Source of the DNA: an uncultured Fibrobacter sp.
GTDB taxonomy: Bacteria > Fibrobacterota > Fibrobacteria > Fibrobacterales > Fibrobacteraceae
DNA length: 64,000 nucleotides
Assembly: GCF_947166265.1 (NCBI RefSeq)
Contig: NZ_CAMVDO010000004.1
Coordinates: forward strand, 62,001 to 126,000
Direction of reading: 5' to 3'
In this document: positions 1-64,000 of the stretch, piece by piece
Position numbering within the stretch: position 1 is the first letter of the stretch
Layout of the letters: each line of letters begins with the position of its first letter
Made by a program: the position numbers and the translations under genes
The notes under the pieces: generated by a model
The model's database searches: none
Told to the model about the DNA's origin: nothing
Seen by the model: the letters and a program-made list of their open reading frames with translations, nothing else

Positions 1-375
1 TTCGTAATCGGTTCCACGGCGAACAATCGAGGTGAAAGTATTGTAGAAAATATGCCCCGTATGGTGTACCGGCACCCCCGCAGGCTTTGCCACCAGCATG
101 AATTCGTCGTCTTCGAAAACGATCTTAAAATCCGTCGGCACTTCGGGTTCGGTGTAGTTCGCCACGTGGTACACCACCTTGTCGCCCCGGTGCGCAACCG
201 TTTCAAGGTTCGCCGTTTCACCGTTCACTTTCACGAATCCACCCGAAAGCTTTTCGCTCCACAATTCACGGCTATGGTAGGTAAAACGCTTACATAAGGA
301 ATCGAGCAGAAGCCAGCCCTCGTGTTCAGGCTGCACCACGCTCTCGAAATACATATCAGAAGGTGCGCGCGACAT
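1..375 (-). CDS. RluA-family pseudouridine synthase, N-terminal part (runs off the window)
   Basis: The first 125 codons are visible and the frame is still open at base 1. Residues about 30-70 look like an S4 RNA-binding domain (YHSRELW, GGFVKVNG, HRGDKV), followed by the start of the catalytic domain with the KPAGVPVH motif. The catalytic HxxRLD segment would lie outside the window. Members isomerise uridine to pseudouridine in rRNA or tRNA; the target base cannot be told from this part. The ATG shares one base with the TAA of nadD (TAATG), so the two are translationally coupled at the end of a leftward operon. Confidence 0.8.
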   Translation of the reverse strand, partial: MSRAPSDMYFESVVQPEHEGWLLLDSLCKRFTYHSRELWSEKLSGGFVKVNGETANLETVAHRGDKVVYHVANYTEPEVPTDFKIVFEDDEFMLVAKPAGVPVHHTGHIFYNTFTSIVRRGTDYE

Positions 376-1010
376 TATTCCCTGTACAGTCCACGCTGCT
401 TTATGTATTCGTACACTTTCGGGTGAAGTCCCTTGGGTTCTTCGCCACACAGGAGCGCCTTGCGAATGGCGGTACTCGAATAGACGCCTTCAAAGCCTTC
501 TTCGGGGCCAAGCCACAACAGATTTGCATAGCCCTTCGCCTTGTGCGCCACCATATCCGGTTTCGGGTACCCGTTACGGGCAAATACAATCAGTTCGATG
601 TCTCGCAGCAACAGGTGGCCGTTGTAGTTGGTGCCGAAAAAATTCATCGGATCACGCCAATGCGGAATGCCATCGTAGGTGTCGGCACCGGTCAGCAGTC
701 GAAAGTTGATGTCGGGGAACTTTTCCTTGAGTCCACACAAAAATACGTACGAGCCACGAAAATCGCCCTGCTCAATTTCCAAGTCCGAAAGAATCAGACG
801 TGGGTCGCCTTCCATGGCAAGTTCCAGCATGGCAAAACGGTCCTCGGGACTTGCATTCAGTTTCTTGTCCCAACGGTCCGGGCTCGGCATAAACCAAACT
901 TCGTCACAGAAATTTCTTTCCAGACAGGTTTTCGCCACACGGATATGATCCAGGTGAACCGGATCGAAAGCACCCCCTAAAACCGCAACATTCTTCTTAA
1001 ACTCAGACAA
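375..1010 (-). CDS. nadD: Nicotinate-nucleotide adenylyltransferase
   Basis: Transfers AMP from ATP to nicotinate mononucleotide in NAD synthesis. The 211-residue length fits the family. The nucleotide-binding motif GGAFDPVHLDH is at residues 12-22 and the C-terminal SSTAIR motif at about 178-183, as in NadD. The start codon is TTG: no ATG lies upstream of the essential N-terminal motif, and a GAGG sequence sits 7 bases before the TTG. It is the penultimate gene of the leftward operon, between an outer-membrane protein and an RluA-type synthase. Confidence 0.93.
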   Translation of the reverse strand: MSEFKKNVAVLGGAFDPVHLDHIRVAKTCLERNFCDEVWFMPSPDRWDKKLNASPEDRFAMLELAMEGDPRLILSDLEIEQGDFRGSYVFLCGLKEKFPDINFRLLTGADTYDGIPHWRDPMNFFGTNYNGHLLLRDIELIVFARNGYPKPDMVAHKAKGYANLLWLGPEEGFEGVYSSTAIRKALLCGEEPKGLHPKVYEYIKQRGLYRE

Positions 1011-1025
1011 CGTAAATCCTCAAAT

Positions 1026-1592
1026 CTAGAACGCGAACACCGAGAAGCCCAGGTTCATCTGAATGCGACCACCACGAACTTTCTTATTCTTGAACGGATC
1101 GTAGTGCGAAAGCACCCAGCGGTATTCCACATCGGCAAAAAGCATCGTCTTCGAGAAAATATACAGGATAGAGCCGAATCCGGCCCCCCATTCGTTCCAG
1201 GCGACGTCACCAATATCGGAAAGTTCCTTGACACGCGAATACTTGCCCATCAGGTAAAGTTCGCCAAACAAGTGAACGCCAAGTTCAAAATCCAATTCGG
1301 AGTGATCGACATCGTAATCATCACCACTGTCGGCATCTTCTTCGTAACCGAACATTCCATACCCGATACGGAAAAAGCCCATTCCCGGATACCAGAGACC
1401 AACGATCGGTTCAATCTGTCGAAGTCCAATGCCACGGTCCGAACCCACGCCCGTCCCCGAGCCGAACCCAAGCGCACTTCCAACAATTAACGGAGTACGA
1501 ATGCCACTCAGAGCGGCCCCAGCCCCTCCCTGCGACCAGGCGGGAACGCAGGCAAACAGGGCAAACACGAGTATGGCGACAATCTTTTTCAT
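1026..1592 (-). CDS. Putative outer-membrane beta-barrel protein
   Basis: 188 residues with a signal peptide (MKKIVAILVF...PAWSQ) followed by Gly-rich and alternating aromatic/polar stretches ending in a phenylalanine, typical of small outer-membrane barrels. The start is placed at the ATG with GAGGAG 4 bases upstream; the open frame extends 12 codons further, into the end of the upstream gene, without a signal sequence. I do not recognise a named family. Function unknown; the operon with nadD and rsgA gives no direct clue. Confidence 0.7.
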   Translation of the reverse strand: MKKIVAILVFALFACVPAWSQGGAGAALSGIRTPLIVGSALGFGSGTGVGSDRGIGLRQIEPIVGLWYPGMGFFRIGYGMFGYEEDADSGDDYDVDHSELDFELGVHLFGELYLMGKYSRVKELSDIGDVAWNEWGAGFGSILYIFSKTMLFADVEYRWVLSHYDPFKNKKVRGGRIQMNLGFSVFAF

Positions 1593-1599
1593 AGGCTCC

Positions 1600-2007
1600 T
1601 CACGACACGGCAATGATCGCAATTCCAAGTCCCATCAAGACATTCACCGCGGCATCCACCTTGGTCATCTTGAAGAAACTCGGACGAATCGAATTTTCCT
1701 TGAAAATCTGGGAAATTTCCAAATGAGACAGGAACATCGAAACAGCAAGCTTTACAAACACGGCTCCCACCACCCAATAGGCGAGCCCCGAAAGATAGGT
1801 CAGCGCAATAAACAGGAGAGAAAGCGTTCCCGTCAGCAAAAAATTGGAACGACGAACGGACTGTTCATCCGAATCATTTTCGAGCGCCATCGCCTTGAAT
1901 TCCTTGACCTTTTCACAAATGGCCTCGTAGCTTGTCACCAGCTGATGCAGGTTATAGCCCACCAGCACAATGGATGCGACCAAGGTAATCTTTATAGCAA
2001 TATCCAT
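1600..2007 (-). CDS. Small integral membrane protein of unknown function
   Basis: 135 residues with about four hydrophobic segments (roughly residues 5-22, 56-75, 77-95 and 115-133) and a charged loop at 33-52. It ends 7 bases before the next gene and starts 11 bases after rsgA, so it is probably co-transcribed. No recognised motif; the topology suggests an inner-membrane protein. No function can be assigned. Confidence 0.65.
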   Translation of the reverse strand: MDIAIKITLVASIVLVGYNLHQLVTSYEAICEKVKEFKAMALENDSDEQSVRRSNFLLTGTLSLLFIALTYLSGLAYWVVGAVFVKLAVSMFLSHLEISQIFKENSIRPSFFKMTKVDAAVNVLMGLGIAIIAVS

Positions 2008-2018
2008 TTTTCTAAGAC

Positions 2019-3254
2019 CTAGTTTCTAGAATTCAAAATTCTCAAATAGCTTGCATAACGCGCACGCGAAAGTTTTCCAGACTCAACCGCCTCGCGGACC
2101 GAGCAACCCGGTTCTTTGAGGTGCTTGCAGTTGCTGTACTTGCAGGTGAACAGGTCGCCCTCGAAAAATCCCGGGAAAATCTTGGCGAGCGTTTCGCCGT
2201 CCATGTCGTCTTCGCCATTCGAAAGGCCGATGCTACGGATGCCCGGCGTATCGATGACATAACCACCGCCCGGGAAATCGAACAGGCTCGAAGAAGTCGT
2301 CGTATGCCGCCCCTTACCGTCGCGTTCGCGCACCTCGCCGGTTTCGAGTTCCGCCCCCGGCACCAAGGCATTCACCAGAGTCGACTTGCCGACACCGCTC
2401 TGTCCACTGAACACCGAGGACTTGCCGATCAATTCTTCGCGAAGCGTGTCAAGTCCAACGCCGTTTTTAACGCTGACAGGAATCACCTTGTCCACGATAC
2501 TCATGAAGTCGCGGATATCTTCGCTTAAATCTGCCTCGCCATTCGGCAATAGGTCCATCTTGGTAAGCACCAGCACGAAAGGCAAATTATTCAGGTTCGC
2601 CGCGAGCAAGAAACGGTCCATGAACCCGTAATTGAACTCGGGCTGCGTCACGCTCGCCACAATCACCACCTGGTCGATATTTGCAGCCAAGGTCAGCTTG
2701 CGCCTAAAACTGTCGCGGGGCCCCGGACGCTTGAGTTCGCTCTTTCGCGGAAGCACGCGCACCACGCAATATTTCTGAGAGCCAACGCCTTCGCCGCTAT
2801 CTTCGTCCTCGTTCACCTGCCCTAAGAGTACGCGGTCACCCACCGCCGGGAATTCTCCCAACGCCTTAGAAGTCGTCGCGCGATACATGGCAGTGACAGT
2901 AGACGGTAGACAGTCGGAAGTAGGAAGTGAGGTTGCTTCGCTTTGAGGTCGGGCTTCGCCCTTTGGGGTTTGAGAATCAGGAAGGTTATCAAGTCGAACT
3001 TCGCAGGTGCGGCGATGCACTTCGACCACCAGGCCTTCTACACAGTCCTCTTCGCGGATTTTTTCGAGCGGGTCCTTGATTTTCTTGAGGCGCGGATTCT
3101 TGAATTCGCGGCTGAAGCGTTCCTTGATGGGGCGTTCATCGACAACGCCGGATTCCATTTCGCGCATCACGTCGATACGCCTGCTGCGGTGATCGCGGCG
3201 GGTCGGCCTTATGCGTCTAGGTTCGCGTTCGTCTTCGAAATCGTTATCAAGCAT
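2019..3254 (-). CDS. rsgA: Ribosome small-subunit-dependent GTPase
   Basis: A circularly permuted GTPase that checks late 30S ribosome maturation. Order of motifs: N-terminal OB-type domain, TKMD (231-234), P-loop GQSGVGKST (284-292), DTPG (335-338), then the zinc site CKYSNCKHLKEPGC (C371, C376, H378, C384). At 411 residues it is longer than usual because of a charged N-terminal extension of about 65 residues and a foreign-looking insert at about residues 92-121 in the OB domain. The insert is encoded by low-complexity repeat DNA. The start overlaps the stop of the preceding small gene by 8 bases. Confidence 0.95.
   Translation of the reverse strand: MLDNDFEDEREPRRIRPTRRDHRSRRIDVMREMESGVVDERPIKERFSREFKNPRLKKIKDPLEKIREEDCVEGLVVEVHRRTCEVRLDNLPDSQTPKGEARPQSEATSLPTSDCLPSTVTAMYRATTSKALGEFPAVGDRVLLGQVNEDEDSGEGVGSQKYCVVRVLPRKSELKRPGPRDSFRRKLTLAANIDQVVIVASVTQPEFNYGFMDRFLLAANLNNLPFVLVLTKMDLLPNGEADLSEDIRDFMSIVDKVIPVSVKNGVGLDTLREELIGKSSVFSGQSGVGKSTLVNALVPGAELETGEVRERDGKGRHTTTSSSLFDFPGGGYVIDTPGIRSIGLSNGEDDMDGETLAKIFPGFFEGDLFTCKYSNCKHLKEPGCSVREAVESGKLSRARYASYLRILNSRN
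2890..2985 (-). repeat. Low-complexity repeat inside rsgA
   Basis: This stretch holds iterated units such as ACAGTAGACGGTAGACAG and GGAAGTAGGAAGTGAGG, followed by a GCTTCG-rich part. It is in frame and encodes a Gln/Ser/Pro/Thr-rich segment in the OB-fold region of RsgA that other RsgA proteins are not known to carry. Similar degenerate direct repeats occur between genes in this window (39172-39198, 51535-51567). Confidence 0.55.
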
Positions 3255-3540
3255 TACGCTTTTTTTCTTTATCGTTTTTCTTGTAATTTAGAAAATCCGG
3301 CAAAGTTTCTTCGAGTTCTTCTTCCGAAACGGGCCTATCCTGACGAATGGATTCCATCAGGAAATGGATTGCCTTTAGGCGACCGTTGCATTTTTCGATG
3401 CAATTATCGTAAAAGCCCTTTGTCTTGTAGTCGCCTTCGACCACGCGCTCGGACGCATACAGAAAATGTTCCACGCAAATTGAAAGTTGCTCGGCTTCCG
3501 CCCGTAAGTCCACTAAATTGCTCTTAGTAAAAAACGGCAT
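3247..3540 (-). CDS. Conserved-looking small protein, unknown function
   Basis: 97 residues, mostly helical by composition, with a very basic C-terminus (KKNDKEKKRNA). It starts 3 bases after the stop of the FISUMP lipoprotein gene and overlaps the rsgA start (ATGCTTGATAA region, 8 bases), which supports it as a real, translationally coupled gene. No family recognised. Confidence 0.65.
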   Translation of the reverse strand: MPFFTKSNLVDLRAEAEQLSICVEHFLYASERVVEGDYKTKGFYDNCIEKCNGRLKAIHFLMESIRQDRPVSEEELEETLPDFLNYKKNDKEKKRNA

Positions 3541-3543
3541 AGG

Positions 3544-6252
3544 CTAATCCTTTACGCAACGAATACTGTTATAATCTGTTGTTGTGGTATTGTATACACC
3601 AGGGCCCTCATAGCAATCCATACACCAAAAGCAAACCTTGAGTATATCCGTTTCACGTTGAGAAGAAGTCAAGAATTGAAGACCAGCACCACGAATTTCC
3701 TCACCATTCACATAATAAACAATACTAGGCAAAACAGAGAATCCGTAAGCATCTGTCGCATCAGTCCAATAGGCAGTCCCCTTAATCTTCATTGCGCCAA
3801 CCGATTTACCAACAGATTCAAACAATTCCTGCCATTCCGAAGAATCCGGCAAATGCCAACCCTCGGGGCAAACGCCTCTTACAGGATACTGTAGCGAGCA
3901 GGTCTTATCAGTGCCACAACCTTTACCTCCCGCCGAATAAATTCCCGCGCTATCCATAGCGGCAGCCCAAGTGTAATAACGACCATATCGCGAACAGTCT
4001 TCCGAATTATCCTTACAAACACGACCATACCTTTCTGTTTCGGAAAAATCAAAATTACAAACATTACCATAAGATTTGTCATCCACTTTATAATCGAAAT
4101 TCAGGTTTTCCGCCATCCAGACTTGGGTTCCAATTTTTATGGTATAATAAGACTTTCCATCACGTTTATCTTTCAAAACTCCAAACTTAGAGGTATCTCT
4201 TTTAATTAAGATATCTGGACTTATCGATCCATCGTTCTCGCATAGGTATCCATATTCTCCATATTCAGATTCATCCACTTTTTTTACCAACATGCCCCTA
4301 TTGTAAGACGTACAGCCCCAGCCATGTCGAATTTCGTCAGATGTAACCGCTCTGAACGTATCGGCATCACAGACATAACTCCAACCCGTTACAATACCAC
4401 TGAACGGAGCCCCATCCTTTGTACATTCCTTCTGGTAGGTATCTTTTTCGATTAAAGTCGCTTCACGCCAAGCTTTCTTACTCTTTTCGTAAATATAATA
4501 GGTGGTCGTATTCACTTGTCCCTTGCGGACTTCGCCATCAAACTCGCCTGCGCCCCAGGTCGCGGTATCTTTTTCAATACCAGTCGCAGCACGCCAACGG
4601 TACAGGCTTGCGTCATCACAGATAAAGCGGACTTTATCGCCCACACTGTTCACATCTGCATAGTTCTTGGCATAGTACCTCTTGGAATTCTTATTCGATA
4701 CGTTTTTCACCGTTCCCACCTTATTTTTGCCCTCACCACAAATACCTAAGCCAAGTTCCTTACTCCAGAACCTGCGGACAAATTTTTCGAAGTCGGGAAC
4801 GTTTCCGCCACCAAGACCCCAGCCCTGAACATTCTTGCGGATTTTTGCAAGTTTACTCGCCGTATCCATTACCGTAGAATCCACAGTGGCGGCCCAGTCG
4901 GCGATTTCGGCCCTCTTCGCCGCATCGCCCCAAGTGCCATCTTCCGCAAAATCGTCGGCCATTTCCGTCAAGAGCACCGAAAGATCCGTTTCATCGCCAT
5001 CGCCCTGCAACAGAACCGAAATCGCGAGAAGAGCGGCATCGGCATCCGTCTTGCCGAATACGTCCAGGTCTTCAGATTCAGCCTTCATCGAACTCGCATC
5101 GATATAGAATGCATCGAGAATTTCAGCCTGGGCCTGCTTTTTCGCCGCCCTTACCGTTTTTTTCTCCTTCGTTACCAAATAATAGACGCGGTCTTTTTCA
5201 AGGTGCGTCAGCAGGTTCACGTTGGCAGACCTACGCATAAGCATATTGGTATAGGCCTGCAACTTGATCGCCGTCGTCGTTTTCTTGCCGGTCACCTCGT
5301 TGCGGTATTTACCGTCAGCCACCAGCAACGCGTACTGACTCACCAGATTACGCGAAGAAAACTTATAGCGACCATCGTCGTCCTTGATTTCACTCGTAAA
5401 GTTGCCGTTTGTCTGCTTCAAGGTGCGGCCATCAGAAAGCTCGTAAAGATAAACCGTAGAGCCTTTCAGGAACGGGCCCTTCTGCGAATAGCCCGCTAAG
5501 GAATCCAGCGAAATCGCCACCTTTTCAGAATCAAGCTCCAACGTGTCGATAGAGGTCGTATCGACAGTGGCCGTATCGACCGACGCACCACCCGTTCGCA
5601 GGTTCAAGGTCATCGATTTGTCGCCACACTTGATGGTAACCAAGGAATCTGTCTGAGCGGCAATCGAACAACCTACGCCGTTGTCACCTTTTTCGCCTTG
5701 TTTTCCGTCGGTTCCGTCCTTGCCGTCTTTACCGGCAGCACCATTTTCGCCGTCCTTACCAGCGGCACCGTTCAGCACCACGCCAATGGAATCTCCATTG
5801 CAGATAATCTTGAGGCCGCTCTTGTCCTTGAGTTCCTTAGTAGTGCAGCTGAAATCAGCAGAAGAAGTATCCTTCGCGATGGTTGCAAACCACTTGCCAT
5901 CTACGCAAATACGAGTTGCGCTTTCATCTTTCACCCACACCTGCTCCCCGGCATTTTCCTTGGTGCATTTGGGGAGATCCTTTACCGAGGAAACGATTTC
6001 GGTACCGCCAGTCGCCACCTCTACGATTTTTTCGGTGGTGGTATTTTCGCCGCAAGCCGTAAGGAGGATGGCAATAAGGATTGCTGCTAGAGATCCTTCG
6101 ACTACGTGCATCGCACTTCGCTCAGGATGACACATCTGTAAAAATTCCTTCAACGCACATCGGCCCTTCGACAGGCTCAGGGACCTTAATTGTATGGATT
6201 CCATCGCCTTACGGCTCCAGGATGACGAAACGGGGGATGAAAAATTTTTCAT
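3544..6252 (-). CDS. Lipoprotein with Fibrobacter major paralogous (FISUMP) domain, copy 1
   Basis: 902 residues from the ATG at 6252, which has AAGGTG 6 bases upstream and is the equivalent of the start in copy 2. Lipobox LLTAC puts the lipidated Cys at about residue 67. That is abnormally late because repeat-derived sequence (about residues 12-54) separates the Met-Lys start from the hydrophobic core. Then come a Cys-rich module, a collagen-like Gly-X-Y stretch (about 162-194), a long conserved middle region, a Cys-containing spacer and the C-terminal FISUMP domain (MAENLN, CPEGWHLP, terminal IRCVKD). Probably a surface lipoprotein; the FISUMP fold may be lectin-like (inference). It heads the operon containing rsgA. 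Confidence 0.88.
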   Translation of the reverse strand: MKNFSSPVSSSWSRKAMESIQLRSLSLSKGRCALKEFLQMCHPERSAMHVVEGSLAAILIAILLTACGENTTTEKIVEVATGGTEIVSSVKDLPKCTKENAGEQVWVKDESATRICVDGKWFATIAKDTSSADFSCTTKELKDKSGLKIICNGDSIGVVLNGAAGKDGENGAAGKDGKDGTDGKQGEKGDNGVGCSIAAQTDSLVTIKCGDKSMTLNLRTGGASVDTATVDTTSIDTLELDSEKVAISLDSLAGYSQKGPFLKGSTVYLYELSDGRTLKQTNGNFTSEIKDDDGRYKFSSRNLVSQYALLVADGKYRNEVTGKKTTTAIKLQAYTNMLMRRSANVNLLTHLEKDRVYYLVTKEKKTVRAAKKQAQAEILDAFYIDASSMKAESEDLDVFGKTDADAALLAISVLLQGDGDETDLSVLLTEMADDFAEDGTWGDAAKRAEIADWAATVDSTVMDTASKLAKIRKNVQGWGLGGGNVPDFEKFVRRFWSKELGLGICGEGKNKVGTVKNVSNKNSKRYYAKNYADVNSVGDKVRFICDDASLYRWRAATGIEKDTATWGAGEFDGEVRKGQVNTTTYYIYEKSKKAWREATLIEKDTYQKECTKDGAPFSGIVTGWSYVCDADTFRAVTSDEIRHGWGCTSYNRGMLVKKVDESEYGEYGYLCENDGSISPDILIKRDTSKFGVLKDKRDGKSYYTIKIGTQVWMAENLNFDYKVDDKSYGNVCNFDFSETERYGRVCKDNSEDCSRYGRYYTWAAAMDSAGIYSAGGKGCGTDKTCSLQYPVRGVCPEGWHLPDSSEWQELFESVGKSVGAMKIKGTAYWTDATDAYGFSVLPSIVYYVNGEEIRGAGLQFLTSSQRETDILKVCFWCMDCYEGPGVYNTTTTDYNSIRCVKD
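6090..6228 (-). repeat. Mosaic of dispersed repeats inside the signal-peptide region of FISUMP copy 1
   Basis: Read on the minus strand this contains TCATCCTGGAGCCGTAAGGC, AGGTCCCTGAGCCTGTCGAA and CATCCTGAGCGAAG...GAAGGATCT units. The same units are found between genes elsewhere in the window (for example 8751-8851, 39095-39167). It encodes about 43 residues between the start codon and the hydrophobic signal core. Confidence 0.8.
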
Positions 6253-6282
6253 AAAAAGCACCTTTTTCACCTACAATTTAAA

Positions 6283-6311
6283 TTATTACAGCAATAAGGT
6301 TTCTACAAGAA
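6283..6311 (-). promoter_or_regulatory. Promoter of FISUMP copy 1
   Basis: Minus strand: -35 TTCTTG (6306-6311), 17-base spacer, -10 TAATAA (6283-6288). The same arrangement is found before copies 2 and 3, and the palindromic repeat begins 2 bases upstream of the -35 box. The leader then carries AAGGTG before the ATG. Confidence 0.6.
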
Positions 6312-6312
6312 A

Positions 6313-6340
6313 GGGAGATGCCCGCCTCCGCGGGCATGAC
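6313..6340. repeat. Palindromic repeat, family A
   Basis: GGGAGATGCCCGC-CTCC-GCGGGCATGAC: a perfect hairpin arm pair with a short loop. Six copies occur in the window, all in the same orientation (6313, 8702, 29751, 32321, 34681, 55229). No T-run follows, so it is not a typical terminator. Confidence 0.85.
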
Positions 6341-6350
6341 AATACGGAAT

Positions 6351-8642
6351 TTAGTCCTGAAGGCAACGAACTGAATACCTAAAATTCTTGTTATAGTCAT
6401 TCAGGAAAGGCGTCTCATTTGAGTAGTACAAGTCCACACCAACACCATACCAACCGTCAGAACCATTACCCCTCGAAGCACTCCAGAAACGCGCATTTTC
6501 TTTTTCACCAAACGAATCCTTGCCGGTCATATAACCCACAGGGAGTGCGGTAAAGCCAAATTCATCCTTGCCGTTAATATCCCCATACCAGCCTGTCTGC
6601 GACTTAAGAAGATCACCAGCAATCAATCGTTCACCGACGGCATCGAACAAAGTTTCCCATTCCGCTTTACTCGGCAAATGCCAACCTTCGGGACATACAC
6701 CGCGAACCGTGTCAGGCAATTCGCAAGTCTTACCGTAGCCACATTCGCCTTCGGTCTTGCCTACCGCCGCAGCCCAGGTATAGAGCCTTCCGTACTTCGC
6801 ACAATTATCCGCTAGGTTATCGAAGCAGACACTTTGCCCCTCAACTTCATAGTTCAAGTTTTCCGCCATCCAAACCTGATTTCCGATCGTTATTGTTCTG
6901 TATTCAACTCCAGCCTTATCCTTCATTGAACCCGAACTGCCCTTAATGTCAAACTTCCATTTTCCTGCGGTGCACTTATAATGCGACAACTGACCGTCAA
7001 GAACAATGCTACTATCATTCAAGTAATTAACGCAGCCCCGATTCCAACCAATCTCCGTACTATTCGCATACCGAAGCGTATCTTTATCAAACACCATTTT
7101 TTTTCCTGTAAACGGTCCATCAAGAAGTTCCCCCATTTTTGTATTCTTCGGGTTCCAATTGAACCGATCTTTTTCTAAATCCGTCGCGGCACGCCACCGG
7201 TACAGGCTAGCATCATCACAAATAAAGCGGACTTTATTGCCAGCACCATTTTCATTGAAGTATTTTTCGGCATAGAATTTCTGGGAATTGGTATTCGATA
7301 CATTCTTCACCGTTCCCACCTTATTTTCGCCCTCGCCACAAACGCCAAGGCCAAGTTCTTTACTCCAGAATTTGCGGATAAATTTTTCGAAGTCGGGAAC
7401 ATTACCGCCACCGAGGCCCCAGCCCTGAACATTCTTGCGAATTTTTACAAGTTTGCTTGCCGTATCCATTACCGTAGAATCCACAGAGGCGGCCCAATCG
7501 GCAATTTCAGCCCTTTTCGCTGCATTACCCCAATCGCCATCTTCAGCCAAATCGTCAGCCATTTCCGTCAAAAGCACCGAAAGATCCGTTTCATCGCCCT
7601 TACCCTGCAATAGAACCGAAATTGCGAGAAGAGCGGCATCGGCATCTGTCTTGCCGAACACGTCTAAGTATTCGGATTCAGCCTTCATCGAACTCGCATC
7701 GATGTGGAAGGCCGCTAGAATTTCAGCCTGAGCCTGCTTTTTAGCAGCCCGCACTGTTTTCTTTTCTTGCGTCACTAAGTAAAATACACGGTCCTTTTCA
7801 AGGTGCGTCAGCAAATTCACGTTTGCAGACCTGCGCGAAAGCATATTAGTATAGGCTTGCAACTTAATTGCCGTGTTCGTCGGCTTCCCCGTCACCTCGT
7901 TGTGGTACTTGCCATCGGCAACCAGCAACGCGTACTGGCTCACCAGATTACGCGAGGTAAACTTGTAACGACCATCGTCGTCCTTGATTTCACTCGTAAA
8001 GTTACCATTCGTCTGCTTGAGCGTACGGCCATCAGAAAGCTCGTAAAGATAAACCGTAGAGCCTTTCAGGAACGGGCCCTTCTGCGAATAGCCCGAGAGC
8101 GAATCTAGCGAAATCGCCACCTTTTCAGAATCCAGGTCCAACGTGTCGACAGAGGTCGTATCGACAGTCACTCCGTTCGCACGAAGATTCAAAGTCATCG
8201 ACTTGTCGCCACACTTGATCATAACCAAGGAATCCGTCTGAGCGGCAATCGAGCAACCTACGCCGTTGTCACCTTTTTCGCCGTCCTTACCGGCGGAACC
8301 GTTCAGCACCACACCGATGGAATCACCGTTGCAGACAATCTTGAGGCCGCTCTTGTCCTTGAGTTCCTTGGTCGTGCAGCTGAAATCGGCGGATGAATCC
8401 TTCGCGACCGTTGCAAACCAATTGCCGTCTACGCAGACTCGGTCTGCAGATTCATCTTTGACCCAAACGCGTTCGCCCTGATTGTCCTTGGTGCATTTGG
8501 GGAGATCCTTGACAGACTCGACAATTTCCGTGCCGCCGACCGCCACTTCCACGATTTTTTCGGTGGTGGTGGATTCGCCGCAAGCTGAAAACAGGACAAG
8601 AGACGAAATAATAGAGATGAGAGGTATGGAGATTTTTTTCAT
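6351..8642 (-). CDS. Lipoprotein with FISUMP domain, copy 2
   Basis: 763 residues from the ATG at 8642 (AAGGTG 6 bases upstream; the open frame extends only to a GTG 9 bases earlier). It has a normal lipoprotein signal peptide with the Cys at residue 21 (LVLFSAC), unlike copies 1 and 3. The N-terminal 450 or so residues are nearly identical to copy 1, but the collagen-like stretch is shorter (GSAGKDGEKGDNGVGC). The C-terminal 250 residues diverge and end in a FISUMP domain with CPEGWHLPSKAEW and a terminal RCLQD. Tandem duplicate of copy 1, with its own copy of the promoter and leader. Confidence 0.9.
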   Translation of the reverse strand: MKKISIPLISIISSLVLFSACGESTTTEKIVEVAVGGTEIVESVKDLPKCTKDNQGERVWVKDESADRVCVDGNWFATVAKDSSADFSCTTKELKDKSGLKIVCNGDSIGVVLNGSAGKDGEKGDNGVGCSIAAQTDSLVMIKCGDKSMTLNLRANGVTVDTTSVDTLDLDSEKVAISLDSLSGYSQKGPFLKGSTVYLYELSDGRTLKQTNGNFTSEIKDDDGRYKFTSRNLVSQYALLVADGKYHNEVTGKPTNTAIKLQAYTNMLSRRSANVNLLTHLEKDRVFYLVTQEKKTVRAAKKQAQAEILAAFHIDASSMKAESEYLDVFGKTDADAALLAISVLLQGKGDETDLSVLLTEMADDLAEDGDWGNAAKRAEIADWAASVDSTVMDTASKLVKIRKNVQGWGLGGGNVPDFEKFIRKFWSKELGLGVCGEGENKVGTVKNVSNTNSQKFYAEKYFNENGAGNKVRFICDDASLYRWRAATDLEKDRFNWNPKNTKMGELLDGPFTGKKMVFDKDTLRYANSTEIGWNRGCVNYLNDSSIVLDGQLSHYKCTAGKWKFDIKGSSGSMKDKAGVEYRTITIGNQVWMAENLNYEVEGQSVCFDNLADNCAKYGRLYTWAAAVGKTEGECGYGKTCELPDTVRGVCPEGWHLPSKAEWETLFDAVGERLIAGDLLKSQTGWYGDINGKDEFGFTALPVGYMTGKDSFGEKENARFWSASRGNGSDGWYGVGVDLYYSNETPFLNDYNKNFRYSVRCLQD

Positions 8643-8671
8643 AAAAAGCACCTTTTCACCTACAATTTAAA

Positions 8672-8700
8672 TTATTACAGCAATAAGGTTTCTACAAGAA
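8672..8700 (-). promoter_or_regulatory. Promoter of FISUMP copy 2
   Basis: Minus strand: -35 TTCTTG (8695-8700), 17-base spacer, -10 TAATAA (8672-8677), virtually identical to the promoter of copy 1. The duplicated unit includes the promoter, leader and upstream palindromic repeat. Confidence 0.6.
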
Positions 8701-8701
8701 A

Positions 8702-8729
8702 GGGAGATGCCCGCCTCCGCGGGCATGAC
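8702..8729. repeat. Palindromic repeat, family A
   Basis: Same GGGAGATGCCCGC...GCGGGCATGAC palindrome as at 6313, again 2 bases upstream of the -35 box of a FISUMP gene. Confidence 0.85.
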
Positions 8730-8750
8730 AATGCGAGAAACTGTCAACTA

Positions 8751-8851
8751 GAGACCCTTCGCCCTTCGGCATGGTTCGACAGGCTCACCAACCGAGCTCA
8801 GGGACCTTAACAGCGAGGATTCCGTTAAGGTATCGCCCTTCGCTCAGGATG
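8751..8851. repeat. Mosaic of dispersed repeats, family B
   Basis: Contains GAGACCCTTCG, GGTTCGACAGGCTCACC, GAGCTCAGGGACCTTA, GGATTCCGTTAAGG and CGCTCAGGATGAC units. It lies between the divergent FISUMP copy 2 and prenyltransferase genes. The same modules recur in other orders elsewhere in the window. Confidence 0.75.
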
Positions 8852-8893
8852 ACAAGGCAGGGGAAAGCTCTTTCAAAAAGCTATATTTTCGAT

Positions 8894-9787
8894 ATGCTTT
8901 TACACCTTTTTAAGATGTCTCGACCGGTGAATATCGTCATTGCCATGGTAACTCTTGCCATTGGCTACTACCTTCTTTCGGCAATGCCCACGAATGAGGG
9001 TGGAATCGAATGGATTTCGCTTATTTTGCAGACACTTGGATTTGCATTCGCCATCAGCTTTGCAAACATCCAGAATGATATCTGGGATCTTGAATCGGAC
9101 CGCCTGAACCGCCCGGAACGTCCGCTCGTAACCGGAAAAGTTTCGATAGCCGTTGCACAAAAGGCGTGGATTATTTTACTGGTGCTCACCCTTGCGGCAG
9201 GACTTGCCGACAGCATTCTCACCAAGACAAACTGGACCGCAAGTATTTTCTTTGTTCTGCTGAGCTTACTGCTGATTGCTTACAACAAATGGCTCAAGCA
9301 TATTCCGCTGCTAAAAAATATGACCGTCGCCCTGATGTGTGCGACGCCCCTACTTCTCTGCTATTTCTACCCCGCCGGCATAAGCGAAACCGAGACCTAT
9401 ACGATGGACCCTGCCGACAAAATCGGGTACCTCTACCCCGCAATGTTATTCGCATTTTTACTCACAACCGCCCGCGAGATATACAAGGACCTGGAAGACG
9501 AAACAGGAGACCTCAAGGCAGGAATTATGACTTTCCCGCTGATTGCAGGAGCAAAAACCGCAAGGAGGCTCGCCGGATTCATCTGCATTTTCTGCTGGGC
9601 CATTTTACCGCTCCCGGTGCTGCAAGGCTACTATCCGACCTTGTTTTTGATGATTACAGGCGCCATTTTTACGCCCACGATTCTCGCCATTCTCATTTAC
9701 GCCCACAAACGTAACTACCGACGCGCCCAGAAATTGGTGAAAGTCGCCATGTTCGCAGGACTCGTGGCGTTACTCGTGTGTTGTTAG
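8894..9787 (+). CDS. UbiA-family prenyltransferase (membrane)
   Basis: 297 residues, about eight hydrophobic segments. Both Asp-rich motifs of the family are present: NDIWDLESD near residues 56-64 and the second motif KDLEDETGD around 192-200, which bind Mg2+ and prenyl diphosphate. The closest type is the geranylgeranylglycerol-phosphate/chlorophyll-synthase branch, but the acceptor cannot be read from the sequence. The open frame continues 41 codons upstream only through repeat DNA, so the start is set at the ATG at 8894. It has no Shine-Dalgarno, but a TATATT lies 5 bases upstream, so the transcript may be leaderless. Convergent with the asparaginase gene (stops 3 bases apart). Confidence 0.85.
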   Translation: MLLHLFKMSRPVNIVIAMVTLAIGYYLLSAMPTNEGGIEWISLILQTLGFAFAISFANIQNDIWDLESDRLNRPERPLVTGKVSIAVAQKAWIILLVLTLAAGLADSILTKTNWTASIFFVLLSLLLIAYNKWLKHIPLLKNMTVALMCATPLLLCYFYPAGISETETYTMDPADKIGYLYPAMLFAFLLTTAREIYKDLEDETGDLKAGIMTFPLIAGAKTARRLAGFICIFCWAILPLPVLQGYYPTLFLMITGAIFTPTILAILIYAHKRNYRRAQKLVKVAMFAGLVALLVCC

Positions 9788-9790
9788 AAC

Positions 9791-10741
9791 TTACAGGGCA
9801 AAGACGCGCTTAATATCATCGGTGCGACTCGTTTGAGTCAGAACCAGCTTGAGAAGTACCGCAGCTTTCTGCGGAGCAAGCCTTCCCGCACAAATTCGCC
9901 CCGGAGCAAGCGATTCATTCAAGGTGACAAGCCCATGGTGAGTTCGACTTGCAATCACGATGGGAATGTCAATTTTTTCGAGGACCTTCGCCCAAGCTAG
10001 GCTAAATTCACCCGAACCCGCACCCGCAATCACAAGACCGTCTGAAACGCAGGCGGCATATTCCAGAACTTTCGGATTGGCATCGATCGTAAAGTAGACG
10101 ACGTTCACACGAGGCAAGCGGTCAAGCTTGGAAACATCGAAAAAATTCTGCTCCTTGAGAGCATTCCAGTTGGAACCTTCGCCGGGAGCGTTCACCCCCA
10201 TGGCGTTGATGGCAGATGCACTACATTTTTGCACGTTGCGGGCATCGAAAAGTTCCCCCGCAAAATAAACCCACACCAAATTCGCAGGAGGGTCGTCGTC
10301 GACAGCAAAGCCAGCAGCCGCACGCACCGCCCCGAGTAAATTCGCAGGGCCATCCGGATTTTTCGCCGTCGCAGGTTTCATGGAGCCCGTCACAATCACG
10401 GACTTTTCGCACTTGACCGTAAGGCTTATGAAATAGGCAGTTTCATCCATCGTATCGGTACCGTGAGTCACGACGATTCCATCGACAGAATCATCCCCTT
10501 GCAATTCCGTAATGCGGTTCGAAAGCTTGATCCACAATTTGTCCGTCATGTCGTCGGAATTTACGTTGCAGATTTGCTCCGCAGAAATTTCAGCGTATTC
10601 TTCGAGTTCTGGCACCGAGGCAACCAGGTCCTCGGCCGAAATTTGCCCCGACACATAGCCTGTATTTTTTCCAGGTTCACCGACACCGGCAATGGTGCCA
10701 CCCGTAGCCAAAATCACGATATGTTTTTTACGACTTGCCAT
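9791..10741 (-). CDS. L-asparaginase (type I/II fold), cytoplasmic
   Basis: Hydrolyses asparagine to aspartate and ammonia. The 316-residue protein has ATGGTIAG with the nucleophile Thr at residue 16 and the second catalytic motif THGTDTMDE at 92-100. No signal peptide, so a cytoplasmic enzyme is likely; it could also act on glutamine. Upstream lies a short repeat and then the membrane-anchored peptidase gene on the same strand. Confidence 0.92.
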   Translation of the reverse strand: MASRKKHIVILATGGTIAGVGEPGKNTGYVSGQISAEDLVASVPELEEYAEISAEQICNVNSDDMTDKLWIKLSNRITELQGDDSVDGIVVTHGTDTMDETAYFISLTVKCEKSVIVTGSMKPATAKNPDGPANLLGAVRAAAGFAVDDDPPANLVWVYFAGELFDARNVQKCSASAINAMGVNAPGEGSNWNALKEQNFFDVSKLDRLPRVNVVYFTIDANPKVLEYAACVSDGLVIAGAGSGEFSLAWAKVLEKIDIPIVIASRTHHGLVTLNESLAPGRICAGRLAPQKAAVLLKLVLTQTSRTDDIKRVFAL

Positions 10742-10760
10742 ATTAAAAGTCCCATTCTTT

Positions 10761-10788
10761 AGATTCTACCGCTTCGCCCCAGAATGAC
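10761..10788. repeat. Dispersed repeat, family C
   Basis: AGATTCTACCGCTTCGCCCCAGAATGAC-type unit (given here in part). It matches the TCATTCTGGAGC...GATAGAATCC unit found inside the RsuA-type gene at 23718-23751 and in the FISUMP copy 1 signal region. Confidence 0.6.
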
Positions 10789-10802
10789 AAAAAAAACTTC
10801 AT

Positions 10803-11789
10803 TTAACGCACTTCGTCGAGGAGCTTTCGCGTAGAAACCCCGTAAAATTTCTGCAAGGCCTCGTCGGCATCCATTTGGCGCAGGCTCTGGATAAAATCCC
10901 TGAAATGAACAAAGCTTGCATTGCGCGCTAGGAGCCGTTCAACCATCGCCTGCGAATACCAATAGAGTTTAACGGCCTCCGCCGTATTATTTTCATTCAC
11001 AAACGGAGTCGTAAGGGCACTTACACTCGGAACATAACCTTCGGGCCTAGGCATTCCCGTACGGGATGCGTCGATCACCTGCGCAATTCCCTCGTTCACC
11101 CACAAGGGAACCCTTGTTCGCGTCATCGCCCGTACAAAAGCGTGCGTCAGTTCGTGAAAAAACATCGGACGGTAAATTTCACGGTACCGCATTACATTTA
11201 CAGGGATTCTCAGTTTTCCGTCAAATACGGCCCCTACCCATTCCGGACGCGGTCCAATCCCCTGATACATCGATGATTCGTAAAGAACAAGATGCATCTT
11301 GTTCTCTGGACGGAAATCGAACAAGTGGCACAGCGAATCGTACGCCACTTCCAGAACGGCCAAGGCTTCCATCACGTCGCTTCGGGCGGGGCGACCTTCA
11401 AATTCCACCCTAAAGTGCATCGAGCGTTCGATTTTCAGTTCTTCCATTTCGCGAATCAATGACTCGGACTTCTGCTTCAAGAATTCGAGGTCATCATTCG
11501 AAAAATTGCGCGACTGGATATAGGCGATGCATTCCTCGTAGCGTTCCTGTTCATAAAGGATTCCCGCCAAGTGCAGTTGCAAATTTTTGTCGTCAGGAGA
11601 TTCCTTAAGTAGCGTACGCACGTTCTTTTCGGCGCAGTTCCACTCCGCCATTTCAAGGCACTCGTTCGTTTCCTTAATCAACGCTTCATGACGTTCAAAC
11701 GCCTCTTTTTCGGCAGACTGCTGCATATACCAGCGAATCCCCGCGAGGAGAGCGATGATTAACACGACTATGTAAACAATATTCTTCAT
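10803..11789 (-). CDS. Membrane-anchored zinc metallopeptidase (gluzincin-like, peptidase MA type)
   Basis: 328 residues from the ATG at 11789. An N-terminal transmembrane anchor (residues 3-18) is followed by a TPR-like helical region (about 40-95) and a peptidase domain with HELTH at 212-216 and NEG (Glu 233) about 16 residues later, the usual third zinc ligand of gluzincins. Probably faces the periplasm. Substrate unknown. The zinc site is intact, so activity is plausible. Confidence 0.8.
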   Translation of the reverse strand: MKNIVYIVVLIIALLAGIRWYMQQSAEKEAFERHEALIKETNECLEMAEWNCAEKNVRTLLKESPDDKNLQLHLAGILYEQERYEECIAYIQSRNFSNDDLEFLKQKSESLIREMEELKIERSMHFRVEFEGRPARSDVMEALAVLEVAYDSLCHLFDFRPENKMHLVLYESSMYQGIGPRPEWVGAVFDGKLRIPVNVMRYREIYRPMFFHELTHAFVRAMTRTRVPLWVNEGIAQVIDASRTGMPRPEGYVPSVSALTTPFVNENNTAEAVKLYWYSQAMVERLLARNASFVHFRDFIQSLRQMDADEALQKFYGVSTRKLLDEVR

Positions 11790-11806
11790 CAATTATAATT
11801 CAACTT

Positions 11807-11844
11807 GAGATCCTTCGACTTCACTTCGTTTCGCTCAGGATGAC
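11807..11844. repeat. Dispersed repeat, family B
   Basis: GAGATCCTTCGACTTCACTT...CGCTCAGGATGAC, an imperfect palindrome (GATCCT...AGGATGAC) between the peptidase and DUF4416 genes. Confidence 0.75.
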
Positions 11845-11859
11845 TCGTTGTGCCGTTTC

Positions 11860-12390
11860 CTACTGTCGACTTTTCTTAAATTTTTCGCGGATCAGTTGCA
11901 AGTCATGCTGATACGGGTTTCGCTTAAAGTCCTCGAAAGCCCACGCGGTCGGGTGGAAAACGCCCTTGGCATAAGTCAAAAGCATATCTAGCCACACGCC
12001 TTTCCCGGCGTAAAGCTTGAACGGCCCTCGCTTATAGCTCGGGAGCACCACCTTGTCCAAGTCCATATAGCCGATATCGATGTTTACCGTCCGCATATCG
12101 GGATTATCCGCACTTGCCATCGAAAATTCAAGCGCGTTGCTTCGTTCTTTCTCTTCCGCAATCGTTTCGGGCGGAATCACCTTTACAAAAGAAACAACTC
12201 CGCGATACAACCCCTCCCCCATTTCTGGAGCATAGTAGGGAGTCTTGTCGAAAGCAAAAAGTTTTCCCTTGTGGAGTATTTTTCCCCAGGTCCGTTCGAG
12301 AGCATCGATCACTTCAGGGTTCCATTCGGCCCCCCGCTGCAATACAAAAGCGATCAACTGAGCATTTTCAGAAAATTGCGAAGCTTTCAT
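11860..12390 (-). CDS. DUF4416 family protein
   Basis: 176 residues matching the DUF4416 pattern: FAFDKTPYYAPEMG in the middle, then NIDIGYMDLDKVVL and a C-terminal WAFEDFKRN. The family is found in several phyla and its function is not established. No signal peptide. It ends 15 bases from a repeat and starts 18 bases after the metalloprotease lipoprotein gene, so the two may be co-transcribed. Confidence 0.8.
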   Translation of the reverse strand: MKASQFSENAQLIAFVLQRGAEWNPEVIDALERTWGKILHKGKLFAFDKTPYYAPEMGEGLYRGVVSFVKVIPPETIAEEKERSNALEFSMASADNPDMRTVNIDIGYMDLDKVVLPSYKRGPFKLYAGKGVWLDMLLTYAKGVFHPTAWAFEDFKRNPYQHDLQLIREKFKKSRQ

Positions 12391-12408
12391 ATTTTTCCAT
12401 CAAAATAA

Positions 12409-13698
12409 TTAGTGCGGAATGATCATCAGGTTCGCACGCAAGACTGCCAACTGTTTTTTCGAGAAACTCAGGCTTACGCCATTTACAATCGACGGGAACA
12501 TATAATTGGTCGCATCAGGGCAATCCGTCAACCTGAACGAGGCCGCCCTTTCAACTAATGCAGTACGGTAGAACAGGTGACGATCATTCACGTCCTTTTT
12601 CATCTTCTGCATCAAGCCACTCCGCTGCAACTTTTCACAATACGGGGTGTCATCCAGTCCATCTTCGACATTGGAGTAGTCTCCGAGATCGTAATCACCA
12701 ACAATATGCTGGATATCGGCCTTAGTCGTCGTTGTATGACGGAGTCCCAAAAAATGTCCCGATTCGTGCAATGCCGTTTCCACGATTTCATCCATCGACA
12801 AAGAAACTTCCTCGTCGTAAGGAGACCTTGCATAAGCCCCCAACACAACCGTACTCCCCTTGCCGCCCCCAAGCTTTCCGCTAAAGAGATCAGAATAGCC
12901 TAAAACCTGAGTGGCATCGATACTGTGGACAAGAACAATGTCCAAGGCATTTTCCCTACCGGGCCACCCGCCCAATTCCGAAAGCATCATATCCTCAGAA
13001 GAGTATCCCGCAATCCAGGGTTCATCCGCAGGGAACTTCGCCCCTAAAGTCGGATGTTCATGCGCATACGAAACATACAGGGTATCCACCGTTATCGAAG
13101 AATAGTCCCGTCTGAAAGCCTTCTGCATTTGTGAAGCCAGGTCTTTCAAGGTAAAGCCGTCCAATTCACTGTCCACGTTTCCGACAACAATCAAGTTGAT
13201 CGACAAGTGATCCGAATAGGCGCCTTCACCGGTAAAGCGCACGTTACGCGTTTTTCCAGGAAAATAGTCGTCTTCCAAGGAAAGGGTCGCAGCCCACTCC
13301 GCTATCGCATTTTCTTCGCAGGTAAACGAATAGACATAGCGGCCAGCCTTTACTTGCGGTTCTAGGGTTCGAACCTTTTTCGATCTGAAACGCGATCCGC
13401 CCTCGTCAAAAATAAGACGGAACAGCTGCATCGTCGGAGCGTCATAGGCAGGATCCACATCAAAAGACAACTCATAAGTCGCTTTCGGATGGACAATCAG
13501 GGAGATTCCACGAGCCAGGTGTGCCGAAACCGAGTCATTTTTAGCAGCATCGTTCGGAAACAGCCCATACGTGATGTCCCCCGGATTTAGAACAATTTCA
13601 GACGACTCGTCGTCGGTACACCCCACACAAAGGCATCCCACCAAGAGAGAAATCGCAATAAGAAGGGGGCTAGGAAATTTTTTACAAAAATTTTGCAT
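12409..13698 (-). CDS. Lipoprotein metzincin protease (pappalysin/M43-like)
   Basis: 429 residues from the ATG at 13698. The open frame extends 41 codons upstream, but those run across the divergent comEC start. A lipoprotein signal peptide has two candidate lipoboxes (LLVGC, LCVGC). The zinc motif HESGHFLGLRH is at 311-321, followed by a DDTPYC segment and the Met-turn NYM at about 398-400, an order that resembles pappalysin-type (M43) proteases. The N-terminal 200 residues are beta-rich and unassigned. Probably a surface or periplasmic protease. Confidence 0.8.
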   Translation of the reverse strand: MQNFCKKFPSPLLIAISLLVGCLCVGCTDDESSEIVLNPGDITYGLFPNDAAKNDSVSAHLARGISLIVHPKATYELSFDVDPAYDAPTMQLFRLIFDEGGSRFRSKKVRTLEPQVKAGRYVYSFTCEENAIAEWAATLSLEDDYFPGKTRNVRFTGEGAYSDHLSINLIVVGNVDSELDGFTLKDLASQMQKAFRRDYSSITVDTLYVSYAHEHPTLGAKFPADEPWIAGYSSEDMMLSELGGWPGRENALDIVLVHSIDATQVLGYSDLFSGKLGGGKGSTVVLGAYARSPYDEEVSLSMDEIVETALHESGHFLGLRHTTTTKADIQHIVGDYDLGDYSNVEDGLDDTPYCEKLQRSGLMQKMKKDVNDRHLFYRTALVERAASFRLTDCPDATNYMFPSIVNGVSLSFSKKQLAVLRANLMIIPH

Positions 13699-13770
13699 AA
13701 AAATGGTTCGTGGCGGTTCAAAAAATACGTGTATATAGAAGATACATCTTTTTAAAGGATTTGAAAAGAA

Positions 13771-16116
13771 ATGGATTTCAAAACGAATCGAAAAAGCAAG
13801 CTCTCCGCAGAATTTATTCAATTGTGTACCCCGCTTCTCGGAAAGCCCGCCCTATTCAGTTCCGTAATCGTTATCGCCACTTACGGAAGCCTGGACTGCC
13901 ACGCGTATGCCCCCGCATTCCTTTTACCTATCATTTTTGCGGCTCATGTTCTTTCGAGAAAAATTCAATGGGTCATATTCCTTTCCCTTGCCGCAGCCTG
14001 CATCAGTCACGAAATCACATTCCAACAGGTTACCCCAGAAAAGACTCCCGCCCCAAACGGCTGCGGAATCATCGAGACAACTCAGCCCAGGGCAAACGGC
14101 ATGGCCGTTATAATCCATACCAAAACTAGCACCGATGACTTTCGCATCCGCCTCACCGAAAAGCGCGACTTGCCACATTATCCGCTTCCAGGAGACTCGC
14201 TCTGCTACGAGGCATCCTTCTACCCCGTCACGCCACCGACGGTTCCCGGAACATTCGACACTCACGGGTGGCTAAAGTCACAAAAGCTAGACGCCTACGG
14301 GAAATTTATCCACTGGACGGTCTACAAAAGTACCTGGGTTCCTGAGCGGGAATTCTACAGATTCCGCCAATGGATTCGGTCACGATTTTCCGAATTCCTA
14401 GACCCGGCCGAAACAGGGCTTTTGCTAGGGCTACTCGCCGGTGACAGGTCGCAGATTCCGGACGCCCTCCGCAGCGACTTTCAGCGTTCGGGACTAGTCC
14501 ACGTTCTTGCCATCAGCGGGTTTCACGTTGTCCTTCTCGCCGGAATCCTCATGATATTCCTGAAGGCGACGGGGCTTCCGCACCGAATGGTTAGAATCAT
14601 TGCCATTTGCCTTTTGTTCCTGTACGTTCCCGTGACAGGCGGCTCGCCCGCCGTAAGGCGGGCGGTCCTCATGTTCGCCGTACCGCAGGTCGGCGCACTT
14701 TTTCAAAGGAAGGCGAATACACTCAACAGTCTCGGTGTAGCCCTTTTGTTTATTATGCTTCCAGAGCCTTCCGTCATCTGGAATCCCGGATTCCAGCTTT
14801 CCGTTGCCGCTACGATGGGAATTCTCATCGGTGGATTCTACAATCCATTCAAAAGAATTCCCGAGGAATGGCACAGGAAAAAAATTTGGAATTTCTTGCA
14901 GAGTTTCATTTTCGAACCGACATACGTCACCCTGTGCGCAACACTTTCTACCGCACCGTTCCTCATTCACCATTTCAAGACACTGTCCCCGTTTGCATGG
15001 CTTGGAAACATTGTTGTCGTTCCCGCCATTTCAATGGGAATGCAGGCGGGCCTATTCGCACTCCTTTCGCCAATAGACCTCTTTCGCGAGCATTTCTGCT
15101 ATGCGGCCAGATTCTTTCTGCGGCTCGCCTCCCTACTCACAAGGCTCATGTCCGATTCGGTACAGGCTTCGGTTACCGTAGGTCCCTTCGGCCCAGCAAT
15201 TTTACTGTTATGCGGATTTTCGGTCCTAGCATTACCCCTATTTTTCAAGAACCGCATCGCAAGATACCTTTCACTATGCTGTCTGTTGCTCTTTTCTGCA
15301 ATATATACCTACGACGGATACCGCGCCATCAGTTGCCCCACCTGGAAACTTACCACCCTAGACGTGGGCCAAGGCGACAGTCACTTGATTACAACGCCGG
15401 CGGGTTCCCATATTCTAGTCGATGCAGGCGATATCAAGCGACAAGATTCCGGGAAAGACATAATCGTTCCGTACCTGCACCATATCGGAGTTTCTAAACT
15501 GGACATTCTCATTATCACGCATGCCGACCAGGACCATTTCGGAGGCGCAGGTTCCATTCTCAAGACCTTTCCCGTCAAGGAATTGTGGATAACGGAGTGC
15601 GCAAGAATTTCACCCAAAGAGAACTGGCAACAAATCATAGGCGAAGCCTACAGGCGAGGCGTTCCGATACGGGACCTAAGCAGAGGCCTTGTTTACAGGG
15701 AAAATTTCTTTGAAATAAAGACGGTTCACCCCGAAACCAGACGCTGCATCGACGAAAACACACAAAGTATCACGCTACGGGTAAAGGGTTTGGGGCATTC
15801 GGTACTACTGACCGGAGACTTAACCGCACAAGGCGAAGCCGAAATCCTAAAAACAGACGTCTACCTCAAAAGCGATGTTCTTAAGCTAGGGCACCACGGT
15901 TCAAAAACGTCAAGCAGCGTTCCATTTTTAGACAAGGTAAATCCAAGACTCGCCATTATTTCAAGCGGACGCCGCAACCGATTCAGACATCCGAGCAAAC
16001 AAGTCATCCAAAGGCTCGATTCGATGCAAATTCCCTACTTGAACACAGCCGAAAAAGGAACCATTGAAATTCATTTTTCAACAGACACCATGACCGTAAA
16101 TACGATGTGGAAATGA
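13771..16116 (+). CDS. comEC: ComEC/Rec2-type DNA uptake channel
   Basis: 781 residues: an N-terminal hydrophobic and OB-type region, the multi-pass competence domain (about 170-430, with LAISGFHVVLLAG and the GGSPAVRRA motif) and a C-terminal metallo-beta-lactamase-like domain with ITHADQDHFGG at about 580-592 and a later LGHHGSKTSS motif. All three parts of full-length ComEC are present, so natural uptake of single-stranded DNA across the inner membrane is plausible. Divergent from the metzincin gene, with 72 bases between the starts. No other competence gene is in the window. Confidence 0.93.
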   Translation: MDFKTNRKSKLSAEFIQLCTPLLGKPALFSSVIVIATYGSLDCHAYAPAFLLPIIFAAHVLSRKIQWVIFLSLAAACISHEITFQQVTPEKTPAPNGCGIIETTQPRANGMAVIIHTKTSTDDFRIRLTEKRDLPHYPLPGDSLCYEASFYPVTPPTVPGTFDTHGWLKSQKLDAYGKFIHWTVYKSTWVPEREFYRFRQWIRSRFSEFLDPAETGLLLGLLAGDRSQIPDALRSDFQRSGLVHVLAISGFHVVLLAGILMIFLKATGLPHRMVRIIAICLLFLYVPVTGGSPAVRRAVLMFAVPQVGALFQRKANTLNSLGVALLFIMLPEPSVIWNPGFQLSVAATMGILIGGFYNPFKRIPEEWHRKKIWNFLQSFIFEPTYVTLCATLSTAPFLIHHFKTLSPFAWLGNIVVVPAISMGMQAGLFALLSPIDLFREHFCYAARFFLRLASLLTRLMSDSVQASVTVGPFGPAILLLCGFSVLALPLFFKNRIARYLSLCCLLLFSAIYTYDGYRAISCPTWKLTTLDVGQGDSHLITTPAGSHILVDAGDIKRQDSGKDIIVPYLHHIGVSKLDILIITHADQDHFGGAGSILKTFPVKELWITECARISPKENWQQIIGEAYRRGVPIRDLSRGLVYRENFFEIKTVHPETRRCIDENTQSITLRVKGLGHSVLLTGDLTAQGEAEILKTDVYLKSDVLKLGHHGSKTSSSVPFLDKVNPRLAIISSGRRNRFRHPSKQVIQRLDSMQIPYLNTAEKGTIEIHFSTDTMTVNTMWK

Positions 16117-16137
16117 AAAATTTGATAAAACGTAGTT

Positions 16138-16185
16138 GGCCCTTCGGCATGGTTCGGCAGGCTCACCAACCGAGCTCAGGGACCT
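16138..16185. repeat. Dispersed repeat, family B
   Basis: GGCCCTTCGGCATGGTTCGG, CAGGCTCACCAACC and GAGCTCAGGGACCTA units, between the convergent comEC and outer-membrane protein genes. A short TTCTAAGTTCTAA direct repeat follows (16188-16201). Confidence 0.75.
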
Positions 16186-16215
16186 AATTCTAAGTTCTAA
16201 ATTTCGAAATCCGAA

Positions 16216-16923
16216 TTAGAGTGCTGTCATCACGTACAGGGCGATGCTTTTCTGATCGTTGTTTTCTTCCTTCATGATTCCGATATCGAATTCCAGACGG
16301 ACACGGGTTGCCCCAAAAGACAGTTCCATCTTAGGAATGATATCCACCATAAAGTCGTCTTTCACATGCCCGACACTACCACTCGAAGTAATTTCGATCA
16401 TGCAAAGGAAACGGTTGCCAAAGTGAAGCGTCGGAGTCGTTCCCACGGCAAATTTCACATAGCCGTCTTCCCCCGTAACACCATCCAGAAAGCCCGCTCT
16501 AGCCTCGTATGAATTCGAAAAGCTCTTGGCAAGGTACACATCCTTTCCGTAGGTAAGCACAAGGGCACTACCGTTATTACGGTTCAGTCCAAAATATCCA
16601 TCGAGTTCAACATAACGCCCTGCCCCCATACGATAGCGGCCACCGAAATCAACAGACGCTTCAATGTCATCGAGTTGATTGTAGGTGTACATATCCACCT
16701 TGGCACCTAATTCCCACTCCTTGCTAAGGGACCCGTACATATTGACAGGGAAAAGGACGTTGCTTCCAAAATCGGAGCGAAGTCCAACCCCGGCACCAAA
16801 CTTGGGCGCAGGGCGAGCATCGGGGCCAAAAGTATAGCGCATATTCCAGATACGGTCTAATGCAAAAACATTCTGAAAGCAGAGGCAAACTATGCCAAAA
16901 ATAAGGAGACGGGAGAGTTTCAT
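16216..16923 (-). CDS. Putative outer-membrane beta-barrel protein
   Basis: 235 residues with a signal peptide (MKLSRLLIFG...NVFA) and alternating hydrophobic strands with many aromatic and Gly residues. No recognised family. Divergent from hisC, with 45 bases between the starts, in which an imperfect palindrome (AGCTAAATTTTAGCC) may hold control sites for both. Confidence 0.7.
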   Translation of the reverse strand: MKLSRLLIFGIVCLCFQNVFALDRIWNMRYTFGPDARPAPKFGAGVGLRSDFGSNVLFPVNMYGSLSKEWELGAKVDMYTYNQLDDIEASVDFGGRYRMGAGRYVELDGYFGLNRNNGSALVLTYGKDVYLAKSFSNSYEARAGFLDGVTGEDGYVKFAVGTTPTLHFGNRFLCMIEITSSGSVGHVKDDFMVDIIPKMELSFGATRVRLEFDIGIMKEENNDQKSIALYVMTAL

Positions 16924-16968
16924 GGCGTCAAAAATAGCTAAATTTTAGCCGCAAAAAAAGAGGATATC

Positions 16969-18060
16969 ATGATAGATCCGCGTCCAGAGCTTTCTAAACT
17001 TTCCGATTACGTTCCCGGCAAATCCATGGAAGAAATCCGTGCGAAATACGGGCTCACTGAAGTTGTCAAACTGGCATCGAACGAAAACCCGCTCGGAGCC
17101 TCCCCGAAGGCTGTCGAAGCCTACCACAAAATCGCAGACGCCCTCCACCTCTACCCGCGTGGAGACGCTCCCAAATTGATCGATGCCATCGCCTCGTTTT
17201 ACGGCGTAAAGACAAAACAGATCGTAATCGGCAACGGTTCCGATGAAATCATCGACATGGTGGGAAAGGCGTTCATCCGCCAAGGCGACAACTGCGTGGG
17301 CATTACGCCCACCTTCTCGGTCTACAAGTTCACCACGCTTTCTAACGGTGCAGACTTTATCGGAGTCGGGATCGGGGATCAAAAGACTCCGCTTTCGGAC
17401 CTTCTGAAGGCCGTCAACGAAAAGACCCGCGTGGTTTTCATCTGCAGCCCGAATAATCCGACCGGCGTTTACTACAACAAGCAGGAATTGATCGAATTCC
17501 TGGATAAGGTTCCGAGCAACGTGCTTGTGTTCCTGGACCAAGCCTATTCCGAATTTGCAACAGCTGCCGATTATCCGTTTATGATCGACATGCTCGACAA
17601 GTACAGGAACCTGTTCATCAACCGCACCTTCAGCAAAATTTACGGACTTGCAGGGCTTCGCATCGGCTACGCCTTCGGTAGCGAAGAAGTCATTGCCTCC
17701 CTGTGGAAAATCAAGCCGCCGTTCGACGTAAACCAGGCCGCCCAAGTCGCGGCAATCGCAGCGCTTTCTGACAAGGAACACGTCCAGAAGACTCTCGAAC
17801 TCAACGCTGCAGGCATCGCCTATCTCAAGCCGGAATTTGAATCCCTTGGATTCAAGGTACTCCCCACTCAAGGAAACTTTATCTGCGTACACATCGGCCC
17901 CAAGGCTAAGGACCTGGTACTCTTCCTTGAAAAGAACGGCATGATCGTGCGTGGACTCACGAGCTTTGGGCTCCCCGAACACATCCGCGTCACGCTCGGC
18001 AAGCGCGAAGAAAACGAGCTTCTGGTAAGCCTCGTCAAAAAATGGAAGGCGCAAGCCTAA
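16969..18060 (+). CDS. hisC: Histidinol-phosphate aminotransferase
   Basis: PLP-dependent class I/II aminotransferase of histidine synthesis (imidazole acetol phosphate to histidinol phosphate). 363 residues; KLASNENPLG near the N-terminus, SPNNPTG in the middle and the PLP-binding Lys at 223 in FSKIYGLAGLRIGY, a HisC-type signature. GAGG lies 5 bases before the ATG. Its stop is followed after 14 bases by hisN, the next enzyme of the pathway, which supports the substrate assignment. Confidence 0.93.
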   Translation: MIDPRPELSKLSDYVPGKSMEEIRAKYGLTEVVKLASNENPLGASPKAVEAYHKIADALHLYPRGDAPKLIDAIASFYGVKTKQIVIGNGSDEIIDMVGKAFIRQGDNCVGITPTFSVYKFTTLSNGADFIGVGIGDQKTPLSDLLKAVNEKTRVVFICSPNNPTGVYYNKQELIEFLDKVPSNVLVFLDQAYSEFATAADYPFMIDMLDKYRNLFINRTFSKIYGLAGLRIGYAFGSEEVIASLWKIKPPFDVNQAAQVAAIAALSDKEHVQKTLELNAAGIAYLKPEFESLGFKVLPTQGNFICVHIGPKAKDLVLFLEKNGMIVRGLTSFGLPEHIRVTLGKREENELLVSLVKKWKAQA

Positions 18061-18074
18061 TCGCCGGAGGTGTC

Positions 18075-18893
18075 ATGGCAGCGACAGCTGAAAATCAAGA
18101 ACTATTGAAGATTGCGCTCAAGGCCGCAGAGCTTGCCCAGGAAAATATCATGAAGTATTTCCAGGGGAGCGTGGGCGTCGAATGGAAAAAGGACAACACG
18201 CCTGTAACCATCGCCGACAAGAGCACCGAAGAAATCGCACGCAAGTTCTGGGAAAAGGAAACTCCGGGTTTCGGCGTGATTGGCGAAGAATTCGGAATCG
18301 AGAATCCCGACGCCGAATACCAGTGGGTGATCGACCCGATTGACGGCACCAAGGCATTCATTCACGGTGTGCCGTTGTTCGGGACGCTGATTGCCCTGTA
18401 TAAGAAAGGAACTCCAATTGCAAGCCTGATTCGCATCCCGGCGATGAACACGGCTGTCTGGGCGGTAAAGGATGGAGGAGCTTTCTTGGACGGCCGTGAA
18501 ATCAGCTGTTCGAAAATAACGACGCTTTCGGAATCGCTCGTACTTTCGGGCACCGTGAATACGATGGAGACCGCAGGTTACGGCGAAAAGTATGCTGCGG
18601 TGCGTCGGGCAGCCAAACTGCACCGCGGTTGGGGCGACTGCTACGGCTACTACCTGGTAGCTGCGGGCCGTGCCGAACTCATGATTGATCCCGTCGTTTC
18701 GCTGTGGGACATTGCCCCGTATCCGCTCCTGTTCAAGGAAGCCGGCGGCAAGTTCAGCACCATCGACGGAATCACGGAACTTTTTGACGCCACCGGAAAA
18801 CCTGTCGCCCCGATTTACGAGGGCTACACCAGCATGGCATCGAACGGGCTGATTCACGACGAAGTCGCAAAAATCATGAATTCGTCTAAATAA
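18075..18893 (+). CDS. hisN: Histidinol-phosphatase (inositol-monophosphatase family)
   Basis: 272 residues from the ATG at 18075, which has GGAGG 5 bases upstream; an earlier in-frame ATG lies inside hisC. The metal-binding motif DPIDGTKAF is at 87-95, with GEEFG before it and WDIAP near residue 213. Family members remove phosphate from inositol, histidinol or other sugar phosphates. The hisC neighbour makes histidinol phosphate the likely substrate. Confidence 0.88.
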   Translation: MAATAENQELLKIALKAAELAQENIMKYFQGSVGVEWKKDNTPVTIADKSTEEIARKFWEKETPGFGVIGEEFGIENPDAEYQWVIDPIDGTKAFIHGVPLFGTLIALYKKGTPIASLIRIPAMNTAVWAVKDGGAFLDGREISCSKITTLSESLVLSGTVNTMETAGYGEKYAAVRRAAKLHRGWGDCYGYYLVAAGRAELMIDPVVSLWDIAPYPLLFKEAGGKFSTIDGITELFDATGKPVAPIYEGYTSMASNGLIHDEVAKIMNSSK

Positions 18894-18915
18894 TTTTTGC
18901 ACCTATACCCTATCT

Positions 18916-20277
18916 ATGAATTTTAAGGATTTTGGCAAATACAACCAGTTCAAGGAACAGTTCGCCGGCATGTCTCCCGAAATGAAGGAGCAGATGATGA
19001 AAATGGCGAAAGAGCAAATGAAAATGCGAATCAATGCATTTGTTCAGAAATGGTTGTCACTCCCGATTTTGACGTTAACGGCCGTTTTTCTTGGCGCCCT
19101 TGTCGGAGCCCTCACGGCGTTTTTCGGTCAGGTTTTGCTAGCCGTTTCCGCGTTGCGTGACGCCCACCCCGTCTACTGGATTCCGGGACTTGCACTCATT
19201 GGCGTAGCCATTGTCCTCGGCTATCGTAAATTCGGCAAGGGCACGGAGCGCGGCATGGATATGGTATTCGGAGTCGCCCACGGCAAAGAAAACGAGATTC
19301 CCTTACGCATGATTCCAATGGTCGCCGTAAGCACCTGGCTCACGCACCTGTTCGGTGGCAGCGCCGGCCGCGAAGGGGTCGCCATTCAGATTGGAGCCAC
19401 CTTAGGCCACAATATCAGCAAGAAAATTCATGTCGAAAATGCGGGCAAAATTTTACTCATCGCGGGAATGGCGGCAGGCTTTGCTGGACTTTTCCAGACT
19501 CCGCTTGCAGCGATAGCCCTCGCCCTCGAAGTCTTGCTGGTCGGGCACCTGGAACTGGCGGCATTGCTCCCCGCAACGGTTGCAGCATTCACCGCATACA
19601 AAGTCTCCGAAACGCTCGGACTAGAAAAGTTCTCCGTAGACCTGAATTCGCTTTTCCCTGACAGCAACGTTGCCTCGTTTTTGTGGAACGAAAGCGGGCT
19701 CGACATTCATTTCGTATTAAGGCTGGCTTTGCTCGGCGTACTTTTTGGAATCGTGGGCGGAGGATTCGCCAAGCTGCATTCGCTTGCCAAGAAGTTTATC
19801 GCAAACAAGCTCACAAATCCATACAAGCGCATCGCCTTTGTCGGAATCGGCATCAGCGTTCTTCTGCTTTTGTTCTGGCAGGGCCGTTACGCGGGCCTTG
19901 GAACAAACTTGATAGACCTTTGCTTTGTGAACGGAGCAGGTATTTTTGCCTACGACTGGATTCTGAAATTCGCCCTCACGATTGCAACGATTGCGGTCGG
20001 TTTCAAGGGAGGCGAAGTCACGCCGCTGTTTGCCATCGGAGCAACCTTTGGAGCATGTATCGCCGCCACGGTGGGGATACCCCTTCCGCTTGCAGCCGCC
20101 CTCGGTTATGCGGCTGTTTTCGGAGGTGCCACCAACACGCTATTTGCCCCCATTTTCATCGGCGCCGAGATTTTTGGATTCGACACACTCCCCGCCTTTT
20201 TCATCGTATGCGTTATCGCCTTCGTATGCAACGGCGGCCAAAGCATCTATGCGCAAAAAAAACTGAGGATTAAGTAG
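18916..20277 (+). CDS. ClC-family chloride channel or H+/Cl- antiporter
   Basis: 453 residues, about ten hydrophobic segments. The selectivity-filter region GGSAGREGVAIQIG is at about 145-158 and the later filter GGEVTPLFAIGATFGA at about 363-378. The N-terminus is unusually Met/Lys-rich (residues 15-40), like a short amphipathic helix. Whether it is a channel or an exchanger cannot be decided by eye. No Shine-Dalgarno is seen; TATACC lies 6 bases before the ATG, so it may be leaderless. Confidence 0.88.
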   Translation: MNFKDFGKYNQFKEQFAGMSPEMKEQMMKMAKEQMKMRINAFVQKWLSLPILTLTAVFLGALVGALTAFFGQVLLAVSALRDAHPVYWIPGLALIGVAIVLGYRKFGKGTERGMDMVFGVAHGKENEIPLRMIPMVAVSTWLTHLFGGSAGREGVAIQIGATLGHNISKKIHVENAGKILLIAGMAAGFAGLFQTPLAAIALALEVLLVGHLELAALLPATVAAFTAYKVSETLGLEKFSVDLNSLFPDSNVASFLWNESGLDIHFVLRLALLGVLFGIVGGGFAKLHSLAKKFIANKLTNPYKRIAFVGIGISVLLLLFWQGRYAGLGTNLIDLCFVNGAGIFAYDWILKFALTIATIAVGFKGGEVTPLFAIGATFGACIAATVGIPLPLAAALGYAAVFGGATNTLFAPIFIGAEIFGFDTLPAFFIVCVIAFVCNGGQSIYAQKKLRIK

Positions 20278-20304
20278 GAAGTGGTTGGTACACTCCGAAT
20301 TAAT

Positions 20305-21261
20305 ATGAACTCAGTCTACATTGAAATCACGAACGTTTGCAACTTGAATTGCAGCTTTTGCCCTAGCGGAAAAGCGAATACAAACGACGCAGACCATGCA
20401 GGCGAAAAACGCCCTCGTGAATTCATGAGTTCAGAACTTTTCGAACGTTGCATTACCGAAGCGGCGACAGTCGCCGAAAATGTCTATTTTCACGTGCTAG
20501 GCGAACCCACGCTGCATCCGGGATTCGGACTATTCCTCAAGAAACTGGAAACGACGCCCCTCAAGCTAAACCTGACAACAAACGGCACCACGATTGCACG
20601 TACAGGCAAGCTGATACTTTCCTCACAAGCCGTACGGCAGGTGAATTTTTCGACACACGCCTATGCGGAACTTTCTGCAGAAGAAGCTAAGCAAAACCTT
20701 CAAGACGTACAGGATTTTTGCGAATACGCCTGCGCCGAGCGCCCCGACCTCTATATCAATTTGAGGCTCTGGAACGTAGGAAACCCTCAAAGCGTTGCTT
20801 GGAACAAATATCTCATCTATAAAGTCGGCGAAACATTCCACAATTCACTAGAAACCATTTCTCTCGAAAATTTCTGCAGCCGCCACAAGAGCTTTCCCGT
20901 CGCTGGACGAATCTACCTTCATCAGGACAGCCGCTTTGAATGGCCGGACGAATCTTCCGCAGCGTCATCCTCGACCAACTCTGGCCCCTATAAGGGGATA
21001 GAGGAGGGAGGGGATCCAAAAACCGTAGCGGGAACCTGCCGCGCACTCGATACGCACGTAGCCATTCTTCACGACGGACGCGTAGTCGCCTGTTGCCTGG
21101 ACTATAGCGGGAAAATCACGCTTGGTCATATTCAGGAGCAAAGCCTTTTAGAAATACTCGACACGCCCACCGCCAGGAATCTCCGCGAAGGATTCGAAAA
21201 ACACGAATTGCGCCACCCGTTTTGCCAGAGTTGCTCCTTCTGCAAGCGTTTCGGAAAATAA
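20305..21261 (+). CDS. Radical SAM/SPASM protein
   Basis: 318 residues if started at the ATG; a GTG at 20281 would add 8 residues and has AGGA close to it. The radical SAM cluster motif CNLNCSFC is near the N-terminus (C12, C16, C19). A C-terminal SPASM-like region has CRALDTHVAI, VACCLDYSG and CQSCSFC, which would hold auxiliary FeS clusters. The substrate is unknown and no small peptide gene lies next to it. A repeat-like insert at about residues 220-238 (Ser/Gly-rich) interrupts the region before the SPASM cysteines. Confidence 0.82.
   Translation: MNSVYIEITNVCNLNCSFCPSGKANTNDADHAGEKRPREFMSSELFERCITEAATVAENVYFHVLGEPTLHPGFGLFLKKLETTPLKLNLTTNGTTIARTGKLILSSQAVRQVNFSTHAYAELSAEEAKQNLQDVQDFCEYACAERPDLYINLRLWNVGNPQSVAWNKYLIYKVGETFHNSLETISLENFCSRHKSFPVAGRIYLHQDSRFEWPDESSAASSSTNSGPYKGIEEGGDPKTVAGTCRALDTHVAILHDGRVVACCLDYSGKITLGHIQEQSLLEILDTPTARNLREGFEKHELRHPFCQSCSFCKRFGK
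20962..21018 (+). repeat. Possible dispersed repeat inside the radical SAM gene
   Basis: Bounded by GCGTCATCCTCGACCA and GGGATCCA, with a CCCCTATAAGGGG palindrome inside. These edges resemble the GTCATCCTGGA...GGATCC repeats of the window, but the centre is different, so membership is tentative. It is in frame and encodes a Ser/Gly-rich stretch. Confidence 0.45.
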
Positions 21262-21351
21262 TAGAAAGCCAAGTTCTTTATCAAGCGGCCTCTTTCCTTT
21301 TTGATTTACAAAGACTTTGCTATATTTCTTTTCAAAGAGGAGTTTATACAA

Positions 21352-22419
21352 ATGAGAAAAATGTTCTTTACCATTATCGCCGGAGCCCTTTTGCTTGCGG
21401 CCTGCGATGACAGTTCCACGTCGGCAAATTCAACTGATATACCACAATCACCCGACACTAAGGTGACGAATTCGTACGATACAAAGGAGACAAGTTCGAG
21501 CTCAAACACATCTATTTCTTCGGATTCAAAGACGCAGGAATCCAATTCGAGCACCACAAAATCTACCGGGAAATGTTCCAACGCCTCGGACGATTTAATC
21601 GATTCTCGCGACGGAAAAATTTACAAGACCGTAAAAATCGGCGACCAAATTTGGATGGCCGAAAACATGAATTATGCAAGTCCTAATAGCTGGACAAACG
21701 ACAGCCTCGACAAGGACGGTGCCATCTACGGTAGATTCTATACCTTCGAAGAAATAAACACGGTTTGCCCCGATGGTTGGCATCTGCCTTCCAGCAATGA
21801 ATTTGGCGAATTACTTCGTTACGTAGGTGATACCGACGTTTACAAGGACAGTTCCGGAACAAAATTAAAGACGACATCTGGTTGGAACTGGGATGATTAT
21901 GACAATAATGACGGCAACGGTACAGACTCATATTGTTTCGGAGCAAAGCCTGCCGGAGTGGGTATTGCCCCTAACAAAGTAACCAGAGTTGGTGAGCAAA
22001 CCTATTTTTGGACTTCTACTTCCTTTATGGGGAAAAAATGGGATAATTTTTGGAACAAGGAAGTCGAAACGGGAATGGAATCCAGTTACCTATTGATACA
22101 ATATAATACCGAATGGGCAAAAGTCGATCACTGGAGCGCATCAGAAAACGGGAATATCCGCTGCATCAAGGGTTATGTAGAACCCAAAAGTTCTTCATCC
22201 GAAGATGAATTCATCACCGTTCCAACACCGCTCCCCGATTCAGTTCAAAAAGAACTCGAAGAAGCGATAAGAATAGAACGTCTCAACACCCAAATTGCCA
22301 AATTAACGAACTTATCGGAATGTGAAACCATCGAGTCTATCACCGAAGATGAAATCGCATATTGCAGGACAAGATTCTGCATCCTTCATCCTGAATTGTT
22401 TGAATGTGAAGAGTACTAG
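21352..22419 (+). CDS. Lipoprotein with FISUMP domain, short form
   Basis: 355 residues from the ATG at 21352 (AGAGGAG upstream); the 17 extra upstream codons lack signal character. Lipobox LLAAC with the Cys at residue 18. A Ser/Thr-rich linker (about 22-72) leads to a FISUMP domain (about 75-275) with KIGDQIWMAENMNY, CPDGWHLPSSNE and NIRCIKG. A helical, acidic C-terminal tail of about 80 residues carries four Cys. It lacks the long N-terminal region of the other FISUMP copies, so it represents the minimal architecture. Its 3' end overlaps the start of the ureohydrolase gene. Confidence 0.85.
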   Translation: MRKMFFTIIAGALLLAACDDSSTSANSTDIPQSPDTKVTNSYDTKETSSSSNTSISSDSKTQESNSSTTKSTGKCSNASDDLIDSRDGKIYKTVKIGDQIWMAENMNYASPNSWTNDSLDKDGAIYGRFYTFEEINTVCPDGWHLPSSNEFGELLRYVGDTDVYKDSSGTKLKTTSGWNWDDYDNNDGNGTDSYCFGAKPAGVGIAPNKVTRVGEQTYFWTSTSFMGKKWDNFWNKEVETGMESSYLLIQYNTEWAKVDHWSASENGNIRCIKGYVEPKSSSSEDEFITVPTPLPDSVQKELEEAIRIERLNTQIAKLTNLSECETIESITEDEIAYCRTRFCILHPELFECEEY

Positions 22420-23275
22420 AATTACCATTCAGGATTTTACAGGCGTTTACGCAGAGCAGCCCTTTATGCAGGGGCTGCGAAAAGCTGCCTCAACTGACGG
22501 CGAAATCCGCTGGTTTGACTGTACCCGAATTGACGGTACCGACTGCTACTGCGATGACGAAGCGCAGGCAATTCTCCGAGAGCAAATTGAATTCTACAAA
22601 ACACCGGCCCTTCGACAGGCTCAGGGACCTAGTTCAATAAGTACGCCGGGCATTCATTTTTTTGACAACGGCAATTACCACTACATGAGCAAACTCTGGA
22701 CGGATTCAATCCGCGAGCCGTTTGACCTTGTGGTTTTTGACCACCACCCCGATATGCAGCCGCCAAGATTCGAAGGAATCCTAAGCTGCGGAGGATGGAT
22801 CAAGGAAGTCCTGGAACACAACAGATTCGTACAAAATGTTGTCGTCATCGGAGTAGCCGACCACCTTATTGAAGAAATCCAACAAGACCTATCCCAGGCA
22901 AACGCCGCCGAAATTTTGAACCGCGTCACCTTTATCCGCGAAAGTGAGCTGAAGAACCTTCAAGACAATCTTTCGTCTTTCGTCTGTAGCGAGCATGCGA
23001 GCGTTCTCTCGTCTAACCTCTATATTTCCATTGACAAGGACGCACTCAACACGCAGGAGGCCGCCACCAACTGGGATCAGGGTTCGCTGACATTTGAACA
23101 GTTGGCCGAAGCACTCCAGGCACTCGCCCGCAACCGCAAAATTCTAGGCGTAGACATCTGTGGAGAACGCTCCCGCGACATGGGATTCGAAGACACCGCC
23201 GCGGCAGACGCGCTGAACAATGCTCTAAACAAGAAACTTTTTCACTTGCTCACGGGGCTCCATGGCATTCAATAA
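22406..23275 (+). CDS. Arginase/agmatinase-family ureohydrolase
   Basis: Start set at the GTG at 22406, overlapping the end of the lipoprotein gene; 289 residues. The two metal-binding motifs of the family are present, DHHPD at 112-116 and SIDKD at 208-212, so a dinuclear Mn2+ centre is likely. The amidine substrate is not identifiable. Two repeat elements are read in frame: about residues 67-75 (ALRQAQGPSS) and about 187-204 (SSFVCSEHAS), the second directly before the SIDKD motif. The 3' end overlaps the next gene by 14 bases. Confidence 0.8.
   Translation: MKSTRITIQDFTGVYAEQPFMQGLRKAASTDGEIRWFDCTRIDGTDCYCDDEAQAILREQIEFYKTPALRQAQGPSSISTPGIHFFDNGNYHYMSKLWTDSIREPFDLVVFDHHPDMQPPRFEGILSCGGWIKEVLEHNRFVQNVVVIGVADHLIEEIQQDLSQANAAEILNRVTFIRESELKNLQDNLSSFVCSEHASVLSSNLYISIDKDALNTQEAATNWDQGSLTFEQLAEALQALARNRKILGVDICGERSRDMGFEDTAAADALNNALNKKLFHLLTGLHGIQ
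22606..22630 (+). repeat. Dispersed repeat, family B, inside the ureohydrolase gene
   Basis: GGCCCTTCGACAGGCTCAGG followed by GACCT, identical in core to the intergenic copies at 48388 and to part of 6162-6228. It is in frame and encodes PALRQAQGP. Confidence 0.8.
22965..23016 (-). repeat. Dispersed repeat, family D, inside the ureohydrolase gene
   Basis: Minus strand begins TTAGACGAGAGAACGC, then an inverted repeat around GCTCGCATGCTCGC, then TACAGACGAAAGACGAAAG. An intergenic relative of the same 52-base length lies at 31621-31672 with near-identical outer parts and a different hairpin centre. Confidence 0.75.
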
Positions 23276-24086
23276 TCGTAACAACAAAGCCAAAGCCCAC
23301 GGAGTCGCCCGCGTCATTTCCAAGCGCGGGTATTGCAGCCGCAGTGAGGCGGAAAGACTTGTCCGCGAAGGTCATGTGATTCTCCGAAGCAAGCCCGTAC
23401 GCGATCCCGAAGCCCCCACCTACGAGAACGACGAAATTCTCATAGACGGCACCCCTGTCACCGCAAATGAATTTGTCTACTTCGCCATGAACAAGCCTCG
23501 CGGAATCGTCTCCACCGCCAAAGACGAAAAGGGCCGCAAAACCGTGATGGACTTGTTCCGCGAAGAATTCGCCAAATTGTACCCCGGCAAGCCCATGCCG
23601 CACATCGCGCCCGTTGGCCGCCTCGATGCCGCAAGCGAAGGACTATTGCTTTTTACCAACGACACAAAGTGGGCTGACGACATTCTAAGCGGCGGTTCGG
23701 CAAGCTCACCTACTTTCTATCATTCTGGAGCCAAAGGCGATAGAATCCATAAAGCGCCTCATCTTAAAATCTACCGCGTACAAGTCAAGGGGAAACCTTC
23801 CGCCGCCGAACTTTCACAAATGGAATCCGGCTTCAACGTTCCTCCCCGTGTCTTCGGAGAAAAAGACGAATTTATGCATGCCGAGCGTGCAACGCTCCAT
23901 AGCGACGGAGAAAAGAACTGCTGGCTAGAAATTACATTGTCCGAAGGAAAGAATCGCGAAATTCGCCGAATGCTTTCACACCTCGGCTACGAAGTGATGC
24001 GCCTGGTTCGCATTCAATTCGACAAATTCACCCTCAACGACTTAAAGCCCGGCCAGATTCGCAAAATACTTCCGGTAAAGCTCTGA
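23262..24086 (+). CDS. RsuA/RluB/RluE/RluF-family pseudouridine synthase
   Basis: 274 residues: an N-terminal S4 domain (about 14-60, GYCSRSEAERLVREG) and a catalytic domain with the Asp at 122 in GRLDAASEGLLLF, plus NREIRRML near the C-terminus. Members modify a uridine in 16S or 23S rRNA; the exact site cannot be read. A repeat-derived insert (about residues 144-164) lies just before the KIYRV strand. The gene converges on the antiporter gene, with a single base between the two stop codons. Confidence 0.87.
   Translation: MAFNNRNNKAKAHGVARVISKRGYCSRSEAERLVREGHVILRSKPVRDPEAPTYENDEILIDGTPVTANEFVYFAMNKPRGIVSTAKDEKGRKTVMDLFREEFAKLYPGKPMPHIAPVGRLDAASEGLLLFTNDTKWADDILSGGSASSPTFYHSGAKGDRIHKAPHLKIYRVQVKGKPSAAELSQMESGFNVPPRVFGEKDEFMHAERATLHSDGEKNCWLEITLSEGKNREIRRMLSHLGYEVMRLVRIQFDKFTLNDLKPGQIRKILPVKL
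23691..23751 (+). repeat. Dispersed repeats B and C inside the pseudouridine synthase gene
   Basis: GGTTCGGCAAGCTCACC (compare GGTTCGGCAGGCTCACC at 16150), then TATCATTCTGGAGCC and GGCGATAGAATCCATA (compare the minus strand of 6186-6228). In frame, encoding a Ser/Gly-rich loop. Confidence 0.75.
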
Positions 24087-24087
24087 G

Positions 24088-25086
24088 TTAAAGAGCCTGC
24101 GCTACAAGCAGTCCCAGATAACCCACATATACAAGCAGAAGAATGACACCGGCAATACGGTTCAGACGGCCATCACCGCCGCCACGCCTAAAGCCAAGAA
24201 CCATCAAGGACACCGTGAGGATTGTCATGAGCGGCATATCACGGGAGACAACGGCCGCCTCCACATCGCCCATCGGGGTAATTGTCGCGGCAAAGCCAAC
24301 CACGGCAAGCGTGTTGAACAGGTTCGAACCGATAATGTTTCCAAGAGCGAGGTCATTTTCGCCCTTACGTGCAGCGGCAATAGAGCTTGCAAGCTCCGGC
24401 AACGAAGTTCCAATCGCCACAATGGTAAGGCCAATCAGCAAGTCGCTCACGCCTAGTGCACGTGCGATTTCAACCGCCCCCCACACCAGCGAGCGCGAAC
24501 TGGCAACCAGCAGGGCAAAACCAAGCACCAGCCACAGAATCGATTTGCCAAGCGAACTCTTTTGAGTCGTTTCACCTTCGGCTTGCAATGACGTGTCTGA
24601 CGAATTTTGCGAATCATCCGCTTTTTCTGCCTTCGCCTTTTTCATTTCGCGCCAAATGCTGTACCCCATGGCCGCAGCAAAGACAATTAACAAAACAATG
24701 CCGTTTACACGAGAAACACTTCCGTCGCACACCAAAAAGATCGAAAGCAGCGACACGAGCAACAGAATCGGCAAATCGCCCCGGATAACGGAACGTTGCA
24801 TCAGAATCGGAGAAATCAGTGCCGTCGCGCCAAGAATCAGCGCAATGTTTGCGATGTTACTGCCGTAGGCGTTTCCCAGAGCAAGCTCCGGATTTCCCTG
24901 AGCCGCAGAAATCGCGGAAACCGTGAGTTCCGGAGCAGATGTCCCAAAACCCACAATAACCATTCCGATAAGCAGAGTGGACATTCCGCAAAATTCAGCA
25001 ATGCCCACAGCGCCATCGACAAACTTGTCCGCACTCCAGACGAGTACAACAAGACCAACCAACACTGCGACTGCGGCAAGAATCAT
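24088..25086 (-). CDS. Calcium/sodium antiporter (CaCA family, YrbG type)
   Basis: 332 residues with two homologous halves. The first carries GFGTSAPEL and GNAYGSNIANI, the second AIGTSLPEL and GNIIGSNLFN: the two alpha repeats that form the ion site. About ten transmembrane segments, with a charged cytoplasmic loop of about 40 residues in between. Inner membrane; exchange of Ca2+ for Na+ or H+ is inferred from the family. Confidence 0.9.
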   Translation of the reverse strand: MILAAVAVLVGLVVLVWSADKFVDGAVGIAEFCGMSTLLIGMVIVGFGTSAPELTVSAISAAQGNPELALGNAYGSNIANIALILGATALISPILMQRSVIRGDLPILLLVSLLSIFLVCDGSVSRVNGIVLLIVFAAAMGYSIWREMKKAKAEKADDSQNSSDTSLQAEGETTQKSSLGKSILWLVLGFALLVASSRSLVWGAVEIARALGVSDLLIGLTIVAIGTSLPELASSIAAARKGENDLALGNIIGSNLFNTLAVVGFAATITPMGDVEAAVVSRDMPLMTILTVSLMVLGFRRGGGDGRLNRIAGVILLLVYVGYLGLLVAQAL

Positions 25087-25089
25087 AGA

Positions 25090-26166
25090 CTAGAACGGGT
25101 AAAGAGTCAAACCGATATTAAACGAAGAGGCGCTGAGATCCAGGTCCATGTAGCGGATGTGGCCGTCGTACATGTCCGAGACACCGATGTCTGCCCCGAG
25201 ATCAATCGAGACGAACTTGTGAGCCATGACCGAGAAACCAAACAGGAACGACCAATCCACGCCGTTGCGGAAATTTTCGTCCATCATGTCGATTTTGGCC
25301 TTAGTCTTTTTGCCATCTTTCGTGGTATAGGAATAACGAAGCTTATCGGCGAGCGGAACGGACACCTGCGTACCCAAGTCAAAGTAAATCCTAGACGAAG
25401 GAGCCTTGAAGGTAAACATCAGGGGGATGTCCAGCTTTTTCTGCCTGAACTTGAAGCTATAGGGAATTCCGTTAATGTAGTAGGACTGGCTTGCTTCGCT
25501 CTGTTCATAGAGGACACCAAGCTTGATACCCATCGTGTATTCGTTCAACGGAATAATGGACATCACACCGGCGCGCCAGTTCATGCCATCGTAGCTGTCG
25601 CCATCCCACTTGTTCGAGGACATGTAGTAGGAACCGATAGAACCGTGAACACCGATTTTAAAGTTCATCGGAATAAGCCCCATGAGCTTTTCCATAGTCA
25701 CGGTATCGCGCTCGTTTCGCTGAGCCACATAGACCGTACGCACGGGAACGCCATCGTCACCCGTATAGACGGTTTCGTAATAAACGGTATTGGTACGCGG
25801 ACGTTCTGCACCCAGCGAAGTATAGCTGGCCTTATTGTCGGCACCGCGAACCGCTTTCGGAGCAACCATTACGGCAGGTTCTTCGGCCACTTGAGAAGCC
25901 GGGGCAGCCGTTTCAACCTGAGAGGGAGCCGCGCCCGCAGCATCTTCACCGCGAACGGCAACCGGAGCAGCCGCTTCGGCAGGTTCTTCTACAGCGTTTT
26001 CCGGACTAACCGATTCTTCGACTGGAGCTGCAGCAGGAGCAGTTTCAGACGCCACCGCCGGAACAGCCGCTTCAGGGGCTGCAGTTTCCGCAGCAGCAGG
26101 AGCCTGGGCAAACGTAAATGCCGACAGGGCTAGAACAGAAAGAATACCTGTGATTTTGCGATTCAT
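25090..26166 (-). CDS. Outer-membrane beta-barrel protein with Ala/Pro/Glu-rich periplasmic linker
   Basis: 358 residues from the ATG at 26166 (GGAGG 5 bases upstream). A signal peptide is followed by an Ala/Pro/Glu/Val-rich disordered stretch (about 24-105) and then a barrel-like domain to residue 358 ending in LYPF. The linker composition matches that of the large porin at 50117. Such linkers may span the periplasm or touch peptidoglycan (inference). It starts just upstream of the antiporter gene (3 bases between stop and start), so the two are co-transcribed from a strong promoter. Confidence 0.78.
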   Translation of the reverse strand: MNRKITGILSVLALSAFTFAQAPAAAETAAPEAAVPAVASETAPAAAPVEESVSPENAVEEPAEAAAPVAVRGEDAAGAAPSQVETAAPASQVAEEPAVMVAPKAVRGADNKASYTSLGAERPRTNTVYYETVYTGDDGVPVRTVYVAQRNERDTVTMEKLMGLIPMNFKIGVHGSIGSYYMSSNKWDGDSYDGMNWRAGVMSIIPLNEYTMGIKLGVLYEQSEASQSYYINGIPYSFKFRQKKLDIPLMFTFKAPSSRIYFDLGTQVSVPLADKLRYSYTTKDGKKTKAKIDMMDENFRNGVDWSFLFGFSVMAHKFVSIDLGADIGVSDMYDGHIRYMDLDLSASSFNIGLTLYPF

Positions 26167-26191
26167 AAGAACCTCCACTGTTTACATTGTT

Positions 26192-26220
26192 ATTATAGCA
26201 TTTTTTAAGAGAAAAAACAA
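26192..26220 (-). promoter_or_regulatory. Sigma-70-type promoter of the outer-membrane protein gene
   Basis: Minus strand: -35 TTGTTT (26215-26220), 17-base spacer, -10 TATAAT (26192-26197). A perfect -10 box and optimal spacing suggest high expression. Confidence 0.75.
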
Positions 26221-26321
26221 GTTTTTTCAGTTTCTCACTCCTTGTTTATGACATTCCTCTCTGGATCCCGTCGCTGCGCTCCAGGCCGCTAATGACCAGC
26301 CCCCTGAAACCTGTCATCTTT

Positions 26322-26386
26322 CCAGATCCTTCGACTTCGGCCCTTTGCTTCGACAAGCTCAGCACAGGCTTAGGCTCAGGGACCTT
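26322..26386. repeat. Mosaic of dispersed repeats, family B
   Basis: AGATCCTTCGACTTCGGCCC, GCTTCGACAAGCTCAGCACA and GGCTCAGGGACCTT units in the 265-base region between the divergent outer-membrane protein and pepA genes. An additional CTGGATCCCGTCGCTGCGCT unit lies at 26256-26280. The region holds no gene. Confidence 0.7.
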
Positions 26387-26431
26387 GCCCCTAACCGCTG
26401 CCAACTGTCTACTATTTGCTACATTTATCGC

Positions 26432-27904
26432 ATGAATTTGAATATTGTTACCTCTGAAAATCTTAAAAACGTCGACAACAAGGCTTACGCCCTCTTTTTT
26501 GTCAAGCAGTCCATTCAATTTTCCACCGTTCTCTCCCCCGAAGGCGAAGAACAGGTCGAAACCATTCTGAAGGGCATGAAGGACGGCCCGTTTGAAGACC
26601 TAGAATTTCTTGAAATCGACGGCAGCAACACCTTCTTTGTAGACGCCGCCAAGGAACGCGGACTTTCCGCTCTCGATCACCTGCGAATGGCGGCCTACCG
26701 CCTCGCAAAGCGAGCCATGAAAAAGCAGGTGGCCTGCGTGAGCCTTTTCCTTGCCGATGCCGCCGATGAACAGTTCAAGGCCATTTTACACGGTTTGCAT
26801 TATGCCGACTACAAATTCGACGCCTACAAGAGCAAGCAAAAGCCGAACTTCCAGGTGACCTACGAAATCGTCGCCGGCGAACACACCGCCGCCTTCAAGA
26901 AGATTGCCGAAGAAGTCGCCGTAGAACAGAAGGCGATTACGCTTGCGAAAAACTTGATCAACACCTGTGCCTCGGACCTCTACCCCGCCGAATTCGTGGA
27001 ACGTGCAAAAACAATCGCCAAGTATACCGAAGGCTTAAGCATCAAGGTTCGCAACATGAAGCAACTTGAAAAGGAAGGCTTCATGGGCCACGTGACCGTC
27101 GGCAAGGGCAGCTCGCACGAACCGTACATGATTACGCTCGATTACAAGCCCGCAAAGCGCACCTCCAAGGACCACTTGGTGATTATCGGCAAGGGCCTCA
27201 CCTTCGACACCGGCGGTCTCTGCCTGAAACCGCCTAAATCGATGCCCGAAATGATTAGCGACATGAGCGGTGCCGCAACAGCTCTCGCCGCCATCCAGGC
27301 GATTGCTTCGCTCAAGCTCCCGGTACACGTGAGTGCCGTCTGCTGCCTCGCCGAAAACGCCATCGGCAACAAGTCGGTGCTGCCGGGCGATATCTTTAAG
27401 GCCAAGAACGGAAAGACCGTCATGGTCGACAATACCGATGCCGAAGGCCGCCTGGTCCTCTCCGACGGCCTTGCCGAAGCGGGCGAAATCGGTGCAACGC
27501 ATATCGTGGACCTCGCCACCCTCACGGGCGCCATGGTCCGCGCCCTCGGATACGCCATCACCGGATTCTTCAGCAACGATGATGACCTCGGACTCAAGGT
27601 AATCAACTGCGGCGAAGCCTGCTGTGAAAAGTTCTGGAGCATGCCGCTCGAAGAAGAATACGCCGACGCCCTCAAGGACAAGTTTGCCGACCTCAAGAAT
27701 ACCGGCAGCGACGCTGGCGCCATTTCCGCAGCGCTTTTCCTCCAGGAATTCGTTCCCGAGAACACCGCCTGGACGCACTGGGATATCGCAGGGACCGCCT
27801 TCGTGACCAAGCCGTGGAAGTACACCGAATACGGTGCAACCGGTTTCGGCGTACAGACGCTCATTGAACTCACTAGAGAGTTTGCGCAGACGAAAGCGGA
27901 CTAA
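26432..27904 (+). CDS. pepA: Leucyl aminopeptidase (M17)
   Basis: 490 residues from the ATG at 26432; the frame is open 29 codons further, but those read through repeat DNA. The family signature NTDAEGRL is at 334-341, with metal and catalytic residues in GKGLTFDTGG (Lys 254, Asp 259). Cytoplasmic, hexameric in relatives, removes N-terminal residues from peptides. There is no clear Shine-Dalgarno; TACATT is 6 bases upstream, so it may be leaderless. Ends in a strong terminator. Confidence 0.93.
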   Translation: MNLNIVTSENLKNVDNKAYALFFVKQSIQFSTVLSPEGEEQVETILKGMKDGPFEDLEFLEIDGSNTFFVDAAKERGLSALDHLRMAAYRLAKRAMKKQVACVSLFLADAADEQFKAILHGLHYADYKFDAYKSKQKPNFQVTYEIVAGEHTAAFKKIAEEVAVEQKAITLAKNLINTCASDLYPAEFVERAKTIAKYTEGLSIKVRNMKQLEKEGFMGHVTVGKGSSHEPYMITLDYKPAKRTSKDHLVIIGKGLTFDTGGLCLKPPKSMPEMISDMSGAATALAAIQAIASLKLPVHVSAVCCLAENAIGNKSVLPGDIFKAKNGKTVMVDNTDAEGRLVLSDGLAEAGEIGATHIVDLATLTGAMVRALGYAITGFFSNDDDLGLKVINCGEACCEKFWSMPLEEEYADALKDKFADLKNTGSDAGAISAALFLQEFVPENTAWTHWDIAGTAFVTKPWKYTEYGATGFGVQTLIELTREFAQTKAD

Positions 27905-27940
27905 CGCAAACAAAATAGTCCCCTAAAAACGTATATAAAA

Positions 27941-27969
27941 ATCCCGCACGGACCGTGCGGGATTTTTTT
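27941..27969 (+). terminator. Bidirectional intrinsic terminator
   Basis: Perfect 11-base stem ATCCCGCACGG / CCGTGCGGGAT with a 1-base centre, followed by T7. The minus strand also has a T5 run, so it can serve pepA and the convergent outer-membrane protein gene. Confidence 0.92.
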
Positions 27970-28003
27970 GGGGGTGGATTTGGAATTTCAATTTCAGAGG
28001 AAA

Positions 28004-28774
28004 CTATTTTCTGACAAAGTTCACCTTCAAAGTTATCGTAAAGATGCCCGATTCCTCGATATCACGATCGTAATTGTCATCACTGTCCTGCGCGAGTTCA
28101 TCGTACGATGCCTGCAAGGCTACACCAAAATTCAACAAATCGGACAAATACCACAACTTACCGATTTCAAACGAAACAGAATAGCCAACCTCGTTAAACT
28201 TAAGATTGTCAGAATCAATGTCTTTATATTCTAGGCCGTCAAACTTGTCGGAACCTTCGTCACCTGCATGAATATAGAGAAAGCCAAAAGCGGCTCCCGC
28301 ATACAGACCGTATAAATCGTGTTCAGGGTTTCTAAAGAAATAAAAATTCAGGCCACCGCCAAGCAGAAACCTAAAAGCATCCGACGAAAAATCGACCGAA
28401 ACCGTTTTCTCATTCTTCCTTTTTTCGGAATAGGTATAATCCCCCCATTTCAAAGAGGCTATTTCCAAGAAACTGAAGACAGCAACGCGACTTCCAAAAA
28501 CGCCACCGAATCTTGCAGTAAAATCCGGACCAAATCCGCTAAATTCAGTTTCGTCGACACCCCCACCTGGTCCATAATACGTATAGTAATCCGTTTCGCT
28601 ATTTTCATAATGCATGTTTAGGTACTGCATGCCCAGCGAGGCTTCAAAGTAAAACGCATTGTGAATATACGAGACTCGCCCCACGTCATTGGACGGACGA
28701 GAATCATAAGTTCCCGCATAGCAGAGGGCTGCAACCAGCAAAACGAAAGACCAAAATTTGGACAACAATTTCAT
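28004..28774 (-). CDS. Putative outer-membrane beta-barrel protein (tandem paralogue 2)
   Basis: 256 residues from the ATG at 28774; the open frame starts with a TTG two codons earlier. Signal peptide, then AGTYDS at the mature N-terminus, tyrosine-rich strands and a FVRK end. It resembles the neighbouring gene in order of elements: GFGPDF versus GYGPDL, a SSDAFRF versus DTDAIRF strand, and a final strand ending VRK versus LRK. Unknown function; likely a duplicated pair. Confidence 0.72.
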   Translation of the reverse strand: MKLLSKFWSFVLLVAALCYAGTYDSRPSNDVGRVSYIHNAFYFEASLGMQYLNMHYENSETDYYTYYGPGGGVDETEFSGFGPDFTARFGGVFGSRVAVFSFLEIASLKWGDYTYSEKRKNEKTVSVDFSSDAFRFLLGGGLNFYFFRNPEHDLYGLYAGAAFGFLYIHAGDEGSDKFDGLEYKDIDSDNLKFNEVGYSVSFEIGKLWYLSDLLNFGVALQASYDELAQDSDDNYDRDIEESGIFTITLKVNFVRK

Positions 28775-28780
28775 ACTCAA

Positions 28781-29575
28781 TTACTTGCGCAAGACAATCA
28801 AATCAACGGCAATTGCATAGGAATCCGAAGCATTTCCACTGCTGCCATCGCGGATTCCATTTTCCAGGGAACCCTTGGCCGCAAAGCCTACATTCCAGGA
28901 ATCGCTAATGGACCAAACTTTTCCAAACTGCAAGCCAAAAGCCAGTCCGCTTTCCGATATTTCAAGTTCTTCGTGGTTGTAGTAGCCCGAAGAAAGGCCG
29001 GCCTCTTCGGCTGTAATGCTTGCGGTCGCCCCCACAAAGACGCCATTCAAAAAGCTCATCGAATCCGAATTCAGGAACACCAGCGCTCCACCGCCGAACG
29101 CAAAGCGAATCGCATCGGTATCAAAGTCCGCCTTGGACTGTTTCTTTCCGTTATACGTACGCGAACCCTTGAAATTTCCGTCGAGTGCCGAAAATTCAAG
29201 ATTACAGAATAGGGCGACTCGGCTAGAAATAATGCCACCGATTTTCAATCCCAAATCGGGACCGTAACCACGGAACCGGCGGCTGACCGAATTACCGTCA
29301 TCGCCGACAATCCACATCTGTGATTTTTCATCCCAATAGTCTTCGTATTCCTTGTACGCAACCTTCATATAGCGGGCGCCGATTTCTGCTGCAAAGAAGA
29401 AACCATTATGACGCTGCACCTGTTGCTGAGGAGATTGCGTGACAGGCATAGGTTGCCCCTGCGGAGGAACCGGGGACTGTACAGGCGGGTTCTGCTGATA
29501 TGCATTTTGAGAGTCATACATTCCAGCATAGGCCGCAACCGCCAAGGATAAGACTATGTATTTAAAAATTCGCAT
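28781..29575 (-). CDS. Putative outer-membrane beta-barrel protein (tandem paralogue 1)
   Basis: 264 residues with a signal peptide, AGMYDS at the mature N-terminus, a Pro/Gln-rich stretch (about 28-55) and a beta-barrel-like remainder ending VLRK. Its stop is 6 bases before the start of the paralogous gene, so they form a two-gene operon. The Pro/Gln segment is absent from the second copy. No family recognised. Confidence 0.72.
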   Translation of the reverse strand: MRIFKYIVLSLAVAAYAGMYDSQNAYQQNPPVQSPVPPQGQPMPVTQSPQQQVQRHNGFFFAAEIGARYMKVAYKEYEDYWDEKSQMWIVGDDGNSVSRRFRGYGPDLGLKIGGIISSRVALFCNLEFSALDGNFKGSRTYNGKKQSKADFDTDAIRFAFGGGALVFLNSDSMSFLNGVFVGATASITAEEAGLSSGYYNHEELEISESGLAFGLQFGKVWSISDSWNVGFAAKGSLENGIRDGSSGNASDSYAIAVDLIVLRK

Positions 29576-29750
29576 AAACTAAATATAATAAACGATTCCT
29601 TTTGTAGACATAAATCGTTGTAAAAAAAGGAATACACCCATAAGAAACAAAATCCGCCTGCAAAAATCCGTGATAAGCGATACAGAAATCACGCTAGGAA
29701 TTTTCAACCGAATCCACCATCCCTCTCAAAATTTCTATTTTTGTAAAAAA

Positions 29751-29774
29751 GATCCCCGCATTCGCGGGAATGAC
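29751..29774. repeat. Palindromic repeat, family A
   Basis: GATCCCCGCATTCGCGGGAA plus TGAC, 9 bases upstream of the guaA start. The rest of the 208-base region before guaA holds no gene; I see no purine riboswitch. Confidence 0.8.
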
Positions 29775-29783
29775 AGAAAGAAT

Positions 29784-31619
29784 ATGAAAAACGTTGATAC
29801 GATTGCAGTTTTGGACTTTGGTGGGCAGTACGCTCACTTGATTGCCAACCGTGTACGCCGTCTTGGCGTGTTTACCGAAATCCACTCCCCTGCCGCCCCG
29901 GTTTCTGAACTCGAAGGCGTGAAGGGCATCATTTACAGTGGTGGTCCGTCTAGCGTTTATGCGGCTGACGCTCCGGAATACAATCCTGAAATTTTGAACC
30001 TCCCGGTGCCGAAGCTCGGCATCTGCTACGGTCACCAGCTCATCGCCCAGCAGTTGGGCGGTCACGTTGAACCGGGCAAGGTCAAGGAATACGGCATCGC
30101 CGACCTGATTGTGGGCGACGAAAAGTGCCCGCTTTTGAAGGGTCTCCCGAAGGCATCCCCGATGTGGATGAGCCACGGCGACCAGGTGACAAAGCTCCCC
30201 GAAGGCTACAAGATTGTGGCCAGCACCAAGGACTGCGAAATCGCCGCTGTTGCATTCGACAGCGACAAGCCCGAACGCCAGATTTTCGGCATCCAGTTCC
30301 ACCCCGAAGTCACGCACAGTAAGTTCGGCATGAAGCTTCTCGAAAACTTCGTCGACTTTACGGGTGCAAAGAAGACCTGGAACATGAAGAGCTACTTGCC
30401 GCTCATCACGGAGCGCATCAAGGAACAGGTCAAGGACCGCAAGGTCTTCTTGCTCGTGTCTGGCGGTGTGGACTCTACAGTGGCATTCGTGCTCTTGAAC
30501 CGCGTACTCGGACCGGAAAAGGTTCTCGGCTTGCATGTGGATAACGGCATGATGCGCCTCGGCGAATCCCAGAAAATTATGGACTTCCTCACGAAGGAAG
30601 GCATGAACAACCTCAAGGTCCGCGACGCTAGCGAACACTTCCTCGCAAAGCTCAAGGGCGTGACTGCACCGGAAACCAAGCGCGGCATCATCGGTAAGGA
30701 ATTCCTGACGGTAAAGGACGAGGAAATGGCGAAGCTCAACCTCGATCCGAACCAGTGGATGATGGCTCAAGGCACCATCTACCCCGACACCATCGAAAGC
30801 GGCGGCACCAAGAACGCCGACAAGATCAAGACGCACCACAACCGCGTGCAGGAAGTCTTGGACCTTATGGAAAAGGGCCTCGTGCTGGAACCTCTCGCCG
30901 ACCTGTACAAGGACGAAGTCCGCGCCCTCGGCGAAGAACTCGGCATTCCGCACAACCTCGTGTGGCGTCACCCGTTCCCGGGTCCGGGCCTCGGCGTTCG
31001 CCTGCTCTGCAGCGAAGGCAAGCTCACCGACGATATGGTGAAATTCGAAGACGTGAAGGACACCGCAGGTCAGTCCCTCGCCGATTACCTCAAGGCAAAC
31101 AACATCGCAGGTCGCATACTCCCGATCAAGAGCGTTGGCGTCCAGGGCGACGGCCGTACTTACGCACAGCCGTTCCTCATCACGACTCCGGGCCTCAGCT
31201 GGAAGGATTGCGAAAAGTTCTCTACCGAACTTGCCAACCGCTTCAAGGCAATCAACCGCGTGATTTACCAGATTGGCAGCGTCGCTGATGAAGATCCGAA
31301 GCTTGTCGAACAATACGCCACCCGCGAAAACTTTGATACGCTCCGCAAGTTCGACAACATCTGCACCGAATTCTTGCAGGCAAACGACTTGTACGAAAAG
31401 ATCTGGCAGATGCCGGTCGTGCTCGTTCCGCTCCGCACGGCGGGCAAGCCCTGCATCGTGATGCGCCCGGTGAACTCCACCGAAGCCATGACGGCAAACT
31501 TCGCCGAAATCGACCAGGGAATGCTCGCCGGTCTCTGGCGCAAGTTCGAAGCCGAAGGTGCAGGCAGCCTGTGGTACGACGTGACGCACAAGCCTCCCGG
31601 AACCATTGAGTGGGAATAA
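29784..31619 (+). CDS. guaA: GMP synthase (glutamine-hydrolysing), long form
   Basis: Converts XMP to GMP. Start at the ATG at 29784, so MKNVDTIAVLDFGGQY begins the glutaminase domain; the frame extends 38 codons further upstream through the palindromic repeat. The glutaminase nucleophile is Cys 81 in CYGHQL and the ATP-pyrophosphatase P-loop SGGVDST is at 226-232. At 611 residues it is about 90 longer than the usual bacterial enzyme. The extra sequence lies in the C-terminal dimerisation part, after GDGRTY, before the common THKPPGTIEWE end. Long forms of this kind are known in eukaryotes. Confidence 0.95.
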   Translation: MKNVDTIAVLDFGGQYAHLIANRVRRLGVFTEIHSPAAPVSELEGVKGIIYSGGPSSVYAADAPEYNPEILNLPVPKLGICYGHQLIAQQLGGHVEPGKVKEYGIADLIVGDEKCPLLKGLPKASPMWMSHGDQVTKLPEGYKIVASTKDCEIAAVAFDSDKPERQIFGIQFHPEVTHSKFGMKLLENFVDFTGAKKTWNMKSYLPLITERIKEQVKDRKVFLLVSGGVDSTVAFVLLNRVLGPEKVLGLHVDNGMMRLGESQKIMDFLTKEGMNNLKVRDASEHFLAKLKGVTAPETKRGIIGKEFLTVKDEEMAKLNLDPNQWMMAQGTIYPDTIESGGTKNADKIKTHHNRVQEVLDLMEKGLVLEPLADLYKDEVRALGEELGIPHNLVWRHPFPGPGLGVRLLCSEGKLTDDMVKFEDVKDTAGQSLADYLKANNIAGRILPIKSVGVQGDGRTYAQPFLITTPGLSWKDCEKFSTELANRFKAINRVIYQIGSVADEDPKLVEQYATRENFDTLRKFDNICTEFLQANDLYEKIWQMPVVLVPLRTAGKPCIVMRPVNSTEAMTANFAEIDQGMLAGLWRKFEAEGAGSLWYDVTHKPPGTIEWE

Positions 31620-31620
31620 A

Positions 31621-31672
31621 TTAGACGAAAGAACGCCGCTACGCGGCTACAGACGAGAGACGAGAGAATTGT
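31621..31672 (+). repeat. Dispersed repeat, family D
   Basis: TTAGACGAAAGAACGC, then the inverted repeat GCCGCTACGCGGC, then TACAGACGAGAGACGAGAG. Directly follows the guaA stop. A relative of equal length lies inside the ureohydrolase gene (22965-23016). Confidence 0.75.
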
Positions 31673-31718
31673 TTGAAGTCTGTAGTGGAAGTGCAGTGAT
31701 TCTTTAAGGGACGAAATT

Positions 31719-32318
31719 ATGGCAGGCATTACATACGAAGTCGAAGACAAGAACATTGTTGAACAAATTAAGAACGACGCGATGAACGCCGCCAAGGAAC
31801 TTGTAGAAAAGGCACACCTCTCGGCGGGCAACATCGTAGTGATTGGTTGCAGCACGAGTTCCACGCTCGGAAACGACATCGGAAGCCACTCCGTGCCCGA
31901 AGTCGGCAAGGCCATTTTCGAAGGTTTACAGTCGGTTTTCAAGCCGCTGGGCATCTACATTGCAGCGCAATGCTGCGAACACCTGAACCGTGCGATTATC
32001 GTTGAACATGCCGCAGTCCCAAACGCCGAACTCGTGAACGTGGTTCCGCAGCCCAAGGCTGGTGGCTCTTTCGCAACGGCCTGCTACGGAGCCTTTGAAC
32101 ATGCAGTCGCCATCGAGCATATCAAGGCGGACGCCGGCCTCGACATCGGCAGTACTCTTATCGGCATGCATCTGAAAGAAGTTGCGGTTCCGGTCCATAT
32201 GCAGCAGACGCATATCGGCAAGGCAATCCTGATTGCCGCACGCACCCGCCCGAAGTTTATCGGCGGCGAACGTGCACATTACGACGAAAGCCTCAAGGAC
32301 GGCTATCCGAAATTCTAA
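31719..32318 (+). CDS. UPF0340 family protein (YwlG-like)
   Basis: 199 residues with family-type segments: VIGCSTSSTLGNDIG near residue 41, QCCEHLNRA at about 84-92, and the C-terminal THIGKAILIAARTRPKFIGG. The biochemical function of UPF0340 is not established. An AAGGG-like Shine-Dalgarno lies upstream (TTTAAGGGACGAAATT). It follows guaA by 100 bases that contain a dispersed repeat, so separate transcription is possible. Confidence 0.83.
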   Translation: MAGITYEVEDKNIVEQIKNDAMNAAKELVEKAHLSAGNIVVIGCSTSSTLGNDIGSHSVPEVGKAIFEGLQSVFKPLGIYIAAQCCEHLNRAIIVEHAAVPNAELVNVVPQPKAGGSFATACYGAFEHAVAIEHIKADAGLDIGSTLIGMHLKEVAVPVHMQQTHIGKAILIAARTRPKFIGGERAHYDESLKDGYPKF

Positions 32319-32320
32319 AT

Positions 32321-32347
32321 GGAGATCCCCGCCTTAGCGGGGATGAC
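32321..32347. repeat. Palindromic repeat, family A
   Basis: GGAGATCCCCGCCTTAGCGG plus GGATGAC, directly after the UPF0340 gene. No T-run follows. Confidence 0.82.
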
Positions 32348-32362
32348 GGTGCAATCTGTAAT

Positions 32363-32377
32363 ATTCCAACTTGGAAT
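32363..32377. promoter_or_regulatory. Perfect 15-base palindrome upstream of the EAL gene
   Basis: ATTCCAA-C-TTGGAAT, 91 bases before the EAL-domain start. It may be an operator for a dimeric regulator or simply a weak hairpin; nothing else in the window matches it. Confidence 0.35.
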
Positions 32378-32467
32378 AAGAAAAAAGTAATAAATAAGGT
32401 CTTTTTTGCATCACCACTATCCGTTTTCTGTTTTGTTTAGTTAAATTGACACTAAGAATAGGAGAAA

Positions 32468-34264
32468 ATGGTAGTGATGAATGGTGAACCCCATACGGAA
32501 CATCCGAAAGGTCCCCAGGGCGCACAATATGCAGGTGGCCCAGGTCCTGGTGGTTCCGCATTTCCAAGACCCGAAAAAGTAGACCCCATTACCGGTCTCG
32601 ACCTTGTAGCATGGTTCTTTGCACAAACTCAAAAGGACCACAGTTTCTATCCGCTCCATAAATCGACCATCACGTTCTTTAACGTGATGAATTTCAAGAC
32701 AATCAACCAGCGTTTCTCGTACCAGGGCGGAAATGCATATCTATGCAAATTTAGGGACGAACTCAAGCATCTTTTTGAAGGCGAAACCGTATTGCGAGCT
32801 GGTGCGGACCACCTAGTCGTCATCAGCCTGAACCTTTCGCCCGAAGAAATCGCCATGCGTGTGGCCATGCTTAATAAGGTGATGGGCAGTTACGAAGGGG
32901 GGCTTCGGAATCAAATCAAGGCGGGAATTTACATTGCCGACGGGACCCCACAGAAACCCATCATTATGATGGACAGGGCATCGCTTGCCTGCCGAGAAGT
33001 TCACGGAATTTTCAACAAGGACTACTGCGTCTACGACGACGCACTCAAGAATAAGTACGAACAGAAACAGTACGTGCTAGACCATTTTGATGAAGCCTTT
33101 GAAAAAGGGTATTTCCACGTTTATTATCAACCCGTCGTGCGCGCCCTAACGGGAAAGGTCTGCGGCTACGAGGCCCTCGCCCGCTGGATCGATCCAGTCA
33201 AGGGAATCATTCCGCCGTTCATCTTTATCGACGTACTTGAAAAGGTGCACCTGATTCACAAGCTTGACGCCTACATTATCGAACAGGCATGCAAGGACCT
33301 TCGTGACGACATCGACAGCGGATACGCCTACGAACCCATCTCGGTAAACCTTTCGAGACTTGACTTTGAGCTGAGCGATATCAAGAAAATCGTAGATAAT
33401 GCCGTAGCCAAGTACAACGTCCCCAAGGAATATCTGGTACTAGAAGTAACCGAAAGTGCCTTTTCCTCGGACCTTACAAACCTGGGCGAAATTATCAACA
33501 GCTTTAGGGCCGACGGCTACGAGGTCTGGCTCGACGACTTCGGTTCCGGGTACAGCTCCTTTAACAACCTGCAGACCTACGATTTCGACTTCCTGAAGAT
33601 CGACATGAACTTCCTTCGGAACTTCGACAAGACCCCGAAGTCCAAGGTCATTATCGCATCCATCGTGGACATGGCGAAAAGACTCGGCATACACACCTTG
33701 GCCGAAGGTGTCGAAACCGAGGAACAATACGAATTCCTAAAGCGCATCGGTTGCGAACTGATTCAAGGGTACTATTTCAGCAAGCCCATTCCGCTTGAAG
33801 AATACCATACCAGGCGAGCGGAGCTCTGCAGTTTCGCAACAAACGAAACCCCCGAAGAAAAGCACTATTTCGACGATATTGGTCGCATCAATTTCCTGGA
33901 CAATACTCCGCTGCGTAAACAACGGCTGGATGTCGCCAGCGATATTCCGATTGCAATCATTGAACGAGAAGATCGAAAATACAAGTTCATCTTTATCAAT
34001 AATGCGTTCAAAAAGACGATCCAATCGTTCGGGGCTCAAACAACCGAAGAAGTTATCGCACGTATTGGCGCCTACGGAAACAAGGAAGACGCCACGAAAC
34101 GCTTTGAGAAACTTCTTTATTCGGAACAGAATCAAGAAACGGTCGAGTTTGTCGAACGAGTCGAAAACCTGAAAATCATAAGCAAGGCCAGATTCCTGAG
34201 CCGAAACGGAAACAAGGCCGCCTACGCTTTTGTCGTCAGGGTAATGGCAAACCAAGTGGTTTGA
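32468..34264 (+). CDS. EAL-domain cyclic-di-GMP phosphodiesterase with degenerate GGDEF and C-terminal PAS-like domain
   Basis: 598 residues, no transmembrane segment. An N-terminal GGDEF-like domain (about 30-185) has RAGADHL at 110-116 where active cyclases have a GGDEF motif, so it should not make c-di-GMP. The EAL domain (about 195-455) has YEALAR (Glu 235), LDDFGSGYSS, AEGVETEEQ and QGYYFSKP, the residues expected of an active phosphodiesterase. The C-terminal 110 residues look PAS-like. AGGAG lies 3 bases before the ATG; an in-frame ATG 9 bases later is an alternative start. A terminator follows. Confidence 0.88.
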   Translation: MVVMNGEPHTEHPKGPQGAQYAGGPGPGGSAFPRPEKVDPITGLDLVAWFFAQTQKDHSFYPLHKSTITFFNVMNFKTINQRFSYQGGNAYLCKFRDELKHLFEGETVLRAGADHLVVISLNLSPEEIAMRVAMLNKVMGSYEGGLRNQIKAGIYIADGTPQKPIIMMDRASLACREVHGIFNKDYCVYDDALKNKYEQKQYVLDHFDEAFEKGYFHVYYQPVVRALTGKVCGYEALARWIDPVKGIIPPFIFIDVLEKVHLIHKLDAYIIEQACKDLRDDIDSGYAYEPISVNLSRLDFELSDIKKIVDNAVAKYNVPKEYLVLEVTESAFSSDLTNLGEIINSFRADGYEVWLDDFGSGYSSFNNLQTYDFDFLKIDMNFLRNFDKTPKSKVIIASIVDMAKRLGIHTLAEGVETEEQYEFLKRIGCELIQGYYFSKPIPLEEYHTRRAELCSFATNETPEEKHYFDDIGRINFLDNTPLRKQRLDVASDIPIAIIEREDRKYKFIFINNAFKKTIQSFGAQTTEEVIARIGAYGNKEDATKRFEKLLYSEQNQETVEFVERVENLKIISKARFLSRNGNKAAYAFVVRVMANQVV

Positions 34265-34280
34265 GAACCAAATTTTCACT

Positions 34281-34310
34281 AAAAACGCCTCCATCAGGGG
34301 GCGGTTTTTT
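34281..34310 (+). terminator. Intrinsic terminator after the EAL gene
   Basis: CGCCTCC-ATCA-GGGGGCG stem (one G-T pair) followed by T6. Confidence 0.85.
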
Positions 34311-34450
34311 CGTTTTATATGCCAAAGAACACACAAACTATCAAAAAAATGCTTTTTTTTTGACTTTTTACAAAAAAAATCTCCTTTTTTAGAAAAAATT
34401 TTATAATATAGCGATAAAGAATACGAAACAGCCTTTATCAAGGAGAAAAT

Positions 34451-34657
34451 ATGGCAGGAAAGAAGAGTAAGAACGCTTTGGATGACGATCCAATTATTCC
34501 GAATGATGACCTCGAACTCGAGGAATCCTCTATCTTTGAAGAAGAAGAGGACGACTCCGAAGACAAGGGTATCGACGAAATTCTGGGTGGCGCAACGCTT
34601 GGCCGCGCAGCAGGCGACCTTGACGGTTGGGGCAGCTCCGAATACGAAGACAACTAA
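34451..34657 (+). CDS. Small highly acidic protein, unknown function
   Basis: 68 residues, about a third Asp/Glu, with a basic N-terminus (MAGKKSKN) and a C-terminal Gly-rich part (GGATLGRAAGDLDGWG). A strong Shine-Dalgarno, AAGGAG, lies 6 bases before the ATG, preceded by an AT-rich region with TATAAT at 34402-34407; the matching -35 is not clear. No family recognised. The strong ribosome site argues that it is a real and well expressed gene. Confidence 0.7.
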   Translation: MAGKKSKNALDDDPIIPNDDLELEESSIFEEEEDDSEDKGIDEILGGATLGRAAGDLDGWGSSEYEDN

Positions 34658-34680
34658 AAGCCTCCAAGACCTATCAAAAA

Positions 34681-34707
34681 GGAGATCCCCGCCTTCGCGG
34701 GGATGAC
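34681..34707. repeat. Palindromic repeat, family A
   Basis: GGAGATCCCCGCCTTCGCGG plus GGATGAC, between the small acidic gene and pgpA; it ends 9 bases before the pgpA start. Confidence 0.85.
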
Positions 34708-34716
34708 AAGTGAGTC

Positions 34717-35313
34717 GTGAACCGCGAGGAACTTAAAGAGAAATACGGCAAGAAACGCGTGCCCCGTGAATGGCGGGGCACCGATTTGTTGTCTACGCTC
34801 GTAACGACATTTTTCGGTTCGGGAATGTCGCCGAAAGCCCCCGGCACCATGGGAAGCCTTGCCGCCACGGTAGTCGCCTACCCCATGGCGATTTTAGCGG
34901 TAAAGCTTTTTGGTGACATTCGATTCAATCCCTTATTTTTAATCGCCGCCATCATCGTCTTTTTCGGGGCTATTCCCTTCGTGAACAAGGCGATGAAAGA
35001 CACGGGCACCGAAGACCCCGGCTGGATCGTGATTGACGAAGTCTGCGGAATATTCATGACTTTCGCATTTATAAGCCCAAGCTTCATCACCACAATCCCC
35101 TACGTCATACTCCCCTTAGGGTTCGGGCTCTTCCGTTTTTTCGATATTTTAAAGCCGCTCGGCATTCACCGTTTCGAGAAATTCCCCGGAGCCTGGGGCG
35201 TCATGGCCGACGACCTCCTCGGCGGAATCTATGCGGGAGTTTTGATGATTCCCATCAGCTTTGTAGCGACTATTGCGACATTTTGCGCTGCGTGGATAGC
35301 TGCCGGAGAATAA
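34717..35313 (+). CDS. pgpA: Phosphatidylglycerophosphatase A
   Basis: Dephosphorylates phosphatidylglycerophosphate to phosphatidylglycerol. 198 residues, four hydrophobic segments. Family motifs GSGMSPKAPGTMGSL (about 35-49), IDEVCG and the C-terminal GVMADDLLGG are present. The start is a GTG, right after a palindromic repeat and without a clear ribosome site; the N-terminal 25 residues are charged and could be shorter in reality. It converges on the radical SAM gene and shares its terminator. Confidence 0.88.
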   Translation: MNREELKEKYGKKRVPREWRGTDLLSTLVTTFFGSGMSPKAPGTMGSLAATVVAYPMAILAVKLFGDIRFNPLFLIAAIIVFFGAIPFVNKAMKDTGTEDPGWIVIDEVCGIFMTFAFISPSFITTIPYVILPLGFGLFRFFDILKPLGIHRFEKFPGAWGVMADDLLGGIYAGVLMIPISFVATIATFCAAWIAAGE

Positions 35314-35337
35314 AAGGACCCTAAGGGGTCTTTTTTT
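35314..35337. terminator. Bidirectional terminator between pgpA and the radical SAM gene
   Basis: AAGGACCC-TAA-GGGGTCTT hairpin followed by T7 on the plus strand; on the minus strand the stem is followed by a TTTT run. The stop codon of the radical SAM gene lies in the T-run. Confidence 0.8.
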
Positions 35338-36463
35338 ACAAATCATCACATATAGCGGAATCACAAATTGTGGCGAGCATCCGTTCGTGCGTACAGACTT
35401 CGGGCGAAACCTCGTGGATATTGCCCGTGGAATAGAACGACGTGCAGGCACATTCGTGCGCATGGCAACGGAACCGCAAGGCACAGCCCTTACAGTCATC
35501 CTTGTCGCGATTAAAGAAATCCAAGATATCACGGGCGACTGGTCCATCCCAAATCTGTACCGATTCATCGAATACGCTCCCCAAAATGTAGGGAGCATCT
35601 TTCTTGCTACTGATAAATCGCGTGCAGGGGAAAAGGTTCCCGTTTGCAGCACAGGCGACAATGCCCTCGGCCACATGGCAGCTCGATTGACGGTGGCGCT
35701 GCCCCGTCAGGCGAAATTTCAACTTGTCCTGAATCGTCCCCAGGTAAAAGGGAACCTTCTTGCGTTTGAGTTCGACCCAGAATTCGGCAAGTTTTTCATA
35801 TTGCGCAGCAAGGACATCGAATTCATCGTCCGTCCACTTGCCGTCAAAATCCACGGCGGCAGTCATATTCCTGAACCCTTGCGTCTGAATCCAACGGACA
35901 GCCTCCGAAAGCGAACGCATATTGTCGCGGGTCACCACCGAAAGGACTACGGTATCGAGCTTTGTGAGAACGGGAATGTGCGGCTCAATCAGTTTGAAGG
36001 AGCCCTCCCCGCCCACCTGCTTGCGGCAGATATTATGATGCGATTCCGGGCCGTCAAGCGAAAGGTAGATGCGGAAATTTTCATGTTTCAGGTATTCGAT
36101 GATTTCCGCATCCAAGAGCGTTGCGTTCGTATTCACCGCAAAACGCAGGCGGAACTTCGGCGCTGGCGAATTCACAGTCGTCTGCCCAAGCAAGGCATCT
36201 TCGCCAAAGCGTTCTCTAACAAGACCTTTCGCAAACTCTACTCCCCTGTAAATGGAATCGAGACAAAGCAGCGGCTCTCCTCCGAAGAACGTAATGTTCA
36301 AGAACCGCTGCTTTAACGAAAGCGTTCGCTCAAAAGCCAAACGGATGGCCGCCTCCATAATGTCATTCGACATCACCAGACTGCGCGCTTCGTGGCTCAC
36401 CTTGTAATAGCAGTAGGTGCAGCGAAGGTTACAGCGTTCCGTTAAAGAAAGAACGAGATTCAT
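35336..36463 (-). CDS. Radical SAM/SPASM peptide-modifying enzyme
   Basis: 375 residues. Radical SAM cluster CNLRCTYC (C11, C15, C18), SAM-binding GGEP at about 61-64 and LSLDGP in the middle. The C-terminal SPASM region is Cys-rich (SCHVAEG, CAANGNLFPC, CKGCALRFRC, CACTSF, EVC) and would hold two auxiliary FeS clusters. This layout is that of the anaerobic sulfatase-maturing and peptide-maturase enzymes. The ATG overlaps the TGA of the Ser-rich lipoprotein gene (TGATG), so that protein is the obvious candidate substrate. No sulfatase gene is nearby. Confidence 0.88.
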   Translation of the reverse strand: MNLVLSLTERCNLRCTYCYYKVSHEARSLVMSNDIMEAAIRLAFERTLSLKQRFLNITFFGGEPLLCLDSIYRGVEFAKGLVRERFGEDALLGQTTVNSPAPKFRLRFAVNTNATLLDAEIIEYLKHENFRIYLSLDGPESHHNICRKQVGGEGSFKLIEPHIPVLTKLDTVVLSVVTRDNMRSLSEAVRWIQTQGFRNMTAAVDFDGKWTDDEFDVLAAQYEKLAEFWVELKRKKVPFYLGTIQDKLKFRLTGQRHRQSSCHVAEGIVACAANGNLFPCTRFISSKKDAPYILGSVFDESVQIWDGPVARDILDFFNRDKDDCKGCALRFRCHAHECACTSFYSTGNIHEVSPEVCTHERMLATICDSAICDDL

Positions 36464-37212
36464 CAGTCTTTCGGATCGTCTATATAGATGACTTCGGGTT
36501 CAGCAACAACACCCGACAACGGCTCCGGTTCAATTTCAATCGGGTCGCCAGGGAAGGGCTCCGGTTCCGCAGAAGAAGAGCTTTCTTCTAAAACGGGCAA
36601 GCCTGCGGTAAGTGTCGAATCGATTTCGACCTCATTTGCCGATGAGGACGGCAAAACATCTACCGACGAGGAACTACTTTCAGGATCCAGTTCAACGACT
36701 CCGGCTTGCGGAGGAAACGGCGGAATCGAGGAGCTGGAACTTAAATCATGGGACTGGTCGAAAGGAGATCCCGATTCCGGTTCCAAGGTATCCGGCGGGG
36801 CAATTTCGCCCGAGGTGATTTCCAAAGTGTCGATACTGTAGCTGCTAGAAGAAACGCCGCTGACAGGGGCGCTGCTAGAATTCGGCTGATACGCACTCGA
36901 CGAGGAATTGTCAATATCAGGAGGAACAACCCCTGGCGTCATGATCGGTTCCAGGGATGAAGACGATCTTTCCGACGAAGACGACGAATTCAAAGTCGCC
37001 TGTTCGGAAGACGAACTTAATGTTTCCCGTTCGGAAGACGCCCCAGTTTCGGGAGGAAGGACTGCGCCACTTGTCGTATTCGTGCCAAGATCACACGCCG
37101 AAAGTACAGCCCCCGAAAGGAATGCAGAAACACCTAGCATCGAGGCGAGCTTCTTTTGTGTGGAAACCGACCATTCGCGGTTCCTTTCAACCTTCTTTTT
37201 CTGGATATTCAT
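36463..37212 (-). CDS. Ser-rich repeat lipoprotein, candidate substrate of the radical SAM enzyme
   Basis: 249 residues from the ATG at 37212, which has GGAGG 6 bases upstream. A long basic N-terminal stretch (about 22 residues) precedes a hydrophobic core and lipobox VLSAC (Cys 40). The mature part alternates serine clusters (SSSS runs) with short related units: SGAVLPPE (48), TPGVVPPD (92), TSGEIAPPD (133), QAGVVELD (169), TAGLPVLE (202) and LSGVVAEPE (232). It has few basic residues after the signal and no predicted fold. It resembles the lipoprotein partners of rSAM/lipoprotein peptide-modification systems; family membership was not tested. Confidence 0.75.
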   Translation of the reverse strand: MNIQKKKVERNREWSVSTQKKLASMLGVSAFLSGAVLSACDLGTNTTSGAVLPPETGASSERETLSSSSEQATLNSSSSSERSSSSLEPIMTPGVVPPDIDNSSSSAYQPNSSSAPVSGVSSSSYSIDTLEITSGEIAPPDTLEPESGSPFDQSHDLSSSSSIPPFPPQAGVVELDPESSSSSVDVLPSSSANEVEIDSTLTAGLPVLEESSSSAEPEPFPGDPIEIEPEPLSGVVAEPEVIYIDDPKD

Positions 37213-37313
37213 CTTCGTCCTCCGTCTTACATTCAAAATATAGATAAAAAGATCCCCAAAATAATTGCAACACGCAAATAGACAAAATTCCGTGATTTAA
37301 TGCATTAAAAAAT

Positions 37314-37341
37314 TGCTTTAGAACATGTCTAAAGCATTTTT
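37314..37341. terminator. Hairpin with flanking A/T runs, possible terminator
   Basis: Perfect 9-base stem TGCTTTAGA / TCTAAAGCA with loop ACATG, followed by T5 on the plus strand and by T6 on the minus strand. It lies in the 374-base gene-free region 37213-37586 between the lipoprotein and purB. That region also holds GC-rich hairpins around 37405-37420 and 37476-37496 (CCGCGCTAAAAGCGCGG) and no convincing gene. Confidence 0.5.
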
Positions 37342-37508
37342 AAAAATAGCGATTAAAAGCCAACGAGTAATTTGTCTTAGTGCCTAGCGAGGTCCTAATC
37401 TATATCTTGAAACGGAAACAAGTTTCCGACAAGATATGATTACGACATCCTTCGACGAACAATGGGCAAAGCCCATTTCCCGCGCTAAAAGCGCGGAGTC
37501 TCAGTAAC

Positions 37509-37556
37509 AAAAAACCGCGACCGAAGGCGTACAAATCGTACGTCGAGAGTCGCGGT
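37509..37556 (-). terminator. Terminator after purB
   Basis: Minus strand: ACCGCGAC stem, a loop that contains a second small inverted repeat (GTACGATTTGTAC), GTCGCGGT, then T6. Lies 30 bases after the purB stop. Confidence 0.8.
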
Positions 37557-37586
37557 GATGCCGTATCGCGACGGCAATAAGGCAAA

Positions 37587-39029
37587 TTAAACCTTGAGTT
37601 CGCCGGCGTCGATGGAATCCCACGCAGGGATCGCTTCAATAGCCGGGCGGACTTCTTCGGTAACAAACTTCACGACCTGTCCCGGAGCGCGACCCACGAA
37701 CTTGCGGAGATCAAGGATTTCCTTGAGCTTCGCTTCGGTGATGCCGAGCTTTTGGAACTTTTCGTTCTTCAGCACGCGTTCGAGCAAGTCGTTGTCCTTG
37801 CCCTGCTCCTTCACGACCTTGCCAGCTTCCATGGACATCACGCGGATTTCTTCGTGGAGTTCCTGACGGTCGCCGCCATTCTTCACGCCTTCCATGATGA
37901 TGTTTTCGGTAGCCATGAACGGGAGTTCCGCCATGATGCGCTTTTCGATAACCTTCGGGTAAACCACGAGGCCGTTGGTGACGTTTTCGGCGATGATGAG
38001 CATGGCATCCATGGCGAGGAACGCTTCCGGAATGGCGAGGCGCTTGTTGGCGCTATCGTCGAGAGTACGTTCGAACCACTGCGTTGCCTGCGTGAAGGCG
38101 GTGCTGTTCACCTGGGCCATCACGAAACGAGCGAGGGAGCAAATGCGTTCGCTGCGCATCGGGTTACGCTTGTAAGCCATGGCGCTGGAGCCGATCTGAG
38201 TCTTTTCGAACGGTTCTTCCACTTCCTTCACGCCCTGCATGAGGCGCATGTCGGTGGCGAACTTGTGCAAACTCTGAGCGATGGAGCTGAGCACCTGGTT
38301 CACGCGGTTGTCCCACTTACGGGTGTAAGTCTGACCGGTGATGGTGAGCACGCGCTTGAAGCCCGCCTTGGCAGTCACGCGGCGGTCGAGTTCCATAATC
38401 TTTTCTTCGTCGCCGTTGAACAGGTCCATGAAGCTGGCCTGCGTACCGGTCGTGCCCTTCACGCCGCGGAACGGAAGCACTTCGATGAGGAAGTTCAATT
38501 CTTCGAGGTCGATGAGCATGTCCTGGAGCCAGAGGCAAGCGCGCTTACCCACAGTCGTGAGCTGGGCGGCCTGGAAGTGCGTGGCACCGAGCTGGGCCAT
38601 GTCCTTGTATTCCATCGCAAACTTGGAAAGCTTGTCCATCACGCGGCAAAGACGCTTGCGCACGAGAATCATGGCCTGCTGCATCTGGATGAGGTCGGTG
38701 TTGTCGCCCACGAATGCAGACGTTGCACCGAGGTGGATGATGCCCTTGGCCTTCGGGCACTGCACGCCGTAAGCGTAGACGTGGCTCATCACGTCGTGAC
38801 GGCGGCGCTTTTCTTCTTCTTCGGCGACTTCGAAGTTGATGTCCTTCTCGTGGGCCTTCAGTTCGTCCACCTGCTCCTGCGTAATCGGGAGGCCGAGTTC
38901 CATTTCGGATTCGGCGAGGTAAATCCAGAGCCTCCGCCAAGTCTGGAACTTGTACTGCGGGCTGAAGATGAAACTCATTTCCTTGCTGGCGTAACGCTTG
39001 ATAAGCGGGCTTTCGAACTGATCGCGCAT
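37587..39029 (-). CDS. purB: Adenylosuccinate lyase
   Basis: Cleaves SAICAR and adenylosuccinate in purine synthesis. 480 residues. The fumarase/aspartase-superfamily signature [10 protein letters not shown] is at 281-290, and the early [14 protein letters not shown] and the [12 protein letters not shown] regions are also typical; the His of GATHFQ provides a catalytic candidate. Stand-alone gene, bounded by a terminator and by repeat DNA. Cytoplasmic homotetramer in relatives. Confidence 0.95.
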
Positions 39030-39094
39030 ATTTCTATCCTTGTTGAAATTTTACACGAAGAAATTTAGAAAAAAATGGAATACTACTCCAGGTA

Positions 39095-39167
39095 GAGATC
39101 CTTCGACTTCGTTCACTTCGGCCCTTCGGCTGGCTCAGGGACCTTCGTGAACTACGCTCAGGATGAC
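39095..39167. repeat. Mosaic of dispersed repeats, family B
   Basis: GAGATCCTTCGACTTCGTTC, GGCCCTTCGGCTGGCTCAGG and CGTGAACTACGCTCAGGATG units in the 165-base region between purB and the Omp85-like gene. It looks like one B element inserted into another: the outer GAGATCCTTCG...CTCAGGATGAC is split by GGCCCTTCGG...CAGGGACC. Confidence 0.75.
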
Positions 39168-39171
39168 ACTC

Positions 39172-39198
39172 TCCTGACACCTGATACCTGACACCTAT
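39172..39198. repeat. Short degenerate tandem repeat
   Basis: CTGACACCTGATACCTGACA plus CCT: about three copies of an 8-base unit, at the end of the Omp85-like gene. Confidence 0.55.
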
Positions 39199-40685
39199 TT
39201 AAATTCAGGTGCGATTGTCAGAAGCATGTTCACGCCATGCAGCCCATGGAAACCGAACTGCAAGCGGAACAGGTACATATTGGGCATACGGACACGAACG
39301 CCAAAGCCCCAGGAGTTGTAAAAATGCTCGAAACTCCATTTGTCAAACTCGGGCGCAAACAGGGCGTATTCGTTGAAAAGGACGCCATCGACAAAGCGGT
39401 CCACCGGCCAACGGTATTCCGTACTCAAGGCCATCAGGTGATGCGTTTCCCACTTGCCACTATAACCACGCAGCGGGGTTCTTGCATTCACGGTCGTAAA
39501 GGCGTTGTAAGGTGCGCCCCCCTCTTCCACTTCCCAAAGGTCCACCAATCGGTACTGCAAGGCAATCACCCTGCGTTCGAACAAGGTATTGTACACCTGC
39601 TCCGGTCGCCAGACACGAACCACCTCGTCCCAAGAGAAATCGGTATAGAAGCGACGGTTTTGACGGGCTTCCTTTACAGACAAAATATAATCTCCCGATT
39701 TCCCTAGGTAGAAATAATGCTGAAAGATAATCTCCGTCCTGAAATAGTCATGGTTCTTGCCACCGTCCTCGATGGCCATGCCGTATAAACCGAGCGTATC
39801 AAGCCCCATTTCTTCGAAGGTGAGACCATCATATTTACCGACTTTTGCATACGAACCTTTCAGCACCAGACGATTTCCCCGAGACGGCGCATAGGCATAA
39901 TCCAGGTTGTCGAAAACAATGTACACCCCCACCGGCCATTCCCAGTGATGCTGGTAAACACCGCGATCGTAAATCGGGAAATCCTGACCGACCAAAATGG
40001 AATCGTCCATGTCAGGGAAACTGGACCGAATCGCATCGTAAGACGTCCAAATTTCAGCACTCAGGTATTCCGAATTGAACAGGGGCGCCCCGAGCCTTCC
40101 CGTGATCGAAAACGACGAATCGGGCTGGACATAGCTTTTTTGAGTTTCTGGAACCACCACGGAAAAATTGCGGTCAAAGTCGATATCGTAGCGGATTCCG
40201 CCAAAGAAACGGGTACCAAAAAGCGCATTCTTGGTATAACGAGCGGTAAAGCCCATATCCCCGTTCACGTAGTACTCCCCTTGCACCACAAGATAATCCT
40301 TGTCAAAGGCAATGCCACGGTGACGATAATTGGCACCGACCATCGTTTCGGCACCAGGCTTAAAATTGAAACTCGGATAGATCAAAATCTTATAGTCTTC
40401 GCCAATCGAGATAAGCTCCACCGCCTTTTCGACAATTCCGTTTTTCACGGCATAGTCAATAGGCATTGCTATCGGGTAAATGAGCCCGTTCAGCACCGGC
40501 TGAATCAAATGTTCAAAAGGCCAAAGTAGAGCCGACGAACGTCCACTTTCCTCACTTCCAGAAGCAGCCGCCTTATCAGCCGATTCTCCACCTTCGGAAG
40601 GCTCCGCATACGAGACGTCCACCCCTATCATCAACAGGGTTGCAAGCATCCAAAACAACAGGAATGCGGAATTCCTTTTCAACAT
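39195..40685 (-). CDS. Omp85-like (BamA/TamA-type) outer-membrane barrel protein
   Basis: 496 residues: signal peptide, a short acidic/Ser linker, a helical segment (about 50-90), then a long barrel region. The last part, WGFGVRVRMPNMYLFRLQFG and a final LTIAPEF strand, resembles the end of Omp85 barrels. No POTRA domain is evident, so it may be a barrel-only surface-antigen member. Divergent from the MMPL exporter with 22 bases between the starts; a TATAATTATATTA sequence there can serve both directions. Confidence 0.68.
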   Translation of the reverse strand: MLKRNSAFLLFWMLATLLMIGVDVSYAEPSEGGESADKAAASGSEESGRSSALLWPFEHLIQPVLNGLIYPIAMPIDYAVKNGIVEKAVELISIGEDYKILIYPSFNFKPGAETMVGANYRHRGIAFDKDYLVVQGEYYVNGDMGFTARYTKNALFGTRFFGGIRYDIDFDRNFSVVVPETQKSYVQPDSSFSITGRLGAPLFNSEYLSAEIWTSYDAIRSSFPDMDDSILVGQDFPIYDRGVYQHHWEWPVGVYIVFDNLDYAYAPSRGNRLVLKGSYAKVGKYDGLTFEEMGLDTLGLYGMAIEDGGKNHDYFRTEIIFQHYFYLGKSGDYILSVKEARQNRRFYTDFSWDEVVRVWRPEQVYNTLFERRVIALQYRLVDLWEVEEGGAPYNAFTTVNARTPLRGYSGKWETHHLMALSTEYRWPVDRFVDGVLFNEYALFAPEFDKWSFEHFYNSWGFGVRVRMPNMYLFRLQFGFHGLHGVNMLLTIAPEFK

Positions 40686-40707
40686 ACGCCCCCAATATAA
40701 TTATATT

Positions 40708-43140
40708 ATGGGTATGTTTTCGGTGTTCGCCAAAATAATTCAGAAAATCGCCCATTATCCTAAGGCGATGATCGTCTTTTTTTCGGTTCTAGCCCTCCTG
40801 AGCATCTATCCTATCGAAAATCTACGCTGGGAAATCCAACTTCAGGACACCATCAAAGTCCACGAAGTCGAAGCGGACGATCAGGCCATCGAAAACGCTT
40901 TTGGCGGACTGGGGAGCCTGACGGTCGTCATCCAGTCCAAAGACAGCCTCCAGAATTTCAAATTCGCCCAGGCGCTCGCCCATAGCATCGAAAAGGACCC
41001 GCTGGTTCATTACGCCGAATACACCACGGATCTCGACTTTTTCAGGAAAAACAGGCTTCTGTACGCAAGCGAAAGCGACCTCGACCAGGTCATCATGACT
41101 CTCGACAGCGTCAAGGACCTGCACATCAAGAAAAACAACCCGCTTTTCGTGGAACTCGGCGAAAACGAACTGCAACCAGCCGTCGTAAGCGAAAACGAGA
41201 CCGACAAGCCGATCGAAATCATCGAGCAAATCGAATCCAAGTATTTTCATAACCTGCAGCAGGAATTTTCGAACGCGCAAGGTTCCATCCGCATCGTAGA
41301 TATCTACCCTGCGACATCGCTTTCGGACCTCAAGGCCAATAGGCAGCTTCTCAACAAAGTGGAACGCTTTGTCGAGGAACACGGGAACGACTTAAACGTC
41401 TACTACACCGGCAAGGTTTACGACTCCATCAAGGCAGGAAAAGCGCTTTTACCCGAAGCGAAAGAGGCGGGCGCAATTGCCGCCCTCATTATCCTTGTCC
41501 TCATGATCATCAATTTCTACAGGCAGCCGCAGCTGATTCTGGTTTCGGCGGTTCCCCTGGCCCTTCCGACGATTTTCACCCTCGCCTGCGCCTATCTGCT
41601 GTTTGGCCGAATCAACCTGTTCACGCTCTCGCTTGGACTTTTGCTGCCGGGGCATGCCTGCCAGGTGATTACGCACGTCTACACGCGCTATTTTCATGAA
41701 CGCGAAAGAAAGCTGAGTCCCGCCCTTTGCATCGAAAGCGCCCTACTCGGGATTGGCCCGGTAGTTGCGGCATCGTCGCTCATCATGGCAAGTCTTTTTA
41801 TCGCTATCATCCTAGTACCGCTCCCCGGGCTTCGGGAATTCGGAATCCTCGGCGCTATCGGAAGCTTGCTGAACCTAGTCATCTGCCCGCTCTTGACGAC
41901 ATCGCTTTTGCTCATTCTACAGCGCAAGAAACCCTTCAACATCCAATTTGCCGAAAGGACGCTCTGGCGCCGCAAAAGGTTCTTTACGTTCAAGACCAAC
42001 TGGCTTATCATTATTTCCATCAGTGTCGTAAGCGCCCTTGCCTGGCTGTACAGCGGAATCAACTTGCGTTTTCTTTACGATTTCAAGCAAACCGAATTAC
42101 AGCTGGACGAACGCGAAGCCAATGCACTCATTGCAGAAACAGGCTTTTCCACTTACGACCCCATTATCGTGATGCTTCCCGACTCTTCGTACAACGAAGA
42201 ACTTGTGGAAAATTTCGAGCACCTTAAAAAGAAGGGTCGCCTAAACGACATCGACAAGATTTACACCCAGTACCAGTTCCAGCCGAAGACGAGCATCACC
42301 AAGAAGCACCAAATCGAGACCCTGAAAAAACTGATGTCAGATGATGTCCTTGCAAAGGTCTCCCCCGCAGACAGTGCCTCCATTGTCGAGATGCTGGACA
42401 ACTACGAAAATGACGTCAAGGAATTCGAGCTCACCGAAAACATCCGTCGAAAATTCAGCGACAAGAACGGAAATACGGGGGTTTTCGCCTTTATCATTCC
42501 CAAATCCGATCCGAACAATGGACTTACCTGCCGTCACATTGCCGAACAGCTAAAACAAATCGACGGCATCCATAACAAGACCTTCAAGATTTGCGGCACC
42601 CCGATTCTACGTGCATCGCTCCTTGACGCCATTCTCCAGAACATCGACAAGTCGATTATCCTTGGAACCATCCTGCTGTGGCTTATCCTCTTGATGTTCT
42701 ACAACAAGTTAAGCCGGGCATTTTTCACGATGCTTCCGTCGCTGTTTGCCATGAGCTGGGTCACCATTCTGGTCCACCTGCTCGACATCCATATTTCGGC
42801 ATACAGTTCCATCGCGTTTGTCCTTTTGATTGGCGCAAGCGTAGACGGATCTATTCAGCTGTGGTCTTCGTACTACGAAAAGCAGAATGGAAACGCCTGG
42901 ACCGTACTCCAGTCGAAACTGATATCCGTCCTTATTGCGCAGGGGGCATCGTTTATCGGAGCCATCGCCATGTTGCTTTCACCGCACCCGGGAATCAAGA
43001 GCATGGGCCAGATTGCCTTTATCGGGCTTCTGTGCATATTCGTTTCGCAGTTTATCATTTACCCCTTGACCGCATCGACCTTGGATGCTTACCGAATTTT
43101 GAAAAAGGCTAAAGAAAGACATGAAAAATTTATCCACTAG
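40708..43140 (+). CDS. RND-superfamily (MMPL/SSD-type) exporter
   Basis: 810 residues in two halves. Each has one N-terminal transmembrane helix, a large periplasmic loop (about 30-240 and 445-640) and five clustered helices (about 250-415 and 645-805). This is the MMPL-like layout associated with lipid or hydrophobic export. TATATT lies directly before the ATG at 40708, so transcription could begin at the second ATG (40714, leaderless; MFSVFAK). The 3' end overlaps the aminotransferase start by 20 bases. With the divergent Omp85-like gene it suggests an envelope transport function (inference). Confidence 0.82.
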   Translation: MGMFSVFAKIIQKIAHYPKAMIVFFSVLALLSIYPIENLRWEIQLQDTIKVHEVEADDQAIENAFGGLGSLTVVIQSKDSLQNFKFAQALAHSIEKDPLVHYAEYTTDLDFFRKNRLLYASESDLDQVIMTLDSVKDLHIKKNNPLFVELGENELQPAVVSENETDKPIEIIEQIESKYFHNLQQEFSNAQGSIRIVDIYPATSLSDLKANRQLLNKVERFVEEHGNDLNVYYTGKVYDSIKAGKALLPEAKEAGAIAALIILVLMIINFYRQPQLILVSAVPLALPTIFTLACAYLLFGRINLFTLSLGLLLPGHACQVITHVYTRYFHERERKLSPALCIESALLGIGPVVAASSLIMASLFIAIILVPLPGLREFGILGAIGSLLNLVICPLLTTSLLLILQRKKPFNIQFAERTLWRRKRFFTFKTNWLIIISISVVSALAWLYSGINLRFLYDFKQTELQLDEREANALIAETGFSTYDPIIVMLPDSSYNEELVENFEHLKKKGRLNDIDKIYTQYQFQPKTSITKKHQIETLKKLMSDDVLAKVSPADSASIVEMLDNYENDVKEFELTENIRRKFSDKNGNTGVFAFIIPKSDPNNGLTCRHIAEQLKQIDGIHNKTFKICGTPILRASLLDAILQNIDKSIILGTILLWLILLMFYNKLSRAFFTMLPSLFAMSWVTILVHLLDIHISAYSSIAFVLLIGASVDGSIQLWSSYYEKQNGNAWTVLQSKLISVLIAQGASFIGAIAMLLSPHPGIKSMGQIAFIGLLCIFVSQFIIYPLTASTLDAYRILKKAKERHEKFIH

Positions 43141-44314
43141 AACCCTGAATATTGCAGCATCTTTGACAGTCGCTATCGACACCTTGGCAAAACAGATGAT
43201 TGCCGATGGCAAAGACGTTGTAAGCCTCGGTGCAGGCGAACCTGATTTTCCGACACCCGTGCCGATTCAAGATGCTGCAGTGAAGGCGATTCGCGAAGGC
43301 AAGACGCGCTACACCGCTCCCGTAGGAATTCTTGAGGTGCGCAAGGCCGTTGCCGAAAAATTGAAGGTGGAAAACGGACTCGATTACAAGCCCGAACAGA
43401 TCATTATGACAAGTGGCGCCAAGCACGCCGTATTCAACTCACTTGCAGCACTCGTGAACGAAGGTGACGAAGTGATTATTCCGGTCCCTTACTGGGTGAC
43501 TTACCCGGAACTGGTGAAATGGCTCGGCGGAAAGCCGGTGATTGTGAACACCAAGATTGAAGACGGATTCAAGATCAAGCCCGAAGCATTGAAAGCGGCA
43601 ATTACCGCCAACACCAAGGCGATTCTTCTGAACAACCCCTGCAACCCGACGGGTGCCGTCTACAGCAAGGCAGAACTCGAAGCCCTTTCGAAGGTGATTG
43701 TCGAAAGCGACATCTACTGCATTTCGGACGAAGTGTACGAATACTTCACCTACGACACGGAATTCTGCTCCGCAGCAGCACTCCCCGGCATGGCAGAACG
43801 CACCATCGTGATTAACGGATTTTCGAAATCGCACTGCATGACCGGCTGGCGCATCGGCTACGACGCCGCCCCGGCAGAAATCGCAAAGATTATCGGTAAA
43901 ATTCAGGGACAGGCCACGCACCACCCGAGCAACGTGGCGCAATATGCCGCCCTCGGAGCCTTGCAGATGGACAAGAGCAATGTTCACGCGATGCAGGCCG
44001 CTTTCCGCAAGCGCCGCGACTACATGCTGAAGCGTACCGCAGAAATTTTGCCGGAACCGTGCCACGCCCCCGAAGGAGCGTTCTACCTGTTCGCCCCGGT
44101 CAAGAGTTTTTACGGCAAGAAGACCCCCGAAGGAAAAACCATCGGAGGCTCCATCGAACTCTGCGAATACCTGTTGCAGTCCCAGGGACTTGCCATTGTG
44201 CCGGGAGCCGCCTTCGGTGACGACAGCTGCGTTCGTTTTTCCTACGCCGCAAGCGACGAAACCCTGCAGAAAGCATGCGACAGGTTCATCAAAGGACTTG
44301 GCGAACTGAAATAA
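43121..44314 (+). CDS. Class I aminotransferase, aspartate aminotransferase type
   Basis: 397 residues, PLP-dependent. SLGAGEPDFPTP near the N-terminus, NNPCNPTG in the middle, and the PLP Lys at 236 in GFSKSHCMTGWRIGY, typical of the I-gamma aspartate aminotransferases. The substrate could also include prephenate. It overlaps the exporter gene upstream by 20 bases and the FHA-ABC gene downstream by one base (TAATG), so five genes are translationally linked despite unrelated roles. Confidence 0.9.
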   Translation: MKNLSTRTLNIAASLTVAIDTLAKQMIADGKDVVSLGAGEPDFPTPVPIQDAAVKAIREGKTRYTAPVGILEVRKAVAEKLKVENGLDYKPEQIIMTSGAKHAVFNSLAALVNEGDEVIIPVPYWVTYPELVKWLGGKPVIVNTKIEDGFKIKPEALKAAITANTKAILLNNPCNPTGAVYSKAELEALSKVIVESDIYCISDEVYEYFTYDTEFCSAAALPGMAERTIVINGFSKSHCMTGWRIGYDAAPAEIAKIIGKIQGQATHHPSNVAQYAALGALQMDKSNVHAMQAAFRKRRDYMLKRTAEILPEPCHAPEGAFYLFAPVKSFYGKKTPEGKTIGGSIELCEYLLQSQGLAIVPGAAFGDDSCVRFSYAASDETLQKACDRFIKGLGELK

Positions 44315-46458
44315 TGCAGTCTTTCAGAATCATCACTCCGCAAGCAGGCGAACGTTTTACAATCGGTCGCAAGCCAGGTAACAGTCTGGTGCTTGACAAC
44401 CTGATGGTTTCTCGCGAGCATGCGGTTCTCGAGAACATCGACGGAAGGTGGTTCCTAAAGAATCTTACCCAGAATAGCGTCACCCAAATCAACGGAAACG
44501 ACATCGATTTTCAGGCAATCGAAGATGGCGACGTCATCTTGATTGGCCCGCTTCAGCTACGGGCGACTTTAAAAGGTTCCAGGTTGCAGTTGCTGTTGAT
44601 GGAATCGGTGGAACGCGATATCGTCCAGACGATTCCCCTGGAAAACAAATGGCTTAGCCTTGATGACCTACACATGGACCTGCCCGACGAAACGGTTGCA
44701 CGTCGAGTAGAGAAAATCGGCAAGGAAATTGCACAAATCAGGTTCCGCGACAAAGTAGTCGATACGCACCGGAAATCCGCAAAGATCCTGGAAATCGAAA
44801 ACGGGAAATCCATCCGATTGCCCGGATGCATGCTCAAGTTCGAAAACGGGGAACTCACCTGCAAGAATCTCCCCCTCGGATTCGATGTGCAAGTCAGAAA
44901 TCTCGATGTTTTCGCCGGTAAAAAGAAACTTCTGAACGAAGTCAACTTTTCGCTTCCGGCAGGCGAAATTCTCGCCATTATCGGACGCTCCGGACAGGGT
45001 AAGTCTACGCTTCTCCGATTGTTGCAGGGAATCCACCGCAGCGGTGAAAATTCCGAAGTCCGCATCGGTTCGCTCGACTACCGAAACGCGGAAATTCGCA
45101 AACATATCGCGTTTCTGGAACAGGAACCGGAACTGAGGAGCGACCTCACCGTAAGAGAAACGCTTCTGGACGGTGCAAGAAGCTGCATTAGCAAGAAAGA
45201 TTTCAAGCGAAAGAGCGCTGCATCGGAGGATTCGACTCCGGTCGCCGCATCGATCGTTGAACGGCGGCTCGAAAAGTTCGGAGAACTTTTCGGGCTGAGC
45301 GAACGTATGGAAAGCCCGATAAAGACGCTCAGCGGCGGCGAATGCCGCCGAGCCGCCCTCGCCCGCGAACTCATGGGGAATCCAGGGCTTATCGTCCTCG
45401 ACGAACCGCTTTCGGGACTTGACCCCTACAATTCGAAGATTCTCTGTACGCACCTCAAGCAGCTCGCGTTTCTCGGCCATACAGTTATCCTTACCACCCA
45501 CAGCTACGAAGCACTCGAAGTTGCGGACAAGGTTCTCGTTCTGCACCAGGGGCAACAGGCTTTCTACGGAACCCCCGAAGATAGTTTCCGCTACTTTGAA
45601 AGCAAAGACCCCGAAAAGATTCTTTCGAACCTGAACGACGATACGGCAACGCAGTGGAAAAGGCTTCTGGAAAAGCGTACGCTCTCGACAAGCAAAATCC
45701 CGGCCGTCTCCGAGCAGGCGCCCTGCTATTTTCCAAAAACGGACCTTCCGCCCGTCTTGTTCTACAAGATGACGCTTACCGCCAAGCAATGGTTCCGCGA
45801 CAAGGGAAAATTCCTCACGCTCCTTTTGCAGCCCATCGTTATCGGTTTTCTTTTTTCGCAGATTTTTTCGGAGCTTTCGTCCCTCTGGATAGTTTCCTTT
45901 GCTCTCATCCTATGCGCCAACTGGCTCGCCCTCTCGCTTTCCGTCCGTGAAATTGTGCAGGAAAAAGAAATCCTAAAAACGGAATTCCGCAAAGGAATCC
46001 CCGTTCTTTCGACCCTTGCCGCTAAAGCGATATTTCCTACCCTGATTGCCTTTTTGCAAACCCTCGTTGTCTATGCGTTTATCCAGTTCAGGATAGGGGC
46101 CCATATACCGCTTCCGCTACTCCTTGCCTCGATTGCCGCCATGGTGATTCCCCCCATTGCCGTAGGACTTACCGCAAGCACCTTCGCCAAGAACCAGGGG
46201 CAGGCAAACGCGATGCTTCCGCTGATCATTATTCCGCAGGTCGCCCTCGCCGGGGCCTTGGTCCCCTTGGACCAGATGCTCCCTGTTGGACGCGCCATTT
46301 CTTACGTTATTTGGTCCCGTTACAACCAAACAAACCTTCTGAATCTTCTTTTAGAGAGAAACGACCCCATCATCAACATCGTTTCGGCTCTCGGCATCAC
46401 ATTATGTTTTTATATTGTGATTGCGATAAAACTAAACTGTTCCAAGAAAGCTAAATAG
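44314..46458 (+). CDS. ABC transporter with N-terminal FHA domain fused to ATPase and ABC-2 permease
   Basis: 714 residues from the ATG at 44314. FHA domain (about 10-85: GRKPGNSLVLDN, VSREHAVLEN), then an ATPase with Walker A GRSGQGKST (223-231), signature LSGGE (339-343) and Walker B LIVLDEPLSGLD. An ABC-2-type permease follows, with about six transmembrane helices (about 500-710). FHA domains bind phosphothreonine, and a Ser/Thr kinase gene begins 5 bases downstream, so control of transport by phosphorylation is likely. Substrate unknown. The architecture resembles eukaryotic ABCG half-transporters. Confidence 0.9.
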   Translation: MQSFRIITPQAGERFTIGRKPGNSLVLDNLMVSREHAVLENIDGRWFLKNLTQNSVTQINGNDIDFQAIEDGDVILIGPLQLRATLKGSRLQLLLMESVERDIVQTIPLENKWLSLDDLHMDLPDETVARRVEKIGKEIAQIRFRDKVVDTHRKSAKILEIENGKSIRLPGCMLKFENGELTCKNLPLGFDVQVRNLDVFAGKKKLLNEVNFSLPAGEILAIIGRSGQGKSTLLRLLQGIHRSGENSEVRIGSLDYRNAEIRKHIAFLEQEPELRSDLTVRETLLDGARSCISKKDFKRKSAASEDSTPVAASIVERRLEKFGELFGLSERMESPIKTLSGGECRRAALARELMGNPGLIVLDEPLSGLDPYNSKILCTHLKQLAFLGHTVILTTHSYEALEVADKVLVLHQGQQAFYGTPEDSFRYFESKDPEKILSNLNDDTATQWKRLLEKRTLSTSKIPAVSEQAPCYFPKTDLPPVLFYKMTLTAKQWFRDKGKFLTLLLQPIVIGFLFSQIFSELSSLWIVSFALILCANWLALSLSVREIVQEKEILKTEFRKGIPVLSTLAAKAIFPTLIAFLQTLVVYAFIQFRIGAHIPLPLLLASIAAMVIPPIAVGLTASTFAKNQGQANAMLPLIIIPQVALAGALVPLDQMLPVGRAISYVIWSRYNQTNLLNLLLERNDPIINIVSALGITLCFYIVIAIKLNCSKKAK

Positions 46459-46463
46459 TTCCA

Positions 46464-47969
46464 ATGATTGCACCTCAAAAACACGAAACTTTTCCACGCC
46501 CATTCAACGAAAACTACGACCTGCTGGGAACCCTCGGCAAAGGAGGAATGGGCAACGTTTACAAGGCTTTGGACAAACGACTAAAGCGCGAGGTGGCATT
46601 CAAGATTCTGGACGCCTCATCCGATGAAGAAGCGATCAAGCGTTTCTACATGGAAGCGCAGGCAATGAAGGAACTGGACCACCAGAATATCGTTCACGTG
46701 TTTGACTTTGGTCAGCAGAACAACCAGCTCTTTATCGCCATGACCTACGTCGAGGGAACAAACCTCGCCGACATTCTGCACAACAAGGAACAGCTTTCGT
46801 TCGAAGCGATCGAAGTCATTATCCGCCAAATTGCACGCGGACTTCTTTACGCCCATGGAAAAGGAATTGTCCACCGCGACGTAAAGCCCTCGAACATCAT
46901 GCTCACCCGCGACAACCGCGTGTACATCATGGATTTCGGCATTTCCTACATCCAGGAAATGGAAAAGGACCGCCTCACGCGCACGGGCATGACTATGGGA
47001 ACACCCGAATACATGTCCCCGGAACAGTGTCACGGCGACAACGTGACGATTCAGTCCGACATTTACAGCATGGGCGTCATTCTGTTCGAAATGACCTGTG
47101 GACGCCTCCCCTTCGAAGGGAACCGCCCTGTAGAAATCGCACTCAAGCACGTCCAGGAACAGCCCCCCGCCCCTGAACTTTTCCGCAAGGATATGCCTGC
47201 GGGCCTTTCTCAGCTGATTCTCAAATGCCTCAAGAAAAAGCTGAACGAACGTTTCCACGACATGCAGGAATTTTTGGATGCCTGCGACCAGGTTTTCCCT
47301 GCCGACGGAGCACGGGGCCAGCGCCCCACCATGGGCCACACGCCGCTTCGCCGCCACACGGCCTCTATCACCGAGATGGCAAGCAAGATTTCACCGCGCG
47401 CTCGTATGCTCCAGAAAAAGCTCACGGCGCTTGCGATATTCATTTTCCCGCTCATCATCATGCTCCTCATTCTCCTGATGCTCACGCATAAGCCCGAAAG
47501 CACGCTCCGCGAACTGGAATGGAGCGAAGCCCTCGGAAACTACGAGACCAAGGCGCTTGAAGTCGACGAATCGAACGGATACCCGCTTTCTAACTTGAGC
47601 GACGGAAACCTCACCACGGCATGGCTCTACACGATGCCGCAAAAGCCGCAGAATCCGGTACTCACCCTGTACTTTGACGGAAACGCCATCGTGACGCATT
47701 TCGGAATCGCAATTGGCTACCAGAAATCTGTCGACGATGCCTTCGGGGATCGTTTCCGCATTTTCAAGAAGCCGCGCACCATCACGCTCGAAACCAAGGA
47801 CGGGTTCAAGCAACGCGTAAAGCTCGAAAACATCCGCGGAATGCAGTACCCGAACATTCAGGCCATCGAAACGACTGAACTCAAGATTTACCTGGACGAT
47901 GTATTCGATGGTGAAAACGAGGACTTCGCTGTTTCAGAAATCCGCTTGCTCGGCATGGAATTGCCGTAA
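46464..47969 (+). CDS. Membrane Ser/Thr protein kinase with extracytoplasmic sugar-binding-like domain
   Basis: 501 residues. A Hanks-type kinase domain (about 17-280) with GKGGMGNVY, HRDVKPSN (137-144), DFGISY and a TPEYMSPEQ activation segment: all catalytic residues present. A juxtamembrane stretch and one transmembrane helix (about 313-337) lead to a periplasmic domain (about 345-501). There, YPLSNLSDGNLTTAWLY resembles discoidin/F5-8 or NADase-type glycan-binding domains. The layout suggests a sensor of envelope carbohydrate. Co-transcribed with the FHA-ABC transporter. Confidence 0.9.
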   Translation: MIAPQKHETFPRPFNENYDLLGTLGKGGMGNVYKALDKRLKREVAFKILDASSDEEAIKRFYMEAQAMKELDHQNIVHVFDFGQQNNQLFIAMTYVEGTNLADILHNKEQLSFEAIEVIIRQIARGLLYAHGKGIVHRDVKPSNIMLTRDNRVYIMDFGISYIQEMEKDRLTRTGMTMGTPEYMSPEQCHGDNVTIQSDIYSMGVILFEMTCGRLPFEGNRPVEIALKHVQEQPPAPELFRKDMPAGLSQLILKCLKKKLNERFHDMQEFLDACDQVFPADGARGQRPTMGHTPLRRHTASITEMASKISPRARMLQKKLTALAIFIFPLIIMLLILLMLTHKPESTLRELEWSEALGNYETKALEVDESNGYPLSNLSDGNLTTAWLYTMPQKPQNPVLTLYFDGNAIVTHFGIAIGYQKSVDDAFGDRFRIFKKPRTITLETKDGFKQRVKLENIRGMQYPNIQAIETTELKIYLDDVFDGENEDFAVSEIRLLGMELP

Positions 47970-47979
47970 AGAAGTTGAA

Positions 47980-48381
47980 GTGAACAAATCGAACAACAGG
48001 CCGAAGGGTAACTTTATCGAGACGCAGGCTGCCGCCTACCTTTGCCGCGAAGGATACGAAATTCTCGCCCGCAACTACGCCTACCAAGGAGGCGAACTCG
48101 ACATTGTCGCCCGTGACGGAAAGACGGTCGTTTTCGTCGAAGTAAAATCTGTGTGGAACAACCAGCAGGGAAACCCTGCCGCCCGTGTCAACGGAATCAA
48201 GCAGAAGAAAATCTGGAAAACGGCCTGCCACTTCCTACATACCCAAAAAGAAAGCGCGCCCCAGGGCTTTGACACGCCTTGCCGTTTCGACGTACTTTCT
48301 GCCCGAGTGTACCAGAAACCCCTCCAGTTTACACACATCAGGAACGCCTTCGAAGGCACGCAAGTTATCCCGCAAGCTTAA
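47980..48381 (+). CDS. YraN/UPF0102 family nuclease-like protein
   Basis: 133 residues from a GTG at 47980, 10 bases after the kinase stop; the longer frame overlaps the kinase. It has the YraN pattern: GNFIETQAAAYLCREGYEIL, then the restriction-endonuclease-like core ARNYAYQGGELDIVARDG and VVFVEVKSV, with D-x-E-x-K metal ligands. Function is not established; relatives neighbour rnhB or envelope genes. Last gene of the five-gene run. Confidence 0.88.
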   Translation: MNKSNNRPKGNFIETQAAAYLCREGYEILARNYAYQGGELDIVARDGKTVVFVEVKSVWNNQQGNPAARVNGIKQKKIWKTACHFLHTQKESAPQGFDTPCRFDVLSARVYQKPLQFTHIRNAFEGTQVIPQA

Positions 48382-48387
48382 GTTAGT

Positions 48388-48414
48388 AGGCCCTTCGGCA
48401 GGCTCAGGGACCTT
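48388..48414. repeat. Dispersed repeat, family B
   Basis: AGGCCCTTCGGCAGGCTCAG plus GGACCTT, between the convergent yraN-type and PIN genes. A GATGAC-ended unit follows at about 48436-48455. Confidence 0.75.
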
Positions 48415-48481
48415 ACTCGGTTCCCAAGTCATTTTCGACCGAAGGGAGGGATGACTTTTTTTAGTAACTCAGAACTATTAA

Positions 48482-48922
48482 CTACACTTCCACTTCGTCG
48501 AGGAGCACGACGGGAATATCCGTCAAGTCGCGCATAGAGGCGCAGTCGGTCAATATGCAGTCGGCACCGCAAACATAAGCCGTCGCAAGGCGTAAGGATT
48601 CTTCAACGCCAAGGTTATTTTTACCGGCAAATTCAGCGGCCTTCACTGCAATTTCCCCGGACACCTCGCAAGACTTCACATTACGGGAATGTTCAAAGAA
48701 TTCGCGGTACTGCCGTGCAAGAACACCTTCGCCCGAAGCGTAAGCCTTGCGCGAAAGTTCGAACAAAGTCACGTTCGACACCAGTAACGTGACGTTATTT
48801 TCGTAGGCATGGTCGAACACCGAAGACACAACCGGATAATAGTCCGGATGCATCTGTAACAGGCGAACGATCGCCCCCGTATCCATAAAAAGAACTCGGG
48901 ACTTTTCGAGCGCCCTATTCAT
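48482..48922 (-). CDS. PIN-domain protein
   Basis: 146 residues from the ATG at 48922, which overlaps the TAG of the upstream gene by 8 bases. PIN-type acidic residues: Asp 14 in MDTGAIV, Glu in VTLFELSR, Glu in GVEESLRLA, Asp in ADCILTDC. The fold is that of a small ribonuclease (VapC-like). No antitoxin gene precedes it; instead it follows a secreted-protein gene, so a toxin role is doubtful. Confidence 0.75.
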   Translation of the reverse strand: MNRALEKSRVLFMDTGAIVRLLQMHPDYYPVVSSVFDHAYENNVTLLVSNVTLFELSRKAYASGEGVLARQYREFFEHSRNVKSCEVSGEIAVKAAEFAGKNNLGVEESLRLATAYVCGADCILTDCASMRDLTDIPVVLLDEVEV

Positions 48923-49997
48923 AGATTTCCATGTAGGCGATATCTTCGCGCATACCGGCACGAACCATCTTGAAACGGTTTGCCTGCGGGTAGAAATACC
49001 AGATCATCCATTCGCCCGCCATATCGGTACGCTTGGTCTTGATGGCTATGGGTTTTTCACCGTTAAAGAAATCACGCTTGTGCGGAATCACGTGTTCGAA
49101 CGGACGATACGTATGCACGTCGCCACCGGCTTCGCGTTCGATAAATCCGTTTCCGTCCTTACTCCAGGTAATAGTCACTACCCCGTTGTCGTCCTTGACC
49201 TTTTCGCAACTGTCAAATCCGCTGCCGCACCACAGGTACTTCTTGTACTTGAAGCTCTGCTCGGGCATATTGAAGGTCTCTACGACGCGGCGGTTTCCTT
49301 TATATGTAGGATACTCGCCTTCGAGCTTGTAGTCACCGACATTGTATTCGCTACATCCGCGCTGAGCCACCTTGACTTGCCTGTTCACCACCGAAATATC
49401 AACCGTACAGCCGTCTTCGGTATAGGTCAAACGGGCATGTCCGTTCGATTCGCGAAGTTCGACGTTACTGGCTTCAAGTTCGGCACGGCCAGTTACAGGG
49501 CCGTTCTGGATAGTGAACGAAAAATAGCGCGGATTGGTCGGCGACTTTTTCAAGACAACACTACCGGTGGCAGACGCATACTCACCGCTCAAGTCCATCG
49601 CGGCCTGCTGGAAACGGGCAAGGTCGGCACGCTTCACCCAGCCTTCGCCGAGTTTGCACTGGATCGGGACAAACCGGGGCGGTTCCTTCGGTTCAACCTT
49701 TTCCCAGGTCACGACACGTCTTTTCTGCATCTTTGTCTTGGGGTTGCCTTTCTTGTCTTTCTTGACGTTGCCCTTTTTGTCTTTAATAACAACCTTTTCC
49801 TTGACTACCTGGACTCTTTTTACGGAATCCATCGGAATGGGAAGTTCACGGATCCAGTCCGAAAAGAGAAGGGCCCCCGCCGGCGAAGATTCGTCGATTT
49901 GCCCACCAACCTTTTTATAGACGTTCAGCGATTCCTGCGCAAAAGCAAAGCAAGCCGCCATTAAGAACAAAAACGTGAATAGAACTCTTTTTTTCAA
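48915..49997 (-). CDS. Secreted protein of unknown function
   Basis: 360 residues. The start is a TTG at 49997 with AGAGG 6 bases upstream, followed by KKRVLFTFLF and an AFAQ signal-peptide end; an earlier TTG would add 6 residues. Mature part: a Lys-rich segment (about 67-90, KDKKGNVKKDKKGN), then a beta-rich region with four Cys. No domain recognised. Probably periplasmic or exported. Confidence 0.65.
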   Translation of the reverse strand: MKKRVLFTFLFLMAACFAFAQESLNVYKKVGGQIDESSPAGALLFSDWIRELPIPMDSVKRVQVVKEKVVIKDKKGNVKKDKKGNPKTKMQKRRVVTWEKVEPKEPPRFVPIQCKLGEGWVKRADLARFQQAAMDLSGEYASATGSVVLKKSPTNPRYFSFTIQNGPVTGRAELEASNVELRESNGHARLTYTEDGCTVDISVVNRQVKVAQRGCSEYNVGDYKLEGEYPTYKGNRRVVETFNMPEQSFKYKKYLWCGSGFDSCEKVKDDNGVVTITWSKDGNGFIEREAGGDVHTYRPFEHVIPHKRDFFNGEKPIAIKTKRTDMAGEWMIWYFYPQANRFKMVRAGMREDIAYMEIYE

Positions 49998-50054
49998 AAT
50001 AAACCTCTCGTTCAAACAAAGTTAGCTTTTTAGCTAAAAATAATTCTAGGAAAA

Positions 50055-50083
50055 ATGACTTATGAAACATTTTTTGCTACAAT
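50055..50083 (+). promoter_or_regulatory. Promoter of the porin gene
   Basis: -35 ATGACT (50055-50060), 17-base spacer, -10 TACAAT (50078-50083); then an AAGGAG Shine-Dalgarno 7 bases before the ATG. A TTAGCT-TTTT-AGCTAA inverted repeat lies upstream at about 50022-50037. Confidence 0.55.
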
Positions 50084-50116
50084 TTATAGCGTGGAATATA
50101 TAAAGGAGTTCCTTAT

Positions 50117-51535
50117 ATGAAGAAAATGTTTATCGCCTCCTGCATCATGGCTGCAGCCGTATTTGCAGCTCCTGAAGCAGCTCCGGCTCAGGACCAGCCC
50201 GCAGCAGCACCCGCCACCGAAGCACAAGCTCCCACCGCAGAACCTGCCGCACAAGCAGCAGCCCCTGAAGCAGCTCCCGCAGCTGAAGCCGCCCCCGCTG
50301 AAGAAGCCAAGGCAGAAGCTCCTGCCGAACAGACGGCAGAAGCACAACCCGCCGAAGCTCAGCCTGCAGAAGCCCCCGCAGCCGAAGCCCCGGCCGCAAC
50401 AGAAGCTGCCGTAGCAGAAGAACCGGCTAAGACCGAAGTCGCAGCCGCAGAAGCTGCTCCCGCAGCTGAAGAAGCCGTTGCAGACCCCGAAAAGAAGCCC
50501 GCCAAGAAGAAAAAGCGCAAAAAGAAAAAGATGATCGAACAGGCTGTCATGTCTGTGAACCAGATTGATTTCGACATCAACGCGGATTTCGAACTCGAAG
50601 CAGGCAAGGTTCTCTGGACCAGCGAAGACGACAAGATGGGCGACAACCTCGAAGTCTGGAATGGCGAAGCCAACTTTGCCGTTCTCGCCGAAACCGAAAA
50701 CTTCAAGGGTAAGATCGGCGTAGCCTTCTACCCGGGCGACCTCAAGTCCGACGACGACAATATCGACAAGAAGGTGAAGAAGGAACAGCTCCGTGAAGGT
50801 TCTCACAACCACGGTGGCGATTACTTCTCCCTGGACGAAGCATGGGCAATGCAGGGTACCGACCTGTTCACCTTCAAGGTCGGTCGCTGGGACAACACCG
50901 ACAAGAGTGGTGACTACTTCGGTGGCTACATCGATGGCTACCTGAGCGGATTCCTTTCCACCCAGCCTTCCGAAAACCAGTTGCAATTCGGCTTCACTCC
51001 GAGCGACAACATGGAAGCCTACATTTCCTTTATCAGCAAGTCCGAAAACCTGGATAAGGGTGACCTGCGCGCCGCCTTCAACTTCCACGGTCTCGAAGGC
51101 ATTTCCAGGCTCAAGGTTCAGCTCGCCTACCGCAGCAACCTGTTCGACGCCGTTTACGACAGCGATGCCGACATCAAGCACAACGCATCTTTGAAGGCTA
51201 ACCTGCCGCTCGTCAACAACACCGTGGATGTTTTTGCCGAAGCCGCCCTTATGGACATGGCCGACGACATGGTGATTCCGGTTACGGGTGGTTTCGCCTT
51301 CTACACTCCGGTGGTTGACCGCATCATCCTCGAAGCGGAATACGTTGACGACCGTGAAAACCACAGCGACTTCTGGGGTATGGAAAACAAGCCGAAGCAC
51401 GTGAAGAACGTTCTGGGCGCCCTCTACCTGGAAAAGGCTTTCACCGACCGCTTCAGCCTGTCCGCCGGTTTCCACAGCTACGGCTGCACCAAGGACTTCA
51501 TGATCTCGGGTAACCTGGTTGGCCGTATTAATTAG
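50117..51535 (+). CDS. Major porin-like outer-membrane protein with Ala/Pro/Glu-rich N-terminal region
   Basis: 472 residues. Signal peptide (to about 18), a 110-residue Ala/Pro/Glu-rich region, a Lys cluster (KKPAKKKKRKKKK, about 127-139) and then a beta-barrel of about 320 residues with acidic loops, ending in GRIN. Codon choice is strongly biased and the flanking promoter, Shine-Dalgarno and terminator are strong, so it is probably abundant. The Lys cluster after an extended Pro/Ala linker could contact peptidoglycan or acidic polymers (inference). The barrel resembles phosphate-selective/carbohydrate porins only loosely. Confidence 0.8.
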   Translation: MKKMFIASCIMAAAVFAAPEAAPAQDQPAAAPATEAQAPTAEPAAQAAAPEAAPAAEAAPAEEAKAEAPAEQTAEAQPAEAQPAEAPAAEAPAATEAAVAEEPAKTEVAAAEAAPAAEEAVADPEKKPAKKKKRKKKKMIEQAVMSVNQIDFDINADFELEAGKVLWTSEDDKMGDNLEVWNGEANFAVLAETENFKGKIGVAFYPGDLKSDDDNIDKKVKKEQLREGSHNHGGDYFSLDEAWAMQGTDLFTFKVGRWDNTDKSGDYFGGYIDGYLSGFLSTQPSENQLQFGFTPSDNMEAYISFISKSENLDKGDLRAAFNFHGLEGISRLKVQLAYRSNLFDAVYDSDADIKHNASLKANLPLVNNTVDVFAEAALMDMADDMVIPVTGGFAFYTPVVDRIILEAEYVDDRENHSDFWGMENKPKHVKNVLGALYLEKAFTDRFSLSAGFHSYGCTKDFMISGNLVGRIN

Positions 51536-51567
51536 TTCCTAGTTCTTAGTTACTAGGTACTAGTTAA
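51535..51567. repeat. Degenerate direct repeats after the porin gene
   Basis: Iterated CTAGTTCTTAGTTACTAGGT-type units. Similar low-complexity runs lie after comEC (16188-16201), before the PIN gene and inside rsgA. Confidence 0.5.
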
Positions 51568-51588
51568 AATTTCTAGGGAATTAGAAAA

Positions 51589-51619
51589 GTCCCGCGGATT
51601 TTATCCGCGGGACTTTTTC
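51589..51619. terminator. Strong bidirectional terminator after the porin gene
   Basis: Perfect 12-base stem AGTCCCGCGGAT / ATCCGCGGGACT with a TT loop, T5 after it on the plus strand and T4 on the minus strand. It separates the porin gene from the convergent small gene. Confidence 0.93.
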
Positions 51620-51647
51620 ATTTAAAATTGCGGCCAGAGGCGACTTG

Positions 51648-51845
51648 CTATACGCCCTTGCGTTCCAAATCCAGCAAAAGCGACTGCAGGGAGTCTTCGA
51701 CGCTCGTACGGAAATCGGCCGAACCAAGGCTACAGGACGCAACGACTTCTGCCCCCTTGGTGATACGAATAACAGCAAAACCGCCTTCGATTGTAAAAGA
51801 AACACCGAGACCCTTGTTCAAGGCTTTTTCCAAAAGATCACGCAT
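51648..51845 (-). CDS. Small protein of unknown function
   Basis: 65 residues with a strong AAGGAG 6 bases before the ATG. It has an amphipathic helix (MRDLLEKALNKGLG), a beta hairpin (FTIEGGFAVIRITKGAEVV) and a leucine-rich C-terminal helix (SLQSLLLDLERKGV). No family recognised. The ribosome site and the adjacent bidirectional terminator support it as a gene. Confidence 0.65.
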   Translation of the reverse strand: MRDLLEKALNKGLGVSFTIEGGFAVIRITKGAEVVASCSLGSADFRTSVEDSLQSLLLDLERKGV

Positions 51846-51968
51846 AAAAAACTCCTTTTTAATGCAAAAGTAACTTATACATCTAAATTAGGCTTTTTTT
51901 GAGAAAAAAACAAGAACTTTTTTTCTTTTATTTGGTAAAATCTCGTTTTTCGGGATTATATTAAGGGT

Positions 51969-52721
51969 ATGTACGACTTTCACCTTCATTTGGCGCGACT
52001 CCCCCAGCCGAAAAAACTGGCAATAACCCTGCAGGACCAGGGTTTGCATTTCAACGCGATTGCCTGCGAACCCTGGGAGTGGGAAGTTTTGCAGAAAATG
52101 GATGGCAACCTATTCGAAGGATCCACCCGTAGCTACGGAATTCACCCGATGGTCGCTAGCGACGTTACAGAAGCGGACTGGGAACGCCTCGAATCGCTAT
52201 TGGACAACTATCCCGAAGCATGCGTCGGCGAATGCGGCCTGGACAAACGCTACGAAGGTTACTCCGACGACAACGGAAAACCGGGGCTTCAGGAACAAGC
52301 TTTCCGGCGGCAGGTGGAACTTGCCCGCGACAAGCACCGCGATTTGCACATTCACTGCGTCGGAGACTACTCGCGCATCGTGAAAATTTTGGAAGAATGT
52401 GGCTATCCCGGCAAAAAGTCCGTTATCAAGACACGGAAACGCGCCCCGAAAATCCACGTGATTTTCCACCGTTTCGGCGGAGATATTTCTGTCGTGCAAA
52501 GCTCCCAGCCGATGAGTCCCATTTTCTCTTTGCATCAGGATTCCTTCCGCAAGAAAGCGACCCTCGACGCGATTCCCCAAATTCCAGCGGAACAGATTCG
52601 TTTCGAAACCGACGCAGACGAAACATTCATCGCGACAAACCTGCTCAAGAACGAATCTTCCGATAGAATCGCCCAGGCTCTCAAGGAACAACTTGAAGAA
52701 ACAATGAAATTAGGCGGTTAG
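51969..52721 (+). CDS. TatD-family metal-dependent hydrolase
   Basis: 250 residues. Metal ligands of the family: HLH near the N-terminus (FHLHLA), Glu in GECGLD, His in HIHC, His in FHRFGG and Asp in ETDAD. Relatives are 3'-5' DNA/RNA exonucleases, but the substrate here is unproved. TATATT ends about 7 bases before the ATG and no Shine-Dalgarno is seen, so the message may be leaderless. Confidence 0.85.
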   Translation: MYDFHLHLARLPQPKKLAITLQDQGLHFNAIACEPWEWEVLQKMDGNLFEGSTRSYGIHPMVASDVTEADWERLESLLDNYPEACVGECGLDKRYEGYSDDNGKPGLQEQAFRRQVELARDKHRDLHIHCVGDYSRIVKILEECGYPGKKSVIKTRKRAPKIHVIFHRFGGDISVVQSSQPMSPIFSLHQDSFRKKATLDAIPQIPAEQIRFETDADETFIATNLLKNESSDRIAQALKEQLEETMKLGG

Positions 52722-52752
52722 GCACAAGTTCAGCACAAGCCTTTTTACAGCA

Positions 52753-52780
52753 AAAGAGACGGTCTTGACCGCCTCTTTTT
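52753..52780 (+). terminator. Terminator after the TatD-type gene
   Basis: AAAGAG-A-CGGTC-TT-GACCG-C-CTCTTTTT: an 11-base stem with one mismatch, ending in T5. Confidence 0.88.
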
Positions 52781-52800
52781 AATTTGACGTTTGTTAAGGG

Positions 52801-55167
52801 TTAGTCCTTAAGGCAACGAACGGAGTTTCCATTGCTCTTACTGTATAGTCCCTGAATTCCAGCACTGTTCGCCCTTAATTGCCAGTAGCCGCCATAAGTT
52901 TCAGATTGCTGACCGAAGCACCAGAATTGAGCATATTGTCCCACAAGATTATATGTGCTAGAGTAAAAACGACCACCGGGAAGGGCTGAAAATCCATAAT
53001 CGTCCGTAGCATCAGTCCAACTTTCGAAACCTCTCGCCTGCATCGCTGAAGGACTTTCACCCATAACAGAATAAAGCGTTTTCCATTCTTCACCACTGGG
53101 CAAATGCCAGCCTTCAGGACAAACTCCACTACTCAAAATAACATTGTAGCAATTCTTACCATAGCCACACTCTTCCTCGGACTTACCATGAGCGGCGGCC
53201 CAAGTATAAAGTCTACCATACTTGGCACAGCTATCCGGTTCATTTTTGTAGCAGAAACTGTTTTCAACTTCGTAGTTCAGGTTTTCCGCCATCCAATACT
53301 GACCGCCAATCTTAATGGTGTTGTAAACTTGATTGTCACGCGGGTCCGTAATCACGTTCACAGAATCAAACTCCCATCCATCAGATGTGCAAGTATATGA
53401 TGAGTGTAAGCCCAAAGTGTCAGACGGACTCGACAAATAACTCACGCACCCTTTATTCAAATAAATTTCTAAACTATCCGCATACCGAAGCGTATCCGCA
53501 TCCCAAACCATTTTTCGTCTTGTAACCGGACCATCAAGAAGCGCACCCTTCTTTGTATTCTTCGGACTCCAACCAAACCGATCCTTTTCCAAATCAGTCG
53601 CCTTACGCCACCTAGCACTTTCGGCATCCACACAGATAAAGCGAACTTTTCTGCCTGCACTCGAAGTATCTTTATAAGACTGTGCATAATAGCTCGACCT
53701 TGAATTCGTAACCCGTTTTACAGTTCCCTCGGGAGCGCTATCACTGCCACACACGCCAAGGCCAAGTTCCTCGCTCCAGAACCGATGAACAAATTTTTCA
53801 AAGTCAGGAACGTCACCGAGTTTCCATTTTTCGACATGACTACGGATCTCAGCCAATTCACCAGCGTCATCCACCGTTGCGGCCCAGTCAGAGATTTCAG
53901 CCTTTTTCGAGGCATCATCCCAAGAGCCATCCTCTTCCAAATCGATAGACATTTCCGTCAACAGCACCGAAAGCGCCGTTTCGTTAAAAGAACGTTGCAA
54001 CAGAATCGAAATGGCAAGGAGTGCCGCATCGGCGTCCGACTTACCAAACACGTTGAGGTCTTCGGATTCCGTCTTGAAGTTGCTTGCATCGATGTGGAAC
54101 GCCGAAAGAATCTCAGCCTGAGCCTGTCTCTTAGCAGCCCGTACCGTTTTCTTTTCCTTCGTCACCAAGTAATACACGCGGTCCTTTTCAAGGTGTGTCA
54201 GCAGGTTAACGTTTGCGGACTTACGCATAAGCATATTGGTGTAGGCCTGCAACTTGATATTCGAATTCGTATTATTGCCAGTCACCTCGTTACGGTAGTT
54301 ACCTTCCACTTCGATCAGGGCATATTGGCTTACCAGATTACGCGAACTAAACTTGTAGCGTCCATCGTCCTTCTCTATGCGACTGGTAAAAGAGTTTCCC
54401 ATCTGCTTGAGGGTGCGGCCATCGGAAAGTTCATACAACAGAACCGAGGAGCCCTTCAGGAAAGGCCCCTTCTGCGAATAACCGGAAAGTGAATCCAGCG
54501 AAATCGCAATCTTTTCGGAGTCAAGTTCAAGAGAGTCTCCTGCTGTCGTATCGACCGAAGCTCCCCCGACCTTAAAATTCAGCGTCATCGTAGAATTGCC
54601 ACATTTGATGATGGCAGAAGAGTCCGTCTGATTGACTATCGAGCAACCGACACCATCCTTACCATTCTTTCCGTCTGCACCAGTATCGCCTTGGTCGCCC
54701 TTTGCTCCGTCCTTACCAGCGGCACCGTTCAGCACCACGCCGATGCTGTCGCCGTTACAGATAATCTTGAGGCCGCTCTTATCATTGAGTTCCTTGGTGG
54801 TGCAACTGAAATCGCCTCCATTCAAGTAAACCGTATCGCCCGCCACAAACACAGTATCCTTCGCGGATTCCTTCGTGGCAAACCACTTGCCGTCTACGCA
54901 GACTCGGTCGGCGGATTCGTCTTTGACCCAGACGCGTTCGCCCTGAGTGTCCTTAGTGCATTTGGGGAGGTCTTTAACCGAGGAAACGATTTCTGTGCCG
55001 CCGGTTGCCTCCTCTACGATTTTTTCGGTAGTGGTGTTTTCGCCGCAAGCCGTGAGGAAGATGGCAACGAGAAATGCTGCTAGAGATCCTTCGACGCAAC
55101 GGCCCTTCGGCAGGTTCAGGGACCTATAGTTCCAGGATGACATGGTGGGGAATAAACTTTTTTTCAT
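52801..55167 (-). CDS. Lipoprotein with FISUMP domain, copy 3
   Basis: 788 residues. Lipobox FLTAC with Cys 41; as in copy 1, repeat-derived residues (about 9-28, WNYRSLNLPKGRC) separate the MKK start from the hydrophobic core. The rest follows copies 1 and 2: Cys-rich module, collagen-like stretch with seven or so Gly-X-Y units (GKDGAKGDQGDTGADGKNG), long conserved region, variable spacer and a FISUMP domain with CPEGWHLPSGEEW and a terminal RCLKD. It lies 44 kb from its tandem relatives but keeps the same promoter and leader. Confidence 0.9.
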   Translation of the reverse strand: MKKSLFPTMSSWNYRSLNLPKGRCVEGSLAAFLVAIFLTACGENTTTEKIVEEATGGTEIVSSVKDLPKCTKDTQGERVWVKDESADRVCVDGKWFATKESAKDTVFVAGDTVYLNGGDFSCTTKELNDKSGLKIICNGDSIGVVLNGAAGKDGAKGDQGDTGADGKNGKDGVGCSIVNQTDSSAIIKCGNSTMTLNFKVGGASVDTTAGDSLELDSEKIAISLDSLSGYSQKGPFLKGSSVLLYELSDGRTLKQMGNSFTSRIEKDDGRYKFSSRNLVSQYALIEVEGNYRNEVTGNNTNSNIKLQAYTNMLMRKSANVNLLTHLEKDRVYYLVTKEKKTVRAAKRQAQAEILSAFHIDASNFKTESEDLNVFGKSDADAALLAISILLQRSFNETALSVLLTEMSIDLEEDGSWDDASKKAEISDWAATVDDAGELAEIRSHVEKWKLGDVPDFEKFVHRFWSEELGLGVCGSDSAPEGTVKRVTNSRSSYYAQSYKDTSSAGRKVRFICVDAESARWRKATDLEKDRFGWSPKNTKKGALLDGPVTRRKMVWDADTLRYADSLEIYLNKGCVSYLSSPSDTLGLHSSYTCTSDGWEFDSVNVITDPRDNQVYNTIKIGGQYWMAENLNYEVENSFCYKNEPDSCAKYGRLYTWAAAHGKSEEECGYGKNCYNVILSSGVCPEGWHLPSGEEWKTLYSVMGESPSAMQARGFESWTDATDDYGFSALPGGRFYSSTYNLVGQYAQFWCFGQQSETYGGYWQLRANSAGIQGLYSKSNGNSVRCLKD
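55083..55141 (-). repeat. Dispersed repeats inside the signal-peptide region of FISUMP copy 3
   Basis: Minus strand: TCATCCTGGAACTATAGGTC, CCTGAACCTGCCGAAGGGCC and GTCGAAGGATCTCTA. It encodes residues about 9-29 of the precursor. The arrangement differs from that in copy 1. Confidence 0.8.
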
Positions 55168-55198
55168 AAGAAGGCACCTTTTTTCAACTACAATTTAG

Positions 55199-55227
55199 AT
55201 TATAACGACAAAAAAATTCAACAAGAA
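55199..55227 (-). promoter_or_regulatory. Promoter of FISUMP copy 3
   Basis: Minus strand: -35 TTCTTG (55222-55227), 17-base spacer, -10 TATAAT (55199-55204). Same layout as for copies 1 and 2, with a better -10 box. Confidence 0.65.
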
Positions 55228-55228
55228 A

Positions 55229-55256
55229 GGGAGATGCCCGCCTACGCGGGCATGAC
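55229..55256. repeat. Palindromic repeat, family A
   Basis: GGGAGATGCCCGCCTACGCG plus GGCATGAC, 2 bases upstream of the -35 box of FISUMP copy 3. Confidence 0.85.
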
Positions 55257-55275
55257 AATCCGAAAAAAATCAGCT

Positions 55276-55316
55276 AGAGATCCTTCGACTCCGGGCTTAG
55301 CCCTTCGCTCAGGATG
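55276..55316. repeat. Dispersed repeat, family B, overlapping the end of mfd
   Basis: AGAGATCCTTCGACTCCGGG followed by CTTAGCCCTTCGCTCAGGAT. Its minus strand supplies the last codons (Ser-Ser) and the TGA stop of mfd. Confidence 0.75.
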
Positions 55317-58300
55317 AGGCTTTCTGAGTGGGGACCGTCGCGACGGTTGAATCAGCCTTAATCACCGCGAAGGCGCGGAATTCCTTAAGCGCCTTTTCGG
55401 CGAGTTCCACGGCATTCCCCTTTCCAAGCTCAATGACGACTTGCAGCGGCGAGCCGCCCATGATTCGCATGGGGAACTGCGTATTGGCGTACATTTCGCT
55501 GATGATTCGCGGATCGGGCGGCGGGAATTCCACGAAGGTGGCCGCGAGCATTCCCTTACGCTGCACCAGGCCCTGAATACGGAGCCGCCCCGCCAAGAGC
55601 CCGATTTCGGTCACCAAGAGCAACATCTTGGCGGCATCGGGCACAGGCCCGAATCGATCCGCGAGTTCCTGCGCAAGCCCCGTCATCTCGTCGATATGGG
55701 TGGCACGAGCAATCCGCTGGTACATCGAAATTCGAGTGAGACCGTCCTGAATGTAGTCTTCGGGGAGGTAAGCGTCTACGCCGAGTTCCACACGGGGCTG
55801 AATCGGCTTTTCGGCGGTTCCACCGCGCAGCTGCTCCACCGCTTCGCGCACCAGGCGCACATAAGTTTCAAAGCCGACTTCCGCGATAAAGCCGTGCTGT
55901 TCTTGGCCGAGCAAGTTGCCCGCCCCGCGGATTTCCAGGTCGCGCATCGCAAGCTGATAACCGCTACCGAGGTCAGTGAACTGTTCCAGCGCCTTCAAGC
56001 GTCGCATCGATTCTGCCGAAATATCATGCTGCGAAGGTATTACCAACAAGGCCTTCGCAAGCACGCTACTGCGGCCCACGCGACCACGCATCTGGTAAAG
56101 TTGACTAATACCAAAGTGATGCGCATTCATGATAATAATCGTATTCGCGTTCGGCACGTCAAGCCCCGATTCAATAATACTCGTACTTACGAGAATATCG
56201 AACTTGCGGGAAATAAAGGTCTCCATCGCATTTTCGAGTTCGCGATCATTCATCTGTCCGTGAGCAATACCGATATGCGCTTCAGGAACGAGCCGTTCAA
56301 TATCATCGGCCAACTCGTATATACTTTGAACACGGTCATTCACAACAAACACCTGACCGCCACGGGCGAGTTCGTCTTCAATCGCCTGCTTAATCACCAT
56401 GTCATCGCGCTTCATGAGCTTGGTTTCGACCGGCAAGCGGTTCATAGGCGGCGTGTTAATCAGTGAAATATCACGGACACCCGTCATGCTCAAATGGAGC
56501 GAACGCGGAATCGGAGTCGCGCTCATACTCAGCGTATCGACCGCAAGGCGCATTTCTCGCAACTTTTCCTTCTGTTTCACGCCGAATTTCTGCTCTTCGT
56601 CAATGATTAAAAGACCCAAGTCCTTGAACTGATTTTTCTCGGAAAGCAGGCTGTGCGTACCGACAAGAATGTCAATCTTGCCTTCGCTTACCTGCTTGAA
56701 AATTTCCTTCTTTTCCTTCGCACTCTTGTAGCGGTTCACGAGAGCGATGTTTGCGCCAAAGCCCGCAAAGCGGTCCATGAAGTTTTCGTAATGCTGCGCC
56801 GCCAAAATCGTCGTCGGCACCAAGAGAACCACCTGCTTTTTGTCCACCACGCACTTGAACGCCGCACGCATAGCGACTTCCGTCTTGCCAAAGCCCACAT
56901 CGCCACAAATCAGGCGATCCATGGGGCGACGCGATTCCATGTCGCGCTTGATATCTTCGGTAGCCTTCACCTGGTCGGGCGTCGGATCATATTCAAAGGC
57001 TTCCTCAAAGTCTTTCTGTAACTTACCATCGGGCGAGAAAGCATAGCCTTCCACCAGTTCGCGCTTGGCGTAAAGTTCCACCAGTTCACGCGCAATCTGG
57101 ATGACCTTTTTCTTGACGCGCTCCTTGAGATTTTCCCAGGCCTTGCCGCCCAGGCGATCGAGCTTCGGAGGATTCTCCTGCGTATCGAGGCGTTCAATCT
57201 TCTGCAAGTCCGCCACGGGGAACTTGAGCTTGTCACCGCCCGCATATTCGAGCAGGGCACAGTCCACCATGCCCCCGTTCACGTTCACGCGCACAAGCCC
57301 CAGATACCGGCCCACGCCGTGGTCTTCGTGCGAAACAAAATCGCCGCGGTTCAGCGATTCAATCATCAGGGCGCTCGAAACGGAGCCAGCGATTTTGCGT
57401 TTGCGAGTCTTGTTCGAATGGCGATTGAAAATTCGGGTCTCGGTCAGGAAGGCGATTCCGTCGTCTTCGAGCCAAAAACCTTCGGACATGTTGCCGACTA
57501 TGTAATCTTCGACCGGGAGACCTTCGAGCATCTGCTTGATACGCCCCAGCGCACCAGCCGTAGGCGCCACCACGTAAACGGTTCCGCCTCGGGCTGCAAA
57601 TTCCTCGATTTCCTTGGCGACAGCTTCGGTCCCATTCGACGAGAAATCCTGCGGTTTGCAATTCAGCTCGTGACTGTTGCCGTCATTGAGCTGCACACGG
57701 GAAACATCCATCGAGGTGCGGCCTACAAACTGGCGCGAAAGTTCGCCCATCTTGAACCAGGTATGCGCCGGGTCCACCGCCTCGGTATCGACTTCGCGAA
57801 CTTCCCTGAAGGTATTTTCACAGTTCAAATAATACTTCGCCGCATTCTCCGACAACAGCGAAAGTTCCTCAAACACCAGCGAGGCATTCGGCAAGTAATC
57901 GAGCAGGCTAGAATTCAGCGACTGGTAATGCCCACGATGCCACCAGAGCCCCGAAAGGTCACCGTTGTAACATGCAGCCTCGTGTTCCTTGACCGTAAAC
58001 TCGCCCATCGGGAAAAGCTTCACCGACTTCATGGTCTCTACGGAACGCTGCGAGAAAATGTCGAAGCTACGGATCGATTCAATCTCATCGCCAAAGAATT
58101 CGATACGAATCGGATGCGGATACAGCAGGCAGTTCACATCTACGATGCAACCGCGAATGGAAAACTCCCCCACGCCCGAAACCACGGGCTGTTCTACGAA
58201 TCCGTGATCCAAAAACCAGGGGCGTAACGAAGACGGTTCCGCAACGCCGCCCACCTTGAGTTCAAGGCAATCCTTCATCACCGTATGCGGAGCCGGAAGC

Positions 58301-58680
58301 CGCATCAAGAAAGAATCGAGCGGACAAACCGTTACAAAAGGACTTTCACTCTCTATATCGCGGAAAAACTTGAGGCGCTCTTCGACAACGCCTTCGAAAG
58401 GCACCTTCTTTTCGTAAGGTTTCAAGCCAATCGACGGGAAAAAGCGGACAAACTCTTCGCCCAGGAATCCTTCCAGATTTTCGACCCAGTTCTCAGCGCT
58501 CTTGTAATCCTTAGCCACCACCAGAATCGGATTCGGCTTTTTAAGGAATCGGGAGGCCACCATCATGGCAGCCGCCGGAACCGTCGCCCCGTTTACATGA
58601 ATCGCGCCCCCCTCGGCCTTGCTGAAGAGGTTGAGCGTTTCGCTACGGGCAAAAGTGATAAATTCTGATAGGGATTCCAT
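55309..58680 (-). CDS. mfd: Transcription-repair coupling factor
   Basis: Removes stalled RNA polymerase and recruits UvrA to damaged template strands. 1123 residues: UvrB-like N-terminal domains, an RNA-polymerase-interaction region, and a RecG-like translocase with Walker A GDVGFGKTE (about 592-600), DEEQ box (about 691-694), SATPIPRSL and later helicase motifs (RVGRS), then a C-terminal regulatory domain. The final Ser-Ser-stop is encoded by a dispersed repeat. Divergent from lexA (130 bases between starts); no clear LexA site on the mfd side. Confidence 0.97.
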   Translation of the reverse strand: MESLSEFITFARSETLNLFSKAEGGAIHVNGATVPAAAMMVASRFLKKPNPILVVAKDYKSAENWVENLEGFLGEEFVRFFPSIGLKPYEKKVPFEGVVEERLKFFRDIESESPFVTVCPLDSFLMRLPAPHTVMKDCLELKVGGVAEPSSLRPWFLDHGFVEQPVVSGVGEFSIRGCIVDVNCLLYPHPIRIEFFGDEIESIRSFDIFSQRSVETMKSVKLFPMGEFTVKEHEAACYNGDLSGLWWHRGHYQSLNSSLLDYLPNASLVFEELSLLSENAAKYYLNCENTFREVREVDTEAVDPAHTWFKMGELSRQFVGRTSMDVSRVQLNDGNSHELNCKPQDFSSNGTEAVAKEIEEFAARGGTVYVVAPTAGALGRIKQMLEGLPVEDYIVGNMSEGFWLEDDGIAFLTETRIFNRHSNKTRKRKIAGSVSSALMIESLNRGDFVSHEDHGVGRYLGLVRVNVNGGMVDCALLEYAGGDKLKFPVADLQKIERLDTQENPPKLDRLGGKAWENLKERVKKKVIQIARELVELYAKRELVEGYAFSPDGKLQKDFEEAFEYDPTPDQVKATEDIKRDMESRRPMDRLICGDVGFGKTEVAMRAAFKCVVDKKQVVLLVPTTILAAQHYENFMDRFAGFGANIALVNRYKSAKEKKEIFKQVSEGKIDILVGTHSLLSEKNQFKDLGLLIIDEEQKFGVKQKEKLREMRLAVDTLSMSATPIPRSLHLSMTGVRDISLINTPPMNRLPVETKLMKRDDMVIKQAIEDELARGGQVFVVNDRVQSIYELADDIERLVPEAHIGIAHGQMNDRELENAMETFISRKFDILVSTSIIESGLDVPNANTIIIMNAHHFGISQLYQMRGRVGRSSVLAKALLVIPSQHDISAESMRRLKALEQFTDLGSGYQLAMRDLEIRGAGNLLGQEQHGFIAEVGFETYVRLVREAVEQLRGGTAEKPIQPRVELGVDAYLPEDYIQDGLTRISMYQRIARATHIDEMTGLAQELADRFGPVPDAAKMLLLVTEIGLLAGRLRIQGLVQRKGMLAATFVEFPPPDPRIISEMYANTQFPMRIMGGSPLQVVIELGKGNAVELAEKALKEFRAFAVIKADSTVATVPTQKASS

Positions 58681-58749
58681 CTCTAAGTAAAAGATAGAAA
58701 AAAAATAGAGTGTTTTTGTAAAATAATGAATTTTTGTGCAGTGAACCTA

Positions 58750-58778
58750 TTGACAATTGCCCAATTGAGCATTATATT
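58750..58778 (+). promoter_or_regulatory. lexA promoter with LexA operator in the spacer
   Basis: -35 TTGACA (58750-58755), 17-base spacer, -10 TATATT (58773-58778): a near-perfect sigma-70 promoter. The spacer holds TGCCCAATTGAGCA (58758-58771), which matches the Fibrobacter LexA consensus TGCNC-N4-GTGCA with one mismatch. Binding there would block RNA polymerase, giving autoregulation. Confidence 0.8.
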
Positions 58779-58810
58779 TGTATATGGAATTTACAAAAGC
58801 GAGGTTCATT

Positions 58811-59464
58811 ATGGACAACAACATCAAGCGCAAGGAACTCACCACACGCCAAGAAGAAATCCTGGAATACATCAAGAAGTATTCCAAGGAAAACCGTATG
58901 CCGCCCACCGTTCGCGAAATCGGCAACCATTTCGAGATTTCTTCGACCAACGGAGTCCGTTCGATTCTCGCCGCCCTCATCAAGAAAGGCTACATCAACC
59001 GTTCCCCGAGACTTAGCCGCGGTATCGAAGTCATCAGCAACGGTCAAGAAGACAACCAGGCCGAACAACCGAGCAACACCATTGAAGTGCCCATCGTTGG
59101 CCGCGTCGCTGCAGGTACCCCGATCCTCGCTGTCCAGAACCTCGAAGGTACGGTCACCATCGACCGCGATTTCCTCGCCTGCCGCTCCGACGTATTTGCG
59201 CTCCGCGTCAAGGGCGACTCCATGATTAACGCCGGCATTTTCGACGGCGACCTCATCTTCGCACGCCAGCAAAAGACCGCCGAACGCGGAGAAATCATCG
59301 TGGCCCAGGTCGACAACGAGGCAACCGTCAAGTATTACCATCCGCTTGCCGACCACGTAGAACTGCGTCCGGCAAACCCGCGCTACCGTCCGATTATCGT
59401 CAAGAAAGACAAGGACTTCACCATTGCCGGAAAGCTCATCGGCGTGATGCGCAAGGTGAACTAA
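58811..59464 (+). CDS. lexA: LexA repressor
   Basis: SOS repressor with self-cleavage. 217 residues from the ATG at 58811 (GAGG 6 bases upstream); an 11-codon extension upstream overlaps the promoter. Winged-helix DNA-binding domain (about 1-70, with [17 protein letters not shown] as recognition region), Ala101-Gly102 cleavage site, catalytic Ser 137 (GDSM) and Lys 174 (ATVKYY): all the cleavage machinery is present. Followed by a strong terminator. Confidence 0.96.
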
Positions 59465-59511
59465 GTTCACTCGTTCCCAGCTCTGCGCGGGACATCGATC
59501 TTAAAAAGAAA

Positions 59512-59545
59512 ACCGCCCCAGGTTTTGAGCCTGGAGCGGATTTTT
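59512..59545. terminator. Bidirectional terminator after lexA
   Basis: CCGCCCCAGG / CCTGGAGCGG stem with one mismatch and a TTTTGAG loop, then T5 on the plus strand. On the minus strand a TTTTCTTTTT run follows, serving the convergent zinc-finger gene. Confidence 0.88.
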
Positions 59546-59620
59546 AATTTTTTCCGCGATTCACGCCTTGTACGCGCAGTCGAGCTATTTACGTGCGACG
59601 CGGCAATTTCTTGCCGAGAT

Positions 59621-60706
59621 TTATTCGCCCATTTCGGCGAGATCTTCTTCGGCTTCCTTCAGGTCGTCGGCGTCCGGTCCGATAAAGTCTTCATCTTCTT
59701 CGTCCAGGGAGTCACCGTCCATGGAACCCAGCTGGTATTCCACCTTACGAGCTTCCTTGGACTGGCCGAGCTTCAGGATCGTGGCACATTCTTCGCAGAA
59801 ACCAAGGTGCTTATCGACCCAGAATTCCGGAGAGACCAGATTGCGGTTGCAGCGGGTGCACATCTGCGTTGCAGCTTCGCGTTCGAAAATGCGGTTCTGT
59901 TCTTCGAGTTCCTTAAGGATACGCTCGGTCAATTCTTCCTGCGTTTCTTCGGCCAAGGAAGCCTTGTGGCGAATAGAAGACGTCGGCTTGACATCAACCT
60001 TGACGTCGCTCGACATTTTCTTCTTGTTGGAACGGTCTTCGGCTTCGTCCACCTTGGTGAACATGATGGTTTTCGAAAGCCTCTTCACGCCCTGGAGCAA
60101 TACGGCATAATCGTAGTCTGCGCCCTTGCCCCTCTTTTCGGGACTAGGCTTTTCGACAGGAGGTTCCGGCTGCGGTTCCGGAGCAGCCTTTACAGGTTCC
60201 TGCTTCACCGGTTCCTTAACAGGTTCCTTTACCGGCTTCTTTTCTTCCTTGTCTTCTTTCACCGGAGACTTCGTCGTGTTCTTTACCGAAGTCTTTTTCG
60301 GATCATCCTTCGTCACCTTTTTCGTATCCGAAGAGGCCTTGTCCACGGTCGGCTTTTTCGTGTCGTTCTTGGCGGACTTCGTTTCGCCCTTTCCCGTCGT
60401 CGGCTTTGCAGAAACCTTCGTTTCAGTCTTGTTCGACTTCGGTTCGGACTTTACGGCCTTCGTTTCCTTAACGGACTTTGAATCCTTCGTAGATTTAGAA
60501 GCAGCCTTAGTTTCTGCAGCAGGCTTTGCAGCAGACTTGGTTGTCTTGGATGCAGTAGGCTTTGCTGCCGTTTTGGGGGAGGAAGCCTTTGCAGCCGCAG
60601 CGGTTGCTGCGGTTTTCTTGGCCGAAGCCTTAGCCTCTGCCGGTTTTGCAGCCGTCTTTTTGGCGGTAGACTTCGTTTCCTTAGATGCGACTTTCTTAGA
60701 ACTCAT
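59621..60706 (-). CDS. DksA/TraR-type zinc-finger protein with Lys/Ala-rich histone-like N-terminus
   Basis: 361 residues. The first 190 or so are almost only Lys, Ala, Ser, Thr, Pro, Glu and Val with KKTAAKP/SAKP-type repeats, like histone-H1-like bacterial tails. Then come a helical segment (about 200-280) and a four-Cys zinc finger C-x2-C-x17-C-x2-C (283-307, CTRCNRN...FCEEC), as in DksA/TraR C4 proteins, and an acidic C-terminus. It could bind nucleic acid through the tail and RNA polymerase through the DksA-like part (inference). The stop is 76 bases beyond the lexA terminator. Confidence 0.8.
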   Translation of the reverse strand: MSSKKVASKETKSTAKKTAAKPAEAKASAKKTAATAAAAKASSPKTAAKPTASKTTKSAAKPAAETKAASKSTKDSKSVKETKAVKSEPKSNKTETKVSAKPTTGKGETKSAKNDTKKPTVDKASSDTKKVTKDDPKKTSVKNTTKSPVKEDKEEKKPVKEPVKEPVKQEPVKAAPEPQPEPPVEKPSPEKRGKGADYDYAVLLQGVKRLSKTIMFTKVDEAEDRSNKKKMSSDVKVDVKPTSSIRHKASLAEETQEELTERILKELEEQNRIFEREAATQMCTRCNRNLVSPEFWVDKHLGFCEECATILKLGQSKEARKVEYQLGSMDGDSLDEEDEDFIGPDADDLKEAEEDLAEMGE

Positions 60707-60709
60707 AGG

Positions 60710-61261
60710 TTACTTCTTTTCCACAATAGAGATGTTGATAATAGGATCGTTCGGTTCAACACGGCACACAACGTCTTGCCCTTCGATAACTTTACCGAAC
60801 ACAGTATGCTTGCCGTCCAGGTGATGCTGGGGCGTCTGCGTAATAAAGAACTGCGAACCGTTCGTATTCGGGCCACGGTTGGCCATCGAAATCACACCGG
60901 CCTCATGCGTAAGTTTCGAAATTTCGTCGTCAATCGTGTAGCCGGGCCCGCCCCTGCCAGTCCCTTCGGGATCGCCGCCCTGGATCATGAAACCAGGAAT
61001 CACGCGATGGAACAAAAGGCCATTATAGAAGCCCTTATTTGCAAGGTCCACAAAATTGGCGACCGTATTGGGTGCGGCCTTGAAATCCAGGTCAACGACG
61101 ATTTTACCTTCGTGCGTTTCGATGATAGCCTGGATTTCCTTGATTTCGGAATAGTCCTTTTCGAAGACCTTGCCCTCGGCAAAACCGAAGCAGAAGAAAC
61201 CGGATGCGAGAGCGACAACAATGGCAATAAAGAACAATGGACGAAAACGGAAATTTTTCAT
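60710..61261 (-). CDS. Cyclophilin-type peptidyl-prolyl cis-trans isomerase, membrane-anchored or exported
   Basis: 183 residues from the ATG at 61261; an in-frame ATG 9 bases earlier is an alternative. N-terminal hydrophobic signal or anchor (about 8-28). Cyclophilin core: [51 protein letters not shown], with the catalytic Arg in FHRV. Speeds prolyl isomerisation during folding of exported proteins. It ends 3 bases before the start of the zinc-finger gene, so they share a transcript. Confidence 0.92.
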
Positions 61262-61292
61262 AACAACCATAACTGATGGTGCACATCTTTGT

Positions 61293-61323
61293 TTTATATC
61301 GTTAATATAGCTTTTTTTGTCAA
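61293..61323 (-). promoter_or_regulatory. Promoter of the cyclophilin gene
   Basis: Minus strand: consensus -35 TTGACA (61318-61323). Candidate -10 boxes are GATATA after 17 bases or TATAAA after 19 bases (61293-61300). A GGTGCAC sequence lies between promoter and start. Confidence 0.55.
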
Positions 61324-61393
61324 AGCCTATTCGCGCATTTTCTATATTTAGCCCGAAAAATAGCAGTATTCACCCGATAATTCTATCGCACCT

Positions 61394-63214
61394 ATGCCGC
61401 AAAACGACAATATCAGAAATTTCAGCATTATCGCCCACATTGACCACGGTAAATCGACTCTTGCCGACCGCATGATTGAACTGACCAAAACCGTCGCCAA
61501 GAACGAAATGACAAACCAGCTCCTGGACGACATGGACCTTGAACGCGAACGCGGTATCACCATCAAGGCGCACGCCATCCGCATGGTTTACGAAAAGGAC
61601 GGCAAGGAATATATCCTGAATATGATCGACACGCCGGGGCACGTGGACTTCACCTACGAAGTCAGCCGTTCATTGGCCGCTTGCGAAGGCGCGATTCTGG
61701 TGGTGGATGCCAGCCAGGGCATCGAAGCCCAGACGCTTTCGAACCTCTACCTCGCGCTCGAAAACGACTTGGAAATTATTCCGGTGCTCAACAAGGTGGA
61801 CCTGCCGGGTGCACAGCCCGACCATGTGGCACAGCTCGTAGGCGACCTGCTCGGTTACGACCCGGAAAAGATTCCGCGCATTTCGGCAAAGACCGGCCTG
61901 AACGTAGACCAGGTGCTCGACAAGATTGTCGACGAAATCCCCGCCCCCAAGGGCGACAGCGGAAATCCGCTCAAGGCGTTGATTTTTGACTCCGTGTACG
62001 ATTCCTACCGCGGCGTGATCAACTATATCCGCGTAGTAGAAGGCTCTATCCGCGCCGGCATGAAAATCAAGATGATGAAGACCGGCGCCGAATACATGGT
62101 GACCGAAGTCGGCACCTTCAGCATGCGCCGCGACCCGCGCAACGAACTCACCGAAGGCATGGTGGGCTATGTACTTGCAAACGTGAAGACGATTAGCGAC
62201 GTGAAAATCGGCGATACACTCACCGATTCAGCGAACCCCGCCACCGAGCCGCTCCCGGGCTACAAGGATATTTTGCCGATGATCTATTCCGGCATCTACC
62301 CCATCAACCCGGAAGACTACAAGGACTTGCGCGAGGCCTTGGAAAAGCTCCGCCTGAACGATTCCGCCTTGAGCTGGGAACCGGAAACCTCCGAAGCGCT
62401 CGGCTTTGGATTCCGCACAGGGTTCCTCGGACTCTTGCACATGGAAATCGTGCAGGAACGCCTCGACCGCGAATTCAACGTCGACATCATCACAACCGTA
62501 CCGAACGTGGAATACCACGTGTACATGAGCGACGGCACGATGGTGAAAATCGAAAGCCCCTCGAAGCTCCCGGACGCAAGCCGTTACGACCACATCGAAG
62601 AACCTTACGTGAAGGCGCAGATCTTTACGCCCAAGGAATACGTGGGTGCGCTCATGACGCTCTGCGAAGAAAAGCGCGGCGAATTCGAGACCATGGAATA
62701 CCTCGACGAAGAAAAGGTGATTCTCAAGTACAACCTGCCGCTCGCCGAAATCATGTTCGACTTCTACGACCGTCTGAAGTCGGTCAGCCGCGGCTACGCT
62801 GGCCTCGACTACGCCCCGAGCGAATACAGGCGCAACAACTTGGTGAAGCTCGACATCCTACTGAACGGCGACCCGGTGGACGCCTTCTCGGTGATTATCC
62901 ACAAGGACAAGGCGCACACCTACGCGAACGCCATCTGCGTAAAGCTCAAGGATCTGATTCCGCGCCAGCAGTTCGACGTGGCTATCCAGGGTGCCATTGG
63001 CGGAAAGATTATCAGCCGTTCTACGGTGAAGGCCGTGCGTAAGGATGTGCTTGCCAAGTGCTACGGCGGCGATATTACCCGTAAGCGCAAGCTCCTTGAA
63101 AAGCAGAAAGAAGGTAAGAAGCGCATGAAGAGCATCGGCTCCGTGGAAGTGCCGCAGAAGGCGTTCCTCGCCGTGCTTTCGCTTTCGGACAATTCCACGA
63201 GCAACGGAGACTAA
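61394..63214 (+). CDS. lepA: Elongation factor 4 (back-translocating GTPase)
   Basis: 606 residues, normal length. The G1 motif AHIDHGKST is near residue 14, with RGITIKAH (G2), DTPGHVDF (G3) and NKVDLPGA (G4), then domain II, EF-G-like domains III and V, and the LepA-specific C-terminal domain ([18 protein letters not shown]). Acts on ribosomes during stress. No Shine-Dalgarno is apparent before the ATG. Signal peptidase I follows after 5 bases, the same gene order as lepA-lepB of enterobacteria. Confidence 0.97.
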
Positions 63215-63219
63215 GGCGA

Positions 63220-64000
63220 ATGTCAGGACTTTCAAGAAAGGTAAAAAGGCTTCAGCGGAAAAATTCGCAGAGCCATATCTTTCTGTTGTCCCTGATGCTT
63301 CTGTTTGCGGCAGGCATTGCGCTCGCCACTCGCCTGTACGCCATCGCTCCGGTGAAGATTATGGATGCTTCCATGACGCCAAAGTTCAAGGAACATTCTA
63401 TTCACTGGATGTGCAAACTGCCCCAGTGCCAATCTGGAATCAAGGAACAAGAAATCGTCTGGCTCACGCTCAAAAGCGGCGAAACCATGGTCCGCAAGGT
63501 ACTCGCCATGCCGGGCGATTCTATCGAAATTTCGGACAAGGGAATCGTCCGTACCCCCTACCGCAATTTCAAGTGGAAAGACGAGGACGCCTTTATCCAA
63601 AGCAAAAAAATCTACATTCCCAAAGCGGGAGACACCCTTTATTTTGACAAATTAAATGACATCGAACAAGATTACGCTATCGCCTACCTGCATACGCACG
63701 GTCACAAGATTGCAGTAAAGTCGAGCCTGTGGCAAGGGGACCGCGAAATCAACATCGACCGCGTGGGTGCCACCAAGATCGCTAACCGTCAGGTAAGCCT
63801 CAAGGAAGTCGACTTTTTGCCGTGGCAGGACCGCTACCTGATTGAACTGCAGATTCGTCAAAGCGAACCCGGCAACGCCCCCATCACAATCAAAAGGGAA
63901 CTGTTCCGCCTTAAGCCCGATCAAATCGAGCTTACTCCGCCGCCACCCTTAGATACAAACGAGGCAGAAACGGCGGCCTCCGATTCTGCAACTAAAGCGC
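63220..64000 (+). CDS. lepB: Signal peptidase I, N-terminal part (runs off the window)
   Basis: 260 codons are visible and the frame is open at the window edge. A basic N-terminus and one transmembrane helix (about 22-40) precede the S26 box B with the nucleophile in DASMTP (Ser about 52) and the general-base Lys in VRKVLAMPGDSIEI (about residue 92). It cleaves signal peptides in the inner membrane. An insert containing a pair of Cys (CKLPQC) follows the Ser box. AGGCGA is a weak ribosome site; coupling to lepA (5-base gap) is likely. Confidence 0.9.
   Translation, partial: MSGLSRKVKRLQRKNSQSHIFLLSLMLLFAAGIALATRLYAIAPVKIMDASMTPKFKEHSIHWMCKLPQCQSGIKEQEIVWLTLKSGETMVRKVLAMPGDSIEISDKGIVRTPYRNFKWKDEDAFIQSKKIYIPKAGDTLYFDKLNDIEQDYAIAYLHTHGHKIAVKSSLWQGDREINIDRVGATKIANRQVSLKEVDFLPWQDRYLIELQIRQSEPGNAPITIKRELFRLKPDQIELTPPPPLDTNEAETAASDSATKA

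Follow-up and report, generated by a model that had tools for sequence, protein, structure and literature searches.

FISUMP copy 1, a predicted lipoprotein gene in the window (the whole 64,000-nucleotide stretch of Fibrobacter DNA analysed here), appears to be one of several Fibrobacter lipoprotein genes in which the n-region of the signal peptide has been lengthened by dispersed palindromic repeats translated in frame, a reading to which we assign a probability of roughly three in four. The leader sequences, the identity of the repeats, the phase and openness of the frames that run through them, and the empty and differently filled sites in orthologs are all direct observations. The earlier note on this DNA had taken copy 1 for a single odd gene; the arrangement instead recurs within the same genome and has counterparts in further Fibrobacter genomes.

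FISUMP copy 1 carries repeat units in its leader

Profile scans against Pfam and NCBIfam matched copy 1 to TIGR02145 (1.2e-41) and PF09603 (6.2e-21). The C-terminal Fib_succ_major domain scored 143.3 bits in copy 1 and 174.1 bits in copy 2, against a TIGR02145 membership cut-off of 41.65, so that both copies are clear members of the FISUMP family (Fib_succ_major, TIGR02145/PF09603). The domain of copy 1 is ordinary for this family, and its novelty lies in the leader. The relevant features of the window, all on the minus strand, are as follows.

3544..6252, minus: FISUMP copy 1, predicted lipoprotein of 902 aa (open reading frame; ATG at 6252-6250)
6055..6252, minus: copy 1 leader, 66 residues to the lipobox (LTA-C), from translation
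6196..6225, minus: repeat unit D, TCATCCTGGAGCCGTAAGGCGATGGAATCC, read S-S-W-S-R-K-A-M-E-S; like units in the leaders of L061, L063 and L112 (genome G034)
6161..6189, minus: repeat unit A, TTAAGGTCCCTGAGCCTGTCGAAGGGCCG, read L-R-S-L-S-L-S-K-G-R
6133..6135, minus: ATG of codon 40 (MCHPERS), best-scoring internal start of copy 1
6087..6131, minus: repeat unit B/C, GTCATCCTGAGCGAAG...GTCGAAGGATCTCTAG, read C-H-P-E-R-S...V-E-G-S-L-A; repeat matches in window and genome
6314..6340, minus: further palindrome (GTCATGCCCGCGGAGGCGGGCATCTCCC) upstream of the copy 1 start, also present at copy 2 (8703-8729)
6351..8642, minus: FISUMP copy 2, 20-residue leader without repeat (open reading frame, domain matches and translation)
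52801..55167, minus: third FISUMP lipoprotein of the window (L065, at C4:117k), 40-residue leader MKKSLFPTMSSWNYRSLNLPKGRCVEGSLAAFLVAIFLTA-C with units D/A/C

Translation of copy 2 gave the leader MKKISIPLISIISSLVLFSA-C, the normal 20-residue lipoprotein signal that the earlier note had described. The promoter, ribosome-site and start region was likewise found to be common to the two genes, as had been proposed: they match over 113 nt at 88% (family D5), a stretch that takes in the upstream palindrome, an A+T-rich region, the ribosome-site region and ATGAAAAA. The copy 1 leader reads MKNFSSPVSSSWSRKAMESIQLRSLSLSKGRCALKEFLQMCHPERSAMHVVEGSLAAILIAILLTA-C, and three repeat units do lie between MKN and the hydrophobic core, although the excess over copy 2 amounts to 46 residues rather than the approximately 43 first reported. 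This length excess is real, but the proposal that an insertion can be seen by simple comparison of the two copies holds only in part: their hydrophobic cores also differ (AAILIAILLTA in copy 1, ISIISSLVLFSA in copy 2), so the copies do not form a clean filled/empty pair and were dropped as such.

Analysis of charge and hydropathy assigned to copy 1, counted from the upstream start, an n-region of 52 aa with a net charge of +4 and the h-region GSLAAILIAILLTA, followed by C. A basic n-region, a hydrophobic core and a lipobox before Cys, the sequence features of a bacterial lipoprotein (Sec/SPII), are thus present; the final 15 residues of the n-region carry a net charge of -1, which is not ideal.

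The repeats are dispersed and most abundant in the source genome

Repeat matches within the copy 1 leader fall at 6225-6196, 6182-6164 and 6130-6090 on the minus strand, the second of which has five matches in the window against none expected from shuffles. The 181-base leader region has 55 matches in the 3.77 Mb genome, and the core of unit A (CCTGAGCNNGNCGAAG) is present in 121 copies, compared with 1 for the reversed control. Counts of this core across the 61 Fibrobacter genomes sampled range from 0 to 121; the source genome is the richest, followed by G006 (61), G079 (38) and G032 (30), with 25 or fewer in each of the rest. As a candidate mobiliser, RAYT was rejected: no intact copy was found in the draft genome (89 contigs), where the only trace was a Y1_Tnp fragment covering profile positions 63-121 in an 87-codon frame.

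Repeat-bearing leaders recur among FISUMP paralogues

A search with the mature N-terminus retrieved many FISUMP paralogues from the genome, which holds 158 FISUMP-domain matches, many of them in tandem clusters (C18, C11, C4, C3, C9). In five further paralogues, units of the kinds found in copy 1 separate MKK from the hydrophobic core without breaking the frame, giving leaders of 40-88 residues: C4:52k (88 aa), C1:93k (64), C3:100k (54), L062 on C32 (49) and L065 at C4:117k (40). Hydrophobic cores and lipoboxes are intact in the repeat-bearing leaders, as judged by charge and hydropathy. The six open FISUMP leaders therefore have six lengths (40, 49, 54, 64, 66 and 88 aa), all in phase with both start and core, and the mature frames that follow are open for about 800-1070 codons each. 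By our own estimate the chance that five independent indel steps would all fall in phase is about 0.004, a figure that assumes independence where recombination among paralogues could copy phase. Five steps were used instead of six because the leader of the pair on contig C53 equals that of copy 1 in length.

This tandem pair (L063) keeps its repeat leader in phase, but a TGA lies in frame before the core with no good start after it, and the mature frames are long and open despite the stop. The C53 copies may be silent or donor copies. Ordinary short leaders are found at C15, C1:20k, C4:146k and in copy 2, and C4:163k, perhaps also C57, has a different repeat-like segment in its leader. The paralogue tree was poorly resolved, with no clustering of leader state, and was therefore dropped as a count of FISUMP insertion events; leaders and mature parts did not group together. 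A FISUMP-type leader with unit D is also present in L112 of the sister genome G034.

Filled, empty and differently filled sites occur in other lipoproteins

Two non-FISUMP lipoproteins of the source genome, L189 and L272, also carry a unit in the n-region, which in L272 is unit A. The leader of L189 is MNLFKKNNTRSLSLSKGLVAATMSSALMLAAC. Its ortholog L244 (genome G001), 95% identical and with a near-identical start region, has an empty site (MNLFKNQITIAAIASTMMLAAC), such that MNLFKKN-NTRSLSLSKG-LVAAT...LAAC in L189/L243 aligns with MNLFKNQITIAAI...LAAC in L244. In this alignment L189/L243 has an in-frame insertion relative to L244, and the two form a cleaner filled/empty pair than copies 1 and 2. 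At the place of the L189 insert, a more distant ortholog, L247 (G008, 73% identical), carries another repeat, GTCATTGCGAGCGTAGCGAAGCAATCTC (read NVIASVAKQS), and the related gene L256 (G021) has a similar insert in its leader. Taken together, the site states of L189, L244 and L247, with L256 and L272, indicate that insertion into n-regions is a repeated event drawing on at least two repeat families. A leader segment of L069 resembles the NVIASVAKQS type, and the leader of L248 (G019), MNMFNNKSKSCNFASIVKQSALAL, may represent a decayed NVIASVAKQS insert of the kind found in L247.

Unit A also lies within other coding-like regions

Inspection of 101 distinct unit A sites placed 34 in open reading frames with coding-like codon usage, as assessed by a simple score of our own. 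About 20 copies remained in coding-like frames once leaders and doubtful extensions were removed; L203, L219 and the first site of L230 were left out of the coding count as, in our judgement, apparent upstream extensions. The copies outside leaders use four or more frames of unit A (VPEPVEG, LRQAQG, PSASSG and SLSLPKG). Unit A lies in frame in genes with strong Pfam domains, including DNA polymerase A (polA), FeoB (feoB) and BioW (bioW), and further Pfam-matched frames encode an FAD-binding enzyme, a homocysteine S-methyltransferase (homocysteine methyltransferase) and a uroporphyrinogen-III synthase. The loop that holds the BioW insert is a short one in most orthologs; the inserted peptide (KESSLSVPKGT) is shared with G006 and absent from other species; this sharing suggests an inherited and translated insertion.

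Three individual sites were also recorded. In L199 (G000:C5:126485-129085), a reverse unit A lies in the linker between exonuclease domains of the DNA polymerase A gene (GPSASSGT). L195 (G000:C4:132602-137556), a 926-codon frame, contains unit A twice, with RQAHQP in front of each copy; this RQAHQP segment looks like a further linked repeat unit (ACAAGCTCACCAACC). Within the window, an exact unit A at 22608-22626 falls inside a plus-strand 317-codon frame (LRQAQGP), a possible in-gene copy near a FISUMP domain.

Every leader copy of unit A is read in the basic frame RSLSLxKG, compared with, by our tally, 3 of the roughly 20 non-leader coding copies. With three gene families counted, this small sample gave a Fisher p of 0.011. 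N-regions also appear to be over-represented as insertion sites relative to the fraction of coding sequence that they make up, with p of about 0.0015 if that fraction is 1% and 0.01 if it is 2%, both rough values resting on a fraction that we assumed.

Translation start and alternative explanations

The earlier note had offered two possibilities for copy 1, a functional 66-residue signal or a translational restart within the repeat, and the first is the better supported. In L062 and L065 there is no ATG, GTG or TTG between unit A and the hydrophobic core; the only candidate start in L272 lies inside unit A itself, and the only ones in L189 lie within the hydrophobic core. Any translation of these four genes must therefore include the repeat. 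Since leaders of variable length stay in phase and three have no start between repeat and core, the shared upstream ATG is the most likely start for translation through the repeats. A restart in copy 1, at codon 40 (MCHPERSAMHVVEGSLAAILIAILLTAC) or 48, would leave an effective signal of 19-27 residues and turn the rest into untranslated leader. It finds support in the GAAGGA about 10 nt upstream of the codon-40 ATG, where the Shine-Dalgarno-like duplex is predicted at -5.7 kcal/mol compared with -3.9 kcal/mol at the annotated upstream start. However, only copy 1 has these internal ATGs, the paralogues having non-start codons at these positions; all paralogues stay in phase with the upstream start; and a start at codon 40 or 48 would give an acidic or neutral n-region. 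A restart, best placed at codon 40, is thus possible in copy 1 but not conserved, and we consider it quite unlikely. The Met before HVVEG, named earlier as an example of such a start, scores lowest for its ribosome site among the internal starts of copy 1 and is not conserved in paralogues.

Repeat leaders might instead mark decaying or silent copies, such as donor cassettes that recombine with expressed FISUMP genes, with the open frames being residual. The large number of FISUMP-domain matches, the separate grouping of leaders and mature parts, and the C53 pair, in which a leader stop precedes a long open mature frame, are consistent with such copies; judging by this pair, some repeat leaders are likely broken and the genes behind them unexpressed, and copy 1 too could be a silent gene. 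Against this as a general account stand the six open leaders, which differ in length but remain in phase and lead into long open frames, the start region that copy 1 has in common with copy 2, and the same kind of insert in L189 and L272, and we regard it as distinctly improbable. That the inserts act at the RNA level, as a structured 5' coding region tuning translation with the peptide incidental, is highly improbable. The repeats are partly palindromic units, but the copy 1 start region plus insert folds no better than shuffled sequence (z +1.5), an Rfam search gave no match, and lengths and units differ between genes.

Discussion

Our preferred reading is in-frame translation of the repeats as part of the signal peptide. 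We infer from the sequences that translation and export do occur, that tolerance is the reason the inserts persist, and that leaders are reshuffled. Translation would begin at the shared upstream ATG (MKN/MKK), and the repeat DNA would be read as a net basic n-region followed by an ordinary hydrophobic core and lipobox. Because these ordinary elements follow the repeat n-region, export and lipid attachment should still work with a long leader. Cleavage of the signal peptide would take the long n-region with it, so that the mature protein would be unchanged. Inserts would persist because the n-region tolerates extra length as long as the frame is open, and those that bring stops probably kill the gene, as on contig C53. 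Duplication or recombination of FISUMP paralogues would spread the leaders and reshuffle them; recombination between the repeats is a plausible route of leader swapping. In our view the n-region is a permissive part of the signal, and the repeats ride along in it as tolerated passengers. A more far-reaching proposal, which we regard as rather unlikely, is that mobile palindromic repeats are a recurrent source of new n-regions: different families would repeatedly enter the same place in lipoprotein signals, the basic frame would be selected, and paralogue-specific long n-regions would change the targeting or timing of export for a very large family of surface proteins.

Palindromic repeats that are translated are known above all from Rickettsia. 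The Rickettsia palindromic elements (RPEs) are short dispersed palindromic repeats that lie in frame in many unrelated genes and are read as extra peptide (PMC10969869). The Fibrobacter repeats resemble them in behaviour: they lie in frame in genes of unrelated function, are absent from some orthologs and are probably translated. RPEs measure about 150 bp and form Rickettsia families, whereas the Fibrobacter units measure about 25-45 bp, unit A occurs in no fewer than four reading frames, and the n-regions of lipoprotein signals are a recurrent site of the units. REPs inside genes have also been reported, in a paper that does not mention Fibrobacter (PMC3733652). The likeness to REP/REPIN elements with RAYT lies in short, dispersed, palindromic repeats found within genes; the difference is that this genome has a partial Y1_Tnp match and no intact RAYT. 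The extended signals of autotransporters and two-partner secretion proteins share a common domain organisation within their protein class and have a long extra N-terminal part (PMC2805444), as in copy 1, before an ordinary signal core. In contrast, the Fibrobacter extension is repeat-derived, variable in length and found in lipoproteins, and Pfam and NCBIfam scans of copies 1 and 2 found no autotransporter or two-partner secretion domain. The openly available literature that was searched contains no description of the repeat strings, which is weak evidence of novelty; nor did it yield a description of recurrent repeat siting in lipoprotein n-regions.

For annotation, these leaders carry a warning that the start sites of repeat-bearing genes may be mis-called. 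With filled, empty and differently filled sites and several paralogues at hand, the tolerance of the Sec/lipoprotein signal to large natural n-region insertions becomes directly testable.

Follow-up and report, generated by a model that had tools for sequence, protein, structure and literature searches.

A radical SAM/SPASM enzyme gene paired with the gene of a Ser-rich repeat lipoprotein in Fibrobacter: a probable new protein-modification system

The gene pair and its candidate substrate

The window analyzed here is a stretch of 64,000 nucleotides of DNA from an uncultured Fibrobacter sp. On its minus strand, the gene of a Ser-rich lipoprotein (37212..36463) is followed directly by that of a radical SAM/SPASM enzyme (36463..35336), and one base is common to the lipoprotein stop codon and the enzyme start codon (TGATG). 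The flanking genes are ordinary, with purB upstream and a convergent pgpA-like gene downstream (names by inspection). The pair adjoins neither a protease nor a transporter nor another modifying enzyme, and nothing else seems to be part of the unit. Terminator-like hairpins on both sides may mark the pair as a two-gene unit, a suggestion that rests on pattern matches only (5 in the region vs 3.5 expected). The features of the locus are as follows.

37314..37336, minus strand: terminator-like hairpin between purB and the lipoprotein gene (pattern match only)
36463..37212, minus strand: Ser-rich lipoprotein, candidate substrate, 249 aa; lipobox ends at Cys40; no Pfam or NCBIfam match
37147..37212, minus strand: extended cytoplasmic n-region MNIQKKKVERNREWSVSTQKKL, candidate leader (conservation in close relatives; related leaders elsewhere)
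37093..37146, minus strand: signal peptide core and lipobox to the lipidated Cys40 (from sequence)
37048..37071, minus strand: Gly unit 1, SGAVLPPE
36916..36939, minus strand: Gly unit 2, TPGVVPPD
36790..36816, minus strand: Gly unit 3, TSGEIAPPD, found in nearly all window-clade lipoproteins
36685..36708, minus strand: Gly unit 4, QAGVVELD
36586..36609, minus strand: Gly unit 5, TAGLPVLE; the identical octapeptide occurs in a Lys-rich cytoplasmic protein adjoining an enzyme paralogue (locus L075)
36529..36552, minus strand: Gly unit 6, PGDPIEIE, absent from the original prediction
36493..36519, minus strand: Gly unit 7, LSGVVAEPE
35336..36463, minus strand: radical SAM/SPASM enzyme, 375 aa; radical SAM core from the start, without N-terminal extension
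35317..35330, minus strand: terminator-like hairpin directly 3′ of the enzyme gene (pattern match only)

The original prediction, made without database searches, had described the TGATG overlap, six Gly-centred units spaced by 30-45 residues, and a mature lipoprotein without Cys other than the lipidated one. The overlap held, as did the absence of Cys apart from Cys40, and all six quoted units are present, to which the seventh (PGDPIEIE) was added. The unit glycines are residues 49, 94, 135, 171, 204, 222, and 234, with gaps of 45, 41, 36, 33, 18, and 12 residues, and the predicted spacing applies to all but the last two gaps. A Cys thioether is impossible in this lipoprotein because its mature part is Cys-free apart from Cys40. 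The further expectation of modification at Ser, Val, or Pro/Glu rather than as Cys thioethers is thus upheld in excluding the thioether, although modification itself has not been shown and Ser is not required at position -1 of the unit, where Ser accounts for about 48%, Ala for about 34%, and Pro for about 13%.

The units are strongly enriched. The window lipoprotein carries 7 vs 1.03 expected, a number reached in none of 20,000 composition-preserving shuffles, although this P is optimistic because the unit pattern was picked after the units had been seen. Across the window clade (clade A below), the Gly motif occurs 90 times vs 22.8 expected in 15 non-redundant lipoproteins, whereas 15 control Ser-rich Fibrobacter lipoprotein sequences not linked to the enzyme contain it 16 times vs 17.3 expected; the control set was extracted automatically from TIGR02145 loci and includes a few noisy reading frames. 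Most units of clade A and of the clade C/D partners described below lack Cys, and 61 of 95 clade-A units have no W, F, Y, or H nearby. Enrichment of acidic residues after the unit is limited to the partners in clades A and C/D; an acidic residue within the unit was rejected as a general rule, failing in the partners of clade B, Oscillospiraceae, Myxococcota, and Saprospiraceae. Among close relatives, unit columns show no excess conservation over other mature columns (0.77 vs 0.78; 0.68 vs 0.73), and units are gained and lost through indels among closely related lipoproteins. The lipoprotein has no curated family match in NCBIfam (E up to 0.1) or Pfam, and PDB searches with it and with a Saprospiraceae leader returned nothing useful.

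In the preproteins, a long stretch (median 37 residues) leads up to the lipidated Cys. In one subgroup of the window clade, conservation is highest over the whole signal peptide, residues 1-22 included (94-95% identity vs 77-78% for the mature part). With respect to RiPP-type logic, in which a conserved leader stands apart from a variable core, the N-terminal 22 residues reach 94%, but the remainder of the signal peptide matches them. Related MKIE/MNIK leaders are found in clade B, in sister genera, and in Oscillospiraceae. The leader pattern ATGAARATHGARAARAAR (a DNA pattern for MKIEKK) has 78 matches in 80 genomes, compared with 3 for the reversed pattern, and by position comparison about 70 of the 78 lie directly upstream of a family enzyme on the same strand; none of four other matches inspected belongs to a lipoprotein. 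In the distant relatives outside Fibrobacter, a Tyr-Pro pair frequently closes the leader (Myxococcota, 10/14; Saprospiraceae, 13/13; Oscillospiraceae, 2/5).

Architecture and family placement of the enzyme

The enzyme scores above the cut-offs for PF04055 (52.1 bits) and PF13186 (27.4 bits). Its CX3CX2C motif (C11, C15, C18) and SPASM Cys set (C262, C280, C324, C327, C333, C338, C340, and C357) are conserved without or almost without exception across 104 relatives; judged from its sequence, it is a radical SAM/SPASM enzyme with the Cys set for two auxiliary clusters. Its chain begins directly with the radical SAM core, so it lacks an N-terminal RRE-like domain. The AlphaFold2 model, of high confidence (pLDDT 88.3), resembles CteB, anSME, ChlB, and TigE.

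The enzyme lies outside every curated family tested, failing all cut-offs. The nearest model is that of PapB (NF047865), with 183.4 bits vs a cut-off of 340. Membership was likewise rejected for the GrrM/OscB cyclophane maturases (TIGR04261; 71.9 bits vs 310) and the anaerobic sulfatase maturases (TIGR03942; 99.7 bits vs 349.45). In anSME, the Asp after the second auxiliary Cys is the catalytic base; the position aligned to it is T281 and is Thr or Ser in all 104 relatives. Comparison with the FibroRumin and rSAM_w_lipo models had been proposed at the outset, and the enzyme belongs to neither family: it reaches 53 bits vs 400 for FibroRumin (TIGR04136), a model over its cut-off in 0/80 Fibrobacter genomes, and is not among the TIGR04133 matches shown (TIGR04133/TIGR04134; cut-off 425), the TIGR04133 gene of the window's genome being a separate one (G000:C1:60038-61087, 619 bits). 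The original prediction of an undescribed member of the rSAM/lipoprotein type is thus supported as a working analogy and not as membership of the named families, and the grouping with sulfatase-maturing enzymes that would have refuted it was not seen. Separately, 37 of 41 Fibrobacter genomes were seen to have a distinct TIGR04133 gene that adjoins short Cys-containing lipoproteins.

Conservation, clades, and recurrence of the unit

Of 41 relatives, 25 have the enzyme. Within Fibrobacter, 62 of 80 genomes, and 36 of the 40 good ones, gave a match at E<=0.001, although this threshold is loose and some other radical SAM genes were counted too. Across the phylum, 64 of 168 genomes match the family alignment at 1e-30, in four genera of one family. 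An adjoining partner gene accompanies 105 of the 106 enzyme genes inspected with their flanks, and the sole exception lies at a contig edge. Lack of conservation of the pair across Fibrobacter had been named beforehand as a refutation; the pair is strongly conserved.

The tree of 104 enzymes comprises clade A, which includes the window enzyme, a small clade B0, clade B, and clade C/D. In clades A, B0, and B, Ser-rich lipoproteins are encoded immediately upstream of the enzyme, with one to five in tandem per single enzyme, and an overlap of exactly 4 nt is seen in 44 of 52 B/B0 pairs. The clade-B lipoproteins are less enriched in Gly units, and their best-conserved mature feature is a C-terminal tail, SM[VI][ST]T[FY]E..D[IV], which comes after a Cys pair and is kept in 98 of 103 lipoproteins; Cys then Asp occurs in these tails. 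In clade C/D, none of the 30 enzymes has a lipoprotein; a small Lys/Ala-rich protein, preceded by a good ribosome site and without a signal peptide, starts 11-40 nt downstream. These partners form several mutually dissimilar groups on a scaffold unrelated to the lipoproteins, and no family match was found for those scanned. Many nevertheless bear units, e.g., TAGLPVLE, as in the window lipoprotein, TAGIPVLRD, IKGIPVRTK, and RGIPAPE.

Several side observations were made in these genomes. The clade-B tail is seen, e.g., in L102, L146, and L151, and clade B0 has SMPS.VGHI..P in its place. Clade C/D partners (e.g., L117, L127, L138, and L121; loci L052-L151) are histone-tail-like, and L121 and L126 each hold a tandem of two enzyme-partner pairs. 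Near clade-C enzymes at L108, L117, and L127 there are large radical SAM proteins of 689-729 aa, which carry an additional N-terminal domain and in which an HExxH motif was not found. Two enzyme copies are in two pieces (G093:C3:54978-56050 and G015:C14:574-1570), representing broken genes or assembly errors. The window's genome (G000) has 158 Fib_succ_major (TIGR02145) matches, roughly double the count in the genomes of the same genus that were searched with it.

In a cross-phylum scan with one genome per species, distant enzymes with 28-32% identity over their whole length were found in Saprospiraceae, Myxococcota, and Oscillospiraceae; for these also, PapB is the best-scoring curated model, far under its cut-off. 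Lipoproteins of Oscillospiraceae start with MKIEMKPV or MKIEPRK, which resemble the MKIEKKKV of Fibrobacter clade B, and carry LAGDVAVED-like units; an MKIE.K.V-type leader begins a lipoprotein adjoining an enzyme of 28% identity. Those of Myxococcota have SGDVAEPE at the end, LAGDVAEPE inside, or paired AGGAPMPPAPAD / AGGMPGPPARVD repeats, and SGDVAEP is common to Fibrobacter and Myxococcota; about a third of the inspected Myxococcota loci have no clear lipoprotein partner. At one Myxococcota locus (L305), a lipoprotein with repeated Cys-rich CEPCNPSS.CYDE.NPECKLGGD units adjoins the enzyme relative. The Saprospiraceae partner (L315-L328) is encoded downstream and has 410-500 residues; its YP-rich start is strongly conserved (KLxVxPxRxYxPxYPS), and the FGTG[LM]P motif occurs in it once.

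Recurrence of the unit was quantified with a position matrix for which clade-A units were the sole training set, with per-protein shuffles and Fisher P values. The matrix fits clade B (P 3e-26), the C/D partners (P 1.7e-7), and the partners in Myxococcota (P 1e-5) and Oscillospiraceae (P 3e-4), and does not fit those in Saprospiraceae (P 0.31) or control Fibrobacter lipoproteins (P 0.51). Fisher P treats related sequences as independent and the values are therefore too small, although the contrast with the control is still clear.

Proposed mechanism, alternatives, and known systems

The two genes probably constitute a self-contained protein-modification system, in which the n-region would serve as leader and the Gly units would be modified before export. 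That the lipoprotein is the substrate of the enzyme is inferred from genomic association and the recurrence of the unit, without experiment or biochemical data. The role of the leader, the order of steps, and surface display are also inferences. The lipoprotein would be made with an unusually long, basic, and conserved cytoplasmic n-region as the leader bound by the enzyme, and translational coupling would supply the two proteins together. On the nascent or freshly made preprotein, a Cys-independent modification would be placed on the Gly-centred units, roughly [T/L]-[S/A/P]-G-[D/I/E/V]-[V/P/I]-x-P/E, before export. Export, lipidation, and cleavage by signal peptidase II would then remove the leader, and the modified Ser-rich chain would stay anchored in the membrane, probably on the cell surface.

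The chemistry itself is unknown. With low confidence, a carbon-centred oxidation or cross-link, at a side chain or the backbone, may be suggested for the residue after Gly or a nearby acidic residue; PapB acts at Asp/Glu and accepts CX0-6D (PMC9413430). An aromatic cyclophane is unlikely because most units lack an aromatic residue. In clade B, where the Gly units are less enriched and the tail is invariant, the enzyme may use another site or recognition element.

Among the alternatives, the one that survives best, though still unlikely, is that the enzyme modifies the lipoprotein elsewhere, i.e., at the C..C/SMVTTFE tail in clade B and at the Ser runs or the conserved IDTLEVTSGEVIPPE segment in clade A, the other Gly units being linker composition. 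In its favor, the SM[VI][ST]T tail is kept in nearly all clade-B lipoproteins, clade-A unit columns are no better conserved than the rest, and Ser-rich linkers are frequent in Fibrobacter lipoproteins. However, clade A and the C/D partners have no such tail, and it is the Gly unit that reappears on scaffolds of unrelated kinds and in further phyla, whereas control Ser-rich lipoproteins lack it.

A PapB-like ranthipeptide system, forming thioethers from Cys to Asp/Glu in Cys-Xn-Asp/Glu motifs, is very improbable. PapB provides the best-scoring curated model for the window enzyme and the distant enzymes, it takes CX0-6D motifs, and the clade-B tails have Cys then Asp, but the only Cys of the window lipoprotein is lipidated, most clade-A and C/D units are Cys-free, and 183 of 340 bits is far under the cut-off. 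There is equally little to support a sulfatase-maturing type of enzyme, which would convert Ser to formylglycine either in the Ser-rich lipoprotein or in some sulfatase encoded elsewhere: the distant similarity to anSME in sequence and fold is set against the low TIGR03942 score, Thr or Ser at the catalytic-base position in 104/104 relatives, the absence of an adjoining sulfatase, and a unit that does not require Ser. That the neighboring proteins merely localize or regulate the enzyme is also improbable: modification has no direct proof and partners of different clades have almost no sequence in common, but up to five fast-varying tandem partners accompany a single enzyme, and a leader-like start and a short unit, all that the partners share, are the anatomy of a substrate and not of a binding partner.

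The preferred reading thus remains modification of the Gly units, and the pair, with the same pairing in relatives from three other phyla, is likely to be an undescribed two-gene system for protein modification. No description of the pair, of Fibrobacter radical SAM lipoproteins, or of SPASM lipoprotein precursors was found in the searchable literature, which is no proof of absence. A bolder reading, which we consider slightly more apt to fail than to hold, is that a cross-phylum radical SAM/SPASM class modifies Gly-centred units of several unrelated proteins and needs neither Cys nor an aromatic residue; in its lipoprotein branch, the leader would lie inside the signal-peptide n-region and signal peptidase II would act as the leader peptidase.

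Radical SAM maturation has been studied mostly on small secreted peptides. Here, entire surface proteins anchored in the membrane are the likely targets, in a rumen genus that is a major degrader of cellulose; in the sister branch, the likely targets are Lys-rich cytoplasmic proteins. Since Cys thioethers are excluded in the window lipoprotein and aromatic cyclophanes are unlikely, new chemistry may be involved. A single enzyme family acting, as inferred, on unrelated scaffolds with a short unit in common would offer a direct route to the target residue, and the many paralogues and tandem substrates provide a ready experimental set.

Known systems resemble the pair in part. As in rSAM_w_lipo (TIGR04133 with TIGR04134), also of Fibrobacter, a lipoprotein gene directly precedes a radical SAM/SPASM gene, although the TIGR04133 neighbors (L330/L331), unlike the window lipoprotein, have short n-regions and Cys-rich mature parts, with no Gly units seen. 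The FibroRumin maturase (TIGR04136), named after Fibrobacter, is likewise a radical SAM peptide maturase, from which the score of 53 of 400 separates the enzyme. With the ranthipeptide maturase PapB (NF047865) and the surrounding SCIFF/QhpD/nif11 maturases, the enzyme shares radical SAM and SPASM domains, two auxiliary clusters, and, as inferred, substrates with repeated short motifs ending in an acidic residue; however, the motifs here have no Cys (no repeated Cys-X3-Asp/Glu) and the substrate would be a large exported lipoprotein and not a small peptide. The cyclophane maturases (GrrM/OscB, TIGR04261; ChlB, PDB 9gm3) are similar in fold and have Gly-rich repeat substrates, whereas most clade-A units (61/95) have no nearby aromatic residue or His. 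The solved SPASM maturases TigE (PDB 8vpo) and CteB (PDB 5wgg) show weak sequence but clear fold similarity to the enzyme, differing in that identity is only 17-24%, the units are other, and no cytoplasmic-leader lipoprotein is the substrate. The TigE precursor, with its repeated Gly-containing TIGSVS motifs, offers a helpful precedent for reactions at aliphatic residues next to Gly.
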